A stretch of 64,000 nucleotides of DNA. Origin: Paracoccaceae bacterium. GTDB taxonomy: Bacteria; Pseudomonadota; Alphaproteobacteria; Rhodobacterales; Rhodobacteraceae. The stretch lies in NCBI GenBank assembly GCA_902635985.1, contig CACPPZ010000003.1, forward strand, positions 19,614 to 83,613, in the 5' to 3' direction. Positions 1-64,000 of the stretch are shown one piece after another; the stretch's first letter is position 1, and every line of letters starts with the position of its first letter. Below the pieces are notes generated by a model. It did not search any database and was not told where the DNA came from. It worked only from the letters and a program-made list of their open reading frames with translations. Both the position numbers and the translations under genes were made by a program.

Positions 1-740
1 CTCCAAAGCCGTCCGTCCCCGGAGTTAAAAGATCCGACTGATCTAGATAGTCCTCCTGCTATTGGTTCATCGTAATAATTTTGACCAAATAGATCATGTA
101 GACCCGGGTGTGCCATAGGTACATGGTAACCTTCATTATCAACATCGCGCACACACTTCCAATTGGCATCAATTTCTTCTGTCCAGAAGCCATCTCCAGT
201 AGGTTCGAGATCAAAGAGTTCGTATTGAGAAACTTCGTTATCGAATTTTTTCAAAATATCTGAAAGTGCAGGTTGAGGGCCAGGCTGAAATCTCACAAAA
301 ATAAACCCATTCCATATGTCCATTTCCAAAGGGGGTAGGCCATATTCAACTGGGTCCAGTTTGGGAAGAGATGACGGTCGTGAAGCGCCTCGTAGCGTAC
401 CGTCAAGATTATAAGTCCAGCCATGAAATGGACAAGTTATTGTTGACTTACAAGTGCCTGCGTCATCGGCTATTACTCTAGAACCACGATGTTTACACAG
501 ATTATGGAATGCTCTGATTTTTCCATCTTTGCCTCTTATAACTAGTGCACGCTCGCCAATTAAATTCCAAGTTATGAAATCTCCCGCGTTCGGTATGTCG
601 TTACTATGGCAGATAAGCTGCCAATGGCGTCTAAAAAGTAAGTCCTTTTCAGCCTCAAACATTTCGTTATTAAAGAAGCTCCAGGCTGGAAGGCCTGACC
701 TATCCCAATCATTAGGTATCTCTGTATGTTCTTTTCCCAA
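1..740 (-). CDS. Rieske [2Fe-2S] aromatic ring-hydroxylating oxygenase alpha subunit (partial, C-terminus off the window)
   Basis: Reverse-strand reading gives MGKEHTEIPNDWDRSGLPAWSFFNNEMFEAEKDLLFRRHWQLICHSNDIPNAGDF...NLCKHRGSRV...CPFHGWTYNLDGTLRGA, i.e. the Rieske CxH..CxxH motif. Probable TTG start at 740 with GAGG upstream. Not in the ORF track because it runs off the window edge. Confidence 0.88.
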   Translation of the reverse strand, partial: MGKEHTEIPNDWDRSGLPAWSFFNNEMFEAEKDLLFRRHWQLICHSNDIPNAGDFITWNLIGERALVIRGKDGKIRAFHNLCKHRGSRVIADDAGTCKSTITCPFHGWTYNLDGTLRGASRPSSLPKLDPVEYGLPPLEMDIWNGFIFVRFQPGPQPALSDILKKFDNEVSQYELFDLEPTGDGFWTEEIDANWKCVRDVDNEGYHVPMAHPGLHDLFGQNYYDEPIAGGLSRSVGSFNSGDGRLW

Positions 741-911
741 TGAAAACACCTCTTTATAAAAGCATAAACTCTTTATCATTGTTATCAATTAGAAATAGAA
801 AGCACACTGCACAGAAGATATGCAAGGACTAAAGCACTTTTGATGGGCAGTAACAATAAATTGACTGATTGATAAAAAAGTGCTCACCTATACTAATCAA
901 GGAGAGAAAAA

Positions 912-1895
912 ATGATTTCAATTACACGTAGATTTTTACTGGCTGTCACATTTGCTTGCTCAGGTGTACTGGTGGCTGGCGCTTCATATGCTGAAAAGGT
1001 CAAGGTTGCCGCAATATATACGCTTCCAGTGGAGCAGCAATGGATAAGCAGAATACACAAAGCCCTAAATACAGCCGCCTCGCGCGGTGACATCGAGTAT
1101 GTTTATTCAGAGAACATAGCAAATACTGACTATGAGAGAGTAATGCGGGAATATGCAGAACAAGGTATGCAATTAATTGTTGGAGAAGTTTTTGGTCTAG
1201 AGCGTGCTGCGAGAAAAGTTGCCAAAGATTATCCTGACACTGCTTTCTTGATGGGCTCATCTTTTACACCTGTTGCCCCTAACTTTTCTGTTTTCGACAA
1301 CTGGATTCATGAACCCTCATATTTGTCTGGTATGGTTGCAGGCGCTGCAACAAAATCCAATCTAATTGGTATGGTTGGTGGGTACGCTATACCGGAAGTA
1401 AATCGTCTAATGCACGCTTTTATGGATGGTGCCCGAGAAGTGAATCCTGATGTTAAATTCTTAGTAAACTTTATTGATAGTTGGTATGATCCACCAAAAG
1501 CGAAGGAAAGTGCTTTTGCTATGATGGATGCCGGGGCAGACGTTATGTATGCTGAGAGATTTGGTGTTTCTGATGCAGCTGTAGAGCGTGGAGTTAAAGC
1601 TATCGGAAATGTTATTGATACTTCAGGTGATTATCCGGGGACAATAATGGCATCTGCTATTTGGCATATGGAAGCCACAATAGATAAGGCCGTATCTCGC
1701 GTGGCAGATGGATCATTCGAGGCCGCGGACTATGGACAGTATAGCTTCATGGCTTATGGCGGTGGATCACTAATTATGGATGAAAGTCTCATGTCTGCAG
1801 AAACGGCAGCCGCTGTAAAGGCGAGAGAAGCAGAACTTTTGGATGGTCTGTTCAGGGTCAATGTTAACGACGCCCGTCCTACTTCTGATAATTAG
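912..1895 (+). CDS. BMP/PnrA-family ABC transporter substrate-binding protein
   Basis: Signal peptide then KVKVAAIYTLPVEQQWISRIHKAL... typical of BMP lipoproteins; followed by cognate ATPase and two permeases. Confidence 0.88.
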   Translation: MISITRRFLLAVTFACSGVLVAGASYAEKVKVAAIYTLPVEQQWISRIHKALNTAASRGDIEYVYSENIANTDYERVMREYAEQGMQLIVGEVFGLERAARKVAKDYPDTAFLMGSSFTPVAPNFSVFDNWIHEPSYLSGMVAGAATKSNLIGMVGGYAIPEVNRLMHAFMDGAREVNPDVKFLVNFIDSWYDPPKAKESAFAMMDAGADVMYAERFGVSDAAVERGVKAIGNVIDTSGDYPGTIMASAIWHMEATIDKAVSRVADGSFEAADYGQYSFMAYGGGSLIMDESLMSAETAAAVKAREAELLDGLFRVNVNDARPTSDN

Positions 1896-1903
1896 AAAGT
1901 ACT

Positions 1904-1931
1904 AGCGCTGGCTGCAAAAGTGGGCAGCGCT
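1904..1931 (+). terminator. Intra-operon hairpin after substrate-binding protein gene
   Basis: AGCGCTG ... CAGCGCT inverted repeat directly after the 1895 stop; no strong T-run. Confidence 0.4.
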
Positions 1932-1939
1932 CTTCAAAA

Positions 1940-3457
1940 ATGGAAGCATCGACAGTATTAAAGCTCAACGGGCTTGCAAAACGCTTTGGCTCAATTCTAG
2001 CGAATGATGATATAACGATTCACCTTCAAAAAGGAGAAGTTCTAGCACTTCTTGGCGAAAATGGTGCAGGCAAAACAACGCTTATGAACATGTTGTTTGG
2101 TCATTATTTACCTGATTCTGGAAATATTGAGATTAAGAGCGTTAATGGTGAATTAGTCCCATTAGAGCTGGGTAATCCTAGTGCTGCTTTGGCTGCAGGA
2201 ATTGGAATGGTTCATCAGCATTTTACTCTTGCTGAAAATATTACAGCTTTTGAAAATATTACTTTGGGCGCTGAGTCGCTGTTTTCACTGAGGCGCAATC
2301 AGAGAAAAGCTGAAAAAAAAATTAACAATATAATGTCTAACAGTGGTCTAGAGGCACCGCTTGACATTCCTGTGGGAAGGCTTTCCGTTGGAGAAAGACA
2401 GCGAGTTGAAATTCTCAAAGCATTATACCGTGACGCTCATATCCTGGTACTTGATGAACCAACAGCAGTTCTTACACCACAAGAGGCAGATGCTCTATTT
2501 TCCAATTTAAGACGAATGACTAACCATGGTTTGTCGGTCATTTTCATAACTCATAAAATGCGTGAAGTTTTAGCTTTTTCAGATAGGCTTGTTGTGTTGC
2601 GCCACGGTAAAAATGTTGGAAGTATGGAAACTTCAAATGCAACTGAAAAGAAAATTGCACGCTTAATGGTTGGAAGTGAAACCCAAAAAGTATCTCCAAA
2701 AAGAATAACTCCTGGTGGACCAATTTTATCGTTAAATGACATTTCTGTAGCCGGCCGGTCAAAAAGAGATTCTCTTCAAAATATAAGTTTAACATTGAAA
2801 TCGCATGAAATTTTAGGAATTGCTGGGATTTCAGGAAATGGTCAAAATGTACTCGCTGATCTTATCTCTGGTTTGGCACTGCCTGATAAAGGCTCAATAC
2901 TTTTAAAAGGTGTGGCCATTCAAAATATAAATCCTTTGAATATGATAAAATTGGGGTTTGGAAGAATCCCAGAGGATAGGCATCGACAGGGAATAGTCGG
3001 TGGCTTAAGTGTTTCTGAAAATATGGTTATTGAGCGCTTGGATGATCCTCTAATTCAAAACTTTGGTTTTCTGCGTTCCTCCGTAATTAATGATAATGCG
3101 CAAACATTATCAGAAAAATATGATGTGCGAGGGCCAGGTATAGATCAAGCGTCTCGTTTATTATCTGGAGGGAACATTCAGAAGCTCATTTTGGCTAGAG
3201 TTTTTGAACAACAACCAGAGATAATTCTGGCTAATCAACCAACTCGGGGACTTGATATGGGTGCGGCGTCCGATGTTCAGAGGCATCTAATTGAAGCCAG
3301 AGATAGGGGTGGTGGAGTTATTCTAATTTCTGAAGATTTAGATGAGATCTTAGGGTTAGCCGATAGAATAGTTGTTATGAGAGATGGTAACTTACATGAT
3401 GTCAATTCAAGTAGCCGAGAGGCTATAGGCTTAATGATGGCGGGAGAGTCTGTATGA
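1940..3457 (+). CDS. Two-domain ABC transporter ATP-binding protein (nucleoside/simple-sugar type)
   Basis: Walker A GENGAGKTTLMN, signature LSVGERQRVEILKAL, second degenerate domain with LSGGNIQKLILARV. Confidence 0.92.
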   Translation: MEASTVLKLNGLAKRFGSILANDDITIHLQKGEVLALLGENGAGKTTLMNMLFGHYLPDSGNIEIKSVNGELVPLELGNPSAALAAGIGMVHQHFTLAENITAFENITLGAESLFSLRRNQRKAEKKINNIMSNSGLEAPLDIPVGRLSVGERQRVEILKALYRDAHILVLDEPTAVLTPQEADALFSNLRRMTNHGLSVIFITHKMREVLAFSDRLVVLRHGKNVGSMETSNATEKKIARLMVGSETQKVSPKRITPGGPILSLNDISVAGRSKRDSLQNISLTLKSHEILGIAGISGNGQNVLADLISGLALPDKGSILLKGVAIQNINPLNMIKLGFGRIPEDRHRQGIVGGLSVSENMVIERLDDPLIQNFGFLRSSVINDNAQTLSEKYDVRGPGIDQASRLLSGGNIQKLILARVFEQQPEIILANQPTRGLDMGAASDVQRHLIEARDRGGGVILISEDLDEILGLADRIVVMRDGNLHDVNSSSREAIGLMMAGESV

Positions 3458-4527
3458 TCCGCATCGAACCAAGGGAAAAAATATCAAACAGTAGCACGAT
3501 ATTCATACCGATAATCGCGGCTATAGTTTCTTTATTATTTGCGGCGATACCTATAATTTCAGCCGGCGCTAATCCCCTAATTGCTTATGTTGAAATGGCA
3601 AAGGGTGTTTTTGGCTCTGTTTTTGCTGTTTCAGAGATGTTGACCCGGGCTACACCGTTAATCTTTACTGGTCTTGCTGCGGCAATCGCTTTTCGGGCAA
3701 AACTTTGGAATATAGGTGCTGAAGGCCAACTTTACCTTGGCGCAATAGCTGCTGTGACTGTAGGGTCAGGTTTTTTTGATCTACCTGCTATTTTTTTATT
3801 ACCTCTAATTATAGTCTTGGGAGCCTGTGCTGGCGCGGTAGGAATGGTTGCTCCAACATTTCTGAAAGTACGTTTTGGCGCTGATGAGGTGGTAACAACA
3901 CTTTTGCTCAACTTCATTATAATCATCTTTCTTCAAATGTTGTTAGAAGGACCTTTGCAGGATCCAATGGGTTTGGGGTGGCCGCAGTCAGCTCCAATTT
4001 TGGATCAGGGTATGTTTCCACCACTAATTGATCGAATGCGCGTTCATTCTGGTCTGATTTTAGCTATTATTTTAGCTGTAATAGCCCATTTCATGATAAA
4101 GCACTCAGTTTGGGGATTTAAATTAAGAGCTGTTGGGGAAAACTCATCTGCTGCAAAGCATGCAGGGATAAACATAAATCATTCACTCTTTGGAGTAGCC
4201 CTTCTTTCGGGGGGTCTTGCAGGGCTTGCCGGCGTGAGTGAAGTTGCCGGACTAAAAGGTTATCTCACAGCAGACCTTTCGCCGGGTTTTGGTTATGCGG
4301 GAATAGTGGTTGCCATGTTGGCAGGCTTATCTCCAATCGGTGTTTTAGTGGCATCAGTTTTTATTGCTTCTGTGTTTGTTGGGGCTGATAGCATGAGTAG
4401 GGCAATGGGGATATCATCTTTCCTAGCAGATTTAGTGGTATCAGTATCTCTTTTATGTGTGTTAGTTGGAGGGTTTATCGCAAAATTTAAAATTGTGCGT
4501 GCTGGTACTGGGAAAAAGATTTTATGA
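3454..4527 (+). CDS. ABC transporter permease (YufP/NupP-like)
   Basis: Multi-TM protein with AFRAKLWNIGAEGQLYLGAI and FGADEVVTTLLLNF motifs; 4-bp overlap with the ATPase gene. Confidence 0.9.
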   Translation: MIRIEPREKISNSSTIFIPIIAAIVSLLFAAIPIISAGANPLIAYVEMAKGVFGSVFAVSEMLTRATPLIFTGLAAAIAFRAKLWNIGAEGQLYLGAIAAVTVGSGFFDLPAIFLLPLIIVLGACAGAVGMVAPTFLKVRFGADEVVTTLLLNFIIIIFLQMLLEGPLQDPMGLGWPQSAPILDQGMFPPLIDRMRVHSGLILAIILAVIAHFMIKHSVWGFKLRAVGENSSAAKHAGININHSLFGVALLSGGLAGLAGVSEVAGLKGYLTADLSPGFGYAGIVVAMLAGLSPIGVLVASVFIASVFVGADSMSRAMGISSFLADLVVSVSLLCVLVGGFIAKFKIVRAGTGKKIL

Positions 4528-5468
4528 TCGATATCCTCAATATTTTGCTTACGGATAGTTTTTGGGCAGCATCTCTAAGGATCGCAACACCCTTAATTTT
4601 TGGTGTGTTAGGAGCTTTAATTTGTGAAAGATCTGGCACCTTAAATCTAGGAATTGAAGGTATATTTGTTGTAGGTGCGATGTGTGGTTGGATGGCCACA
4701 TGGTTAGGTGCTGGACTATGGGGTGGAATTTTAGTTGCATTTTTATGTGGCGCATTCTTTGGATTAATACACGCGTTACTTACTGTGCCACTTGGGCTTT
4801 CGCAGCACGTTAGTGGGCTTGGAATAACTTTGTTTGCTACTTCTGTAAGTTACTTCACTTATCGAACAGCGTTGCCGGATGTTTCATCACCCCCAAGAAT
4901 TGAGCCATTTCAACCTCTGGATATTCCTATACTTTCTGATTTACCATTTATTGGATTAGTTTTGTTCCAGCAAACCGCTTTAACTTGGCTCGCTTTAATC
5001 ATGGTATTATTAGTTTGGTATGTGCTGAATCGTACAAACCTTGGATTGGCAATAAAGGCAGTTGGGGATAACCCGAATAGTGTGGATGCTCAGGGTTTAT
5101 CAGTTTATGCAATTCGAATGTGGGCAATCGTTGTTGGCTCAGCTCTGATGGCTCTTGGCGGGGCTTTTTTAACAATGAGCGCTTTTGATGCATTTTTCTT
5201 TGGGATGGTTAATGGTCGTGGATGGGTCTGTATTGCGCTCGTAATCTTTGCAAGTTGGAGACCGGGAAAAGCTTTAATTGGTGCGCTTTTATTTGGCGCT
5301 TTTGATGCTTTGCAAGTAAGATTGCAAACCGAGATGGGAGCCGTTGTTCCTGGGCAAGTTTTTTTGATGGCCCCATATGTTTTGTCAATTGCAGCGTTGG
5401 TCATAGCAGCGAGATCAGCGGACTATCCTAGAGCTTTATTGACACCTTGGTACAAAGGGCAAAGGTAA
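4524..5468 (+). CDS. ABC transporter permease (YufQ/NupQ-like)
   Basis: ATPLIFGVLGALICERSGTLNLGIEGIFVVGAM motif of the second BMP-type permease; overlaps the preceding ORF. Confidence 0.9.
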   Translation: MIDILNILLTDSFWAASLRIATPLIFGVLGALICERSGTLNLGIEGIFVVGAMCGWMATWLGAGLWGGILVAFLCGAFFGLIHALLTVPLGLSQHVSGLGITLFATSVSYFTYRTALPDVSSPPRIEPFQPLDIPILSDLPFIGLVLFQQTALTWLALIMVLLVWYVLNRTNLGLAIKAVGDNPNSVDAQGLSVYAIRMWAIVVGSALMALGGAFLTMSAFDAFFFGMVNGRGWVCIALVIFASWRPGKALIGALLFGAFDALQVRLQTEMGAVVPGQVFLMAPYVLSIAALVIAARSADYPRALLTPWYKGQR

Positions 5469-5474
5469 GGTTAG

Positions 5475-6749
5475 ATGATGTTTGATTTAATGATAAAGGG
5501 CGTCAGCCTGGCAGATGACATAGGGGAGTTTGATGTTGCCTGTAAGGATGGGAAAATAGTTGAAATTGCTAAATCTATTTTAGGGGACTCAAAGGAAACT
5601 ATTCATGCCGAAGGGTGTCTTCTGTCACCACCATTTATCGATCCACACTTCCATATGGATGCAACTTTGTCATTAGGTACTCCAAGGCTCAATGTCTCAG
5701 GTACTTTGTTGGAAGGTATAAGTTTATGGGGTGAACTCAAGCCGCTGCAATCGATTGACGACATTATCTCTCGAGCTATGAACTACTGTGACCTTGCAGT
5801 TGCCAAGGGTATAGGAGCTATACGTAGTCACGTAGATACTTGTGATGACGAATTGAAAGGTGTTCAGGCTCTCTTAGAAGTTAGGGAAAAAGTTAAAGGG
5901 TATTTAGATCTGCAGTTGGTAGCGTTTCCTCAAGACGGTGTCTTTCGGGACGCAACAGCACTGGAAAATACCAACCGGGCATTGGATATGGGTGTAGATG
6001 TGGTTGGAGGCATTCCCCATTTTGAAAGGACAATGTCTGAGGGCGCCCGAAGTGTTAAATTGCTTTGCGAAATTGCTGCAGAACGTGGGCTAATGGTTGA
6101 TATGCATTGTGATGAAAGCGACGACCCAATGAGTCGACATGTGGAGACATTGGCTTTTGAAACGAAAAGGTTAGGTCTAGAGGGCCGTGTTTCAGGGTCA
6201 CATTTAACTTCAATGCATTCTATGGATAATTATTATGTTTCTAAGTTGATACCCTTGATGGCTGAGTCACAAATAAACGTGATACCTAACCCCCTGATTA
6301 ATATAATGCTTCAGGGTCGGCATGATAGTTACCCAAAAAGACGAGGTCAAACTAGAGTTAGGGAGCTGCGCGACGCAGGCCTTACAGTTGGTTTCGGATC
6401 GGATTGTGTAATGGATCCTTGGTACTCTCTCGGAAAAGCAGACATGCTAGATGTTGCTTTCATGGCATTGCATGTAGGTCAACTCTCCAGTCGCGAGGAT
6501 ATGGGGTGGTGTTTTGATGCTGTAACTAAAAATTCTGCCAAAATAATTGGTTTAGAAGAATACGGAATTGAAAAAGGAAAGCCGGCAAACTTTGTTTTAT
6601 TACAGGCAAAAGACAAGATTGAGGCTATTAGATTGCGTGCTCACCGATTGTTGGTTGTCAGAGATGGTCTTATAATTTCAAGGTCTGACCCAGTTAAATA
6701 TACATTACATAAGCCAGAAGGCGATGTAGATTTTAATGAGATAAATTAG
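5475..6749 (+). CDS. Amidohydrolase, cytosine deaminase (CodA)-like
   Basis: DPHFHMDATL, RSHVDTCD, MHCDESDDP, GSDCVMDPWYSLG metal-site motifs of CodA-type deaminases. Confidence 0.82.
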   Translation: MMFDLMIKGVSLADDIGEFDVACKDGKIVEIAKSILGDSKETIHAEGCLLSPPFIDPHFHMDATLSLGTPRLNVSGTLLEGISLWGELKPLQSIDDIISRAMNYCDLAVAKGIGAIRSHVDTCDDELKGVQALLEVREKVKGYLDLQLVAFPQDGVFRDATALENTNRALDMGVDVVGGIPHFERTMSEGARSVKLLCEIAAERGLMVDMHCDESDDPMSRHVETLAFETKRLGLEGRVSGSHLTSMHSMDNYYVSKLIPLMAESQINVIPNPLINIMLQGRHDSYPKRRGQTRVRELRDAGLTVGFGSDCVMDPWYSLGKADMLDVAFMALHVGQLSSREDMGWCFDAVTKNSAKIIGLEEYGIEKGKPANFVLLQAKDKIEAIRLRAHRLLVVRDGLIISRSDPVKYTLHKPEGDVDFNEIN

Positions 6750-6785
6750 TCGATCTTCAGGCATTAAACGAATGAAGAGGATTTC

Positions 6786-8027
6786 ATGGTAAAGCCAGTT
6801 ATTGTTATCGGAGCTGGTATCTGCGGTATTTCAACGGCGATTTGGTTGCAACGCTCAAATTTTGAAGTTGTGTTATTGGATAAATCCGAGCCTGGAATGG
6901 GGGCATCATACGGTAATGCTGGGCTCCTAGCCCAATGGGCAATTGTTCCGGTGAATGAACCATCGCTTTGGAAAAAAATACCACGTTATCTAATTGATCC
7001 AATGAGCCCACTATTTCTAAAGTGGAGTTACTTACCTAAGCTAACTCCATGGTTGATAAAATTTTTACAGAACGCAAACCGTTCAGATTCAAACAGAACT
7101 ATTGAAGCTTTAATTCCACTTCTGACGGACTCCGTTGAACAGCATAAAAGTCTTACTGAAGGCACGGCTGCAGCTAATTGGATAGCGGACAGTAAGTTTA
7201 GCTATGCTTATAGATCTTTAGAAGATTTTCACAAAGACTCTTTTGGTTGGGAATGTAAGAAAAAAGTTGGAATGGTTCCTGAGATATTTACAGGAAATTT
7301 GGTCCAAGATGTTGAGCCAATATGTGGTTCATTTATTGATTGCTTAGCAGTAATTAGTGGGCAGGGGCACATTGTTAACCCAAAGGGTTATATCCGCGAA
7401 CTCATAAAAGTATTTTCTCAAAATGGAGGAAAATTCATTAATGCGAAGGTAGAAGATTTTGGATTTCAGAATGAAAAAATTTCTACTGTGCACACTGACA
7501 ATGGTCACTTTGAATGTGATAGAGCGATTATAACAGCTGGTATTTGGTCAAAGGAGCTAATGCTAAAGTTAGGCCTTAATATTCCGCTAGAGGCAGAAAG
7601 AGGATATCACGTAGTATATAAAAATGCGTCGATATTGCCTCGAAATCCGATGATGATGACAATAGGTAAATTTGGAGTGACGCCTATGGGAAGCGACCTT
7701 AGATGCGCCGGTACAGTTGAACTAGGTGGCATAAAACTTGGTCCAAGTAAGGCTCCAATTAAGTTACTTAGGCGAAGAGTGGCTGAAGCTTTTCCAAAAA
7801 TGTATTATGATAAGACTGAGGAATGGTTTGGATTTAGACCAACTGCCCCGGATAGCCTCCCACTAATTGGACAGCTCAAGGAAAGTGGTGTTTACACAGC
7901 ATTTGGACACCAACACATTGGAATGACATCTGGACCAAAAACTGGAAGGTTAATAGCAGATATAATTAACCAAAGATCTCCAAATATTGACATATCGGTT
8001 TATGATCCAAATCGATATAATTTATAG
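6786..8027 (+). CDS. FAD-dependent oxidoreductase, D-amino-acid dehydrogenase (DadA)-like
   Basis: N-terminal VIVIGAGICGISTAIWLQRSNFEVVLLDK Rossmann motif; C-terminal GFRPTAPDSLPLIG; closely resembles the 20611-21849 product. Confidence 0.85.
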   Translation: MVKPVIVIGAGICGISTAIWLQRSNFEVVLLDKSEPGMGASYGNAGLLAQWAIVPVNEPSLWKKIPRYLIDPMSPLFLKWSYLPKLTPWLIKFLQNANRSDSNRTIEALIPLLTDSVEQHKSLTEGTAAANWIADSKFSYAYRSLEDFHKDSFGWECKKKVGMVPEIFTGNLVQDVEPICGSFIDCLAVISGQGHIVNPKGYIRELIKVFSQNGGKFINAKVEDFGFQNEKISTVHTDNGHFECDRAIITAGIWSKELMLKLGLNIPLEAERGYHVVYKNASILPRNPMMMTIGKFGVTPMGSDLRCAGTVELGGIKLGPSKAPIKLLRRRVAEAFPKMYYDKTEEWFGFRPTAPDSLPLIGQLKESGVYTAFGHQHIGMTSGPKTGRLIADIINQRSPNIDISVYDPNRYNL

Positions 8028-8196
8028 GAGTATAGTGAGGGCGGCATGTCGCTACATAGCTCAAATAAGTCCCATGCCATTCAAACGAATGGATAATCCT
8101 TACTGGCGTATGTATTTGGAGAAATGAATTTGATGTTTTGCCTAAGTTAATCCATTATGACGCCAAGTGACCCTTGATGTAGAAAGTTAAATTTTT

Positions 8197-9030
8197 ATGA
8201 AAAAACCTTGCATTTTATGTGTTGCAATCACTGGGTCACTCCCAACAAAGGCTGATAATCCTGCAGTACCAATTAGTTTGCAAGAGCAAATAGAAAGTAC
8301 GCAAAGTGCTTTTGAAGCGGGGGCAACAATTGCTCATTGTCATGTTCGTAATACAGATCAGACACCATCTTCTGACCCTGAAAAATTTGCTGCCTTGTTA
8401 GAGGGCTTAAAAAATCATTGTCCCGGGATGGTAATCCAGTTTTCTACTGGGGGTCGCTCAGGTGCAGGAACGGATAGAGGAGGTATGCTTTCTTTAGCCC
8501 CTGACATGGCGTCGCTATCGGTTGGATCAAACAATTTTCCTACGCGAGTTTATGAAAATCCACCTGACTTGGTAAACTGGTTAGCATCAGAAATGAAAAG
8601 ATATAGGGTTACCCCTGAGGTAGAAGCGTTTGATTTAAGCCATATTCTGACCGCTATTAGAATGCATGATCAAAATGAATTATATGGAAAGTTATATGTT
8701 CAGTTTGTTATGGGAGTTAAAAATGCCATGCCAGCGGATAAGGAAGTTTTTGATTTGTACGTTAAGCTAATGGCAAAAAGGGCCCCAAAAGCTGAGTGGT
8801 GTGCAGCAGGAATTGGAGCCAACCAACTTATAGTAAATGAGTGGGCAATTGCTGCTGGGGGTCATACGAGAGCAGGACTTGAGGATAACGTTAGGCTAAA
8901 TAAATATACTCTAGCCCCTTCAAATGCGGCCTTAATTCAAAGAGCAGCCGAAATATGTGAAAAATATGAGCGCCCTGTTGCCACCTGGCGTCAGACGCGC
9001 GAAATGCTAAATCTCCAAATAGAAATTTAG
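8197..9030 (+). CDS. BKACE family protein (beta-keto acid cleavage enzyme, DUF849)
   Basis: LPTKADNPAVPISLQEQ, GATIAHCHVRNTD, GGRSGAGTDRGG...LSVGSNNFP, ARAGLEDN-like (TRAGLEDNVRL). Confidence 0.9.
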   Translation: MKKPCILCVAITGSLPTKADNPAVPISLQEQIESTQSAFEAGATIAHCHVRNTDQTPSSDPEKFAALLEGLKNHCPGMVIQFSTGGRSGAGTDRGGMLSLAPDMASLSVGSNNFPTRVYENPPDLVNWLASEMKRYRVTPEVEAFDLSHILTAIRMHDQNELYGKLYVQFVMGVKNAMPADKEVFDLYVKLMAKRAPKAEWCAAGIGANQLIVNEWAIAAGGHTRAGLEDNVRLNKYTLAPSNAALIQRAAEICEKYERPVATWRQTREMLNLQIEI

Positions 9031-9215
9031 GTTTTCAGTTGAAGCCACCTATCACAAAACTTCCTACGTTAAAAAGTTTTCTCAATTTACCTGTCCTTTT
9101 AGATTGGTCAAATCTGAAGCACCAAGCCGTAGTTTTGGGGCACCCTTCGGTAAACCTTACAGTACTGGGGAGTTTCCAAATAATCAGTCAACCGCTCCAG
9201 AAAAATAGTTAAATA

Positions 9216-10091
9216 ATGACTGAAGTTTCAGTAATAATCCCAACATATAATCGAGAGAAATTTATCTCAGAATGTGTTCAATCAGTTCTGGCTCAAACAT
9301 TGTCTGCACGTGAGATTATTATAGTTGATGATGGATCCACTGATGCAACATATAATATTCTACGTGACATAGGATTTAATTCCTTAAGCACTAAAAAGAC
9401 TATTTTGCGCTATTTTTTTCAACAGAATCGAGGGGTGAGCTCTGCAAGAAATTTAGGAATTAAGGAAGCAAGAAGTGAGTATATTGCACTGTTAGATTCT
9501 GATGATCTTTGGTTAAAAAGTAAGCTTGATCGGCAGGTAAGTGCATTTCAGAATGATACACAGAGTAGTCGGCTGTGTCACACTGACGAAATATGGATAC
9601 GCAATGGGGTTCGCGTAAACCAACACAAAAAACATAAGAAACATGGAGGCAATGTTTTCCAAAGCTGTCTCAAATTATGTTGTATATCTCCAAGTTCAAC
9701 AATGATGCATAGATCAGTTTTCGAGGACTTTGGGTTTTTTGATGAGGACTTACCAGCCTGTGAGGATTATGATTTCTGGTTGCGGTACAGTGCAAAAGAG
9801 GATGTAAATTTCATTGATGAACCTTTAATCATCAAAAAAGGCGGTCACAGTGACCAGCTTTCAGGTGCACACTGGGGTATGGATAGATTTCGAATATATT
9901 CTATTGAGAAGATATTAAAGGAGCCTGATCTCAAGCTTGTTCACAAAACTGAGGCGATCCATGAGGTCATATTAAAGTTGGAAATTTTGATAAATGGATC
10001 TCAAAAGCGCCAAAAATTCGCTTATGCAGAGAATATGCTTCAGAAGAAGCAACATTGGGAGGCTATATTAATGCGCGGTTTAAATGATTGA
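9216..10091 (+). CDS. Glycosyltransferase family 2
   Basis: SVIIPTYNREKFISECVQSVLAQ, IIVDDGSTDAT, ALLDSDDLW, CEDYDFWLRY. Confidence 0.9.
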   Translation: MTEVSVIIPTYNREKFISECVQSVLAQTLSAREIIIVDDGSTDATYNILRDIGFNSLSTKKTILRYFFQQNRGVSSARNLGIKEARSEYIALLDSDDLWLKSKLDRQVSAFQNDTQSSRLCHTDEIWIRNGVRVNQHKKHKKHGGNVFQSCLKLCCISPSSTMMHRSVFEDFGFFDEDLPACEDYDFWLRYSAKEDVNFIDEPLIIKKGGHSDQLSGAHWGMDRFRIYSIEKILKEPDLKLVHKTEAIHEVILKLEILINGSQKRQKFAYAENMLQKKQHWEAILMRGLND

Positions 10092-10941
10092 AAGTTTTTA
10101 TAGTCAAGGCTGTGAGGTCAAAATCTGTTGGGTGATAGCATTAGAACCTGAAGCAAGGCCACTTATTGATTTATTTGATCTAAGCCCACTTTCGAATAAT
10201 TTAAATTTCCCTGTGTATATAAACTCAAAGAGTGGGCATGCTCTTGTGATATCTGGAATTGGTTCAAGTAAAGCCGCCGCGGCAGCCACCTATTTAAAAA
10301 TGTTGTTTAATGTTCAGAGGTATGTCGGGTGGATTAACATCGGAATTGCTGGGTTCTATGAAGAACCAATTGGGCAACTATTCCAAGCGATAAAGGTTCA
10401 TGATACAGCAAGAAAAACGTCATATTTTCCGGGTTTCCGACTATCAAAAATAGTCAAATGCCAAACACTGCATACCGTTGCCCAGCCAGAAACAACATAT
10501 TCAGACGCTGTACTTTTTGATATGGAAGCATCAGGTTTTTGTGAGATCGCCTCTATGTTTTCCTGTAATGAATTGGTATTCGTTTTAAAAATCGTATCCG
10601 ATACACCAAAAAGCCCTGTGAGTTCAGTCTCAAGAGAAGAAATTACGCAATTGATATATCAAAATAAAGATAAACTTCGTGAAATAATTAGTCACATAGA
10701 AAAATTAGTGAATGATGAGAAAACAAGACTGCACGTACCAGAAGAAGTTTATCAATATTTTGAAAGGTATCATTTTACTCAGAGTAATAGATATAGATTT
10801 TTGCAAGCATATAAAAAATGGAAGTCTGCATTTCCCGATGGAAAATTAGCACGTACTCTAGCCACAGGAAACTCCGCTTCAGAATTAATTTCTAATCTCG
10901 AAAGTGAGCTTTTTTTAGCAATAAAAGACTGGAAACTCTAA
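10084..10941 (+). CDS. Nucleoside phosphorylase / nucleosidase-like protein (PNP_UDP-type fold) with C-terminal extension
   Basis: CWVIALEPEARPLIDLF, VISGIGSSKAAAAATYL, WINIGIAGF, LFDMEASGFCEIAS, LKIVSDTP. Confidence 0.75.
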   Translation: MIESFYSQGCEVKICWVIALEPEARPLIDLFDLSPLSNNLNFPVYINSKSGHALVISGIGSSKAAAAATYLKMLFNVQRYVGWINIGIAGFYEEPIGQLFQAIKVHDTARKTSYFPGFRLSKIVKCQTLHTVAQPETTYSDAVLFDMEASGFCEIASMFSCNELVFVLKIVSDTPKSPVSSVSREEITQLIYQNKDKLREIISHIEKLVNDEKTRLHVPEEVYQYFERYHFTQSNRYRFLQAYKKWKSAFPDGKLARTLATGNSASELISNLESELFLAIKDWKL

Positions 10942-11933
10942 TGATCGATAGCATTTTTGTAGAGCGTGAAGTCCTAGATCATCCAGTTGCACAAAAAATT
11001 TTTAAACGCCTCAAGTACGCTGATATTTTTGAGATTGAAAGATATCAAGAGATGTTTAATCGGAGGAAACAGAACTTTCGTATTCAAAAACAAAACCCTG
11101 CTTTAATTTTAGCAAAAAAACATGATAATTTTGTTTTACCGGCACCATCAGGTTTTGGTATTGATGCACAAAAAAATTATTATTTTTCTCACATGTATAA
11201 CTGTATCTATGATTGCCGATACTGTTTTTTACAAGGTATGTACTCTTCTGCAAACTACGTTTTATTTGTAAATTATGAGGATTTTTTCGAAGCAATTTCT
11301 GATACAATTTATGAAAATACTAATAAAAGTATGACTTTTTTTTCTGGTTATGACTGTGACTCCTTAGCATTCGAAAAAATTACAGGTTTTGCAGAAAAAG
11401 CATTAGAATTTTTTACTAATTTCAGTTCAGTTGAACTTGAACTTAGAACTAAAAGTATAGTCTCTGACACTTTCTTAAACAGAAGTCCTATTTCTAATTG
11501 TGTCGTAGCTTATAGTTTGTCTCCCAGTAATGTCTCTGCCATTTTGGATAATAAGGCTCCCAGTATAGACAGACGAATTAATGTTTTGCAGAAACTAGCC
11601 AAAAATGGTTGGCCCGTTGGCCTCAGGTTTGACCCTCTGATTTACTGCTCTGACTGGGAAAAACTTTATTCAGAGCTGATTAACAAAATATTCAAGGATA
11701 TAAACATTGACCAAGTTCACTCTGTAAGTCACGGTCCCCTGAGATACCCTAAAGAAATGTATAAAAAAATTACGTCACTATATCCAGATGATAAACTTTT
11801 TTCATTTCCAATGGAGGCTAAGGATGGAATTGTATCTTATGGTAAAGAAATAGAGGAAGAAATGTCTTCATTTCTGCAATCTGAATTAGAAAAGTATACA
11901 ACAAGGAATAAAATTTTTCGTTGTTTGGTTTGA
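10941..11933 (+). CDS. Spore photoproduct lyase-like radical SAM protein
   Basis: CX3CX2C radical SAM motif in YYFSHMYNCIYDCRYCFLQGMYSSANYVLFVNYEDF; APSIDRRINVLQKLAKNGWPVGLRFDPLIY as in SPL-family proteins. Confidence 0.85.
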   Translation: MIDSIFVEREVLDHPVAQKIFKRLKYADIFEIERYQEMFNRRKQNFRIQKQNPALILAKKHDNFVLPAPSGFGIDAQKNYYFSHMYNCIYDCRYCFLQGMYSSANYVLFVNYEDFFEAISDTIYENTNKSMTFFSGYDCDSLAFEKITGFAEKALEFFTNFSSVELELRTKSIVSDTFLNRSPISNCVVAYSLSPSNVSAILDNKAPSIDRRINVLQKLAKNGWPVGLRFDPLIYCSDWEKLYSELINKIFKDINIDQVHSVSHGPLRYPKEMYKKITSLYPDDKLFSFPMEAKDGIVSYGKEIEEEMSSFLQSELEKYTTRNKIFRCLV

Positions 11934-11942
11934 TGCTGGAGT

Positions 11943-12656
11943 TTGCAAAATTTGGAAAAAAGAAAAGCGATTGTTTCTGGTAGTTCAAGTGGCATTGGAA
12001 AAGAAATTACTTCACTACTATTAAAAAGTGGAACTGATGTAATAGGTCTTGCACGCGATCACAAAAAATTCAAACCAGACTTTGATGGTTATTTTCCTAT
12101 TTCAATTGATCTATCGGATTTTGAAAAAACTGAGCGTATTATTCCGCAGGTTTTGCATCAACACTCTGACGTTGACGTATTAATTTGTAATGCTGGTTTT
12201 GGTGATTTTCGAACCTTGGAGAATTTTTCTGCTAAGCAAATATCGGATTTTATAAATATAAATTTAATATCACATATAATGCTTTGTAGACACTTAGTGA
12301 GTTTTATGAAAGCTAAGGGTAATGGTGACATTATTATCATGGGTTCAGAGGCTTCTATAGTTGGAAAGAAAAAGGCATCACTTTATTCGGCTGCAAAGTT
12401 TGGTCTGAGAGGTTTTGCTCAATCACTTCGTGATGAATGTGGCAATACTGGCGTGAGGGTTTGTTTGATAAACCCTGGTTTTGTAAGAACCCCATTTTTT
12501 GATACTTTAAATTTTAAGCCTGGGGAGGATGGAAATAATGCAATTGAGCCAGGCGACATTGCTAAAATAGTATGTGATATTATTGAAACCAGAAAGGGTA
12601 CAAACATTGATGAAATCAACGTATCGCCAGCATCTAAGTCGATAATATTCAAATAA
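11943..12656 (+). CDS. Short-chain dehydrogenase/reductase
   Basis: AIVSGSSSGIGKEI, LICNAGFGDF, YSAAKFGLRGFAQSLRDE; TTG start, 9 bp after the SPL-like gene. Confidence 0.88.
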   Translation: MQNLEKRKAIVSGSSSGIGKEITSLLLKSGTDVIGLARDHKKFKPDFDGYFPISIDLSDFEKTERIIPQVLHQHSDVDVLICNAGFGDFRTLENFSAKQISDFININLISHIMLCRHLVSFMKAKGNGDIIIMGSEASIVGKKKASLYSAAKFGLRGFAQSLRDECGNTGVRVCLINPGFVRTPFFDTLNFKPGEDGNNAIEPGDIAKIVCDIIETRKGTNIDEINVSPASKSIIFK

Positions 12657-12794
12657 AGTATGTTAAGAGTTATAAATATATGCCAACTATAAAATAATGC
12701 AAAGCGGGTATGCAAAAATAGCATTGGTAAAACTTGCCGCAACGCAGCATATTGTATTGGAGAAAAGCGTAAAACGTTTTTTTAAAGTTTTTCA

Positions 12795-12896
12795 CACGTT
12801 CCTCCCAATTTCGTTTGAAAGACTAAAAGATAGTGACCTTCCTCCTCCCTAGGTCAATCTTTGCGATAAAGGCCCTCTCTCGAGAGGGTCTTTATC
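12795..12896 (+). ncRNA. Candidate small RNA with anti-Shine-Dalgarno loops (cuckoo/CcsR/alpha-r14-like)
   Basis: TTCCTCCC at 12799-12806; hairpin TGACCT(12834-12839)-TCCTCCTCCCT-AGGTCA(12851-12856) exposing CCTCCTCCC in the loop; followed by a strong terminator hairpin 12865-12896. 5' end not determinable. Confidence 0.6.
12865..12896. terminator. Rho-independent (possibly bidirectional) terminator
   Basis: GATAAAGGCCCTCTCTCGAGAGGGTCTTTATC near-perfect inverted repeat between convergent units. Confidence 0.85.
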
Positions 12897-12916
12897 ATTT
12901 TGGAGGCGTCGTTAGT

Positions 12917-14491
12917 CTATTGGATTTCTCCAGATATATGGATAACAGTCGGAACTTTTGCGCTGAAAGCTTCAATTATATTTTTTTGTAGTTCTTTTAG
13001 GTTAGATGGCTTTCTGGATAGCGCCCCATAGGATTCAGCTAATTTGCAGAAATTAGGGTTTAAAGCTTGAACGGAATTTGGAGCAATTTGCGCAGCTACC
13101 ATGCTGTCCTCAATTGCTTTAAGTTTTTGGTTGTCCCAAATGAGAATTGGTAAATTAAGTTGCAATTCAACAGCGGTACCTAACTCCTGAATTGTGTACT
13201 GAAATCCATAGTCACCAGCTATAGCTATCGTGGGCATATTGGGCCTAGCAATACAACCGCCTATCGCAGCTGGCAATGCATACCCTAAAGTCCCAAATCC
13301 ATAAGGATGATGCCAATGATTAGGTTTTTTCATATCCCAGATTTCTTTAGCCAAATATGCGAATTGCGTCATATCAGAATATACCACAGTATCTTCTGGC
13401 ACTATTTCTTCGACCGCTCTGACCACCTCTGATACCCCGGGAAACTCTCTTATTGCTTGTAAAGCCCATTCTTCACGTTTTTGCGATACAAGTTTAGAAT
13501 CCCACTTTTCTGCACTATCTTGTCCATCGAAGTTTTTCAGAGATGCTTCAACAAAGTCTTCCACCTTCATATTAAGCTTAATATCCGCATTATGATGATC
13601 ACTGAGAACTTCAGGATCGGTATCGACACGAACCAATGTACATTTGTGACCCAGATTGTAGCGCCAGATATCAACTTCCGCTAGTTCTGAGCCGAGAACA
13701 ACTATTAAATCTGATTTTGACAGCACACTTACAGTGTCTGGCCGAGCCAACGATGAGCCCATAAATAAAGGATAACTTGATGGTATTAGTCCCCTGCCCG
13801 TAAAGCTTGTAAAACTGGCAGCACCAGTCTTTTTTATTAGCTTAAAAACGTCTGTTTTCTTGGCGCCACCACCTACAATAAACAGAGGCTTTTCAGAGTT
13901 TTTAATTAGCGTCGAAACCTCATTTATTTCGTTTTCGGCATATGAAAAAAAGTTCTTAGCTTTTTCACTGATTTCAAAATCAGGTGCTTTTTCTTCAAGT
14001 ACTTTAATTGGGATTTGTATATGTTTGGGCCTGGGTCTCTTATCGTGGAATTCTGTGAATGCCCGCTCCAATAAGCCATAAGCAGCCTTGTAATTTTGAG
14101 CTGTCTCAGACCAGTCACAAACACTACCGGCCGCACTTTCCTGGTCCAGCATTTGGTGTAACTGTCCGCGTCGGTATGCTGTCTCGTCTAAGCAGGAAGA
14201 AATAGCTAGGACCGGTATGCTATCGGAGTATGATTGCCCTAGTGCAGTTAAAACATTACAAATACCTGGTCCTGTAATAACATAAACAATTCCTGGTTTC
14301 CCACTTGCTCTGGCGTAACCATCTGCCATGAAGCCAGCGCCCTGTTCATGTCTTGCAAGAACATGGATGAGCTCCGCTTCGTCAATGCCGCGATAAAGCT
14401 CTTGGTTGTGAACGCCGGGAATACCAAATATATATTGGACACCTTGGTTTTTTAAAAACCTTGATATTTGGACTCCGGTTGGTCTCTCCAT
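12917..14491 (-). CDS. Thiamine pyrophosphate-dependent decarboxylase, acetolactate synthase-like (AruI-like)
   Basis: IFGIPGVHNQELYRG, RHEQGAGFMADGYARASGKPG, TGPGICNVLTALGQSYSDSIPVL, GDYGFQYTIQELGTA. Confidence 0.82.
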   Translation of the reverse strand: MERPTGVQISRFLKNQGVQYIFGIPGVHNQELYRGIDEAELIHVLARHEQGAGFMADGYARASGKPGIVYVITGPGICNVLTALGQSYSDSIPVLAISSCLDETAYRRGQLHQMLDQESAAGSVCDWSETAQNYKAAYGLLERAFTEFHDKRPRPKHIQIPIKVLEEKAPDFEISEKAKNFFSYAENEINEVSTLIKNSEKPLFIVGGGAKKTDVFKLIKKTGAASFTSFTGRGLIPSSYPLFMGSSLARPDTVSVLSKSDLIVVLGSELAEVDIWRYNLGHKCTLVRVDTDPEVLSDHHNADIKLNMKVEDFVEASLKNFDGQDSAEKWDSKLVSQKREEWALQAIREFPGVSEVVRAVEEIVPEDTVVYSDMTQFAYLAKEIWDMKKPNHWHHPYGFGTLGYALPAAIGGCIARPNMPTIAIAGDYGFQYTIQELGTAVELQLNLPILIWDNQKLKAIEDSMVAAQIAPNSVQALNPNFCKLAESYGALSRKPSNLKELQKNIIEAFSAKVPTVIHISGEIQ

Positions 14492-14549
14492 ATTAATATT
14501 TTCCTAAAAAGCAGTTTACACATCTTAAAGCTATACCTAAGCTTCTTTA

Positions 14550-15575
14550 ATGCGAACCACTAAGTCAATCCATGTTATTTCAGCTCATGCGGAAGGCGAG
14601 GTCGGAGACGTGATTATTGGTGGAGTTTCGCCGCCGCCTGGAGATACAGTTTGGGAGCAGAGTAAGTGGATTTTGAGTAATGGTTTGTTGCGTAATTTCC
14701 TATTAAATGAGCCCCGAGGTGGCGTTTTTAGACATGTAAATTTACTTGTGCCTCCAAAGAACCCAAAAGCAGATGCAGCCTTTATTATAATGGAGCCAGA
14801 GTTTAATCCTCCGATGTCAGGATCAAATTCGATTTGCGTTGCAACCGTTTTGCTTGATGCCGGAATAATAGAGATGGTTGAACCCATCACTAGTTTCACG
14901 CTTGAGGCGCCGGGAGGTTTAATAAAAGTAAAGGCAGAATGTTCTAACGGAAAGGCAGATAGAATCTATGTTAAAAATTTGCCTAGTTTCTCAAATTCTC
15001 TTGATTCAGTACTTGAGATCGAAGGATATGGAGCCTTGAAGGTTGATACTGCTTTTGGTGGTGACTCGTTTGTGGTGGTGGACGCAAACAGTCTAGGCTT
15101 TAGGCTTTCTCCGGATGAAGCTAAAGATCTAGCGAAATTAGGAGAAAAGATTACTCAAGCCGCTAACGAGCAATTAAACTTTTATCATCCCACCTATTCT
15201 GATTGGGATCATTTTTCGTTTTGCCACTTTTGTGGCCCATTATTGCAAGAAAAAAAGGGTAAAAACTTTAAATCTGCGGTAGCCATAAAACCTGGAAAAA
15301 TTGATAGGTCGCCCACAGGGACAGCCTTGTCAGCTAAAATGGCAATCTTACACAAGCGTGGGAAAATAAAAATTGGGGAGCAGTTAACTGCAAGTTCTAT
15401 TATTGATTCAGAATTTACTGGTCAAATTTTAGGATTAACTAAGGTCGGAAATGTGGAGGCTATTTTGCCAGAAATTAGTGGTCGTGCATGGATTACGGGC
15501 ATCCATCAGCACATGCTTGATCCGGCAGACCCATGGCCAGGCGGTTATCGTATTTCAGATACCTGGGGTATTTAA
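14550..15575 (+). CDS. Proline racemase-family protein (probable 3-hydroxyproline dehydratase-type)
   Basis: [78 protein letters not shown]. Confidence 0.85.
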
Positions 15576-15592
15576 ATTATTTAGAAATATTT

Positions 15593-16795
15593 CTAATAGT
15601 TGGCATTTGTGTGTCTTCTTATCCATGAGATAGTCACATAAAAAACACCTATAGAAAGCGTGAAAATAGGCAGGCCTAAACGCATATTTATATCTAGCAA
15701 AAATCCGGCGACCCAAGGCCCCATCAAATTTGAAAGTTCAAAAAGCATTACAAATCCAGCGTTTGCTGCAACAATTTCCGCTCCTGAAAATCTTCTAGAT
15801 AACATTGCAAGTCCAATCGAATATAGAGCATAAACTAAGCCTGCAGCAAGAAATCCAAAGATAAGGGTTGCGAATATCGATCCTAAAAAGAATGGGATCA
15901 AGCTGGCAAATATGAGGCCTGCACAGACAGTTATTACGCCAACTTTCCGAAGGCCGTATTTATCGGCCAAAATTGCAATAGGGTACTGAAGACTTGTTGC
16001 ACCCAGTGCCATGGCTGGTACGATAATCAACGCTAGAATTGGTGCAGCTTCGGGTGTGCGAGTTATCATTGCGGGAAGAAGACTAATTAAGGCTAAATCT
16101 ACACTGCCGACCACGACACAGGCAGAAGCTACAGTTGGGGCTCTTTTGATCAATATGAGCGGCGATGCGGAATGAGTTTGAGTGTCTTTAGGTTCAAGGC
16201 CTTTGAGTTTTAATATTGGGATTGCAGCTACAATCAGAAAACCACCCATAATTATAAATGGAATTATCGAAAGAGCACCAAATAACCAAATGACGACCGG
16301 TCCAACAGCAAATCCTATTGAAATAGCGGTAGCATAAATTGCCATCACACGGGTGCGATATTTTTCAGCTACAATATTGGCCAGCCAAGCTTCAGTCAGA
16401 ACCCAATGTAGACCTAAACCAAGGCCACTTACAAACCGAAAGACAAGCCACAAACCATAGTTGTCCGTAAAGCGGAATGCAATGGTCATTATAGCTGCAA
16501 CGATTAAACCTGCATTAATTGTCACTATATATCCATATTTCGCAGCCAATTTTGGTGCAAAGTAGGCGCTGGACACAACGCCAAGAGCAGCAGCTCCACA
16601 CACTATGCCAATCCTTTGAAAAGATATATTGAAAGTTTCCATCCATAAGGAAATTAGCGGGAGATAGCCACCAAACGCCGCGCCAAGTGCTACGGCTGAT
16701 AAAGATATCATTACCATGCCAGGAGCAGTCGTTGCCTCACTTATTTGTCGGCGTATCTTTACAGTTATGTTTTGAATTTGACTTATCCAGCCCAT
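15593..16795 (-). CDS. Major facilitator superfamily transporter
   Basis: About 12 predicted TM segments; GLGLGLHWVLTEAWLANIVAEKYRTRVMAIYATAISIGFAVGPVV. Confidence 0.85.
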   Translation of the reverse strand: MGWISQIQNITVKIRRQISEATTAPGMVMISLSAVALGAAFGGYLPLISLWMETFNISFQRIGIVCGAAALGVVSSAYFAPKLAAKYGYIVTINAGLIVAAIMTIAFRFTDNYGLWLVFRFVSGLGLGLHWVLTEAWLANIVAEKYRTRVMAIYATAISIGFAVGPVVIWLFGALSIIPFIIMGGFLIVAAIPILKLKGLEPKDTQTHSASPLILIKRAPTVASACVVVGSVDLALISLLPAMITRTPEAAPILALIIVPAMALGATSLQYPIAILADKYGLRKVGVITVCAGLIFASLIPFFLGSIFATLIFGFLAAGLVYALYSIGLAMLSRRFSGAEIVAANAGFVMLFELSNLMGPWVAGFLLDINMRLGLPIFTLSIGVFYVTISWIRRHTNANY

Positions 16796-18027
16796 TCACC
16801 GTTTCGGAAAACTGGCACTGCAGTTCCATCGGTTTTTATACCATCTACATTCATTTCACCAGATCCAATCATCCAGTCTATATGTATCATACTGCTATTA
16901 CCGCCCCGTGAGATGATCTGATCCTTACTCAGATTTTCGCCATCTTTAAAACATTTAGAGTAACACTGACCCAACGCGATATGACTAGCGGCATTTTCAT
17001 CGAACAAGGTGTTATAAAATAAAAGACCACTTTGCGAAATTGGTGAACTGTGAGGAACTAAGGCCACCTCTCCCAAACGCCTCGCACCTGCATCAGAGTC
17101 TAATACTTTCAATAACACTTCTTCACCTTTGGATGCATGAGCTTCTGTAATACTTCCAGATTCAAATTTTACACAGATGTTATCAATTAATGTTCCTTGA
17201 TGAGATAGAGGTTTTGTGGAGCTAACCGTACCTTCAACTTTCAGGCAATGCGGTGTGGTAAAAACCTCTTCTGACGGTATATTTGGATTACAAATAACAC
17301 CATTTTTTGCTAGAGATGCACCGCCCATCCACTCGTGATCATCTGCGAGCCCAACAGTAAGGTCAGTGCCTGGTCCTGAAAAATGTAGGGAAGCAAAATT
17401 TTGCTGGTTTAACCAGTCTGAGCGTTTTCGTAAATTTTCGTTATGCTTACTCCACGCGCCAATAGGATCATTGATGTTAACGCGCGAAGCTGAGAATATA
17501 GCCTCTGAAAGTTTCTTTTGAGCTTCTTTGTCTGGCAAATCTGGAAACATGCGTTTAGCCCAAGCTAACCCAGGCCATGCTATGATATTCCAGTTTATGT
17601 CAAAGCGCGTAATTCTCTCTCTGGCCGGCGTCAATGCCTGAGAGTTTGCCTTATTAACTCTTCCAACTTTCTGAGGGTCTTCATCTGCAAGCAACATTGG
17701 ATCATCGCCAACAATTGCAAGTCTTGCAGTATCATTGTCGAAAGCTGCTCCCATTCCGTCGTAAAGCCAATTAGCAGCCTTATCAAACGATGCATCAAGT
17801 GCATTTCTGTAACGTGATAAAACCATCTCTGGATCTGAAAATATTGGAGTAATAACGCCCGCACCTGATTTGTATGCATAATCAGTTATTTTTCTAACCA
17901 GTGGTAAGGCTTCTAAAGGTGCTGTGATCATTAAATCCTGACCCGGTCTTAAGGCCAAACCCGTTTTAACAGCAAGTTCCGCCAAACGATCAATGTGAGT
18001 AGAATTAATAATCGAAGTCTCTGACAT
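16783..18027 (-). CDS. M29-family aminopeptidase
   Basis: LAVKTGLALRPGQDLMITAP start, LHFSGPGTDLTVGL, MGGASLAKNGVICNPNIPSEEVFTTPH, EVALVPHSSPIS motifs. Confidence 0.87.
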   Translation of the reverse strand: MSETSIINSTHIDRLAELAVKTGLALRPGQDLMITAPLEALPLVRKITDYAYKSGAGVITPIFSDPEMVLSRYRNALDASFDKAANWLYDGMGAAFDNDTARLAIVGDDPMLLADEDPQKVGRVNKANSQALTPARERITRFDINWNIIAWPGLAWAKRMFPDLPDKEAQKKLSEAIFSASRVNINDPIGAWSKHNENLRKRSDWLNQQNFASLHFSGPGTDLTVGLADDHEWMGGASLAKNGVICNPNIPSEEVFTTPHCLKVEGTVSSTKPLSHQGTLIDNICVKFESGSITEAHASKGEEVLLKVLDSDAGARRLGEVALVPHSSPISQSGLLFYNTLFDENAASHIALGQCYSKCFKDGENLSKDQIISRGGNSSMIHIDWMIGSGEMNVDGIKTDGTAVPVFRNGEWAG

Positions 18028-18136
18028 ATCTTAACCTTTAGTTTTGTGTCTGTGGTGCATGAATAACCGTTACGTTGATAACTATTACTTATCAATGCAC
18101 TTTCAAAAAATTATGATCTTTAAGCTTAAGTTAGGG

Positions 18137-19063
18137 CTAAATATTTACAAATGAATACTCAGTGCCAGACTGCGCCACGCGGCCTATTCCACCTTTTGGT
18201 AAATGAAAGCCAATAATCAACATATCTTCATTTGATATTCGATTTAGTAGCTTCTGTCTCGTTTGAGCTGCCTCTTCCGGATTTTGGTCAAGTCCACTTA
18301 GCCAGTCTGGTCTTTTGAATGCAACATGATGGTTATTTAAAGCATCCCCGACTATAAGAGCAGATTGCGAGCCATTGGCTATTTCAAAACTCATATGACC
18401 AGGCGTGTGGCCCGGTGTCATCAATGCTAGTACACCTGGTATCGGCTCATCTCCATCATCAAAAAATTCTATTTGATCTTGTAATGCTTCAAACCGGGTT
18501 TTAGCACCAACGGCTGTCTCTACTCTGCTCTCATCAACTCTATTAACTGTTTCTGGATTCCACCAATAATCCCATTCTGTCCTGCCAATATGATACGTGG
18601 CATTTGGAAATAACAAATCATCAAAATCGTCTAGGACACCCCAGATATGGTCTGGATGTGCATGAGTAAAAATGACGTCAGTAATATCTTCAGGCGCAAG
18701 TCCCCTCTCGTCCAAGCTATCTACGATGGCCCCCATGCCATCCAAAAAGTAAACACCGGCACCAACATCAAATAGAATTTTACGGTTCTCTGTTTCCAAC
18801 AATGTTACGTTACATTCCCTAACTAATTGTTCTCGTGACAGAGATAATTCATTGATTATCAGCTCAAGTTCAGCCTGAGGCATTGTGTCGAAGGTCAACC
18901 CGGCTGGAAGTGTAATACTTCCGTCACTGACTGTTGTGATCTTTGTCGTCCCAAAGTCAATCTTAGTGTACGCTATGCTCGGTAAAACTAGTGATAATGG
19001 CAGGCAGGACGCCGCTTTAAGAAATGAACGTCTTCTAATAATCATAATTTTTTCCTGAGCCAA
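18137..19063 (-). CDS. MBL-fold metallo-hydrolase with Tat-type signal
   Basis: RRRSFLKAASC N-terminus; FTHAHPDHIWG; TPGHTPGHMSF. Confidence 0.87.
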   Translation of the reverse strand: MAQEKIMIIRRRSFLKAASCLPLSLVLPSIAYTKIDFGTTKITTVSDGSITLPAGLTFDTMPQAELELIINELSLSREQLVRECNVTLLETENRKILFDVGAGVYFLDGMGAIVDSLDERGLAPEDITDVIFTHAHPDHIWGVLDDFDDLLFPNATYHIGRTEWDYWWNPETVNRVDESRVETAVGAKTRFEALQDQIEFFDDGDEPIPGVLALMTPGHTPGHMSFEIANGSQSALIVGDALNNHHVAFKRPDWLSGLDQNPEEAAQTRQKLLNRISNEDMLIIGFHLPKGGIGRVAQSGTEYSFVNI

Positions 19064-19110
19064 TAATATTCTCTATTTGGAATATGTTTGATAATTTTAT
19101 CTTCAGCAAG

Positions 19111-20277
19111 TTATTTATTCCTATTTACTAAAATAACCTCCTTGGGTCCCCTGAAGGCCCAACCTTGAAATTTAATTGGTTTTTTTAAATATAAATTGGA
19201 GAAATGTGAGAAAAATAAAGGTAGTGCTACTTCTGCGATCAGAGTTTTAGATATCCAAGCACCTGCACAGAAGTGAGGTCCAGCACCAAATGAAATCGAT
19301 GGGCCATTATCTCGTGAGATGTCGAAGTAATCTGGGTTCTGAAATATAGCCTCGTCCCGATTTGCAGACCCGAACATGAAAAAGATCATGTCATTTTCAT
19401 AAAACTCAACATTTTTATAGATAAAATTTTTGGCTATTCGTCTGGGAGACATACCAATTGGAGACATCCACCGTGAATATTCCTCGAATGCTTGCAGCCA
19501 CGTTTTGGAGCCTGATATTATTGATTCCAGCTGGGAATGATTTTCTAGTAAGGTTCCAATTGTTCCCGCAATAGCATCACGCGGTTCATTTTGACCTCCA
19601 GAGATAGCAAGTTTTATATTCGCTCGTATTGCATCCATAGATAATCCCGCCTTTAGTTGACTGGAAAGCAAAGACGGTGCGTTATGTAGTTTAGGGTCTT
19701 TCAACTGTGCATCGATGTGCAGATCAATCGATCGAGTACAATCTTCACAATTTTTTGTTACGACGGGGTCGCTGATGTAGTTAGAGCAACCGTCTATCAT
19801 CCCTTGGCTCACCCGATCCATTTCAATCCATTTCATCTTGCTCAAACCGGTGATAAGTTTCAAAGCTTCCGCTGATACTTGTGTTGAGAATTCAGAAACA
19901 ATCTCTAATTCTTTTTTGTTACCAATTTTTTTTATAATTTTAGTAGTTTTTTCAACAAACTGGTCCTTCCAAAAATTTTTAACTATTTTGGGAGAGACTG
20001 TTGGGAAAATTGCTTTTCTCTCATTAATGTGGGCATCTCCGTCTTTTCGCATCATATTCTGCCCCATGAGCTTAGTCATTAATCCATTCGGCTGCACAGA
20101 TGAAAATACTTCCACATTCTTTTCACAGATGAAAATATCCTGATGCTTTGAGAACAGCGTTGCATTAAGCTGTGGCACAAAAGTAATTGGTGAGTTTGTT
20201 CGAAAAAAACCTAGGATTGGATATGGATTACTTTCAAAGGTCTTAAGATCAATATCTTGAACGGGTGCAGAACTCAT
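19111..20277 (-). CDS. Cytochrome P450
   Basis: Heme motif SFGAGPHFCAGAWISK; ISGGQNEPRDAIAGT in the I-helix; YSRWMSP...RIAKNF. Confidence 0.9.
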   Translation of the reverse strand: MSSAPVQDIDLKTFESNPYPILGFFRTNSPITFVPQLNATLFSKHQDIFICEKNVEVFSSVQPNGLMTKLMGQNMMRKDGDAHINERKAIFPTVSPKIVKNFWKDQFVEKTTKIIKKIGNKKELEIVSEFSTQVSAEALKLITGLSKMKWIEMDRVSQGMIDGCSNYISDPVVTKNCEDCTRSIDLHIDAQLKDPKLHNAPSLLSSQLKAGLSMDAIRANIKLAISGGQNEPRDAIAGTIGTLLENHSQLESIISGSKTWLQAFEEYSRWMSPIGMSPRRIAKNFIYKNVEFYENDMIFFMFGSANRDEAIFQNPDYFDISRDNGPSISFGAGPHFCAGAWISKTLIAEVALPLFFSHFSNLYLKKPIKFQGWAFRGPKEVILVNRNK

Positions 20278-20298
20278 AGGAGTTCCTTAAAATATCTT

Positions 20299-20538
20299 TC
20301 AATAACCAAATTCATTAGAACATTCCTCGTAAGATAAGTTTGGTTTGTATTCTTTACACCAAGCAAGTCCTTCAGCATCCTCTGTTGCAGGGTTTTCAAT
20401 TTTTAAAATACTTATTGCAACCCATATAAAGGTTAAAAGAAAGATTAACCTAACTGGACGAAAGATTAACTTTATCATCCACCAAATCATTTTTTTACCT
20501 TGGATTATTTTGTGAAAAAAGCCAGACTTATGTTTCAA
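20299..20538 (-). CDS. Small single-TM hypothetical protein upstream of P450
   Basis: 79-aa ORF, TM segment LIFRPVRLIFLLTFIWVAISIL, only 21 bp before the P450 start on the same strand; actual start may be internal. Confidence 0.5.
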   Translation of the reverse strand: MKHKSGFFHKIIQGKKMIWWMIKLIFRPVRLIFLLTFIWVAISILKIENPATEDAEGLAWCKEYKPNLSYEECSNEFGY

Positions 20539-20610
20539 TTGAGTGTGAATAGATTTGGAACTTAGTCAAACGGTTAGTGAATATTAATTCGTTTATTAGG
20601 GGGTAATTCA

Positions 20611-21849
20611 GTGAAAACAGCAATAGTAGCTGGAGCAGGGATAGTTGGTGTGTCAGCCGCCATATGGTTACAAAGATTTGGTTACCAGGTAAAATTGATT
20701 GATCGCACTGGCCCAGCGTCTGGCACCTCTTATGGGAACGCTGGTGTTTTGGCCTCAGGTTCTATTATTCCCGTAACAACTCCAGGCTTAATTTCTAAGT
20801 CGCCGAGAATGTTACTGGATCCGAATAAGCCACTTTTCCTAAAATACTCATATTTACCCCGCTTAATGCCTTTTCTTTTTAAATATCTAAGGCATACAAA
20901 TATTGAGCATGTTGAGACTTATGCTGCTGCAATGTCTCAATTGTTGTATGATACCGTAGACCAGCATAAATCTTTAGCAAAGGGAACTGGAGCGGAAAAA
21001 TATATCCAAACTACTGATTATTTGTTTGGCTATGATACAGAAGAAGCTTTCGAGAAAGATCGTTTCGCATGGGACATACGTAGTAAATTCAAGCATGATT
21101 TTGATATTTTAAAAGGGGAAGCACTACAAAGCGTTGATCCAATCTATAAAGATGCATTCAAAGTGATAGTGGTTAACCGTAACCATGGTAAAATTAGTGA
21201 TCCTGGCGAATATATAAAAGAACTTGCAAAATATTTTGAGAATAATAACGGAGAAATAGTTCAAGCGAATATAAAAAGTTTTCAGCAAAAAGATTCAATG
21301 ATCGTTGGTTTGGAGACGGACAATGGAGTGCATAAGGCAGACCATGTAATTTTTACACTAGGACCATGGTCTGGAGGTTTATCTAAAAGGCTTGGTCTCA
21401 ATATACCTTTTGAAAGTGAACGCGGGTACCATATTGAGCTTATAAACCCCTCAAAAATGCCCCAAAATTCAATGATGGTTTCCTCTGGAAAATTTGTGGT
21501 AACTCCGATGGATGGGAGAATTAGATTAGCTGGACTTGTAGAATTCGGTGGATTGAAGGCTGGAGCATCTAAAGCACCGGTAGAGTTATTAAAGAAAAAT
21601 GCTCAAAAACTTTTTGCTGATATACAATATGATCATATTACAGAGTGGTTGGGTCATCGTCCAACAACAGCTAATAGTCTTCCGTTAATAGGTCGAGTCA
21701 AAAACTTTAAAAATGTATTTGTTGGATTTGGGCATCAGCATGTGGGCTTGACAGGTGGTGCTAAAACAGGTCGTATCATAGCTCAGTTGCTAGATGAACG
21801 AGAGCCAAATATTCAATTATCGTTTTTTGACCCAAATGAATATGCCTAA
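20611..21849 (+). CDS. FAD-dependent oxidoreductase, DadA-like (paralog of 6786-8027)
   Basis: GTG start with gggg upstream; AIVAGAGIVGVSAAIWLQRFGYQVKLIDRTGPASGTSYGNAGVLASGSI. Confidence 0.88.
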   Translation: MKTAIVAGAGIVGVSAAIWLQRFGYQVKLIDRTGPASGTSYGNAGVLASGSIIPVTTPGLISKSPRMLLDPNKPLFLKYSYLPRLMPFLFKYLRHTNIEHVETYAAAMSQLLYDTVDQHKSLAKGTGAEKYIQTTDYLFGYDTEEAFEKDRFAWDIRSKFKHDFDILKGEALQSVDPIYKDAFKVIVVNRNHGKISDPGEYIKELAKYFENNNGEIVQANIKSFQQKDSMIVGLETDNGVHKADHVIFTLGPWSGGLSKRLGLNIPFESERGYHIELINPSKMPQNSMMVSSGKFVVTPMDGRIRLAGLVEFGGLKAGASKAPVELLKKNAQKLFADIQYDHITEWLGHRPTTANSLPLIGRVKNFKNVFVGFGHQHVGLTGGAKTGRIIAQLLDEREPNIQLSFFDPNEYA

Positions 21850-21884
21850 GCGATCTGCAACATAACAAAAATTGGGAGGAATTA

Positions 21885-22856
21885 ATGGAAATTAAGAATT
21901 TAGCCGCTGCTGTTGTTTGCGGTACATTTATAGCAGGTGCCTCAATAGCAGAGGACTGGGATATGCCAATGGCCTATTCCGCCACCAACTTTCATTCAGA
22001 AATGGGCGTAGTTTTTGCTGACAAAGTCCGCGATTATACCAGCGGAGGGATAAATATTACGGTTCATCCTGGTGGATCCTTGTTTAAGGGCGGTGAGATA
22101 AAAAGAGCCATACAAACGGGGCAAGCCCCTATTGGCGAACGGTTTATGTCAGCTCATGCTAATGAAGCTCCGCTTTTGGGATGGGATAACCTGCCGTTTC
22201 TTGCCACGACTTATGAAGCTAACAATAAGCTATGGGCAGCCGCCAAGGATAAAGTAAATTCACAATTATCCGATTTGAACCTCGTGGCTCTTTATACGTG
22301 CCCATGGCCAGGCCAAGGTTTTTATTTCAACAAAGCGGTTAATTCCTCAAAAGATACCCAGGGTGTGAAGTTTCGCTCTTACAACTCTGCAACCGCGACT
22401 TTTGCCGAAGAGTTAGGAATGGTTCCAGTGCAAGTTGAGGCTGCTGAACTTTCGCAGGCATTGGCGACTGGAGTGGCAGAATCATTTATTTCATCTGGAT
22501 CTACCGGATACGATAGAAAGGTATGGGAGCATTTATCACACTATTATAAAGTTAATGCTTGGTTACCTCGTAACTACGTAATGGTTAATAAGGGTGTTTG
22601 GGAAGGTTTGAATTCTGATATGAGGGGCGCCATCCAAAAAGCTGCAGATGAAACTGGAGCAGCATGCTCTGCTAAATCTGCTGAATTAGCGAATTGGTAT
22701 TTTGAGCAGCTTGAAGCAAATGGAATGGCTGTAGAAGATGCAAGTCCAGAATTTTTGGCTGAACTCCAGGCGATTGGAGCAAAGATGACTTCAGATTGGT
22801 TGGCATCAGCGGGAGCAGATGGTCAAGCAATACTGGATGCTTACAAATCAAATTAA
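21885..22856 (+). CDS. TRAP transporter substrate-binding protein (DctP family)
   Basis: Signal peptide, FHSEMGVVFADKVRDYTSGGINITVHPGGSLFKGGEIKRAIQTGQAPIGE; followed by DctQ and DctM. Confidence 0.92.
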   Translation: MEIKNLAAAVVCGTFIAGASIAEDWDMPMAYSATNFHSEMGVVFADKVRDYTSGGINITVHPGGSLFKGGEIKRAIQTGQAPIGERFMSAHANEAPLLGWDNLPFLATTYEANNKLWAAAKDKVNSQLSDLNLVALYTCPWPGQGFYFNKAVNSSKDTQGVKFRSYNSATATFAEELGMVPVQVEAAELSQALATGVAESFISSGSTGYDRKVWEHLSHYYKVNAWLPRNYVMVNKGVWEGLNSDMRGAIQKAADETGAACSAKSAELANWYFEQLEANGMAVEDASPEFLAELQAIGAKMTSDWLASAGADGQAILDAYKSN

Positions 22857-22869
22857 GCTAATATAAATT

Positions 22870-22893
22870 GCCCCGCTAAATGCGGGGCATTTT
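22870..22893 (+). terminator. Intra-operon hairpin between dctP and dctQ
   Basis: GCCCCGC-TAAAT-GCGGGGC followed by ATTTT. Confidence 0.75.
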
Positions 22894-22908
22894 AAAAGGA
22901 GGCAGAAA

Positions 22909-23622
22909 ATGAGAGATTGGCAGCCTTTATTTGGGCTCCCTTTGTGGTTCTGGCTCTTTATCTTGCCAACGCTATTTGCGCTCTTTTGTCTTTTTTATCC
23001 TACTAAAGCAAAAAGATTAATGTCTCCAATTTGGCCGTTATTGGATAAAGTCTATTTGGGGTTTGGTATTTTGTCTGCAATTTTTATGATTGTAATTCTA
23101 CTTTTGATTGTTGGTCAGATGGTTGCGCGTTGGACTAATACGATCTTTCCCGGAGGAACAGAGTTTGCTGGATATGCGATGGCATGTACATCCTTTTTTG
23201 CTCTGGCTTTCGCCTTAACCCAGGGTTCCCATATTCGTGTCTCTATTTTTCTCAATATAAACAATTTTTTAAAGTTTTGGTTAGATGCATTTGCTATGCT
23301 TGTTTCGGCTTGGACTGCTACATACTTTGCGCGATATGCAGTCAAAACAAATTTTCTATCTGAAATTTTGAACGATAGGACACAAGGCTTAGATCAAGTT
23401 CCTGAATGGTTGCTTTCTATTTTTTCTATGATTGGTCAATGGCCTTGGGAGTGGGGCACAACTTGGTCAAAAACGACCTCTGAATTGGTTTATACACCTG
23501 TATGGCTTCCACAAATAGCAATGTCCGTGGGAACAATTTTGCTAGCGGTTGCAATTTGGGATCACCTTTTTCGTTTACTGGCTTACAGAGAAACGCGTAT
23601 TTTTCGGGAAGCAATAGAATGA
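22909..23622 (+). CDS. TRAP transporter small permease (DctQ family)
   Basis: Four-TM protein, GGTEFAGYAMACTSFFALAFALTQGSHIRVSIF. Confidence 0.88.
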   Translation: MRDWQPLFGLPLWFWLFILPTLFALFCLFYPTKAKRLMSPIWPLLDKVYLGFGILSAIFMIVILLLIVGQMVARWTNTIFPGGTEFAGYAMACTSFFALAFALTQGSHIRVSIFLNINNFLKFWLDAFAMLVSAWTATYFARYAVKTNFLSEILNDRTQGLDQVPEWLLSIFSMIGQWPWEWGTTWSKTTSELVYTPVWLPQIAMSVGTILLAVAIWDHLFRLLAYRETRIFREAIE

Positions 23623-24926
23623 CAGAACTTTATGCCATAATCATTTTTTTGTTCGTTTTATTTCTGCTTCTAGGCAGCTCTGTTTGGGTTGGGTTGGCGC
23701 TAATGGGTGTCGCTTGGGTGGGTATGGAACTATTCACAACCCGCCCAGCTGGCGATGCAATGATTACTACCATTTGGACGGGAGCAAGTAGTTGGACCCT
23801 TACGGCTTTACCACTTTTTATTTGGATGGGGGAAATACTATTTCGAACAAGATTGTCAGAAGATATGTTTCGAGGACTATCGCCCTGGATGCGGTTTTTA
23901 CCTGGCGGCTTACTGCATACAAATATAGCAGGATGTACCATATTTGCTGCGGTTTCTGGATCTTCTGCTGCAACTTTAAATATGGTAGGAAAAATGTCTA
24001 TCCCTGAACTTCGTAGTAGGGGATATCCAGAATACATGATTATTGGTACGTTGGCAGGAGCGGCGACACTCGGCCTAATGATACCACCTTCCTTAACTTT
24101 GATTGTTTATGGTGTAACAATTAATGAGAGTATAACTAAATTGTTTATGGCTGGTGTTTTCCCGGGACTAGTTCTGGCCGGTTTATTTATGACATACATA
24201 GTTTTTTGGCATTTTTTTGGAACCGGCGATCGGCCACAAAAAGAGCCCTCTATGTCTTTTTCTAAGATGATAAAGGAAAGTCTATTTCTTGTGCCAGTAA
24301 TGGGTTTGGTCGGTGTTGTCATAGGGTCAATGTATTTAGGATTTGCTACGGCTACAGAAGCTGCCGCAGTTGGAGTAGTTGGAGCATTGATATTGTCGGC
24401 AGCCCAGGGGTCTCTTAATTGGTCAACATTTTCAGTTAGCCTTATGGGAGCCACTAAGACATCTGCCATGATTGCCTTAATTCTCATGGGTGCTGCATTT
24501 TTATCCTTATCTATGGGCTTCACCGGTTTGCCAAGAGCCATGGCCGAGCTAATAGAGAGTTATAATTTATCACCGGTAGCTCTGATTGCAGTGCTTACAG
24601 TTTTTTATTTAATTCTGGGTATGTTTATGGATGGGTTATCATCTGTTGTTCTCACTATGGCAATAGTGGAGCCAATGATCAGGACAGCTGGAATTGATCT
24701 GATTTGGTTTGGTATTTTCTTAGTTGTTGTAATCGAAACAGCGCAGGTTACTCCCCCAATCGGTTTTAACCTTTTTGTTTTGCAGGGTATGACGAAACAT
24801 GAAATTGGTTACATTGCTAAGACCGCTATTCCAATGGTCGCGTTAATGTTGTTAATGGTTGTGATCTTAGTCATTTTTCCAGAGTTAGCTACATGGCTAC
24901 CAGAAAATATACGTCAGCGGAATTAA
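23619..24926 (+). CDS. TRAP transporter large permease (DctM family)
   Basis: ORF track extends to 23502, but ATG at 23619 (MTELYAIIIFLFVLFLLLG) overlaps the dctQ stop and fits DctM N-termini; GSSAATLNMVGKMSIPELRSRGYPEYMIIGTLAGAATLGLMIPPS. Confidence 0.92.
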   Translation: MTELYAIIIFLFVLFLLLGSSVWVGLALMGVAWVGMELFTTRPAGDAMITTIWTGASSWTLTALPLFIWMGEILFRTRLSEDMFRGLSPWMRFLPGGLLHTNIAGCTIFAAVSGSSAATLNMVGKMSIPELRSRGYPEYMIIGTLAGAATLGLMIPPSLTLIVYGVTINESITKLFMAGVFPGLVLAGLFMTYIVFWHFFGTGDRPQKEPSMSFSKMIKESLFLVPVMGLVGVVIGSMYLGFATATEAAAVGVVGALILSAAQGSLNWSTFSVSLMGATKTSAMIALILMGAAFLSLSMGFTGLPRAMAELIESYNLSPVALIAVLTVFYLILGMFMDGLSSVVLTMAIVEPMIRTAGIDLIWFGIFLVVVIETAQVTPPIGFNLFVLQGMTKHEIGYIAKTAIPMVALMLLMVVILVIFPELATWLPENIRQRN

Positions 24927-24930
24927 AGTC

Positions 24931-25599
24931 TTGGGTCGTGTCAGTATACTCCAGCTTGATACAAAATTTTTGCGAATTCCTGGCGATATTGGATGTAAGA
25001 AAACATTTATTGAACCACCTCAGCATTTAATAGTCGAGGGCGCTACAGCAAATAAGGTAGTGACATCTCGACCGGAAAATATTGATATCACTCCCTTTTT
25101 GGACGCCGCGCAATCTGCGACAGGTGATATGCTGATAACTTCGTGTGGTTTCTTAGCTCCATTTCAGAAAGAACTTCAAGAAAACTTAGATATTCCTGTT
25201 GTGGTATCATCAATTAATCAACTGGCTGATATGAGTAAAATTTATTCGCCTGAGCAAGTTGTAATTTTAACTATTGCTGCAGATAAACTCTGTACCAAGC
25301 ATTTGCCGAGAGCACTTTGGAAGTTTTCTAAGTGCATATGTGGCCTGGGAAATTCCAGTTATTTTCACAAAGTTATCTTTGAAGACATGGTGATGTTTGA
25401 TGAGGCAAAAGTAGCAGGTGAATTGCTTACAGTTTTTAAGCATGCTTGTAATGAAAATACGCGAGCTCTGTTGCTGGAATGCACAAATATGCCGCCATAC
25501 AAGCCAAATTTGAAACAATTTAAAGATATTAAGATCTTTGATATTTTGTCCGCAATTGAAACGCTATTACCGAACACGGTAAACCCGGCCTATTTGTAA
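24931..25599 (+). CDS. Aspartate/glutamate racemase-like protein
   Basis: Two-Cys arrangement: LITSCGFLAPFQ and LLECTNMPPYKP; TTG start 5 bp after dctM. Confidence 0.7.
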   Translation: MGRVSILQLDTKFLRIPGDIGCKKTFIEPPQHLIVEGATANKVVTSRPENIDITPFLDAAQSATGDMLITSCGFLAPFQKELQENLDIPVVVSSINQLADMSKIYSPEQVVILTIAADKLCTKHLPRALWKFSKCICGLGNSSYFHKVIFEDMVMFDEAKVAGELLTVFKHACNENTRALLLECTNMPPYKPNLKQFKDIKIFDILSAIETLLPNTVNPAYL

Positions 25600-25673
25600 A
25601 ACCGATATATTTTATTGTGCCACAATTAAAATAATATACGCTCCATTAAATTAATAGTTGAGCTTGAAATCTT

Positions 25674-26789
25674 ATGATTAAAAACACTGAAGCAGCTGTT
25701 CTTTATGAAACAAATTCAGATCTAGTTGTGGAGAATTTAAATTTAGCGGCTCCAGGACCAAAAGAAGTTTTTGTTCAAATGGGAGCTGCCGGTGTTTGTC
25801 ATTCTGATGTTCATGTGATTAGTGGTCAGGCTAACCAGATAATGCCATGCGTTCTGGGCCATGAAGGTGCAGGTCTTGTCACTTCTATTGGGAAGGAAGT
25901 AAACAACGTGAGTGTGGGCGATCACGTTGTCCTCAGCTGGCTGCCATACTGCGGAAAATGTTATCAATGTGTTCGTGAGAAAACACATTTATGCAAAGCC
26001 TATCAAACGCCAGTTGGCAATGGAACACTATTGGATGGCTCTTGTCGATTTTCTAATTCAGAGGGGCCAGTTCGGCAGCTTGGTTCACTTGGATGTTGGT
26101 CTGAAAATGTTGTGGTACCTGAAGTATGTTGCGTGCCAGTAGATAAATCTATTCCCTTTGAAATTGCTGCGCTTCTTGGTTGTGCTGTAACGACTGGTGT
26201 TGGTGCTGTCTTAAATCGAGCCAAGGTGCAAAACGGGGAAACAGTAGTTGTAATAGGGGCGGGAGGTGTTGGTTTATCAGTAGTGATGGCGGCTAAATTT
26301 AAAGGAGCCTCACAAGTTATCTGTATTGATCAAAATATTAGTGCGCGAAACCTTGCAATAGAATTGGGTGCTACGGATTTTCTTGTTTCGAAGCAGAATG
26401 AAGATATTTCTAAAAAACTAATGGAGCTAACGGGTGTGGGTGCTGATCATGTATTTGAGGCAGTGGGTAAAAGAGAATTGCAATCTGATGCGATTGATTA
26501 TTGCTGTTCAGGTGGTACTGTAACTTTTGTCGGTTTGGACAGCGAGGACGCGACAATTAATCTAAAAACTACTGCCATAACTAGAGCAGAAAAAACAATA
26601 TCCGGTTCGATATATGGTTCTGCTTGCACCCACAGGGATTTTGCTCTTTATGGTGAAAAATTCCTTGAGGGAAAACTACCGATCGATTTAATGGTTAATC
26701 GGCGGTACCATCTCAGGGAGATAAATATTGCGCTCAGTGACATGTTGGAGGGAAAACCAGGAAGAGGCGTAATTGTTTTTGATCATTAA
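25674..26789 (+). CDS. Zinc-dependent alcohol dehydrogenase
   Basis: GVCHSDVHVI, LGHEGAGLVTSIG, CGKCYQCVREKTHLC, VVIGAGGVGLSVVMAAKFKGASQVICID. Confidence 0.9.
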   Translation: MIKNTEAAVLYETNSDLVVENLNLAAPGPKEVFVQMGAAGVCHSDVHVISGQANQIMPCVLGHEGAGLVTSIGKEVNNVSVGDHVVLSWLPYCGKCYQCVREKTHLCKAYQTPVGNGTLLDGSCRFSNSEGPVRQLGSLGCWSENVVVPEVCCVPVDKSIPFEIAALLGCAVTTGVGAVLNRAKVQNGETVVVIGAGGVGLSVVMAAKFKGASQVICIDQNISARNLAIELGATDFLVSKQNEDISKKLMELTGVGADHVFEAVGKRELQSDAIDYCCSGGTVTFVGLDSEDATINLKTTAITRAEKTISGSIYGSACTHRDFALYGEKFLEGKLPIDLMVNRRYHLREINIALSDMLEGKPGRGVIVFDH

Positions 26790-26817
26790 ATTTGGGCAGA
26801 GAGTGAGGCCATAAAAG

Positions 26818-28044
26818 TTGAACTTCTTTGATCATATAATTGTTGGTGGTGGCATTTTGGGTGCATCAATTGCCTATCATATTTCTAAAAAGTCAAATGA
26901 TACTATTCTGGTATTAGAAAGAAATGACTTTGCAAGTGGTGCCTCTAGTCGCTCCGCTGGATTAGTGCTGCAGGGATCTACTAAAAAGTCAAATATCCCT
27001 TTAGCAAAAAAAACTGTCGAAGTGATTTCGCAATTAGAGCAGGAGCTCGGAGAGACTGTAGAGTATCATAAAACGGGAAGTTTGCGCTTAGCGTCATCTA
27101 AAGAAAGAGTTTCTGAATTGAATTCTATGATCGAGACGGCGTCTCTTTTCGATGTAGATGTGTCAGTACCGAATGATCGAGATATAAATAAAATGGCCCC
27201 TTGGTTGAATCAAGAAGAAATTCAACAGGCTGCATTTTTCCCTTCAGATGGCTATCTCGATAGCTATCGTCTGACCTGGCATTATCTCAAAGCGGCAAAG
27301 AATAATGGTGTTAAGTTCAGTTCCAACTTAGCCGCCACAGAGGTCATAATTGATAGATCTAAAATTTGTGGAATTGATACTGCGGATGGAAAAATTTTTT
27401 CCCCTAATTTGATACTTGCTGGGGGTGTTTGGACCTCCTTATTTGCATCTACGATCAAGGTGCCAATTGCTACGGCTCCCGTTCGTAGCCATTACTGGCT
27501 AACTGAGCCCGATCCTGATTATGGTAGTGCGGGTTCAATTACAATTATGCCTGATGTTTCTGCGTATACACGTCCAGAATTGGGAGGCTTATTGCTTGGT
27601 GTTCAGGAGAATGAATGTGCCGTTTTTGATGCAAGAAAACTACCAGAGGACTTACAATATTTCTCTCCCACGCTTGGCGAAGATCACTGGGACATATTAC
27701 TGAATTCTTACTCTGATCTTTCTCGGTTTTTCCCCAAAATAGAAAGTGCAAATTTTTCTAGCTATATCAGTGGTCTCTCTTCATATACTCCAGATGGAGA
27801 AATTATTTTAGGTCCTATTGCAGAAATTGATGGGTTATATGTAGCAGCTGGGGACTGTGGTTCGGGTGTTAGTTTGTCCGGCGGAATAGGATCTATTATT
27901 TCTGAAATTATTTTAGACGGTAAATCTGATCTTTATAGTTCGTCATTTAAGCCTAATAGGTTCGGTAAGGTTGATCCATTTGATGAAGACTTCTTAAATA
28001 AATGTGCGATGGCTAGATCAAAAAAATCAAGAAAAATGAAATAA
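26818..28044 (+). CDS. FAD-dependent oxidoreductase (DAO family)
   Basis: TTG start; HIIVGGGILGASIAYHISKKSND; GLSSYTPDGEIILGPIAEIDGLYVAAGDCGSGVSLSGGIG. Confidence 0.85.
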   Translation: MNFFDHIIVGGGILGASIAYHISKKSNDTILVLERNDFASGASSRSAGLVLQGSTKKSNIPLAKKTVEVISQLEQELGETVEYHKTGSLRLASSKERVSELNSMIETASLFDVDVSVPNDRDINKMAPWLNQEEIQQAAFFPSDGYLDSYRLTWHYLKAAKNNGVKFSSNLAATEVIIDRSKICGIDTADGKIFSPNLILAGGVWTSLFASTIKVPIATAPVRSHYWLTEPDPDYGSAGSITIMPDVSAYTRPELGGLLLGVQENECAVFDARKLPEDLQYFSPTLGEDHWDILLNSYSDLSRFFPKIESANFSSYISGLSSYTPDGEIILGPIAEIDGLYVAAGDCGSGVSLSGGIGSIISEIILDGKSDLYSSSFKPNRFGKVDPFDEDFLNKCAMARSKKSRKMK

Positions 28045-28141
28045 TTTTTTTTTTTGTTACAGAATCATGCGATCATATCCTAATCTTTAGAATATTACGC
28101 ATTTTGAAGAATAAACAACTAAACCACATTGGGGGTACAAA

Positions 28142-29161
28142 ATGAAATTTAACTTTGGATTTTTTAAATCGTTAACGGTTGGATCATTGTTAGCTACATC
28201 CGTATTTGCGGATACAGAGCTCACTGTTTACACTGCTGTAGAGGCTGAAGATCTTTCTAGATATGCTGCTAAATTTAACGAAAGTCATCCAGATATTAAA
28301 ATTAACTGGGTTAGAGATTCTACAGGGATTATAACAGCAAAACTATTGGCTGAAAAAAACAATCCGCAAGCGGATGTTGTCTGGGGTCTGGCAGGTACTT
28401 CGCTGCTTCTGCTCAAATCAGAGGGAATGTTAGAGCCTTACGCTCCAGCTGGTGTAGAAAAGTTGGATAGTAAATTTGTTGATGGTGATAATCCACCTGC
28501 TTGGGTTGGAATGGATGCATGGGTTGCTGCAGTTTGCTATAATACTGTCGAGGCGGGAAAAGCTGGACTAACACCACCAACCTCTTGGAAAGATTTGACG
28601 GATGCTCAGTACGCAGGCCATTTGATTATGCCAAATCCAAACTCATCTGGCACAGGATTTCTAGATGTATCTAGTTGGCTTCAGTTGTTTGGCGAAGAAG
28701 GTGGTTGGGAGTATATGGATGCCCTTCATGAAAATATCGCAAGGTATACTCACTCAGGCTCAAAGCCCTGTAAATTAGCCGCTGCTGGGGAAATTCCAAT
28801 TGGGATTTCATTTGCTTTCCGCGGTGCGAAATCGAAGGCAGCTGGTGCTCCATTAGACATTATTGTTCCGTCTGAAGGGGTTGGTTGGGATATGGAAGCT
28901 ACCGCTATTGTCGCTGGAACATCTAAACTGGAAGCGGCACAGAAGCTTGTAGATTTTTCAGTAACCAAGGAAGCTAATGAAATGTACAACCAAGGTTATG
29001 CAGTTGTTGCCTATCCTGGCGTAGCAAAACCGGTTGAGCATTTTCCTGAAGGATTAATTGAGGCGATGATTCCGAATGATTTCGAATTTGCGGCAAACAA
29101 TAGAGCGCGTATTTTGAAAGAATGGCAGTCACGCTACGACGGCAAGTCTGATCCTAAATAA
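28142..29161 (+). CDS. ABC transporter substrate-binding protein, 2-aminoethylphosphonate type (AepX/PhnS2-like)
   Basis: LTVYTAVEAEDLSRY..., WVRDSTGIITAKLLAEKNNPQADVVWGLAGTSLLLL, NPNSSGTGFLDVSSWLQLFGEEGGWEYMDALHENIARYTHSGSKPCKLAAAGE match the AEP-binding family as I recall it. Confidence 0.78.
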   Translation: MKFNFGFFKSLTVGSLLATSVFADTELTVYTAVEAEDLSRYAAKFNESHPDIKINWVRDSTGIITAKLLAEKNNPQADVVWGLAGTSLLLLKSEGMLEPYAPAGVEKLDSKFVDGDNPPAWVGMDAWVAAVCYNTVEAGKAGLTPPTSWKDLTDAQYAGHLIMPNPNSSGTGFLDVSSWLQLFGEEGGWEYMDALHENIARYTHSGSKPCKLAAAGEIPIGISFAFRGAKSKAAGAPLDIIVPSEGVGWDMEATAIVAGTSKLEAAQKLVDFSVTKEANEMYNQGYAVVAYPGVAKPVEHFPEGLIEAMIPNDFEFAANNRARILKEWQSRYDGKSDPK

Positions 29162-29170
29162 TAAATTTTA

Positions 29171-29204
29171 GTCAGGCAGTAAATTTCTACTGCCTGACTT
29201 TTTT
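29171..29204 (+). terminator. Rho-independent-type hairpin between aepX-like and ATPase genes
   Basis: GTCAGGCAGT-AAATTTCT-ACTGCCTGAC perfect 10-bp stem followed by T6. Confidence 0.88.
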
Positions 29205-29253
29205 GTTGTCTAAATTTATGGATTAATAATAATATAAATTTAAGGAATATATC

Positions 29254-30360
29254 TTGGAAGGCATTAAAGACCCGCAATCCTCGTATCTCTCAATAAAAAA
29301 TCTTTGGAAATCATTTGGAAGCTTTACGGCTCTTAAGGATGTATCTTTAGATATAAAAGAGGGAGAATTTGTCTGTTTCTTGGGGCCTTCGGGATGTGGA
29401 AAAACAACTCTTTTACGAGCAATAGCTGGATTAGATCTGCAAACAAGTGGGGCAGTAGTGCAAGGTGGAAAAGATATTTCTAATTTTCCCGCCTCTGAGC
29501 GTGACTATGGAATTGTTTTTCAATCATATGCTTTATTTCCCAATCTTACTATTGAGAAAAATATAGCATTCGGGCTTGAAAATACTGGGCGTTCTAAAAG
29601 TGAAATTAATGAACGGGTTTCGGAGTTATTAGATCTAATCGGACTTCCAGAACAAGGTCCTAAATATCCTGCTCAACTTTCTGGTGGTCAACAGCAACGG
29701 ATCGCTTTGGCAAGAGCAATAGCTTCTGGCCCAGGTCTGTTGTTACTTGATGAGCCACTGTCCGCGTTGGATGCGAAAGTACGCGTTTATTTGAGACATG
29801 AGATAAAAACTCTTCAGCAGAAACTTGGCGTTACAACCATAATGGTTACTCACGATCAGGAAGAAGCTCTGTCTATGGCCGATCGTATTGTTGTCATGAA
29901 TGAAGGAAAAGTAGAGCAAATAGGTACGCCCAATGAAGTTTACTGTAAGCCAGAGACCTTGTTTGTTGCAGATTTCATCGGGGAAATGACGCAATTCAGG
30001 GGCACAATAAGTGGCAAAAGTTTGGTCAAAATTGGCAATACTGAATTAAATATGGTGGAGCATCGGTTTTCTCAAGGTCGTGAAGTCTCAATAACCATCA
30101 GGCCGGAGGATATAATACCATTGGGCGCTAAGCTTCCAGCAAAGTCAGGCAAGAATGTGTTTTCTGCTCAGCTGGTAGAAATGGAGTTTTTGGGTTCATT
30201 TTGGCGTTGCAAGTTGAAGAGCGATGAATTTCCAGAGGCATTGGTTACAGCAGATTTCTCAGTAAACGCAGTCAGAAGATTGGCTATAGAGCCAAACCAA
30301 ATTTTGTGGATTGAATTACCCTCTGAAAGCATTTTGGCTTTTGATGTTCAAGCGGCCTGA
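29254..30360 (+). CDS. ABC transporter ATP-binding protein (2-AEP/iron/polyamine type)
   Basis: FLGPSGCGKTTLLRAIAGL, LSGGQQQRIALARAIASGPGLLLLDEPLSALDAKVR; TTG start. Confidence 0.9.
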   Translation: MEGIKDPQSSYLSIKNLWKSFGSFTALKDVSLDIKEGEFVCFLGPSGCGKTTLLRAIAGLDLQTSGAVVQGGKDISNFPASERDYGIVFQSYALFPNLTIEKNIAFGLENTGRSKSEINERVSELLDLIGLPEQGPKYPAQLSGGQQQRIALARAIASGPGLLLLDEPLSALDAKVRVYLRHEIKTLQQKLGVTTIMVTHDQEEALSMADRIVVMNEGKVEQIGTPNEVYCKPETLFVADFIGEMTQFRGTISGKSLVKIGNTELNMVEHRFSQGREVSITIRPEDIIPLGAKLPAKSGKNVFSAQLVEMEFLGSFWRCKLKSDEFPEALVTADFSVNAVRRLAIEPNQILWIELPSESILAFDVQAA

Positions 30361-30362
30361 AT

Positions 30363-32387
30363 ATGAATTCGGCTAATATAGGAAATACAGTAGTCAAACC
30401 CAAAGGGTTAGTAAAAGCTAAACTCAGTCGAGACGATATAATAATGCGTGGAGGTATGATTGTTATTGCTCTCTACCTTGTAATTAGCTTGGTATTTCCT
30501 CTTTATTCAATGTTCTCGAAATCCTTTTCGACTTTTCAATATGATTTATCAAAATTCGAAGTCCAAATTAGTGATGACGCGGGTCAATTTTCTCCTGAAA
30601 TTGCAAGCCTTCAAAATTTAAATAAAGATTTAAAGGCTATCACGGATGAGGAATTAAGTACAGGTTCTGGCGGCCGACTGGGCGTTACAATATTTTTTCC
30701 AGACTTCAGTTTTCGCAGCCCAGTTATGTATCGTATTCGGAATGTTGATGGTCAGGGGCGATTCCTAGTGGGTTCTAAATTAATGACCGGGACTGATTGG
30801 CAAGAATTGGATAGTAATACTTTTCGCCGCGTACAGTTACGGCCTGTTAGGTCAACTGGTTTATCGAATTTTATAAATTATTTCTCTACTCCAGCTTTGT
30901 TTAAATCAATTCAGAATTCGATATTTATTGCGATAATTAGTACAGTAATCACAGTAATCTTAGCGTTCTGGTTTGCGTATGCACTGAATAGAAGCTGTAT
31001 GCGGTTCAAGGGCTTTTTTAGGCTTATCGCAATGGCTCCGATACTTGTCCCGTCACTTCTCCCCGGGATTGCTCTTGTCTATCTTTTTGGGGCACAGGGT
31101 GTAATTAAAGGCTTATTATTCGGGGCAAGTATTTACGGTCCTATTGGTATAATCATAGGATCAGTATTTTTCACCTTTCCACACGCATTTTTAATCATAT
31201 CTACTGCATTAGCTATTTCTGATGCTCGTCTTTATGAAGCTGCTATTTCTTTAAAAGCGTCGGCTTGGAAAACCTTCTGGACCGTTACTATACCTGGGGC
31301 AAGGTACGGTATAATCTCAGCAGCTTTCGTTGTATTTAACCTAGTAATTACGGACTTTGGGTTGCCTAAGGTAATCGGTGGTCAATTTAACGTTTTGGCT
31401 GTGGACATTTATAAACAAGTTATAGGTCAACAGAACTTTGAGATGGGGGCAGTTGTATCAGTAGTTCTAATAATTCCGGCAATTTTAGCTTTTGCAATAG
31501 ACCGGGTTGTCCAAAGTAAACAAGTGGCTTTGCTCACTGCTAGGTCCGTTCCATTTAATCCCAAACCAAGTTCGAGAGCTGACATAATCTTTACTATTTA
31601 TTGTGGACTTGTTGGATTATTTATAATTGGCATGTTGGGTATTTGCCAGTTTGCTGCCCTAATCAAGTTCTGGCCATATGATCTAAGTTTAAGTTTAAAT
31701 AATTATCAGTTCGATAAAATGGATGGTGGCGGTTGGGGTGCCTATTATAACTCAATCAAAATGGCTTTATTGACAGCTTTAATAGGTACGTGCGTAATAT
31801 TTTTTGGAGCTTATTTAGTTGAAAAATCAAGCGGATTTAAAACTGGTAGAGCGATATTTCAGATGTTTGCAATGTTACCAATGGCGATACCAGGTATGGT
31901 GTTAGGGCTTGCCTATATATTCTTTTTTAATAATCCGGAAAATCCTTTGCATATAGTATATGGAACAATGGCCATTCTTGTCATCTGTACTGTTACACAT
32001 TTTTACACGGTTTCACATCTTACGGCCGTTACTGCTCTCAAGCAAATGGACAGTGAGTTTGAATCTGTCTCAGCATCTTTGAAACAACCCACATTTAAAC
32101 TGTTTTCTAGAGTGACGGTGCCCGTGTGTCTGCCAGCAATCCTGGATATTGCTATCTACTTATTCGTTAATGCAATGACTACAGTTTCTGCAGTTGTTTT
32201 TCTCTACTCGCCCAAAACTTCATTAGCTTCAATTGCCGTATTAAATATGGATGATGCTGGTGATATTGCTCCCGCCGCTGCGATGGGTATGATGATTTTT
32301 TATACAAATATATTTGCCCGGGTCATACATCTTATTTTATCCAAAGGGGTTTTGAGGCGTACCCAGGCATGGAGGTCTAGTAACTAA
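30363..32387 (+). CDS. Fused ABC transporter permease (two inner-membrane domains)
   Basis: 674 aa with two BPD-type permease domains (SLKASAWKTFWTVTIPGARYGIISA; SLKQPTFKLFSRVTVPVCLPAILDIA). Confidence 0.9.
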   Translation: MNSANIGNTVVKPKGLVKAKLSRDDIIMRGGMIVIALYLVISLVFPLYSMFSKSFSTFQYDLSKFEVQISDDAGQFSPEIASLQNLNKDLKAITDEELSTGSGGRLGVTIFFPDFSFRSPVMYRIRNVDGQGRFLVGSKLMTGTDWQELDSNTFRRVQLRPVRSTGLSNFINYFSTPALFKSIQNSIFIAIISTVITVILAFWFAYALNRSCMRFKGFFRLIAMAPILVPSLLPGIALVYLFGAQGVIKGLLFGASIYGPIGIIIGSVFFTFPHAFLIISTALAISDARLYEAAISLKASAWKTFWTVTIPGARYGIISAAFVVFNLVITDFGLPKVIGGQFNVLAVDIYKQVIGQQNFEMGAVVSVVLIIPAILAFAIDRVVQSKQVALLTARSVPFNPKPSSRADIIFTIYCGLVGLFIIGMLGICQFAALIKFWPYDLSLSLNNYQFDKMDGGGWGAYYNSIKMALLTALIGTCVIFFGAYLVEKSSGFKTGRAIFQMFAMLPMAIPGMVLGLAYIFFFNNPENPLHIVYGTMAILVICTVTHFYTVSHLTAVTALKQMDSEFESVSASLKQPTFKLFSRVTVPVCLPAILDIAIYLFVNAMTTVSAVVFLYSPKTSLASIAVLNMDDAGDIAPAAAMGMMIFYTNIFARVIHLILSKGVLRRTQAWRSSN

Positions 32388-32453
32388 GTTGAGTAAAAAT
32401 TAATAAATGAGCGGCCTGAAGCTTGGGGCGCTCTCCAATAGGGAAGAATTATA

Positions 32454-33815
32454 ATGACCGGAAATTTAACATTTAAAGATCTGGAGTTGGCCGTTGATGA
32501 CGGCAGTATTGATACTGTGCTTGTGTGTTTGGTGGATATGCAAGGAAGGCTGATGGGTAAAAGATTCCACGCGAAACACTTCATTTCTGATGGATATAAA
32601 GAGACCCATTGTTGCGATTATTTGTTAGCTACGGATATAGAGATGGGCACACCAGATGGGTATGCATCTACGAGTTGGGAAGATGGTTATGGCGACTATA
32701 CGATGAAGCCAGACCTTAGTACCCTACGTAGTACCCCATGGTTGGATGGGACCGCTATGGTCATCTGTGATGTCCTTGATCATCACACACATGAGGAAGT
32801 AAGTCATTCACCCCGAGCTATTCTAAAGAAGCAGATTAAGCGTCTTGAAAAAATCGGCCTTGATCCCATGATGGCTACAGAATTAGAATTTTTTCTTTTT
32901 GAGAAAAGTTTCAAAGAGATACAGGAAGATGGTTTTCGAGAGCTAAAGCCCATTAGCGCTTACAATGAGGACTATCATATCCTTCAAACTACAAAAGAAG
33001 AACATATCATGCGCCCTGTTCGCAACTGTTTATGGGATGCTGGTATACCGGTCGAAAATTCGAAGGGTGAGGCAGAAACGGGTCAGGAAGAGCTGAATAT
33101 AAAATATGCGAATGCACTTAATACCGCTGAGTATCATACAATTGCCAAACACGCTGTAAAGGAAATTGCGTGGAGTAAGGGGCATGCTGTTACTTTCCTA
33201 CCAAAGTGGCATCACGACAAGGTGGGTTCTTCGTCACACGTTCACCAGTCAATGTGGAAAAACGGTAAAAATGCATTCTATGACCCTAATGATAAATTGG
33301 GAATGAGCCTGTTGATGAAACAGTATATGGCAGGACTTTTGAACTACACATCAGATATTACATTTTTCCTTGCTCCTTATGTTAATAGCTACAAACGTTT
33401 TGCCAAAGGAACATTTGCTCCTACTCGTATTATCTGGTCGGTAGATAATCGCACGGCTGGTTTTCGCTTGTGTGGCGCAGGAACTAAGAGTGTCAGAATA
33501 GAATGTAGAATAGGTGGTTCGGATATGAATCCCTACTTAGCGATTGCCGCCCAAATTGCTGCTGGATTGGCAGGAATAGAAAATAAGCTAGAGCTAGATG
33601 AGCCTGCTAAAGGCGATGTTTACCAGGGGGACACAAAAATGATCCCTGAAAATTTGCGTGACGCAAAGTTCGCTCTGGCTCAATCTGAAATGCTAAAATC
33701 TGCTTTTGGAGAGGACGTCGTAAAACATTATTGTAGAGCTGCTGAAGTTGAGTTGGAAGAATTTGATAGGGTTGTGACGGATTGGGAAATAGCAAGAGGC
33801 TTTGAAAGAGCGTGA
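32454..33815 (+). CDS. Glutamine synthetase-family protein (gamma-glutamyl-amine ligase / PuuA-like)
   Basis: ELEFFLFE, GEAETGQEELNI, HVHQSMW, YVNSYKRFAKGTFAPTRIIWSVDNRTAGFRLC. Confidence 0.85.
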   Translation: MTGNLTFKDLELAVDDGSIDTVLVCLVDMQGRLMGKRFHAKHFISDGYKETHCCDYLLATDIEMGTPDGYASTSWEDGYGDYTMKPDLSTLRSTPWLDGTAMVICDVLDHHTHEEVSHSPRAILKKQIKRLEKIGLDPMMATELEFFLFEKSFKEIQEDGFRELKPISAYNEDYHILQTTKEEHIMRPVRNCLWDAGIPVENSKGEAETGQEELNIKYANALNTAEYHTIAKHAVKEIAWSKGHAVTFLPKWHHDKVGSSSHVHQSMWKNGKNAFYDPNDKLGMSLLMKQYMAGLLNYTSDITFFLAPYVNSYKRFAKGTFAPTRIIWSVDNRTAGFRLCGAGTKSVRIECRIGGSDMNPYLAIAAQIAAGLAGIENKLELDEPAKGDVYQGDTKMIPENLRDAKFALAQSEMLKSAFGEDVVKHYCRAAEVELEEFDRVVTDWEIARGFERA

Positions 33816-33819
33816 TATT

Positions 33820-35199
33820 ATGACTGAAATAAAATGCATTTCACCGATTGATGGTGAAATATTTGCGAAAAGAAATACTCTTTCGCTAAAAGATGCAAAG
33901 GATGAAGTTCAGCGCTTGCGAGCGGCACAAACAGATTGGTCGGCTAGAACATTAACTGAACGTATATCGTTGGTTATGGAAGGTGTAGACGCTGTAGGCA
34001 AAATGAACGATCAAATAGTACCAGAGCTAGCCCAAATGATGGGGAGGCCAATTAGGTATGGTGGTGAATTTGGAGGGTTTAAAGAGCGCGCCCAATATAT
34101 GAGTGAGATAGCTAAACAAGCGTTGCAAGATATTGAGATTAGCAATGATTCTAGTTTTAAGCGTTATATAAAACGAATACCTCATGGATTAGTTTTCGTC
34201 GTTGCACCGTGGAATTATCCTTATATGACGGCAATCAATACAATTGCTCCTGCTCTAATTGCAGGAAATGTCGTAGCATTAAAACATGCAACCCAAACCC
34301 TCCTAGTAGGTGAGCGCCTCGTTGACGCTTTCATTTCTGTGGGTATCCCGAAAGATGTATTTATTAATATGTACTTAGACCACGGCACCACTTCTCGTCT
34401 TATTGAAGAGAATTCATTTGATTTTGTTAATTTTACTGGTTCCTTGCGAGGGGGCATCGAGATGGAGAGAGCAGCAGCTGGAACTTTTACGCCTGTTGGA
34501 ACAGAACTTGGGGGTAAAGATCCTGGGTATGTTATGGAAGATGCGGATTTAGATGCAGCAGTGGAAACATTAATAGACGGCGCAATGTTTAATTCTGGAC
34601 AATGTTGCTGTGGAATAGAGCGAATTTATGTAGTTGAGAGTCTTTACGAAAAATTCTTACAGAAAGCTATAAATATTGTCGAAAATTATAAGCTTGGTAA
34701 TCCGTTGGAACCTGAAACTACTATTGGGCCTATGGCAAATAAACGATTTTCTGATGAAGTAAGATTACAAATTAATGAAGCTGTAGAGTCAGGTGCGACG
34801 GCTCATATCGAAGTTTTCAAAAATGATGACGCTGGCACCTATGTGACACCACAAATTTTAACAGGTGTTGATCATAATATGCGAATTATGAAAGATGAAA
34901 CTTTTGGTCCAGTTGTCTGTATTATGCCTGTGTCCAGTGATGAGGAGGCTATTTCTTTAATGAACGATAGTGAATTTGGTTTAACTGCGAGCTTGTGGAC
35001 AAAGGACGTTGGCCGAGCAGAAAAAATTGCAGATCAAATTGAAACAGGGACAGTATTTCTAAATCGTGCTGATTACCTTGATCCAGCGCTGTGTTGGACT
35101 GGTTGTAAAAATACGGGTAGCGGTGGTGGTCTGTCGATCATTGGTTATCACAATCTTACAAGGCCTAAATCTTACCATCTAAAGAAAGTAACGCAATGA
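33820..35199 (+). CDS. NAD-dependent aldehyde dehydrogenase
   Basis: VVAPWNYPYMTAINTIAPALIAGN, ELGGKDPGYVMEDADLD, MFNSGQCCCGIERIYV; ORF track starts at 33802 (TTG) but ATG at 33820 is more likely. Confidence 0.92.
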   Translation: MTEIKCISPIDGEIFAKRNTLSLKDAKDEVQRLRAAQTDWSARTLTERISLVMEGVDAVGKMNDQIVPELAQMMGRPIRYGGEFGGFKERAQYMSEIAKQALQDIEISNDSSFKRYIKRIPHGLVFVVAPWNYPYMTAINTIAPALIAGNVVALKHATQTLLVGERLVDAFISVGIPKDVFINMYLDHGTTSRLIEENSFDFVNFTGSLRGGIEMERAAAGTFTPVGTELGGKDPGYVMEDADLDAAVETLIDGAMFNSGQCCCGIERIYVVESLYEKFLQKAINIVENYKLGNPLEPETTIGPMANKRFSDEVRLQINEAVESGATAHIEVFKNDDAGTYVTPQILTGVDHNMRIMKDETFGPVVCIMPVSSDEEAISLMNDSEFGLTASLWTKDVGRAEKIADQIETGTVFLNRADYLDPALCWTGCKNTGSGGGLSIIGYHNLTRPKSYHLKKVTQ

Positions 35200-36341
35200 C
35201 ACTAATTGGAAATTGGTCATATCCTACACAAATAAAATTTGGCGCTGGGCGCATAAGGGAAATTTCTGATGCTTGTAATCAAGCAAATATTAAAAAACCA
35301 CTTTTGATTACTGATAAAGGTTTGAGTAATCTTCCAATAACATCCAGAACTTTGCAGTTAATGAAAGAAGCTGGTCTGGGCGAAGCTATTTTTTCGAATG
35401 TTGACCCAAACCCTAATGAGAAAAATTTAGATGCTGGTATAGCTGCATTTACAGAAGGAAATCATGATGGTGTAATAGCCTTTGGAGGAGGTTCAGGCTT
35501 AGATTTAGGGAAATTAGTTGCTTTTATGGTTGGTCAAGATCGCTCGGTTTGGGATTTTGAAGATGTTTCTGATTGGTGGACGCGTGCAAAGCCAGATGCC
35601 ATTTTCCCTATTGTTGCAGTTCCAACTACTGCGGGAACTGGATCTGAAGTTGGAAGAGCTAGCGTTCTGACTAATTCTGCTACTGCCGAGAAGAAAATTA
35701 TTTTCCATCCGCAAATTCTGCCAAAAGTTGTAATTTGCGATCCTGAGCTAACCGTTGAAATGCCAAAATCAATAACTGCTGGTACCGGTTTGGATGCATT
35801 CGCACACTGTGTAGAGGCATTTTCGAGCCCACATTACCATCCAATGAGCCAAGGTATCGCAGTGGAGGGAATGCGACTTGTCATCGAAAATCTTGAAAAA
35901 GTTTACTTGGACGGAAGCGATGTTGAGGCTAGGGCAAATATGATGTCAGCGGCATTAATGGGTGCAACAGCTTTTCAAAAAGGACTTGGTGCCATTCATG
36001 CGCTCAGTCATCCAATTGGCGCTATGCATCATACACATCACGGAACGACTAATGCCGTTTGCATGCCAGCAGTGCTTAGATTGAATGAATTAAAAATTCA
36101 GCAGCGTTTTGACTCAGTTTCAGGTTACCTGGGTATTAAAAATGGTTTTTCAGGTTTTAAGACTTTTGTCGATCAGTTTAATGCGTCACTTGATATTCCT
36201 TCAAAGCTAGGTGATTTAGGCGTTGAGAGCCCAGATTTAGAAAAGCTTGTAAAAGGTGCTTTAAGTGACCCAAGTTGTGGCGGCAATCCTGTAGAATTAA
36301 ACGAGACGAATGTACGGGCATTGTTTGAAGAAGTGCTGTAG
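35196..36341 (+). CDS. Iron-containing alcohol dehydrogenase
   Basis: GGGSGLDLGKLVA, VPTTAGTGSEVGRASVL, GTGLDAFAHCVEAF, GAIHALSHPIGAMHHTHHGTTNAVCMP. Confidence 0.92.
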   Translation: MTLIGNWSYPTQIKFGAGRIREISDACNQANIKKPLLITDKGLSNLPITSRTLQLMKEAGLGEAIFSNVDPNPNEKNLDAGIAAFTEGNHDGVIAFGGGSGLDLGKLVAFMVGQDRSVWDFEDVSDWWTRAKPDAIFPIVAVPTTAGTGSEVGRASVLTNSATAEKKIIFHPQILPKVVICDPELTVEMPKSITAGTGLDAFAHCVEAFSSPHYHPMSQGIAVEGMRLVIENLEKVYLDGSDVEARANMMSAALMGATAFQKGLGAIHALSHPIGAMHHTHHGTTNAVCMPAVLRLNELKIQQRFDSVSGYLGIKNGFSGFKTFVDQFNASLDIPSKLGDLGVESPDLEKLVKGALSDPSCGGNPVELNETNVRALFEEVL

Positions 36342-36398
36342 TACAGAAATTGTAAAAAGTTTTTGACTTTCCGCCGAAAGAGCTACCTTTAGTAAGAG

Positions 36399-36480
36399 CC
36401 ACTTCAAGGGAAGCGACCAGCTTGGGATGAAGTGCAGATCTTTGGGTGGGGAGTGGAAAATGTTGGTCCTACCCAAAGAA
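36399..36480. other. Structured intergenic element (two consecutive inverted repeats)
   Basis: CACTTCA-AGGG-AAGC-GACCA-GCTT-GGGA-TGAAGTG (36400-36434) and CTTTGGGT...ACCCAAAG (36440-36478). Confidence 0.45.
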
Positions 36481-36487
36481 ACAAGGT

Positions 36488-36886
36488 TTAGTTTAAATCG
36501 CTATTAGACAGTTCGTCAATTATGGGGCACTCGGGTCGTTCGTTCCCTTTGCAGCAACTAACTAGGTGTGAAAGTTGTGTACGTAAGTTTTCTAGTTCAT
36601 TTAATTTAAAATCGATTTCTGCAATTTTAATAAGAGTAAGATTTCGCACTTCTTTGCTACTACGATTTTGATTTTCATATAATGAGAGAAGTTCTTTGCA
36701 CTCTTTGATGCTAAAATTAAAACGTCGCGCTTTTCCGATGAATTGTAATTTAGCCAATTCAGCGTCAGTGTATTGGCGGTAATTAGTAGCTTTATTTTTC
36801 ATAGGCTTAATTAAATTTATTTCATCGTAATATCTAACTGTTTTTACGGTGAGCCCAGATTTTTTAGCAGCCTCTCCAATATTCAT
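36488..36886 (-). CDS. MerR-family transcriptional regulator, CueR/HmrR-like
   Basis: MNIGEAAKKSGLTVKTVRYYDEINLI; C-terminal CCKGNERPECPIIDEL resembles the CueR metal-binding loop. Confidence 0.85.
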   Translation of the reverse strand: MNIGEAAKKSGLTVKTVRYYDEINLIKPMKNKATNYRQYTDAELAKLQFIGKARRFNFSIKECKELLSLYENQNRSSKEVRNLTLIKIAEIDFKLNELENLRTQLSHLVSCCKGNERPECPIIDELSNSDLN

Positions 36887-36895
36887 ATTTTGCCC

Positions 36896-36926
36896 TTTAC
36901 TTTACCCTTACTGGAAGGTTTATCAC
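36896..36926 (+). promoter_or_regulatory. MerR/CueR-type operator-promoter
   Basis: TTTACT-N19(TTACCCTTACTGGAAGGTT)-TATCAC; CCTT..AAGG dyad in a 19-bp spacer between the divergent genes. Confidence 0.65.
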
Positions 36927-36945
36927 ATAATCTAAGGAGCGTAAA

Positions 36946-37392
36946 TTGGTTGAAATCAGCAATATAACTGGAATAAATTGGCGTTGTAAGCATACATGGC
37001 GACGATCATCCTATAATACGATGTGGTGCTTGATTGGCTGCTCCATAGGTGATTTTGGGACAATTGCATTTTTTCAATTTTCGGGAATTGAATGGCCAGT
37101 GATGGCGATTATGACCCTCGCGATAATAAATGGCTTGATTACCTCAATAATATTAGAGACGGTCATTTTATGGAGGCAAATGGAACTAAGTAATGCCTTC
37201 AAAACTGCAATTGGTATGTCACTAATTTCAATGATAGCGATGGAAGCTGCCATGAATATAACAGACGTAATCTTAACCGGTGGTGCTACTCTTACTTGGT
37301 GGGTAATACCCTTTATGCTTGCAGCAGGATTTTTAACGCCTCTCCCATATAATTATTGGAGATTAAAAGTGTTAGGTAAGGCGTGCCACTAA
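36946..37392 (+). CDS. DUF4396-like integral membrane protein
   Basis: WRRSSYNTMWCLIGCSIGDFGTIAFFQF followed by TM segments; TTG start with AAGGAG. Confidence 0.7.
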   Translation: MVEISNITGINWRCKHTWRRSSYNTMWCLIGCSIGDFGTIAFFQFSGIEWPVMAIMTLAIINGLITSIILETVILWRQMELSNAFKTAIGMSLISMIAMEAAMNITDVILTGGATLTWWVIPFMLAAGFLTPLPYNYWRLKVLGKACH

Positions 37393-37493
37393 CTTTTGTT
37401 TGAGCATGTTTAAAATTAAATTTCCTATTACACGGCTTGTGTCGACGAACCACAAGTTGTAAGCAATGCGCGAAGTTTAAAATGGAGAGCTGA

Positions 37494-38477
37494 ATGTCGA
37501 AACTAGTTACCATTTTTGGTGGATCTGGTTTTGTTGGTCGTTATGTAGCACAACGAATGGCTAAGCAAGGTTGGCGTGTAAGAGTTGCAGTTAGGCGTCC
37601 CAACGAGGCGCTGTTTGTTAGGCAATACGGTGCTGTTGGCCAAGTTGAGCCTGTACTTTGTAATATCAGAGATGATGCCTCTGTTATAAAAGTAATTATT
37701 GGTGCTAATGCAGTTGTGAACTGCGTTGGAATATTATCGGAAATTGGTAAAAATACGTTTAAAGATGTTCAAGCATTAGGTGCAGAGCGTGTCGCCAAAA
37801 TTTCATCAGAGAACGGGGTGGCAAACTTTGTTCAGATATCAGCAATTGGATCCAATGAAGCTTCGTCAAGTAATTATGCAAGAACAAAAGCATTGGGAGA
37901 AGCTTCGGTACTGAAGTATTTTCCGGATGCAACAATTCTAAGACCTTCAATTATATTTGGACCAGAAGATCAATTTTTTAACCGATTTGCACAAATGGCA
38001 ACTTTATCCCCATTTTTACCTTTAGTGGGGGCTCATACTAAGTTCCAACCAGTTTATGTTGGGGATGTAGCGTTTGCAGCTGAAAAGGCACTTTCAGATC
38101 GTTCTGTTTCTGGGATTTATGAATTAGGTGGACCAAAAATTGAGACTTTTTCTGAATTAATGAAGCGCATGCTAGGCGTCATCCAAAGAAGGCGCTTAAT
38201 GTTGAAGGTGCCATTTTTTGTGGCAGGTGTTATGGGGAAATCTCTAGACTTACTTAAAGCTATCACTTTTGGTCTATTCCCAAATAACATATTAACGCAA
38301 GATCAGGTAAAAAATCTCCAAAGGGATAATATTGTATCAACAGACGCAAACGACTTATCAGATTTAGAAATTCGGCCGACTGCTATGGAAACTGTCTTGC
38401 CCGAGTATCTTTGGAGATATCGTGTCTCTGGCCAGTATGCGTCGATAAAAGATTCAGCGAAAGGGCTGAAAAATTAA
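37494..38477 (+). CDS. Complex I NDUFA9-like NAD(P)-binding protein
   Basis: VTIFGGSGFVGRYVAQRMAKQGWRVRVAVRRPNEA; ARTKALGEASVLKYFPDATILRPSIIFGPEDQFFNRFAQMA. Confidence 0.88.
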   Translation: MSKLVTIFGGSGFVGRYVAQRMAKQGWRVRVAVRRPNEALFVRQYGAVGQVEPVLCNIRDDASVIKVIIGANAVVNCVGILSEIGKNTFKDVQALGAERVAKISSENGVANFVQISAIGSNEASSSNYARTKALGEASVLKYFPDATILRPSIIFGPEDQFFNRFAQMATLSPFLPLVGAHTKFQPVYVGDVAFAAEKALSDRSVSGIYELGGPKIETFSELMKRMLGVIQRRRLMLKVPFFVAGVMGKSLDLLKAITFGLFPNNILTQDQVKNLQRDNIVSTDANDLSDLEIRPTAMETVLPEYLWRYRVSGQYASIKDSAKGLKN

Positions 38478-38513
38478 TTTTTAAATTTTTAGTTAAGCTT
38501 AGGGAAATTTGGT

Positions 38514-39539
38514 ATGGGTTACAGAGTTGTCGTCGTTGGTGCCACTGGTAACGTTGGGCGCGAGATGTTGAGCATCCTTTATGAACGCCAATTTCAAGTG
38601 GATGAAATCGCCGTTTTGGCGAGCCGCAGGTCATTGGGCACTGAAGTAAGCTTTGGCGATAATACTCTAGTCACAAAAGATTTAGAAACTTTCGATTTCT
38701 CAGGTTGGGACCTTGCTTTATTTGCAATTGGGTCAGACGGAACCAAAAAGCATGCCCCAAGGGCTGCATCAGCTGGCTGCGTTGTTATTGATAACAGTTC
38801 GCTGTATCGATATGACCCTGATGTTCCGCTTATTGTTCCAGAGGTGAACAGTCATGCCATTCATGACTATGCCAAGAAAAATATAATAGCTAACCCTAAT
38901 TGCTCCACTGCGCAGATGGTTGTGGCTCTAAAACCTTTGCATGATAGAGCGGGAATAAAAAGAGTTGTAGTAAGTACGTATCAATCGGTTTCTGGTGCGG
39001 GGAAAAGTGGAATGGATGAGCTCTGGGAGCAAACGAAAGCGATATATAATCCCGTCAAAGATGTCTCCCCGGAAGCGTTCACTAAACAAATCGCATTTAA
39101 CGTAATTCCTCATATTGATAGTTTCATGGAAGACGGTACCACCAGAGAAGAGTGGAAAATGGTTGCGGAAACCAAAAAAATTATCGATCCAAAAATAAAA
39201 GTGTCTGCGACATGTGTGCGAGTGCCGGTGTTCGTTGGCCATAGTGAGGCAGTAAATTTAGAGTTTGAAGAGTTTCTGGACGAGGACGAGGCTAGAAATA
39301 TACTCCGTGAAGCACCGGGTATCATGGTCGTAGATAAACGTGAAAATGGTGGATACACCACACCTGTTGAATGTGTAGGGGACTTTGCCACATTTATTAG
39401 TAGAATACGTCAGGATAGTACAATTGAGAATGGGCTCAATTTATGGTGTGTATCTGATAATCTAAGAAAGGGCGCCGCCCTCAACGCGGTTCAAATTGCA
39501 GAAGTCTTGGCTCAGCGCTGTCTTAAAAAAGGTGATTGA
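38514..39539 (+). CDS. asd: Aspartate-semialdehyde dehydrogenase
   Basis: VVVVGATGNVGREMLSIL, IIANPNCSTAQMVVALKPLHD, VRVPVFVGHSEAVNLEFE. Confidence 0.95.
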   Translation: MGYRVVVVGATGNVGREMLSILYERQFQVDEIAVLASRRSLGTEVSFGDNTLVTKDLETFDFSGWDLALFAIGSDGTKKHAPRAASAGCVVIDNSSLYRYDPDVPLIVPEVNSHAIHDYAKKNIIANPNCSTAQMVVALKPLHDRAGIKRVVVSTYQSVSGAGKSGMDELWEQTKAIYNPVKDVSPEAFTKQIAFNVIPHIDSFMEDGTTREEWKMVAETKKIIDPKIKVSATCVRVPVFVGHSEAVNLEFEEFLDEDEARNILREAPGIMVVDKRENGGYTTPVECVGDFATFISRIRQDSTIENGLNLWCVSDNLRKGAALNAVQIAEVLAQRCLKKGD

Positions 39540-39713
39540 TTGAAATCTGGCCCATTTTTGAACAGACGTGTGCTCATAAATTTAAGCAGATTTCTACAGC
39601 TTCCGTTTGCATTAATTAATTGGCAATAAGCCAAACAAGTCTGGGCCTATTTTTCTTGTTACAATAATGTTAAGTCGGACCTTTATGTTAAATAGATTGA
39701 TACGGGGTGGAAT

Positions 39714-41099
39714 ATGAAGTTTGGGTTTGCTGAGAATTCCGATAATGCAATAGATACATATATTTGCACCCCAGAGATTTTTGAAGACTTAATGGTTGAG
39801 CTGGGGGATGAGGTAAAAGATTGGTGTAAGCTCCATTTCTTCTCGGGTAAATTGGCGCAAGCATTAATTTGCCCGTTAAAAAATAAGAAGCCAGTTGCGC
39901 TTCTTGGTTGTGGCTCTAGTGATAATAGAAATTCAGGAAGGTTTTTTCTTGCAGCCGCCGCTAAAAAGCTTCCCGAAGGGTGTTATAAGATAGTAAGTGA
40001 TATTCCTCTAGAGAACCCCAAACTTGAGGTTTTAGGCTGGCTTATGTCTCAGTATAATTTTACAAATTATAAGAGCAGTTCAGAGGTTGGTGGCGTAAAA
40101 CTTTTAAGGCCAATTGATGTAGATACCACCTGGATAGAGGCGGTTTTAGCTGGTGAGGTTTTGGCACGTGACCTAATAAACACCCCTGCTAACCATTTGG
40201 GACCGTTAGAACTTGAAAAATCAGCTAGAGAATTGGCTGATGAATTCAACGCTAAAGTTGAAGTCGTCTCCGGTGATGACTTGATTGAAAAGAATTTTCC
40301 AATGATACATGCTGTAGGCGCTGCATCAGAAAACACACCAAAACTTATAGATTTAAAAATTGGCATTAGTGGTCCTAAACTTACTTTGGTGGGTAAAGGA
40401 GTATGCTTTGATACGGGTGGCCTGAATATTAAGCCAGGAAATTCTATGGGCCTTATGAAAAAGGATATGGGTGGTGCTGCAAATGTATTGGCATTAGCAA
40501 GAGCAATTATGGGCCTAGATATAAATCTTCAGCTTCGTGTCTTAATTCCGGCAGTTGAAAATTCTATCGCAGGAACCGCGTTTCGGCCTGGTGACATACT
40601 AAACTCCAGGAAAGGAGTGAGTGTCGAAATTAACAATACAGATGCAGAGGGCAGACTAATTTTGGCAGATGCGCTGAGTTATGCATCAGAGGATGACCCT
40701 CATCTAATAATATCAATGGCAACTTTAACTGGTGCTGCCAGAATTGCATTGGGTGCTGATCTTGCACCTTTCTACGCAGGCCTCGATAGTGACGCTACTG
40801 CGATATCTGAAGCTTCGATAGCGGCGATGGACCCCGTGTGGCGAATGCCTTTTTGGGATCCGTACGATAAGCTCATTGAACCTCAAATTGCCGATCTTGA
40901 TAATGCTCCAGCTGGAGGATTTGCCGGATCAATTACCGCGGCACTTTTTTTGAGGAGATTTGTAAAGAATCCGGAAAAATATATTCACTTTGATATATAT
41001 TCTTGGCAACAGAATTCGAGTGTATTAGGTCCCAAAGGTGGGCTCACCCAAGGTCCTCGTGCTATTTTATTGGCGCTTGACAAGTTGCTTTCAATGTAA
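39714..41099 (+). CDS. M17 leucyl aminopeptidase-family protein
   Basis: VGKGVCFDTGGLNIKPGNSMGLMKKDMGGAANVLALA; NNTDAEGRLILADALSYA. Confidence 0.93.
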   Translation: MKFGFAENSDNAIDTYICTPEIFEDLMVELGDEVKDWCKLHFFSGKLAQALICPLKNKKPVALLGCGSSDNRNSGRFFLAAAAKKLPEGCYKIVSDIPLENPKLEVLGWLMSQYNFTNYKSSSEVGGVKLLRPIDVDTTWIEAVLAGEVLARDLINTPANHLGPLELEKSARELADEFNAKVEVVSGDDLIEKNFPMIHAVGAASENTPKLIDLKIGISGPKLTLVGKGVCFDTGGLNIKPGNSMGLMKKDMGGAANVLALARAIMGLDINLQLRVLIPAVENSIAGTAFRPGDILNSRKGVSVEINNTDAEGRLILADALSYASEDDPHLIISMATLTGAARIALGADLAPFYAGLDSDATAISEASIAAMDPVWRMPFWDPYDKLIEPQIADLDNAPAGGFAGSITAALFLRRFVKNPEKYIHFDIYSWQQNSSVLGPKGGLTQGPRAILLALDKLLSM

Positions 41100-41220
41100 A
41101 TTTTTAATCACTTTTTTCTAAATATAAATTGATTTGGCGTACCGTTTTATATTTTAGTAATATTACAGAAAAATATAGTGTGTAACTAAGTGACGTAGAA
41201 GTCAGATAAAGGAATATTCA

Positions 41221-42174
41221 GTGCCAGATTCTTTCTTTAAACCTGTATCCGGATTTGATCTGCCAAGGTTCGCCGGAGTGCCAACATTTATGCGATTACC
41301 AAATGTACCAGTTGACCACTCGCGTTTTGATGATGTTGATATCGGTTTAATAGGGGTGCCTTGGGATAGTGGAACGACTAATAGACCCGGTCCGCGTCAT
41401 GGCCCAAGACAAGTGAGAGATGCGTCAACTATGATTAGAGCGCAGCATCCAGTTTTTGGAACACGTCCGTTTGAAATAAAAAATATTGCAGATTTAGGAG
41501 ATGTTGGGCCTAATCCTGCGGATATCCACGACTCAATGGACCGAATTACCAAATTCTATGACACAGTCATGGCTGCTGGTATAAAGCCACTGACCGTAGG
41601 TGGTGACCATCTTGTATCTTTACCTGTTTTACGTGCAGTAGCAAAAAAAGGGCCTATTGGGATGGTTCATTTTGACAGTCATACAGATTTATTTAATAGC
41701 TATTTTAATGGCACGAAATATACTCATGGTACACCCTTTAGACGAGCAGTAGAGGAAAATTTGCTTGATCCAAAACGCGTCGTGCAAATTGGAATACGTG
41801 GCACTCAGTATGATAGCGAGGATGTAGATTTTGCCATGTCAGTAGGGATACGTATTATTCGCATTGAAGAATTTTTTAAAAGAGATTTATCAGAGCTTAT
41901 GCAAGAAGTTAGAGAAATTGTGGGTGATCAGGAAACTTATGTTTCATATGATATTGATTTCGTTGATCCTACATTTGCACCTGGCACTGGTACGCCTGAA
42001 GTGGGTGGCCCAAATAGTTTTCAAGCTTTGCAGGTTGTTAGAGAGCTCAAAGGTCTGAATATTGTTGGTTCAGATATGGTAGAAGTAAGTCCACCTTTTG
42101 ATGCAACTGGTAATACTGCATTTTTGGGAGCTTCGATAATGTTTGAGCTACTTTGTCAAATGGTAAATAACTGA
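41221..42174 (+). CDS. Agmatinase/ureohydrolase family protein (possibly guanidinobutyrase)
   Basis: GGDHLVSLPVLRAV, MVHFDSHTD, SYDIDFVDPTFAPGTGTPEVGG; GTG start. Confidence 0.87.
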   Translation: MPDSFFKPVSGFDLPRFAGVPTFMRLPNVPVDHSRFDDVDIGLIGVPWDSGTTNRPGPRHGPRQVRDASTMIRAQHPVFGTRPFEIKNIADLGDVGPNPADIHDSMDRITKFYDTVMAAGIKPLTVGGDHLVSLPVLRAVAKKGPIGMVHFDSHTDLFNSYFNGTKYTHGTPFRRAVEENLLDPKRVVQIGIRGTQYDSEDVDFAMSVGIRIIRIEEFFKRDLSELMQEVREIVGDQETYVSYDIDFVDPTFAPGTGTPEVGGPNSFQALQVVRELKGLNIVGSDMVEVSPPFDATGNTAFLGASIMFELLCQMVNN

Positions 42175-42250
42175 ACAAGATACAATATTTTAAAACAACG
42201 AATATGAGCTTGACGTATTCATTTAAAACTCTTACTCCAAGCGCGTTAAT

Positions 42251-42327
42251 GGCGGAGTAGCTCAGGTGGTTAGAGCAGCGGAATCATAATCCGCGTGTCG
42301 GGGGTTCAAGTCCCTCCTCCGCTACCA
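42251..42327 (+). tRNA. tRNA-Met (anticodon CAT)
   Basis: GGCGGAG...CTCAGGTGGTTAGAGC, anticodon arm GCGGA-ATCATAA-TCCGC, GGTTCAAGTCCC T-arm, encoded CCA. Confidence 0.95.
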
Positions 42328-42428
42328 AAAATCCTTGTAAATCAGTTATTTAATATAGAATTTGCTTTGTGTCTGTTTTGGCTCAATACTTAGACACAGT
42401 TAGACACTTTTTCTAAGGTATTGATTCA

Positions 42429-42698
42429 TTGGTCGAATCTGTAAATGCGAAGAAAACGATTAAGCAAATCCGTCGTGGTTTGAGCACATATAGTATGGGT
42501 AGATCACCTTTTTGGCATGCTCGAATTTATGATCCTGTAAAGAAAAAGTATGTTGTTCTTAGCACGAAAGAGACAAACAGGATTGAAGCGATAGAAGTCG
42601 CAGAAGAGATCTTTGAGACCTACAAATCCAAACAGAACTCATCACACGCGACGAGCAAGGATCGCTCGTTTGAGTATTACGCAAAGCTTCTTGCTTAG
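42429..42698 (+). pseudogene. Truncated tyrosine-recombinase (integrase) N-terminal fragment
   Basis: RRGLSTYSMGRSPFWHARIYDPVKKKYVVLSTKETNRIEAIEVAEEIFETYKSKQ resembles phage-type integrase N-terminal domains; 89 aa with no catalytic domain; adjacent to tRNA 3' end. Confidence 0.65.
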
Positions 42699-42708
42699 GG
42701 GGAATGAG

Positions 42709-43341
42709 TTGAGACTAGTAAATTATTACTCGCACCTAAATGGATATGAGTGGCTACAGTATCATAAACCCCATTTATGGACGGAGCTTATCGAGGCAAT
42801 AGCTGCCATAGATGCAAATGCAATGCGTACTAAAGTCTCCAAAGAAAAAACAATGCAGGGAAAATTACTTTTGTCACCTAATAGTTTGAACGAAGCATTT
42901 AAAGAAGAGCTGATTTCAATCAGAGGATGGGAAAAGCCAGTGTCTAAATCTTACTTCATAACTGACAACGCAGACCTAACAAAGCGTATGATACGTGAAG
43001 GAATGAACATTGATCAACAGCGTGAGTTGCTAGAATTAAACGATAAGCCAACTAACCAAAATTACAGATCGAAAAATGAAGCAGACTTTGAAAAAGAACG
43101 TGTATCGATTGAAGTACAGCTTGGTAAATATGCGTTTGTTCAATACGATATTTTTGTGAAGCACGCGGCAAACTACATGCATGATCGTATCGATTTAGGA
43201 ATACAAATTGTACCGATGAAAGAAATGGAAATGAAAATGTCGTCGGGACCATCTAATTATGAACGCAATTTGAATGAGTTACTCCGACAGGGGCGGATAT
43301 TTCCGCCTGTACCGATCATACTTGTTGGAATTGCACCTTAG
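42709..43341 (+). CDS. Type II restriction endonuclease, BstYI/BglII-like
   Basis: MRLVNYYSHLNGYEWLQYHKPHLW..., RVSIEVQLGKYAFVQYDIFVKH (E-x-Q active site), LPMKE-like VPMKEMEMKMSSG, LLRQGRIFPPVPIILVGIAP; TTG start inferred at 42709 within the longer ORF. Confidence 0.82.
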   Translation: MRLVNYYSHLNGYEWLQYHKPHLWTELIEAIAAIDANAMRTKVSKEKTMQGKLLLSPNSLNEAFKEELISIRGWEKPVSKSYFITDNADLTKRMIREGMNIDQQRELLELNDKPTNQNYRSKNEADFEKERVSIEVQLGKYAFVQYDIFVKHAANYMHDRIDLGIQIVPMKEMEMKMSSGPSNYERNLNELLRQGRIFPPVPIILVGIAP

Positions 43342-43373
43342 TGCGAAAAAATGATTGTGAAATCGGGATAGAG

Positions 43374-44966
43374 TTACTTCCGCTTCGAGTTCAAAAAAGA
43401 ACCTAGTAAGAGCCCTGCAATAATTTCTACAGAGTATTTGAGTAGCTTCTGTTTGCCTACTATAATAGTTTCTTTATCTCGACTTTGAAGAATCTTCAAA
43501 AGAACATCATCGATGACGTTTTTATCTAACGCTGCCAGGTCAGTGATGATTTTTCCTGCAATTTCACCAAACTCATCCAGTAAGATAAATGGGTGTATGT
43601 CGTTAGCTCGTTTCGACCAAGTCGATTGTAGGGATGAGCTATCGATTACTAGCGCTGTGTCGAGATATTTATCAATTTTATTAACTAGGTCAGCGTCGTT
43701 GTGAATAAGCTCAGATTTAGTTGTATTGAGGATATCTTTATCAAGTTCTAGAGACTTTATTCGTTTTGAGTCGCCGTAGTAAAAATCGATAGACCAAGGT
43801 AATTTACCAGAACGGTTATTAAGTTCAAACCTGGTGCCGCTTTTGAAGCGAAGATTAGGAATAGCAAATCGAAATGATCGGTTTTCTGGGTAAGACTTTC
43901 CATCAGTATCAATTGGGGTAACCGGCGCACTTTCAAATGCCCCCTGAAAATCAAAATCCACCTCTTCGTGACTTAATAAATCGTCTAGTTTGGTTTGTTG
44001 AAATGCATTAGCTAGATAATATGTGAAAACTGGCGGGATGGCATTTCCAATCATTTTCATTTTCGCCGAGTAAGTTGGTCCAAAGAATTGATAGTTTATT
44101 GGAAAACCTTGAAGGCAGCCTCTCTCCCTGATTGTTAGTCGTCTAAAGTTCTTAGCTTCTGGGACAATTATACTTTCACGGCTCACACGGGTACATGTTG
44201 CTGTAACTGTTCGCACTGGCTTATCGAGTTGTTCTGGAAATGGCATATCATTGTAGACAGTATGATAGGTCTTTGCGTCTCGATTGAACCTAAGTTCTTC
44301 CCAGTTCAATACTGACTCTTTTTCATGGTCGGTCAAAGCGTTTGACGACAAATCGAGCGCATAATTTGGGTCAGACACCTTACTTGACGCTAAACTGTCA
44401 AGAACATCTCCTAAAGATTTTATTCGACATTTTGGTGTGTAGCTCATCAACAGTTTGGCATCAAAGTTCCCAACAATACATCGTTTTCGACGTTGGGGTA
44501 AACCAAAATCGGACATGTCAACAATGTGGATCATATCAGTGGTTATTATTTCTGAAAATTGCTCCAGAACGCCACCCGGCTGTATTTCGTTTTCAATTAC
44601 TTTCGCGACCCTTGGAACATTTTCCATTGCCCAAAACTTGGGCGTCACTGATGCTACAATATCAAGAAATTTCTTTATGTCCTGGAGACCATCCTCTAGA
44701 TCTCCAGACCCACCCCGATTGGAATAAGAAAATTGCGTACAAGGCGGGCTACCGATAACAAAATCAACGTCGTGAGGCACAGTAGAAACATCTAATTCTC
44801 GGATATCCACTTGAACTGCATCAGCTACCAAGTTTTTCTTATGAGTTGTGTTTGCAGGTTCCCACCATTCATAAGATTTGCGTATTTTGATTCCTGCTAG
44901 CTCAAAACCGAGTGACCAGCCACCAATGCCCGAATAGAAGTCAATTGCTGTAAGATCTTTGCCCAA
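43374..44966 (-). CDS. C5-cytosine DNA methyltransferase with C-terminal extension
   Basis: DFYSGIGGWSLGFELAG (I), GSPPCTQFSYSN (IV), MENVPRV (VI), QRRKRCIVGNF (VIII), GNAIPPVFTYYLANAF (X); TTG start. Confidence 0.93.
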   Translation of the reverse strand: MGKDLTAIDFYSGIGGWSLGFELAGIKIRKSYEWWEPANTTHKKNLVADAVQVDIRELDVSTVPHDVDFVIGSPPCTQFSYSNRGGSGDLEDGLQDIKKFLDIVASVTPKFWAMENVPRVAKVIENEIQPGGVLEQFSEIITTDMIHIVDMSDFGLPQRRKRCIVGNFDAKLLMSYTPKCRIKSLGDVLDSLASSKVSDPNYALDLSSNALTDHEKESVLNWEELRFNRDAKTYHTVYNDMPFPEQLDKPVRTVTATCTRVSRESIIVPEAKNFRRLTIRERGCLQGFPINYQFFGPTYSAKMKMIGNAIPPVFTYYLANAFQQTKLDDLLSHEEVDFDFQGAFESAPVTPIDTDGKSYPENRSFRFAIPNLRFKSGTRFELNNRSGKLPWSIDFYYGDSKRIKSLELDKDILNTTKSELIHNDADLVNKIDKYLDTALVIDSSSLQSTWSKRANDIHPFILLDEFGEIAGKIITDLAALDKNVIDDVLLKILQSRDKETIIVGKQKLLKYSVEIIAGLLLGSFLNSKRK

Positions 44967-45180
44967 TAGATACTCGTTTTCTTACTGTGTATAGCGACCG
45001 TTGTAGCTGAAAATATTGAAATGGTAAAGATCCAAATAGCCTAATATTTTTGCGATTATCTTTTAAGGGATTTCTTTATAAATTGATTTTAAAATTTGGA
45101 TGATTTTTTTTAATGTGAGTATCTTATATGTTTATATTTAGATTTGAAAAAGATGTATGACCAAGGGTTAGTTTGATAAA

Positions 45181-45852
45181 TTACTCAAAAAAGGTAGCAT
45201 TTTTCCCACCCACTACTATATTAAATTCATAGCTTTGATCAATTTCCACATCTTTGGTTTCGAAGAGTTGACCTAAGTTTCGATCAAATGAATCTCCCAT
45301 CAATATCGCCATTGGATCAGAGGCATTGTTTGGTTCGTCTGGAAAGTACATTTGAGTTACTAACCGAGATGTGCCGCAGCTGATTGATAAGTGGATATGT
45401 TTTGGTCGCCATCTTCCAATATCTGGTCTCGCAAGATAAGCACCTGGGCTAATTGTCCTGAAGCAATAGCTTCCACATTCATCAGTAATTACCCGTCCCA
45501 TACCAAGGAAGTTTTCATCAATTTTCAGACCAGAATTATCCTCTACATGACGGTAACGACCGTGATGGTTGGCATTCCAAATCTCAATTAATGCACCGCG
45601 TAGTAATGTGCCATTCTCATTTCGAAGCGTGCCTTTTACTTCTATTGGTGATCCTTCGGCGCGGGGACGGTTTGGGGCTATGCGGGTAAGGTCCCATTCA
45701 TTCTGGCGGTGAATTGCGCGGGCAGGAACTACCGGTACAAAACTTTCTCTTACAGTATTTGGTATTGAGCGTAAACGTTTTCTTGGAGTACGTTGATCAG
45801 AAGTATTATCTGTTTCCCCGATTGCTAATTTCCGTCCCATGCTATTCATCAT
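45181..45852 (-). CDS. Intradiol ring-cleavage dioxygenase, protocatechuate 3,4-dioxygenase beta-like
   Basis: EIWNANHHGRYRHVED, PGAYLARPDIGRWRPKHIHLSISC (Tyr/His Fe ligands). Confidence 0.85.
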   Translation of the reverse strand: MMNSMGRKLAIGETDNTSDQRTPRKRLRSIPNTVRESFVPVVPARAIHRQNEWDLTRIAPNRPRAEGSPIEVKGTLRNENGTLLRGALIEIWNANHHGRYRHVEDNSGLKIDENFLGMGRVITDECGSYCFRTISPGAYLARPDIGRWRPKHIHLSISCGTSRLVTQMYFPDEPNNASDPMAILMGDSFDRNLGQLFETKDVEIDQSYEFNIVVGGKNATFFE

Positions 45853-45863
45853 ACCTACCCACG

Positions 45864-46469
45864 CTAGCTTAGAAAATCTTCAAAAAAAGGAGTTTCCTGG
45901 TCGCCTGCCATGACTATATCTAATGTATAAAAATCTGTGCCGTCTGAGGAAGATTCATCAAATCTTGCAATAAGCCTTTCTCTGTCTTCATCATCTAAGG
46001 TTGTCAAAAGGGGATCTGTTTTGTTAGCTTTCTGATTAGCAAAGAAAATTTGTGTAACTATACGGTTAATGCCATCAGAAAAAATGGTTACTGTGATATT
46101 GGGAGCTCTACCCGGTGAAGCGCCGGGTAGGATAGTTCGAAAAGAATATTCGCCAGTAGTGCTGCGCAGGCGGCCATAACCATCAAACCAGGGGTCCAAA
46201 TCGGGATGGTCCTCAAAAGAAGGGTTACGATAGATTCCCTTTGCATTTGCTTGCCAGAATTCTAGTAGCACTCCATTTGCGAGATTACCGTTTCGGTCCA
46301 GTACTCTACCCCGCAAAATTATATGCTGTCCTTTAGGACCCGCAACCACACCAGAATGAATTTGTGTAAGATCTTCGTAGCTTTCATCGCTGAAATAGAT
46401 TGGGAAGTACGGTCCTGTGGTGTCTTCATTAGTTGGAAGTAGGATATTGCGTTGTTGCTTTTTTGGCAT
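45864..46469 (-). CDS. Protocatechuate 3,4-dioxygenase alpha-like subunit
   Basis: TTGPYFPIYFSDE-type N-terminus; EFWQANAKGIYRNPSFEDHPDLDPWFDGYGRLRSTTGEYSFRTILPGA; ITVTIFSDGINRIVTQIFFA. Confidence 0.82.
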   Translation of the reverse strand: MPKKQQRNILLPTNEDTTGPYFPIYFSDESYEDLTQIHSGVVAGPKGQHIILRGRVLDRNGNLANGVLLEFWQANAKGIYRNPSFEDHPDLDPWFDGYGRLRSTTGEYSFRTILPGASPGRAPNITVTIFSDGINRIVTQIFFANQKANKTDPLLTTLDDEDRERLIARFDESSSDGTDFYTLDIVMAGDQETPFFEDFLS

Positions 46470-46605
46470 CAGTTCTCAACCTTGGTTTTGCTTATTGTAA
46501 ACAGTAATGCAACTAGCATTATTTGAAAATATCTGTTTGCTCTCAAAGCCCTGGTTTGGATAAGTAAGCATTTGAAGTAGGCATGGTACACTTAGTATTT
46601 TCATA

Positions 46606-47964
46606 TTAGCAGTTTACCTCTGATAGAGCTGTCCAAATTGCCTTAGCAGTAGTTTTTGCAATCAAATCTATTTCGTTAATTGTAGAGTTGTAGGCTGGGG
46701 CTAACAATACATGATCGCCATTCTTACCATCTGCACACCCTTGGGCAGGGTAGCACATTAATCCAAGCTCTTGAGCATTTATTTTGATGCGCTTTGCTAA
46801 TTGCAAATCTGCAGGAAAAGGCTTCTTGGTTAATTTATCCCTGACTAGTTCAACAGTCCAAAACAATCCTCGACCACGTATGTCGCCAATATTTTCTTTT
46901 CCATCTAATTGTTTTTTAAGTTCACTAGCTAACTGATTACCGCGCATTTTGACAGTTTCTATCAGATTTTCGTCTTCAATTACTTTTTGAACTGCTAGGG
47001 CACCAGCGGTTGCAATTGAATGGGACATATATGTGTGCCCATTCCATAGTATTCCAGTACCTTCTTGAATAGCAGAAATTATGGTTTCAGCTGCCATGAC
47101 AGCTGCTATCGGCTGATAACCGGCTCCAAGTCCTTTCGCTAATGTTGTAATATCGGCAAATACCCCCTCTTGCTCTAGCGCAAAAAGACTGCCAGTCCGG
47201 CCCATACCACACATTACTTCATCAGCGATGTACAAAACACCGTGAGTATCACATATTTCCCTAATTCGTTTGAAGTATCCTGTTGGTGCTGGCTGAGAGC
47301 CCAGAGATGCACCGACTACCGGCTCGGCAACAAATGCCATTACTGTTTCAGGGCCAAGCTCACGAATTTTCTTTTCCAGTTGATTGGCCATGCGAAGCGC
47401 AAATTCGTCATTGTTCTCTTGTTCCAATTTCATTCGGTATTGGTATGCGGCTTCAATATGGTGCACGTGCATCAGCATTGGTTGAAATGGCGCGCGCCTT
47501 CCGGCGTGGCCGCCCGTAGCAAGTGCTCCAAGAGTATTACCGTGATAGGATGGGGATCTTGCAATGATATTTATCCGTCTGGTGTCGTTGCGCTCTAAAT
47601 GGAACTGTCTTGCAAGCTTTAAGGCTGCTTCCATAGCTTCTGATCCGCTACCTAAAAACATAACCCGTCCTGCGCCAACCCCAGCAGGAGCGCGTTTTAT
47701 TAAAAACTTAGCAAGTTCCTCAGTCGGCTCATTTGTGAAGGAACCAGAATGAGCAAATGCTAATTTATCAATTTGATCCTTTAATGCAGCTCGTACTTTT
47801 GCATTGTCATGACCTAAGCATGATACTGCCGCTCCACCACATGCGTCTAAGTAGCGTTTGCCATCTGCATCAATAAGGTAATTTGCTTCTACGCTTTTAA
47901 TCATTGGTAGAGTGGAGGTCAAAGACCTATGAAGCACGCTGGACATCTTAATACCATTTTGCAT
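46606..47964 (-). CDS. Class III (omega-type) aminotransferase
   Basis: YLDACGGAAVSCLGHD, FLGSGSEAMEAALKLARQ, YIADEVMCGMGRTGSLFALEQEGVFADITTLAKGLGAGYQPIAAV. Confidence 0.92.
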   Translation of the reverse strand: MQNGIKMSSVLHRSLTSTLPMIKSVEANYLIDADGKRYLDACGGAAVSCLGHDNAKVRAALKDQIDKLAFAHSGSFTNEPTEELAKFLIKRAPAGVGAGRVMFLGSGSEAMEAALKLARQFHLERNDTRRINIIARSPSYHGNTLGALATGGHAGRRAPFQPMLMHVHHIEAAYQYRMKLEQENNDEFALRMANQLEKKIRELGPETVMAFVAEPVVGASLGSQPAPTGYFKRIREICDTHGVLYIADEVMCGMGRTGSLFALEQEGVFADITTLAKGLGAGYQPIAAVMAAETIISAIQEGTGILWNGHTYMSHSIATAGALAVQKVIEDENLIETVKMRGNQLASELKKQLDGKENIGDIRGRGLFWTVELVRDKLTKKPFPADLQLAKRIKINAQELGLMCYPAQGCADGKNGDHVLLAPAYNSTINEIDLIAKTTAKAIWTALSEVNC

Positions 47965-48042
47965 ATGAAATTTTGTTTTGTATACTAAACATTAGTAGAA
48001 AAATTAATAGAATTTTCAATATCCAAATATAGGAGAAGCAGT

Positions 48043-49209
48043 TTGCAAGGAGCGTTGCAGGGCATAAAAGTGATTGAGGTATCTCAAGTTCTCGCAGCAC
48101 CTTTCTGCGGTTATCAATTTTCCTTACTGGGAGCAGAAGTCATAAAAGTTGAGTTGCCTGATGCTCCAGATTGCGCAAGGAACCGCGGGCCAATGCCTGA
48201 ACTTAACAAAAATGGTCTTGGCCTCACGTATCAAGTTCAAGGTGCTAACAAGAAATCTCTTGCAATCGATTTGCGTATTAGTTCAGGGCGTGAAGCTCTT
48301 CTAAGGCTTGTAGAGAGTGCTGATGTATTTCTTGAAAATTATGCTACTGGCGTAATGGAAGAACTAGGGCTTGGGTACGATATATTGCGCGTCCGTAATC
48401 CTGGGATCGTTTATTGTTCCATGACTGGATATGGTGATAAGGGTCCAAAAGCTTCCAAAGGCGCTTACGATAATACTATTCAGGCTGCTTCCGGTATAAT
48501 CTCGCAGTCAGGCGGCACAAAGCCAGGACTATCTTTCGTTGACTATGCTGCTGGTTATTCCGCTGCATTTGCAATATCGGCAGCGTTATTACAAAAGGAT
48601 CGAATGGGAAAAGGATGCTACATAAGTGCTTCAATGCTGGAGGTTGCGCTTAGTTTAATGGCTCCGGAAGTAGTGGCAAAACAATGCTCGCCTCTAAAGG
48701 AAAAGCCTAAAGAAGCAGGTATATCTTCTTTTGATACTGCTGATGGAATTTTAATGCTTGGAGCCTTTAAGCCATCTCAATATCGCAAACTCGCGCAATG
48801 CTTACTGGAGGAGGGTTTTGGCATACCTTTGATGGCCGATATCGCCGCCTGGGACGATGTTTGGCTAAATTCTGAAAGTATTAATAAAGAACTCAAGAAT
48901 GTATTCATTCATAAATCTACAACAGAGTGGCAGAAACTACTGGATAAATGGGATATTCCGGCTGAGCCTATTTTGACCTTGGAGGAAGCGATCGAGGATG
49001 AACAAATCAAAGCTAGAGGGTATTACGCGGTCATCTCTGAAAATTCTAATATAAGTTTACCTTCTGCATCATTTCAAATGAGCGAAGGTGGGCCAGTAAT
49101 CAGCAGAGCTCCACCTGCCTTGGGTCAAGACAGTAGAGAAGTTTTAAGAGATGCCGGCTTTAATGAAAATGAAATCGATCGGCTTTTTATAGACAGGGTA
49201 GTGGAGTGA
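48043..49209 (+). CDS. CaiB/BaiF-family CoA transferase
   Basis: GIKVIEVSQVLAAPFCGYQFSLLGAEVIKVE, ADVFLENYATGVMEELGLGYDILRVRNPGIVYCSMTGYG; TTG start. Confidence 0.92.
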   Translation: MQGALQGIKVIEVSQVLAAPFCGYQFSLLGAEVIKVELPDAPDCARNRGPMPELNKNGLGLTYQVQGANKKSLAIDLRISSGREALLRLVESADVFLENYATGVMEELGLGYDILRVRNPGIVYCSMTGYGDKGPKASKGAYDNTIQAASGIISQSGGTKPGLSFVDYAAGYSAAFAISAALLQKDRMGKGCYISASMLEVALSLMAPEVVAKQCSPLKEKPKEAGISSFDTADGILMLGAFKPSQYRKLAQCLLEEGFGIPLMADIAAWDDVWLNSESINKELKNVFIHKSTTEWQKLLDKWDIPAEPILTLEEAIEDEQIKARGYYAVISENSNISLPSASFQMSEGGPVISRAPPALGQDSREVLRDAGFNENEIDRLFIDRVVE

Positions 49210-50096
49210 TGATCGAGTTAAATGCAACTCCTTTATATACTCTTCCAGAGTCTTATCGACATCGTGGGAAACCTTCTTCCTGGGCAGAGATGACGCGTCC
49301 AGGACAAAAAATGCATTCATTTCTTGAGGCCGCATTTTTTGATGCAAACCTAAATCTCTGGCTTTCTGATGTACCCTACGGGCGCATTTTTCGAATATCA
49401 ACTGAGGGTCATTGGGAAGTTATGCATCAAATAGACGGAGAGCCACACTCGATGCGGATTACTAGGGACGGGAAACATATTGCCGTTGACTACAGGCATG
49501 GGCTTATTGAATTTACGGGGTATGATAGTTTCAAAGTTTTGAGTAATGGGATTGGTGGTCAATCATTTTTAGGTCTATCAGATATGTACCTTGCTGATGA
49601 TGAAACCTTATGGTTTACAGATAGTGGGCGCAGTTCCTATAGTAATCCAATAGGTCGTGTTTATTGTCGAAGTCCGAACGGAACCGTAAGGCTATTACTT
49701 GATTGTGTTCCATATTCAAACGGTATTTGCCTATCTCATGACGGTAACACCGTGTATGTTGCTGCTACCCGAGCAAATCAGGTTTGGCAATTTTCATCAA
49801 TGCTGCCAAAAGCTGGCCAGCCTATGGTTGGCACGTTTTTACAGCTTTCGGGTGGTTTAGGTCCGGATGGTCTAGCGACAAACTCGTTAGGTTGGTTAGC
49901 AGTGGCTCAAGCACAAGCAGGACGTTCCTATTTGTTTGATAAAGTCGGAGATATAATTGCGGAGATCAGATTGCCGACGGGACTTTGGACGACATCAGTA
50001 GCGTTTCATCCAAATGATGATCGCTTATTGTATATAATAGACGCGCAGCACGCTTCAGTTTTTTGTTGCGCAATTCCAGTTCGAGTTGGGAAATGA
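49206..50096 (+). CDS. SMP-30/gluconolactonase-family protein
   Basis: AAFFDANLNLWLSDVPYGRIFRI, YSNGICLSHDGNTVYVAATRANQVWQF, GGLGPDGLATNSLGWLAVAQ. Confidence 0.87.
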   Translation: MMIELNATPLYTLPESYRHRGKPSSWAEMTRPGQKMHSFLEAAFFDANLNLWLSDVPYGRIFRISTEGHWEVMHQIDGEPHSMRITRDGKHIAVDYRHGLIEFTGYDSFKVLSNGIGGQSFLGLSDMYLADDETLWFTDSGRSSYSNPIGRVYCRSPNGTVRLLLDCVPYSNGICLSHDGNTVYVAATRANQVWQFSSMLPKAGQPMVGTFLQLSGGLGPDGLATNSLGWLAVAQAQAGRSYLFDKVGDIIAEIRLPTGLWTTSVAFHPNDDRLLYIIDAQHASVFCCAIPVRVGK

Positions 50097-50992
50097 AAAA
50101 AGAGCATTTATTTGGATATGTACCGGCGATAGTAACACCTTTCGATGAAAAGGGTGAGATAATGGAAGACGCTTTCATTGATATATTTGAATTTCTGTTA
50201 GCTCGCGGTGCGACATGTGTCTGTATTGCCGGCGACAATGGAGAAAGCTGGTCCGTGTCTGCTGAGGAGCGCGGACGCCTAGTTCGCCTGGCAAAGGATA
50301 TTTCTCGGGGCCGCGTGCCAGTTATGATGGGCGTTTCTGCGCCAACAATTGAGGCCTCACTTTCTTACATAAGAGCTGCGGAAGAAAACGGTGCGGACGT
50401 TTTGCTCTCTATGCCGCAAACTTATGTCTTAAAAGCTTCAGAAGCGGAACTGATGGCCAGATTTGATAAAGTATCCGCGGCAACCAACAAGCCGCTTGTT
50501 CTTTATAATTCGCCGCGGAGAATGGGCTTCTCTCTCACTATTGATCAAACCGAAACCTTGCTGAACAATCACAATGTAATAGGGATCAAAGAGAGCCAGC
50601 GCGATTTTTTCTATCATACGCATCTACTTGAGCGGCTTGGTGATAAAATGTCGGTGATGACAGGCCCGTGTCACTATATCATGCCTGCTTTCGGTCTGGG
50701 GGCGAAAGGCTTTATTGCAACCGGTCCGGAATTTACAGACTTGCTTCCTTCAAAAATGGCATCTGTTGGGGTTGGCGAGCCAGGTGAACTATATCGTAAA
50801 ACACATTATCAGTTAACTGTGCTTTATGAGTTGTTGATGGGTACCGCAACGTGGCCAGCGTCATTTAAAGCAGCATTGAATTTAATTGGCCAGCCAGCTG
50901 GTGTTCCGCGTGACCCCGTTTCTCCTGCGACAGATGTAGATATTGATAAAATCAAGCGTTGTTTTGACAATTTAGGCATTAACTACGTATGA
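50093..50992 (+). CDS. Dihydrodipicolinate synthase (DapA)-family aldolase/lyase
   Basis: GYVPAIVTPFDEKGEI, IAGDNGESWSVSAEER, LVLYNSPRRMGF, IGIKESQRD; ATG 50093 overlaps upstream stop. Confidence 0.9.
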   Translation: MKKEHLFGYVPAIVTPFDEKGEIMEDAFIDIFEFLLARGATCVCIAGDNGESWSVSAEERGRLVRLAKDISRGRVPVMMGVSAPTIEASLSYIRAAEENGADVLLSMPQTYVLKASEAELMARFDKVSAATNKPLVLYNSPRRMGFSLTIDQTETLLNNHNVIGIKESQRDFFYHTHLLERLGDKMSVMTGPCHYIMPAFGLGAKGFIATGPEFTDLLPSKMASVGVGEPGELYRKTHYQLTVLYELLMGTATWPASFKAALNLIGQPAGVPRDPVSPATDVDIDKIKRCFDNLGINYV

Positions 50993-51279
50993 TGCGACTT
51001 ATTCCTAATCATACCAGCCAAATTAAGCGCGCTAAAGAGATATCGTTCAGATTTGATGGCCAAACAATAAAAGCGCATCAAGGTGAGACAATACTCGTTG
51101 CGCTGATGGGAAACGGCATAAAGCATCTGCGCGATGCGCCAGTTGATGTTAAGCCACGAGGAGCTTTTTGCTGTATAGGCCTATGTCAGGAGTGCGTTGT
51201 CAAAGTTGACGGCCAATTAGTAGAAAGTTGTAGGAAAATAGCCACTGACGGACTAGTTGTCCAATCTTTGAGGCAATAG
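50989..51279 (+). CDS. (2Fe-2S)-binding protein, HcnA/opine-oxidase small subunit-like
   Basis: FRFDGQTIKAHQGETILVALMGNGIKHLRD...GAFCCIGLCQECVVKVDG. Confidence 0.87.
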   Translation: MMRLIPNHTSQIKRAKEISFRFDGQTIKAHQGETILVALMGNGIKHLRDAPVDVKPRGAFCCIGLCQECVVKVDGQLVESCRKIATDGLVVQSLRQ

Positions 51280-51282
51280 ATC

Positions 51283-52704
51283 ATGATCAAGACTTGCGAT
51301 GTTGCAATAATCGGTGCAGGTCCTGCAGGAGCAAATGCGGGCATTATGGCGGCGAGCCAGGGATGCAGAACAATCATAATCGACGAACAAGCAAAGGCTG
51401 GTGGCCAGATTTGGCGTGCCAAAAGTGCAGCTATTAAATCTGCCCCAAACACGCCGGAAACGATCGATGGCGATAGACTCCGCGCATCAATAGATGCAAG
51501 CAATGTGACACACATTGCCAACGCTCGTGTGTGGCAGATTGAGCGGGAGTTAGAAAAATGGGTTCTTCGTCTCATTATTAACGGACGCTCAGAGAAGATC
51601 GTTTCAAAGGTGCTTATTCTGGCGACTGGGGCGCGAGAATATGTCCAGCCAACGCCAGGATGGACTTTGCCTGGTGTTATTGGATTGGCAGGTGCAACTG
51701 CATTGATAAAACAAGACTTGGTCATACCTGGCAAAAAAATTGTTGTTTCTGGAACAGGCCCTTTGATTTTCTACGTAGCAAGCGAGATAAGACGTCTGGG
51801 TGGGGAGGTTTCCGCGATTGTGACACCTAATAGTCCTGTTGACTGGATGTACGCAATACCTTCCATGTTCTCCCGTCCTGAGCTACTCTGGCGTGGTTTT
51901 GTTTGGGTTGCCGATCTTTTGCTGTCCGGTACTCCGATCTTTTGGCGCAATGTCATTAAACAAATTGATGGAGAAACCAAAGTTCAGTCGGTCACAGTCA
52001 GCAAGGTCAATAATGATTGGTCACCGCTAGATCAAAAACGTTTGATAGAAGCAGACAGTGTTTGCATCGGTTATGGTTTGCAAGCCGCAACTGAGACCTC
52101 CCAACTTTCAGGTATCGACCTAAAACACCAACCCGAACTTGGTGGATGGGTTCCAGAAGTTTGGGAAAATGGTGAGACGGCGATTGATGGCCTTTTCGTT
52201 TGTGGTGATGGAACTGGTATCAGAGGTGCAGCTGCTGCAGAAATTCATGGAAAATTAGTAGGACTTTCAGCTGCTGAGATTATAACCTCTAACGTTAATT
52301 TTCCAAGATCTGCTTTGTTGACCAGTTTTAGGCGGGCTTCAAGGTTCGGAATGGCTATGACTGCGCTAAGCATTCCTCGAAAAGGCCTTCAGAAATTGAC
52401 AACGGACAAGACAATAATGTGCAGATGTGAGAGCCTGAGACGCTGTGATATTGAACATCAGATGGAAGCAGGCGCAGCTACAATCAATGCAATTAAATCT
52501 GGATCAAGAGCTGGAATGGGGCCTTGTGGTGGAAAATACTGTCAGACAGCTATAGCCAAATTAATTGCTGAAAAGGAACACCGAACTGAAGCGGAGATTA
52601 TTCCACCCACTCCAAGACCTCCGTTGCGGCCTGTTCCTGCATCTGAGCTTTCGGGCGAGTTCGAGTATACAGATTTACCAATACCGAAACCTGCTCCGCT
52701 ATGA
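51283..52704 (+). CDS. FAD/NAD(P)-dependent oxidoreductase, HcnB-like with C-terminal BFD-type [2Fe-2S] domain
   Basis: VAIIGAGPAGANAGIMAASQGCRTIIIDEQAKAGGQIWRA; MCRCESLRRCDIEHQM...GMGPCGGKYCQTAI. Confidence 0.9.
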   Translation: MIKTCDVAIIGAGPAGANAGIMAASQGCRTIIIDEQAKAGGQIWRAKSAAIKSAPNTPETIDGDRLRASIDASNVTHIANARVWQIERELEKWVLRLIINGRSEKIVSKVLILATGAREYVQPTPGWTLPGVIGLAGATALIKQDLVIPGKKIVVSGTGPLIFYVASEIRRLGGEVSAIVTPNSPVDWMYAIPSMFSRPELLWRGFVWVADLLLSGTPIFWRNVIKQIDGETKVQSVTVSKVNNDWSPLDQKRLIEADSVCIGYGLQAATETSQLSGIDLKHQPELGGWVPEVWENGETAIDGLFVCGDGTGIRGAAAAEIHGKLVGLSAAEIITSNVNFPRSALLTSFRRASRFGMAMTALSIPRKGLQKLTTDKTIMCRCESLRRCDIEHQMEAGAATINAIKSGSRAGMGPCGGKYCQTAIAKLIAEKEHRTEAEIIPPTPRPPLRPVPASELSGEFEYTDLPIPKPAPL

Positions 52705-53795
52705 CCAGTGCCTATGATTTAGCAATCGTTGGGGGTGGCATTATGGGATGCAGTACGGCATTACGCCTTGCTGAAAATAATATGAAAACAATTGTTCTGG
52801 ATCAGGGAGATTTAGGACAGGGCGCATCAGGGGTAAATGCGGGAACGCTGTCGCTGCAGATCAAGCGTGTAAAACTTATGCCATATGCCCTAAAGGGCCA
52901 TCGCGAATGGGAAGCCATGGGCGAGGCCGTCGGATTTAAAAAGACGGGTGGTTACACGCTTGCGTTTACGGAGCATGAAGCCGAGCTTTTGCACGAACGG
53001 CAAGCTTTGAAAGCCAACGCTGGCGCGCCGATTAAATTTGTCTCAAATAATGCGCTAAGAGCTGCAGAACAAAACCTCAGTCACAAAATTCTTGCTGCAA
53101 GTTATTGTTCTGAAGACGGTTACGCAAACTCATCACTTACCGGTCAATATTATCGCGTTCGTCTCAAACAAAACGAAGTTGAATATCGCGAGCAATGCTG
53201 TGTGACACTCATTACCAGAAACAACTCTTGTTTTGAATTAATTACTACGTTAGGCAACATCCAAGCAAAACGTCTGCTTCTTTCAGCCGGTGCCTGGCTC
53301 AAACCAATAGCTGCTTATCTGGGTGTTGATCTGCCGGTTCGTGCGCGCATCAATACCGTGTCTGTGACTGAGCGCATGCCGCATCTTTTATCAAGCATCG
53401 TAGGTCACGCAACTGGACTTCTGACCATTAAACAGAAAACCAACGGTACAATTCTCATTGGCGGAGGATGGCAAGGACGAGGAACTCCAGAAGAAGGACG
53501 AGGGAATGTTTCAGCAAACACACTTCTTCCAAATCTGTCCCTTGCACAGCATGTATTGCCTGAGCTTGCTAATGCCCGCGTGACACGCAGTTGGGTGGGT
53601 TTTGAAGCAAATGTACCTGATTTTTATCCACTCGCGGGTGCCTTGCCAGGCATTGATAATGCTTTCGTTTTGGGGTGTGTTAGAGGGGGTTATACAATTG
53701 GCCCATACATCGGTAGACTGATGGGTGATTTTATTCTTGGGCAAGAGCCAGAATTGCCCCTGTTTGATCCAGGACGTGAGTTTAATGAGGTGTGA
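52701..53795 (+). CDS. FAD-dependent oxidoreductase, HcnC/DAO-like
   Basis: LAIVGGGIMGCSTALRLAENNMKTIVLDQGDLGQGASGVNAGTLS; 4-bp overlap with the HcnB-like gene. Confidence 0.9.
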   Translation: MTSAYDLAIVGGGIMGCSTALRLAENNMKTIVLDQGDLGQGASGVNAGTLSLQIKRVKLMPYALKGHREWEAMGEAVGFKKTGGYTLAFTEHEAELLHERQALKANAGAPIKFVSNNALRAAEQNLSHKILAASYCSEDGYANSSLTGQYYRVRLKQNEVEYREQCCVTLITRNNSCFELITTLGNIQAKRLLLSAGAWLKPIAAYLGVDLPVRARINTVSVTERMPHLLSSIVGHATGLLTIKQKTNGTILIGGGWQGRGTPEEGRGNVSANTLLPNLSLAQHVLPELANARVTRSWVGFEANVPDFYPLAGALPGIDNAFVLGCVRGGYTIGPYIGRLMGDFILGQEPELPLFDPGREFNEV

Positions 53796-53797
53796 TT

Positions 53798-54583
53798 ATG
53801 GGTTTTAAATCAGAAGAACATTGCCGGTTAGATGGGAAAGTAGCAATTGTTACCGGTGGAGGGTCTGGTATTGGAAAAGCTACTGCCAAAGTGTTTGCAG
53901 ATGTGGGTGCAAAAGTTGTTGTAACTGGACGTCGTAATGACCCACTAATCAGTGTAGCAAACGAAATAGGTGGCGAGGCACTAGTTTGCGATGTTTCAGA
54001 TCGTGAGCAGGTTCGAGAGATGTTTCGTGAGATTGTCAATATCCATGGAAGGGTGGATGTATTGATGAATAACGCAGGTGGGCCAGGTCCAATTGCTGAG
54101 GTGGTTGATGTGGATATGGACGCATGGGTCGATTGCCTTAATATCAATTTGGTAGGAGCGATGCATTGCCTTCAGGAGGTTGCCAAAGTTATGATTGAGC
54201 AAAAGGCTGGATCAATTATAAATGTGTCATCGCTTATGGGCGTGCAGGGCTATCCCATGCGCTCTGCGTATGTGGCAAGTAAATTTGCTTTGATTGGAGT
54301 AACTGAAACAATGGCAAGAGAGCTTGGGAAATATAATGTTCGCGTAAACGCTTTGTTGCCTGGTGCAGTTTCTGGAAAGAATATGGAGGGTATACTAAAA
54401 CAGCGATCTTTGACTGAAGGTCGTTCTATCGAAGAGATTGAACGCGAGAACTATACTGATATGGCCGCGTTAAAACGTTGGGTCTCTCCCGATGAAGTTG
54501 CAAAGGCGGCTCTATACTTGGCATCTGATCTCAGCTCGGCAATTACAGGCGATAAAATGAAAGTCGACTGTGGTCGTTTTTGA
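53798..54583 (+). CDS. Short-chain dehydrogenase/reductase
   Basis: AIVTGGGSGIGKATAKVFADVGAKVVVTGR, LMNNAGGPGP, YVASKFALIGVTETMARELGKYNVRVNALLPGAV; ORF-track start is GTG 53792, ATG 53798 preferred. Confidence 0.92.
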   Translation: MGFKSEEHCRLDGKVAIVTGGGSGIGKATAKVFADVGAKVVVTGRRNDPLISVANEIGGEALVCDVSDREQVREMFREIVNIHGRVDVLMNNAGGPGPIAEVVDVDMDAWVDCLNINLVGAMHCLQEVAKVMIEQKAGSIINVSSLMGVQGYPMRSAYVASKFALIGVTETMARELGKYNVRVNALLPGAVSGKNMEGILKQRSLTEGRSIEEIERENYTDMAALKRWVSPDEVAKAALYLASDLSSAITGDKMKVDCGRF

Positions 54584-54612
54584 TTTCTCTAAGTTTTGGG
54601 CTTATCTACAAT

Positions 54613-54639
54613 ACCGGATTCCGGTTTCTGATTTTTCAC
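54613..54639 (+). terminator. Possible short terminator hairpin
   Basis: ACCGG-ATT-CCGGT then TTCTGATTTTT. Confidence 0.35.
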
Positions 54640-54815
54640 GATTTAATTGGATTGTGAGGAATTATTTTTCATTTTGAGACTATGTCGTTTTTTCGATGGT
54701 TTTAACTACTATTTTAGCAGATTACTTAGTGATGTTGCTTGTATTTAGTCTGATGACAGGGCTAATGTTAATTTGTTTAAAGGTGTTCTTTTAAACTTAA
54801 ATTGTGAGGGTGATA

Positions 54816-56273
54816 ATGTTTCTTTGGGACGAAGCTGATGATAAATTGCACGAAGAGTGCGGTGTATTTGGTATTTCTGGTCATGAAGAAGCTGCAGCGA
54901 TAACAGCCCTGGGATTGCATGCTTTACAGCATCGGGGTCAAGAAGCGGCTGGTATCGTAAGTTTTGATGGTAAACGGTTCCACTCGGAACGACGTATAGG
55001 CCTTGTAAGCGATCACTTCACAAAAAAGCCAATAATAGAAAGAATGCAAGGTCAAATGGCCATGGGCCATGTAAGATATTCGACAACAGGTGAGCCAGCG
55101 TTGAGAAATGTTCAGCCATTGTTTGCTGATCTCTCCGTAGGCGGATTTGCAATTGCACATAATGGTAATTTGACAAATGCCCTGAAATTAAGAAATGAAT
55201 TGGTCCAGAGTGGAGCTATTTTTCAATCAACATCTGACACAGAAGTACTCCTCCAGCTGATAGCTCGTTCGAAAAGTAATGGAGCAATCAATCGTTTCGT
55301 TGATGCGTTAAGACAAATTGATGGTGCGTATGCATTAGTCGCTTTGACAGATGACAAATTAATAGGTGCCAGAGATCCTCTAGGTATACGTCCACTTATT
55401 TTAGGTAAGCTAGAAAACCAATTTATATTATCTTCTGAAACATGCGCATTAGATATTATCGGAGCAAAGTTTGTTCGAGAGGTGGAGAATGGAGAGGTAG
55501 TCGTGATCTCTGGTGGAAACGTAGAAAGTATAAAGCCGTTCCCTGCAATGAAAAAAAGACCATGTATTTTTGAATATATTTACTTTGCGCGGCCAGATAG
55601 TGTTTTTGGAGAGAAGAGTATTTATGAATGCCGCAAAAACTTTGGTCATGAGCTTGCTGCTGAAGCACCCTGTTCTGCCGATATAGTTGTGCCAGTACCA
55701 GACAGCGGGGTACCAGCTGCCTTAGGTTATGCTGAAGCTGCGGGACTACCTTTCGAATTAGGAATAATTAGAAACCATTACGTGGGCAGGACTTTTATTG
55801 AGCCACAGCAATCAACACGTGATTTTGGTGTCAAACTCAAGCATAACATTAACAGAAATGCGGTAAGTGGTAAAAAAGTTGTGCTAATTGACGACTCGAT
55901 TGTGCGCGGCACGACATCAGTGAAAATAGTGGAATTGATGCGTCAAGCTGGTGCTCGAGAAGTTCATATGAAAATTGCTTCTCCGCCAATTAAATATCCT
56001 GACTTTTATGGTATTGATACTCCGGAAAAGGCACAGTTATTAGCATCACTAAAGTCAGAGAAGGAAATGGCTGCATACATTGGGGCAGATAGTTTATCTT
56101 TTCTTTCAGTCGATGGGCTTTATCGGGCAATGGGACACGAACAAGGCCGTGATGATACCAATCCAGCATTTACCGATCATTGCTTTACTGGAGATTATCC
56201 AACCCCGCTAGAAGATAACAATATAGCTTGGTTATTTGAGACATCACAGCTTTCAGTTCGCAATGAAAATTAA
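54816..56273 (+). CDS. purF: Amidophosphoribosyltransferase
   Basis: EECGVFGISGHEEAAAITALGLHALQHRGQEAAGI, LIDDSIVRGTTSVKIVELMRQAGAREVHMKIASPP; ATG 54816 preferred over GTG 54804. Confidence 0.96.
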   Translation: MFLWDEADDKLHEECGVFGISGHEEAAAITALGLHALQHRGQEAAGIVSFDGKRFHSERRIGLVSDHFTKKPIIERMQGQMAMGHVRYSTTGEPALRNVQPLFADLSVGGFAIAHNGNLTNALKLRNELVQSGAIFQSTSDTEVLLQLIARSKSNGAINRFVDALRQIDGAYALVALTDDKLIGARDPLGIRPLILGKLENQFILSSETCALDIIGAKFVREVENGEVVVISGGNVESIKPFPAMKKRPCIFEYIYFARPDSVFGEKSIYECRKNFGHELAAEAPCSADIVVPVPDSGVPAALGYAEAAGLPFELGIIRNHYVGRTFIEPQQSTRDFGVKLKHNINRNAVSGKKVVLIDDSIVRGTTSVKIVELMRQAGAREVHMKIASPPIKYPDFYGIDTPEKAQLLASLKSEKEMAAYIGADSLSFLSVDGLYRAMGHEQGRDDTNPAFTDHCFTGDYPTPLEDNNIAWLFETSQLSVRNEN

Positions 56274-56414
56274 GTTATCTTTTGAAACTATTTTTAAAGC
56301 ACCATTTATTTTAAGGTTAGTTTTGGTTCTCAAAAGAGGTTGTAGAGTTAGAGCAACGCATCATAAAACCTGTCTGGGGTACGCGGCCTGATCTCAATTG
56401 CTAGATTAGTTTAA

Positions 56415-57092
56415 TTAATGGGTACCGGTAAAATAAAGACCAAATGCTCCGACAAGTATCAGACTACATGCCCAAATCTTATCCAAATTAAACCACGCTT
56501 GTGAAATAAATTTGAGCCCCAGCCAAAAATATACAAGGATTGCCAACAATGCGCCTGCAATTCCCATTGAAACCGTATGTACTAACGATACGCCTAACGC
56601 TGTAAACAAATCATTTGACATTAAATTTTGGGCTGCGAGGTGACCTGAATTTTCTGTGCTCCCGTTATCTTCTGCAATCTGACAAATTCCTAAATAAATC
56701 GGGACCAGCATCAGTGCGGCACCATGTGCTATGGCGGATAAGAATGACCACAAGCCTAATTTCGCTGGATGAATACGAGCTAGATATCTTGGATGTTTTG
56801 AGTTGATTAGCAAATAGATACCCATGCCTATCACGATAAAACTGGCAATTAACCTTATCTCATATTCTCTTTCTACGAGCCAAATCATCAGAGAAAACGG
56901 CAATAAAATTGCAATCATCGCCAACAAGTGTCCAGTAGTTAAGAGTAATAGAGCCTTTGGCATAGCAGCAGCTTTGCGTTCCATGAGCGCAGCCGAAACA
57001 GCAAGTGGCCAACCCATACCAGGATTAAGGCCATGATAGGCACCCGAAAGGATGACGGCCCACCACAGGGCCGCCATTGAAGTAGTTTCCAA
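56415..57092 (-). CDS. Multi-TM membrane protein downstream of SBP56 gene
   Basis: 225-aa hydrophobic protein, GAYHGLNPGMGWPLAVSAALMERK; starts 3 bp after the SBP56-like gene stop. Confidence 0.7.
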   Translation of the reverse strand: METTSMAALWWAVILSGAYHGLNPGMGWPLAVSAALMERKAAAMPKALLLLTTGHLLAMIAILLPFSLMIWLVEREYEIRLIASFIVIGMGIYLLINSKHPRYLARIHPAKLGLWSFLSAIAHGAALMLVPIYLGICQIAEDNGSTENSGHLAAQNLMSNDLFTALGVSLVHTVSMGIAGALLAILVYFWLGLKFISQAWFNLDKIWACSLILVGAFGLYFTGTH

Positions 57093-57095
57093 TTT

Positions 57096-58502
57096 CTAAA
57101 CTGATGGATAACAGAAGCTATCTGTAGAGCAATCGCCACCCTCTAGTCTAATTTGGTGAGAACGCATGTTCTCAGGAAAATTTACATAAAAATCGGCATC
57201 CAGGGTCAGACCCCCGTTTTCACCAACATTTGCCATGACCATTTGCCCCCCTTCGTGATGGGGATAGAATTGATCGTCCCAGGTCGAGTATAGGGAATTA
57301 GTCCAATAGACACGTTTCCCATCACGGCTGACTTCAACCATCTGTGGTCCATAAACAAAATCTTTACCATTTGGATGTTTTGTTTCTTTGGCAATGCCAC
57401 CCAACTCAACTTTTCCTGCAAGAACAGGGTTGAATGGATCTGAAACGTCATATTGGTGCATTTCTCCGATACCCCAGCATGCAACATAGAGATATTTATC
57501 ATCTAGGCTGAGATCGATATCTGTTACTAACGGTGGTACTGCGGAAAATCCTTTTAGTAGCTCTGGAAGATTTTCAGGGTCTTCGGGTCGTGGATCAATT
57601 GTAATCACTTTCTTCGCTTGCCATTTGCCATCTTCGCCACGCCACCAAGTAAAAATTGCCCCTTGTAAGTTTGTGGTATCCACAACTACGCCGCAGAAGC
57701 CATAAGATTTCGTTGGGTCATGCGCTGGTCTGATTTCAAGAGCCATTTGGTGATTTTCACCTAAGTCGATCGTTTGAATGTTTTTACGTGCCCTCAGATC
57801 CCAAAAGTGAATTGAATGTCCATATTTATTACTTAGTAAGTCTTCCGGTACCACGCCATTTTCGAATTGTGGGGGTAGGCCCCATTCCGAACTTACCATG
57901 TAGTCTTGTGGTAGGTTCCACCAGAAGTCGTAATGTTTATCTTGCTGGCCGCGATCCATCTCATAAATTCCAATTATGTCAAAAGTTTCGCAGTCCATTA
58001 TGAAGATACCGGGAGGCGACTCTGTGCCGTCTTCTCCGGATCCACCAAGTGTGGAGACATAAACGCCCTCTGGGCCACAGTGTATCGTGTGTGGACGTGA
58101 GTAACCGGTTTTTTCAAATAATTCCTCTGGTTCTATGACTTTATGAATTTTTGCCTTAAGTGGATCTTTGACATCAAAGATATAGATGCGACTTGATCTT
58201 ATACCTGGTACAATTAGGTAGCGTCGCTCTAGAAAGGCGTGTCCAGAAAGTGGAGACAACGATGAGGAGCAGGCGTTCCATCCAAAGTGATGAAATTCAT
58301 CTCCAATTGTTGGTACTATTATCTGATGAACGATTTCACCATAGGTTTTAGAATCTTTTCTTAAATCAATTACTGCCAAGCCATCATGATGTGATGTGTC
58401 TTTGCCAAGCATAATTGTAAACGCAAAATTTTCCACCGGTGCCCGCATCGCTAGTATAGGCGATGCATGAAAAGTGGGATCTGGTTTCATTGGTTTATTC
58501 AT
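57096..58502 (-). CDS. Selenium-binding protein 56 family / methanethiol oxidase (MtoX-like)
   Basis: DEFHHFGWNACSSSL, YSRPHTIHCGPEGVYVSTLGG, DKHYDFWWNLPQDYMVSSEWGLP, YGHSIHFWDL, EGGDCSTDSFCYP C-terminal. Confidence 0.92.
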   Translation of the reverse strand: MNKPMKPDPTFHASPILAMRAPVENFAFTIMLGKDTSHHDGLAVIDLRKDSKTYGEIVHQIIVPTIGDEFHHFGWNACSSSLSPLSGHAFLERRYLIVPGIRSSRIYIFDVKDPLKAKIHKVIEPEELFEKTGYSRPHTIHCGPEGVYVSTLGGSGEDGTESPPGIFIMDCETFDIIGIYEMDRGQQDKHYDFWWNLPQDYMVSSEWGLPPQFENGVVPEDLLSNKYGHSIHFWDLRARKNIQTIDLGENHQMALEIRPAHDPTKSYGFCGVVVDTTNLQGAIFTWWRGEDGKWQAKKVITIDPRPEDPENLPELLKGFSAVPPLVTDIDLSLDDKYLYVACWGIGEMHQYDVSDPFNPVLAGKVELGGIAKETKHPNGKDFVYGPQMVEVSRDGKRVYWTNSLYSTWDDQFYPHHEGGQMVMANVGENGGLTLDADFYVNFPENMRSHQIRLEGGDCSTDSFCYPSV

Positions 58503-58717
58503 ATTTTTCTCCCTTGTTTCCCCATTAAAAGGGTTATTTACACTGCCGCTGAAATATCCCCTACGTCAGCCAGACTGCATAGTAAGATGGTATTTTTTAC
58601 TTTTAGCCAAATGTTTAAGCTAGATCCCAATCTTCTATATTTGAAGAAGTAACATAAACTTTGATTCTCGCCAAATAGCCAGTCACCAAGGTCTTGAGAA
58701 CCTTACGTCATAACAAA

Positions 58718-59020
58718 TTAGGGCCCTTTAGCAGCTACTGTTCTCACAGTTTTAATAAACCTACTTTCGCTATCAGAGTTTTCTGACTTTCTAAATACCA
58801 AGTATAAATCTATTGGCATTTCGTGTGGTTCAAACGGGACAAAAGCAACGCCGGGTGGAGCGATATTACTCACCCAATTTGGTGCTAATGCAATTTCGAG
58901 ACCTTGGGCCACAAATTGTAAAAGTGTAGACTTGTCGATCAGTTCACACACAATATTTGGTTGGGCGCCAATTTTCCGAAAACTATTCCACAAGACCTCA
59001 TAAAAGATTGGTGGCGCCTG
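58718..59020 (-). pseudogene. Remnant of a LysR-family regulator (C-terminal effector domain only)
   Basis: APPIFYEVLWNSFRKIGAQPNIVCELIDKSTLLQFVAQGLEIALAP...PIDLYLVFRKSE; in-frame TGA just upstream, HTH missing. Confidence 0.65.
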
Positions 59021-59111
59021 TCATAGTGCTATGATCTTAAGTAATTCTCTAGAACTTACAGAAATATTTCACAGTTTCGCTTGGCAAGTGAAATTAAACA
59101 TTATCATTATT

Positions 59112-59999
59112 TTATGCGGGTCGATTGAAAGCAGATAAGACCTGTGCAGCAAGCGCCTTCGTATTTTCGTTTGGATTAACTGCAGTGCGAAGCACTATTT
59201 GTGTATAAGGAAGCTTGGGTAGCTCATCATTTATACAAATTGGTTGGTTTGCATTTCGAATGCGGCTGAATGGTAAAGCTGCTACCGCCAAATCTGCGCG
59301 AACGGCTGCAAGCTGTGATTCTGAAACATTCGAAAGATAAGCAATTTGATATGGGATTCCAGCGTATTTCAATGCATCAAGTGCTGCTATTCGCCAGGGG
59401 CATCCAACAGGCGCCACAGCCAAGCGCAATGGGCGCTCCTTGAGGCATTGTCCGTTTTTATGAACTGCCCATGCTAAGGGTTGCTCGAAGAGCAGCCTAT
59501 CTCTTTCCTCAAGAGGCGCGCCGCCGCCAGTGGTTAGAATCGCAATGTCTAATTCACCGTTCGCGAGCATCAGAGCCAGATCCTGAGCATCGCCAGACAC
59601 TATCTCAACGGTCACACGTGCGTGCGCTTGAGAAAATCCGGACAATATCTCTGGCATACGTGTCTCTGAATTTTCGAGACATAGACCTACCCGTACCAGA
59701 CCTTCAATATTTGGGCTTTGCAGTTCGGCAACGGCGGTATCATGGGCTTGGACTATACGATGTGCGTGAGGCATCAAACGCTCTCCCACATCGGACATAC
59801 GCATTGTACCAGCTGCCCTTTGAAAAATAGGTGCGCCGACAAGCTGTTCTAGTTTCTTCATCTGCATTGATACTGCCGCAGATGACCGAGCAACACGCTC
59901 TGATGCTAATTTCACTGAACCCGTGTCGGCAACGGCAATGAACGTTTTCAACAAGTCGATGTCAAATCTCATCGAGTTGGATGTTAAATGTAAGTTCAT
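59112..59999 (-). CDS. LysR-family transcriptional regulator
   Basis: RFDIDLLKTFIAVADTGSVKLASERVARSSAAVSMQMKKLEQLVGAPIFQR. Confidence 0.92.
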   Translation of the reverse strand: MNLHLTSNSMRFDIDLLKTFIAVADTGSVKLASERVARSSAAVSMQMKKLEQLVGAPIFQRAAGTMRMSDVGERLMPHAHRIVQAHDTAVAELQSPNIEGLVRVGLCLENSETRMPEILSGFSQAHARVTVEIVSGDAQDLALMLANGELDIAILTTGGGAPLEERDRLLFEQPLAWAVHKNGQCLKERPLRLAVAPVGCPWRIAALDALKYAGIPYQIAYLSNVSESQLAAVRADLAVAALPFSRIRNANQPICINDELPKLPYTQIVLRTAVNPNENTKALAAQVLSAFNRPA

Positions 60000-60166
60000 T
60001 AGTGTATATTAAGAAATACTGAATATAGCTGTCAACAGATTTTGATTTACTGAATGATAGTTATTGAATTAGTCTTGAAAAAGATTCTTAAATTTCATGC
60101 TTTAGTACTGCTGAAGTAAGGGCTTATGAAACTTATTTCTGGCATTACAGAATATACAAAATAAAA

Positions 60167-61588
60167 TTGAATAGCAGCTTGCTAAATGAAATCGAAATGA
60201 CAATAATCGATACGCCGAAAAAAATTCCATCTGTGAATATTCTTATGAATACTCCATCTGTGCAGAAACTGGTTAGCATGCATGGTGTGGTTTTGGTCAC
60301 GCGATGCGTTCAAAGTGTCTTGATAAATTTACGCCAGAATATATTGGCCGGTGAGTCCACGAATATGGCTGCGCTGGTCCAATCAGTTTTTGAAGAGATA
60401 GAGCGCGTTTTACTTCCATCGATCCGACCAGTTTATAATCTAACCGGTACAGTACTACACACCAACCTCGGCCGGGCCTCTCTGCCTGAGTCTGCAATAC
60501 GGGCAATGGTTAATGTTGCCCGAGGCGCGAGCAATGTAGAATTTGATTTAAAAACAGGCAAACGTGGTGATCGACATAAGCATGCTGAAATTTTGATATG
60601 CCAATTGACTGGGGCAGATGCTGCCCTCGTTGTCAACAATAACGCCGCTGCTGTTTTGCTGACGCTAAACTGCTTAGCGCGTCGCAAGGAGGTTCCTGTT
60701 TCACGCGGTGAGCTGATTGAGATTGGTGGATCTTTCCGAATGCCGGATATCATGGCCCGCGCAGGTTGTAAGCTGGTTGAGGTTGGTACAACCAATCGTA
60801 CGAACGAAGCAGATTTTAAGGCAGCAATTAGTTCTAGGACTGCGTTAATAATGAAGGTTCATACTAGTAACTTTGAGATTAAAGGGTTTACCAAAAGTGT
60901 TCCAGAGAGAGAGCTCTCTAGGATTGCACATAATCACGACTTACCCTTCATTATAGATTTGGGCAGTGGCACGCTTGTTGACCTAGAGTCTTATAACCTC
61001 CCTCATGAAACAACTGTCTCTGATGCATTGAAATCTGGCGCTGATCTGGTGACCTTTAGTGGTGACAAGCTTCTTGGGGGACCACAGTCAGGGATAATTG
61101 CTGGTCGCCGTGATTTGATAGAAAAGATCAAGCGAAGCCCGATGACTCGGGCTATGCGGCCTGACAAAGTTACTTTGGCTGCCCTGCAGGCCGTTCTCTG
61201 CCTGTATACGGACACTAAACGTTTGGCTGAAGAGTTACCGACTTTGCGCCTTCTTACCCGTGACCCTGTCGAAATTGAAAATCTGGCGCATCGTCTGTCA
61301 AAGGTGCTTCAGGAGTACTTAGAGCTGTGTGAAATTACAGTTGAACAAACATATAGCCAGGTGGGCAGCGGAGCATTGCCGGTAGACATGCTGCAAAGCG
61401 CTGCGCTTAAGATAGCACGGCCTGATCTTCGACGTTCCGGCAAAACTCTGGAAAAGCTTGCTCAGTCCTTTCGGACACTACAAATTCCAGTAATTGGCCG
61501 TATTTCTGGTGATGCGCTTTGGTTCGACCTTAGGTGTCTCGAAGACGAAAAGGGCTTTGTTGAAAACTTGCAGGGCTTAAAAGCCTGA
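60167..61588 (+). CDS. selA: L-seryl-tRNA(Sec) selenium transferase
   Basis: NLTGTVLHTNLGRASLPESAI, DLGSGTLVDLESYNLPHE, TFSGDKLLGGPQSGIIAGRRDLIEKIKRSPMTRAMRPDK; followed by selB and tRNA-Sec. TTG start (ATG 60197 possible). Confidence 0.96.
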   Translation: MNSSLLNEIEMTIIDTPKKIPSVNILMNTPSVQKLVSMHGVVLVTRCVQSVLINLRQNILAGESTNMAALVQSVFEEIERVLLPSIRPVYNLTGTVLHTNLGRASLPESAIRAMVNVARGASNVEFDLKTGKRGDRHKHAEILICQLTGADAALVVNNNAAAVLLTLNCLARRKEVPVSRGELIEIGGSFRMPDIMARAGCKLVEVGTTNRTNEADFKAAISSRTALIMKVHTSNFEIKGFTKSVPERELSRIAHNHDLPFIIDLGSGTLVDLESYNLPHETTVSDALKSGADLVTFSGDKLLGGPQSGIIAGRRDLIEKIKRSPMTRAMRPDKVTLAALQAVLCLYTDTKRLAEELPTLRLLTRDPVEIENLAHRLSKVLQEYLELCEITVEQTYSQVGSGALPVDMLQSAALKIARPDLRRSGKTLEKLAQSFRTLQIPVIGRISGDALWFDLRCLEDEKGFVENLQGLKA

Positions 61589-63513
61589 TGATTGTTGCAA
61601 CATCTGGGCATGTGGACCACGGTAAGACTGAGTTAATAAAAGCACTGACGGGTACCAATACAGATCGTTTGCCAGAAGAAAAGGCGCGTGGGCTGACGGT
61701 AGATCTTGGGTTCGCCTACAACATTTTGCCAGACGGTGAGATCCTAGGGTTTGTTGATGTACCTGGACACGAGAAGTTTATTCGCAATATGCTGGCGGGT
61801 GTAGCCGGAATTGATTTGGGTCTTTTGGTAATAGCAGCAGATGATGGTGTCATGCCTCAAACGCGTGAGCATCTTGCTATACTTGATCTACTTGGCATCA
61901 GAAACATTATAATTGTATTGACTAAGATTGATCGTGTGGCACCAGAAGACCTGTCAGCGGTTAGTAAGCAGGTTAATAACTTTCTTAAAGAACAAGGACA
62001 TCGGGACCATGCACTTTATCCCGTTTGTGCTCCTACAGGAATTGGGATTGAGGCTCTAAAAGAAGAGCTAACTTTCCGTGCTAAATATCGAAAACCTAAG
62101 GTGGTTCGCGGTTACTTCAGAATGGCCATCGATCGAGCTTTTAATCTAAAAGGGGTGGGTTTGATTGTGACTGGAATGATATTCTCGGGAACCGTTCATA
62201 GTGGCGAGAGCTTGACGCTCTTATCACATGGAGCTTCTGTCCGTGTACGTGAGATACGGGTTCACAACCAAATACGTGCCAGCGCAAAGGCTGGTGAACG
62301 CTGCGCGCTGAGCATCGTTGGGCGTGGTGTAGGTGAAAAATCTATAAAGCGCGGCACATGGCTAGCGCATTCCGACCTAAATGTCCCGACAAAACGCATG
62401 GATGTTAACTTGCAAGTCTTAAAAACCGAAACTAATCCCTTAAAACATTGGACCCAAACACACTTGCATATTGGATCAGATCATTTGCCAGCAAGGGTTG
62501 CTGTTTTGTCAGGTGGAAACATTTCACCAGGAGCAAGTGGCCTAGCCCAACTGGTCCTGCCGCACAATGCATTTGCTCTTTGTGGAGACCGCTTTGTTCT
62601 GCGCGATCAATCTGCTCAACGTACAATTGCAGGTGGGCATATAATCGATCCATTCTCATCTAAACGTGGCCGGGCTAAACCGAGTCGCATTGCTATCTTA
62701 AAAGACATGAGTAAAGAAAACACAGCGGCGGTCCTTCAAGCATTGGCAACGCGTAGTGAAAGTGGTGTACAGTTGGAGCCATTTGCAATATCGCACAACC
62801 TCCCATCTGATAAAATAGATGCAATTATTGTTTCATTGGGATTATTGCGGGTCGGAGCTGTTCCAAAAGAGCGAATTTTTTGTGAGTCTCGGTGGCGCGG
62901 ATTAATGGCTCTAATTCGAAATGCGGTAGCCGGTATTCATAAAAGTAAGCCAAAATCTATTGGGGCAAGTATCAAGGACATACAACTACAACTTGGCGTC
63001 TATTTTGAGGAAGATATCCTGAAGCTAGCGCTAAAAATAATGATTTCTGAAAAACGAATATGCGTAAATGGTAGCCGGTTTCATTTGCCATCACATAATA
63101 TTCATATTTCTGAGCAAGAAAAAGATATTCTGACAATCGCGACGAATATTCTATCGCCAGATGGTGGTACTCCTCCAAGTCTACAGCAGGCAGCTCAACA
63201 AATTGGAACTGATGTTTCTGTACTCGAAAAGACCTTGAAAATTGGTGTAAAACTTGGTGATTTTATCCTAGTGGGAAAAAATCGCTACGTGCCTTCAACT
63301 TTAGTAATAAATCTTAAAATCAGTGCCAAGAAATTAGCTTCTAAATCAGTGGATGGGCTATTTTCAATAAGCGATTTTCGAGACGAGGTAAGTATGGGCA
63401 GAAATTTTATCATAGATGTGCTAGAATATTTTGACCAGGTGGGCTTTACTACACGTGTGGGTGACTTGCGTCGCTTGCGTCAGCCTATCTCAAAAGTTTT
63501 GGGTAAGAACTAA
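61588..63513 (+). CDS. selB: Selenocysteine-specific translation elongation factor
   Basis: [67 protein letters not shown]; winged-helix C-terminus. Confidence 0.96.
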
Positions 63514-63521
63514 AAATATGT

Positions 63522-63617
63522 GGAAGAGGATCGCACCCTGGTGGGGCGCCTAGACTTCAAATCTAGTGAGAGGCGTACCACGTCTCTGGTGGGTTCGACT
63601 CCCACGCTCTTTCGCCA
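63522..63617 (+). tRNA. selC: tRNA-Sec (anticodon TCA)
   Basis: Roughly 96 nt with long variable arm; anticodon arm CTAGA-CTTCAAA-TCTAG; GGTTCGACTCC T-arm; encoded CCA; immediately after selB. Confidence 0.95.
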
Positions 63618-63671
63618 AAAATTTAGTTTGACAAAAAATTGGTTCTTTGTCTTTGAATGGCCACTAGAGTG

Positions 63672-64000
63672 CTAGCTTTCGACCTGTATCTGAGCTGGTT
63701 CGTTAGTCTGTATAACTTGGCCAATTACTGCGCATGGTACGACACTATTATTTTTAAGGTCGGTCAAAAGTGTCTTAAGCCGGGCTTTTGGTACGGACAT
63801 TAATAAGCCACCAGAGGTCTGCGCATCTGCTAACAAGAGTTGATGGTTGTGGTCTATATCAGCCGAAAATGTTGTTAGTGGCGCTGCGGTTTTTAGATTG
63901 CGCTCACTGCCTGATGGGCAGAGGCCCTTATTAAGGAGGTTCTCTACACCGCGGAAGAACGGTATTTTGGAATAGAACAGTTTGGCACCAAGTTTTTTTT
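63672..64000 (-). CDS. selD: Selenide, water dikinase (partial, N-terminus off the window)
   Basis: Reverse-strand reading LLLADAQTSGGLLMSVPKARLKTLLTDLKNNSVVPCAVIGQVIQTNEPAQIQVES; the DAQTSGGLL motif is typical of SelD. Not in the ORF track because truncated. Confidence 0.9.
   Translation of the reverse strand, partial: KKLGAKLFYSKIPFFRGVENLLNKGLCPSGSERNLKTAAPLTTFSADIDHNHQLLLADAQTSGGLLMSVPKARLKTLLTDLKNNSVVPCAVIGQVIQTNEPAQIQVES

Follow-up and report, generated by a model that had tools for sequence, protein, structure and literature searches.

A radical SAM enzyme resembling spore photoproduct lyase pairs with an MTAN-type nucleosidase at the core of a conserved gene cassette in Proteobacteria and Fusobacterium

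We find that four adjacent genes in the window (the whole 64,000-nucleotide stretch of DNA analysed here) belong to a recurrent cassette built around an MTAN-type nucleosidase and a radical SAM enzyme resembling spore photoproduct lyase (SPL). The partnership with the nucleosidase is the strongest feature of this cassette, given that the two proteins occur as a fusion and that the nucleosidase persists when it is unlinked. Our results suggest that the unit is ancient and widely shared, and that it works in a metabolite pathway and not in the repair of spore DNA. The reading that we favour, with a confidence a little short of an even chance, is that the cassette specifies a radical pathway that consumes SAM and runs on a dedicated SPL-fold/MTAN-type pair, in which radical adenosylation would be followed by deadenylation, reduction and glycosylation.

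Table 1 The four cassette genes, with positions numbered along the window
Gene product	Position	Strand	Characteristics
GT2 glycosyltransferase, first cassette gene	9216..10091	+	291 aa; PF00535 E=5e-35
MTAN-like nucleosidase	10084..10941	+	285 aa; MTAN domain ~12-200, C-terminal helical domain ~201-285
SPL-like radical SAM enzyme, core gene	10941..11933	+	330 aa; PF20903 E=2e-23
Classical SDR, TTG start	11943..12656	+	237 aa; PF00106 E=1e-40; predicted NADPH-dependent

The original prediction described four co-directional open reading frames that overlap or abut, and their coordinates, strand, overlaps and gap are all as it claimed (Table 1): the GT2 and nucleosidase genes overlap by 8 bp, the nucleosidase and SPL genes by 1 bp, and a 9-bp gap separates the SPL gene from that of the SDR. 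The G+C content of the cassette is 35.3%, lower than that of the window as a whole (41.4%) and of the genes on both sides (42-43%). A defence-system library searched with the cassette gave no match, no RNA families were found at the locus, and the number of sites returned there by a promoter scan was not above that in shuffled sequences. Clustering of all neighbours identified just these four genes as common to all loci, and flanking genes were rejected as extra members because they are not common to different groups.

Our set comprises 54 loci, all from named genomes. Most of them carry the label SAR116 and some Rhodobacteraceae or Rhodospirillales, although taxonomic labels on such MAG and single-cell records may not be reliable. 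Across this set the order GT2-nucleosidase-SPL-SDR is retained wherever the contig reaches, with SPL identity falling to ~50%, and one locus (L066) has only a shortened SPL frame. Co-conservation of the four genes was borne out by the neighbourhood survey, in which some 50 alphaproteobacterial loci with enough flanking sequence keep the order while their flanks differ between lineages. An arrangement that recurs with changing flanks, and does so also in divergent Gammaproteobacteria, is far beyond chance. The SPL gene is present in 13 of the 16 genomes of the window's genus but is lacking in about 25 further genomes of the family to which the window belongs, and a sample of 385 alphaproteobacterial genomes yielded full-length high-scoring SPL members only in the window genus and in two other streamlined groups (f9 and f23). 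This patchy occurrence within the family, together with the low G+C content, suggests that the cassette was horizontally acquired. Group f23 has the arrangement GT2-nucleosidase-SPL; order f9, in which 22 of 32 genomes carry the gene, has nucleosidase-SPL only, and no GT2 or SDR orthologue was found elsewhere in the seven f9 genomes tested. The nucleosidase and SPL genes are the core in all three alphaproteobacterial groups.

Whereas the original prediction framed its survey for alphaproteobacteria, the cassette also occurs in Gammaproteobacteria, in Fusobacteriota and on two fecal contigs. The lone non-alphaproteobacterial locus in our set (L065, labelled Methylococcaceae) carries GT2-nucleosidase-SPL without the SDR, and a profile search of genomes from its class recovered full-length high-scoring SPL members, with E below 1e-118, in 37 of 274. 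Among these 37 genomes the nucleosidase lies directly upstream of SPL in 31, and one other genome has a degenerate remnant of it; the SDR follows SPL in 23, and a GT2 lies within 4.5 kb in 24. An unlinked nucleosidase is present on the same contig 430 kb away (G1045), beside a GT2 in another context (G975), elsewhere in the genome (G872), or elsewhere probably owing to a contig break (G949), and only in a 1.4-Mb assembly (G855) was none found. Similarly, five genomes in which the GT2 does not adjoin SPL have it elsewhere (G867, G997, G1038, G797 and G1054), whereas SDR orthologues are mostly missing where they are not adjacent to SPL; two further genomes (G994 and G862) have the nucleosidase-SPL pair with neither a GT2 nor an SDR orthologue. 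The cassette core therefore consists of the nucleosidase and SPL. The GT2 often accompanies them as a third member, linked or not, and most gammaproteobacteria with the pair have it either alongside or at another site; the SDR is common but replaceable. In a class sample the nucleosidase was restricted to cassette lineages (5 of 190). Across 37 loci the pairwise distances of the four proteins show correlations of 0.85-0.90, a part of which reflects shared organismal history. The earlier proposal that the four genes form a unit is upheld as regards their co-conservation, with the correction that only the nucleosidase and SPL make up its core, the GT2 and SDR being frequent yet dispensable.

Beyond Proteobacteria, the genome of Fusobacterium vincentii (NZ_CP084075) contains a single ORF of 623 aa that joins the nucleosidase to the SPL domain and is followed by an SDR; this fusion is one record, for which an assembly error is possible, though the sequence of its linker looks like that of an ordinary protein. 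On two fecal contigs with phage records the arrangements are nucleosidase-SPL-SDR (L162) and, in this order, an SDR, a 160-aa protein and SPL (L161). Both records look bacterial, and their source is probably Clostridia. A viral origin was considered and rejected: the window protein gave no match in direct viral searches, the Fusobacterium fusion used as query likewise gave none, and the profile matched nothing closer than a remote SPL-like gene, without partners, on two contigs of viral origin.

The original prediction assigned the third gene to the SPL family on the basis of CX3CX2C and SPL-family motifs, an assignment that holds given the PF20903 match (Table 1) and the presence of CX3CX2C as C88/C92/C95, which is found in all 65 clade members. 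Family libraries give the enzyme only spore photoproduct lyase names, yet at scores far below cut-off: it reaches 100.6 bits against the TIGR04070 equivalog, where the cut-off is 400 bits and SplB of Bacillus velezensis, as control, scores 516.9. A structural model (pLDDT 81.5, with low confidence in the 4Fe-4S loop) finds its best match in SPL (4fhc/4fhf; TM 0.7, E=8e-15), far ahead of all others. The hydrogen donor to the thymine allyl radical in SPL is Cys141 (Bs numbering), which is refilled by Tyr99, while Tyr97 helps to regenerate the 5'-deoxyadenosyl radical and SAM (PMC5368176). The comparison with the SPL active site that had been proposed revealed a Tyr in place of the hydrogen-donor Cys and a Phe in place of the relay Tyr. 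Specifically, the donor site (Cys141 Bs, Cys140 Gt) corresponds to Y137, with Tyr in 64 of 65 clade members and His in one; the relay site (Tyr99 Bs, Tyr98 Gt) corresponds to F96, with Phe in 62 of 65 and Tyr in Fusobacterium and the two fecal sequences; and the equivalent of Tyr97, Y94, is retained across the clade. Two residues past the lost donor lies Cys139, present in 58 of 65 members (the remainder, including Fusobacterium, have Thr, Ala, Gly or Ser), which may act as a shifted hydrogen donor. Clostridial SPL has its Cys at a different position (PMC5368176), and so the absence of Cys141 alone is no proof against SPL function. Nonetheless, replacement of both donor and relay, taken with an equivalog score this low, speaks against a canonical SPL function as a likely one, and we rejected it on these residues, on the score and on phylogeny. 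In our maximum-likelihood tree the cassette SPLs of Alphaproteobacteria, Gammaproteobacteria, Fusobacterium and the fecal contigs form one clade (support 100/96), apart from Bacillus SplB, an SPL-family protein of Nostoc and the remaining SPL-like proteins, although several long branches are flagged and the exact placement of outgroups is unsure. No nucleosidase, GT2 or SDR neighbours were found beside SPL-like proteins outside this clade.

The second gene had been described as a PNP/MTAN-like nucleosidase. Its match to PNP_UDP_1 (PF01048; E=1e-3, 19.0 bits) is under the Pfam gathering score of 25.1, but its structural model (pLDDT 90) gives MTAN (2h8g and others) and futalosine hydrolase as best Foldseek matches, with E=1e-12. 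Residues E23, M147, E148 and D173 align with E12, M173, E174 and D197 of MTAN and are retained in nearly all relatives (E23 in 104/104 rows, E148 in 98/107, D173 in 99/107). We take Glu12, Glu174 and Asp197 to be the catalytic residues of E. coli MTAN, with which the titles of mutant structures agree. Given the retention of the MTAN fold and catalytic residues, the enzyme is a nucleosidase of the hydrolytic MTAN type, with an adenosyl nucleoside as its expected substrate; the description is hence to be narrowed from a generic PNP, and one SAR116 clade is degenerate. Losses of E148 and D173 are almost wholly confined to this supported clade (L054, L055, L058-L061 and L064), which nevertheless retains an intact nucleosidase ORF with E23 and the C-terminal domain, in an operon with GT2, SPL and SDR. 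The retention of such a degenerate protein suggests that it has a structural as well as a catalytic role, with which the fusion agrees, and in this clade deadenylation either can be dispensed with or falls to a different enzyme. Members from f23 and one from f9 lack the C-terminal helical domain.

The remaining two proteins are both predicted to be active from their conserved residues. The cassette GT2s constitute one family with invariant DSDD (D94/D96/D97), HxxEIW, CEDYDxW and GGHxDQLS motifs, within which the GT-A type DXD (D94-S-D96-D97) and an acidic motif (C182-E183-D184) are conserved. In 28 cassette SDRs, including that of Fusobacterium, the tetrad N107-S135-Y148-K152 and R38 are invariant, as are G13, G17, I18 and G19 of the GxxxGIG motif; an invariant Arg after the second strand is usual in NADPH-binding SDRs.

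In the pathway that we favour, the SPL-like enzyme would cleave SAM and the 5'-deoxyadenosyl radical would add to an unsaturated acceptor, SAM being a co-substrate, unlike in SPL where it is regenerated. The nucleosidase would then hydrolyse the N-glycosidic bond, giving adenine and a 5-substituted 5-deoxyribose, after which the SDR would reduce the freed aldose with NADPH and the GT2, where present, would glycosylate the product. We infer the acceptor, the order of steps and the formation of the adduct, and adenosyl addition by the SPL-like enzyme we infer solely from its nucleosidase partnership. A dedicated adenine-releasing partner is the key mechanistic clue because SPL proper, which regenerates SAM, needs none, and the replacement of Cys141 and Tyr99 fits SAM consumption as opposed to that regeneration. 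The observed support comprises co-conservation, unlinked co-occurrence, the one-record fusion, the retained catalytic residues of three enzymes and the loss of the SPL hydrogen-donor network. Of the original suggestion that a non-repair radical step is followed by nucleosidase processing of its product, the partnership (from the fusion and the unlinked persistence) and the non-canonical nature of the SPL are supported, whereas the chemistry is plausible. A further and slightly more tentative possibility is that a subfamily of the SPL fold turned to adding adenosyl groups. Together with its dedicated and in places fused nucleosidase, it would produce metabolites or lipids of a new class that carry ribosyl or ribitol, and would do so in proteobacteria of the sea, in other gammaproteobacteria, in fusobacteria and probably in clostridia of the gut.

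The conservation profile of the SPL-like enzyme is also compatible with plain hydrogen-abstraction chemistry, and the main rival explanation, which we consider rather unlikely, builds on such a reaction: SAM would be used stoichiometrically, the nucleosidase would destroy inhibitory 5'-deoxyadenosine, and the SDR and GT2 would modify the metabolite. Such clearance agrees with the retained MTAN catalytic residues, and explains both why a nucleosidase without them is tolerated in one clade and why the pair stands without SDR or GT2; indeed, the degenerate clade and the bare pairs fit clearance about as well as, or better than, adduct formation. However, removal of 5'-deoxyadenosine is normally a task of housekeeping enzymes, and most tested hosts have another PNP_UDP_1 member. 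Clearance alone moreover leaves the fusion, the retention of the degenerate protein and the co-inheritance of SDR and GT2 without explanation, and the latter two enzymes fit an adduct better, in that a freed ribose would be reduced and then glycosylated.

Action of the SPL-like enzyme on DNA or RNA, with the MTAN-like protein handling a nucleoside product or binding, is improbable in our assessment, although the SPL fold and homology speak for nucleic-acid repair or modification, as do several neighbours: a Cas4/PD-(D/E)XK-like nuclease and an ATP-dependent DNA ligase that come after the pair in order f9, a uracil-DNA glycosylase domain near the Fusobacterium fusion, and DUF4130 and HHH radical SAM genes near the L161 copy. 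These repair neighbours differ between groups, however, and the replaced donor Cys and relay Tyr, the separation of the clade from SplB, the misfit of GT2 and SDR as partners and the negative search of the defence-system library all argue against repair, as does the occurrence of the pair in Fusobacterium, which is non-sporulating and little exposed to light. Finally, the four genes might be loosely related and have no pathway in common, having come together by chance or because they move together. Low G+C content and patchy occurrence in the window's family point to horizontal transfer, and the GT2 and SDR are dispensable; yet the constant order over ~50 loci with changing flanks, the correlated divergence, the unlinked co-occurrence and the fusion render this explanation very improbable indeed.

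Our search of an open-access literature library recovered no paper that links SPL in this way to a nucleosidase, or that links it to SAR116. The folds of the parts and precedents for the logic are already known, while the unit and its chemistry are apparently undescribed. If our reading is true, a protein that annotation would file under spore photoproduct lyase belongs to an undescribed biosynthetic unit spanning several phyla. It would also add an independent example to the few known pathways in which deadenylation follows radical adenosylation. Direct material for finding the substrate is at hand in the linked pair and in the fused protein of Fusobacterium.

Comparison with known systems places the cassette among several partial parallels. 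With SplB (TIGR04070; 4fhc, 4k9r) the radical SAM enzyme shares the overall fold (TM ~0.7), CX3CX2C and the equivalent of Tyr97, but it differs in having Tyr for the donor Cys and Phe for the relay Tyr, in its score (100 versus 400 bits), and in being partnered by a nucleosidase and an SDR rather than SplA. The TIGR03886 SPL family and SPL-like families L152-L157 belong to the same superfamily, some with a GxxxDSLA stretch, yet they branch outside the cassette clade and are without nucleosidase, GT2 or SDR neighbours. MqnE/MqnB and ArsS have chemistry similar to that of HpnH/HpnG. The set HpnH/HpnG/HpnI of extended hopanoids likewise combines a radical SAM enzyme, an adenine-removing enzyme and a glycosyltransferase, although HpnH is of another radical SAM family than the SPL-like enzyme. 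HpnH adds 5'-deoxyadenosyl to diploptene and HpnG then removes adenine, and the ribosyl intermediate must then be turned into a polyol, a step whose enzyme is yet to be established (PMC12583986). No HpnH (TIGR03470) exceeded the cut-off in four genomes of the window's genus (G000, G002, G003 and G006) or in the SAR116-labelled genomes tested, on which ground we rejected membership of the cassette in hopanoid synthesis; true HpnH occurs only in some f9 and f23 genomes, which are cassette carriers too. The original prediction of hopanoid-like logic with different proteins is therefore supported as to independence from hopanoids, the parallel in chemistry being plausible. With MTAN and the futalosine hydrolase MqnB, the cassette nucleosidase has in common the fold and equivalents of Glu12, Glu174 and Asp197, and it is set apart by its score under the Pfam gathering threshold, its extra C-terminal helical domain and its SPL-like partner.

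The MTA/SAH nucleosidase (MTAN)-like protein of one SAR116-labelled clade has lost the equivalents of both Glu174 and Asp197 (E. coli MTAN numbering) at loci L054, L055, L058, L059, L060, L061 and L064, yet its gene is retained in the same place at each of them, upstream of the spore photoproduct lyase (SPL)-like gene. The nucleosidase of this clade is probably a conserved pseudoenzyme.

Additional genes accompany or interrupt the nucleosidase-SPL pair in several lineages (see table). In the streamlined alphaproteobacterial order f9 (L082, L083, L198, L199 and others), the genes that regularly come after the pair encode a Cas4/PD-(D/E)XK-like nuclease and an ATP-dependent DNA ligase. At L086, carbamoyltransferase and TPR-like protein genes separate the nucleosidase gene from the SPL gene. 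In some gammaproteobacteria (L120, L130) a small dual-specificity-phosphatase-like gene separates the GT2 and nucleosidase genes, and a sodium/solute symporter-like gene lies downstream of SPL in L120, L129 and L130.

Upstream of the cassette, relatives (L014, L015, L017, L018) carry a ureohydrolase-like gene between the BKACE gene and GT2, of which the window retains only approximately the first 60 codons (9031-9215), several hundred bp having been lost. Elsewhere in the window, a selenocysteine tRNA gene is predicted at 63522-63617.

Distant SPL-like genes also occur on two viral contigs (L079, L080), beside DNA methyltransferase-like and phage-like genes. The records MT835514 and MT835770, although deposited as 'bacteriophage', look like bacterial contigs. 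DUF4130 and HHH-containing radical SAM genes (L161:1226-3324) lie near the fecal SPL copy. NZ_CP084075, a Fusobacterium replicon of 2.1 Mb, carries a plasmid label and is probably the chromosome; a uracil-DNA glycosylase superfamily gene (L160:9687-10283) lies near its nucleosidase-SPL fusion.

Coordinates of genes and loci associated with SPL-like genes
Feature	Coordinates	Compared with
f9 locus, nuclease and ligase after nucleosidase-SPL pair	L082:9271-11305	
Carbamoyltransferase (PF16861/PF02543) and TPR-like insertion, nucleosidase/SPL interval	L086:8509-11551	
Dual-specificity-phosphatase-like gene	L120:8758-9240; L130:5957-6463	
Arginase/agmatinase-like (ureohydrolase) gene	L014:5333-6013	window 9031-9215
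Viral-contig locus of distant SPL-like gene	L079:3886-4803; L080:5926-6843
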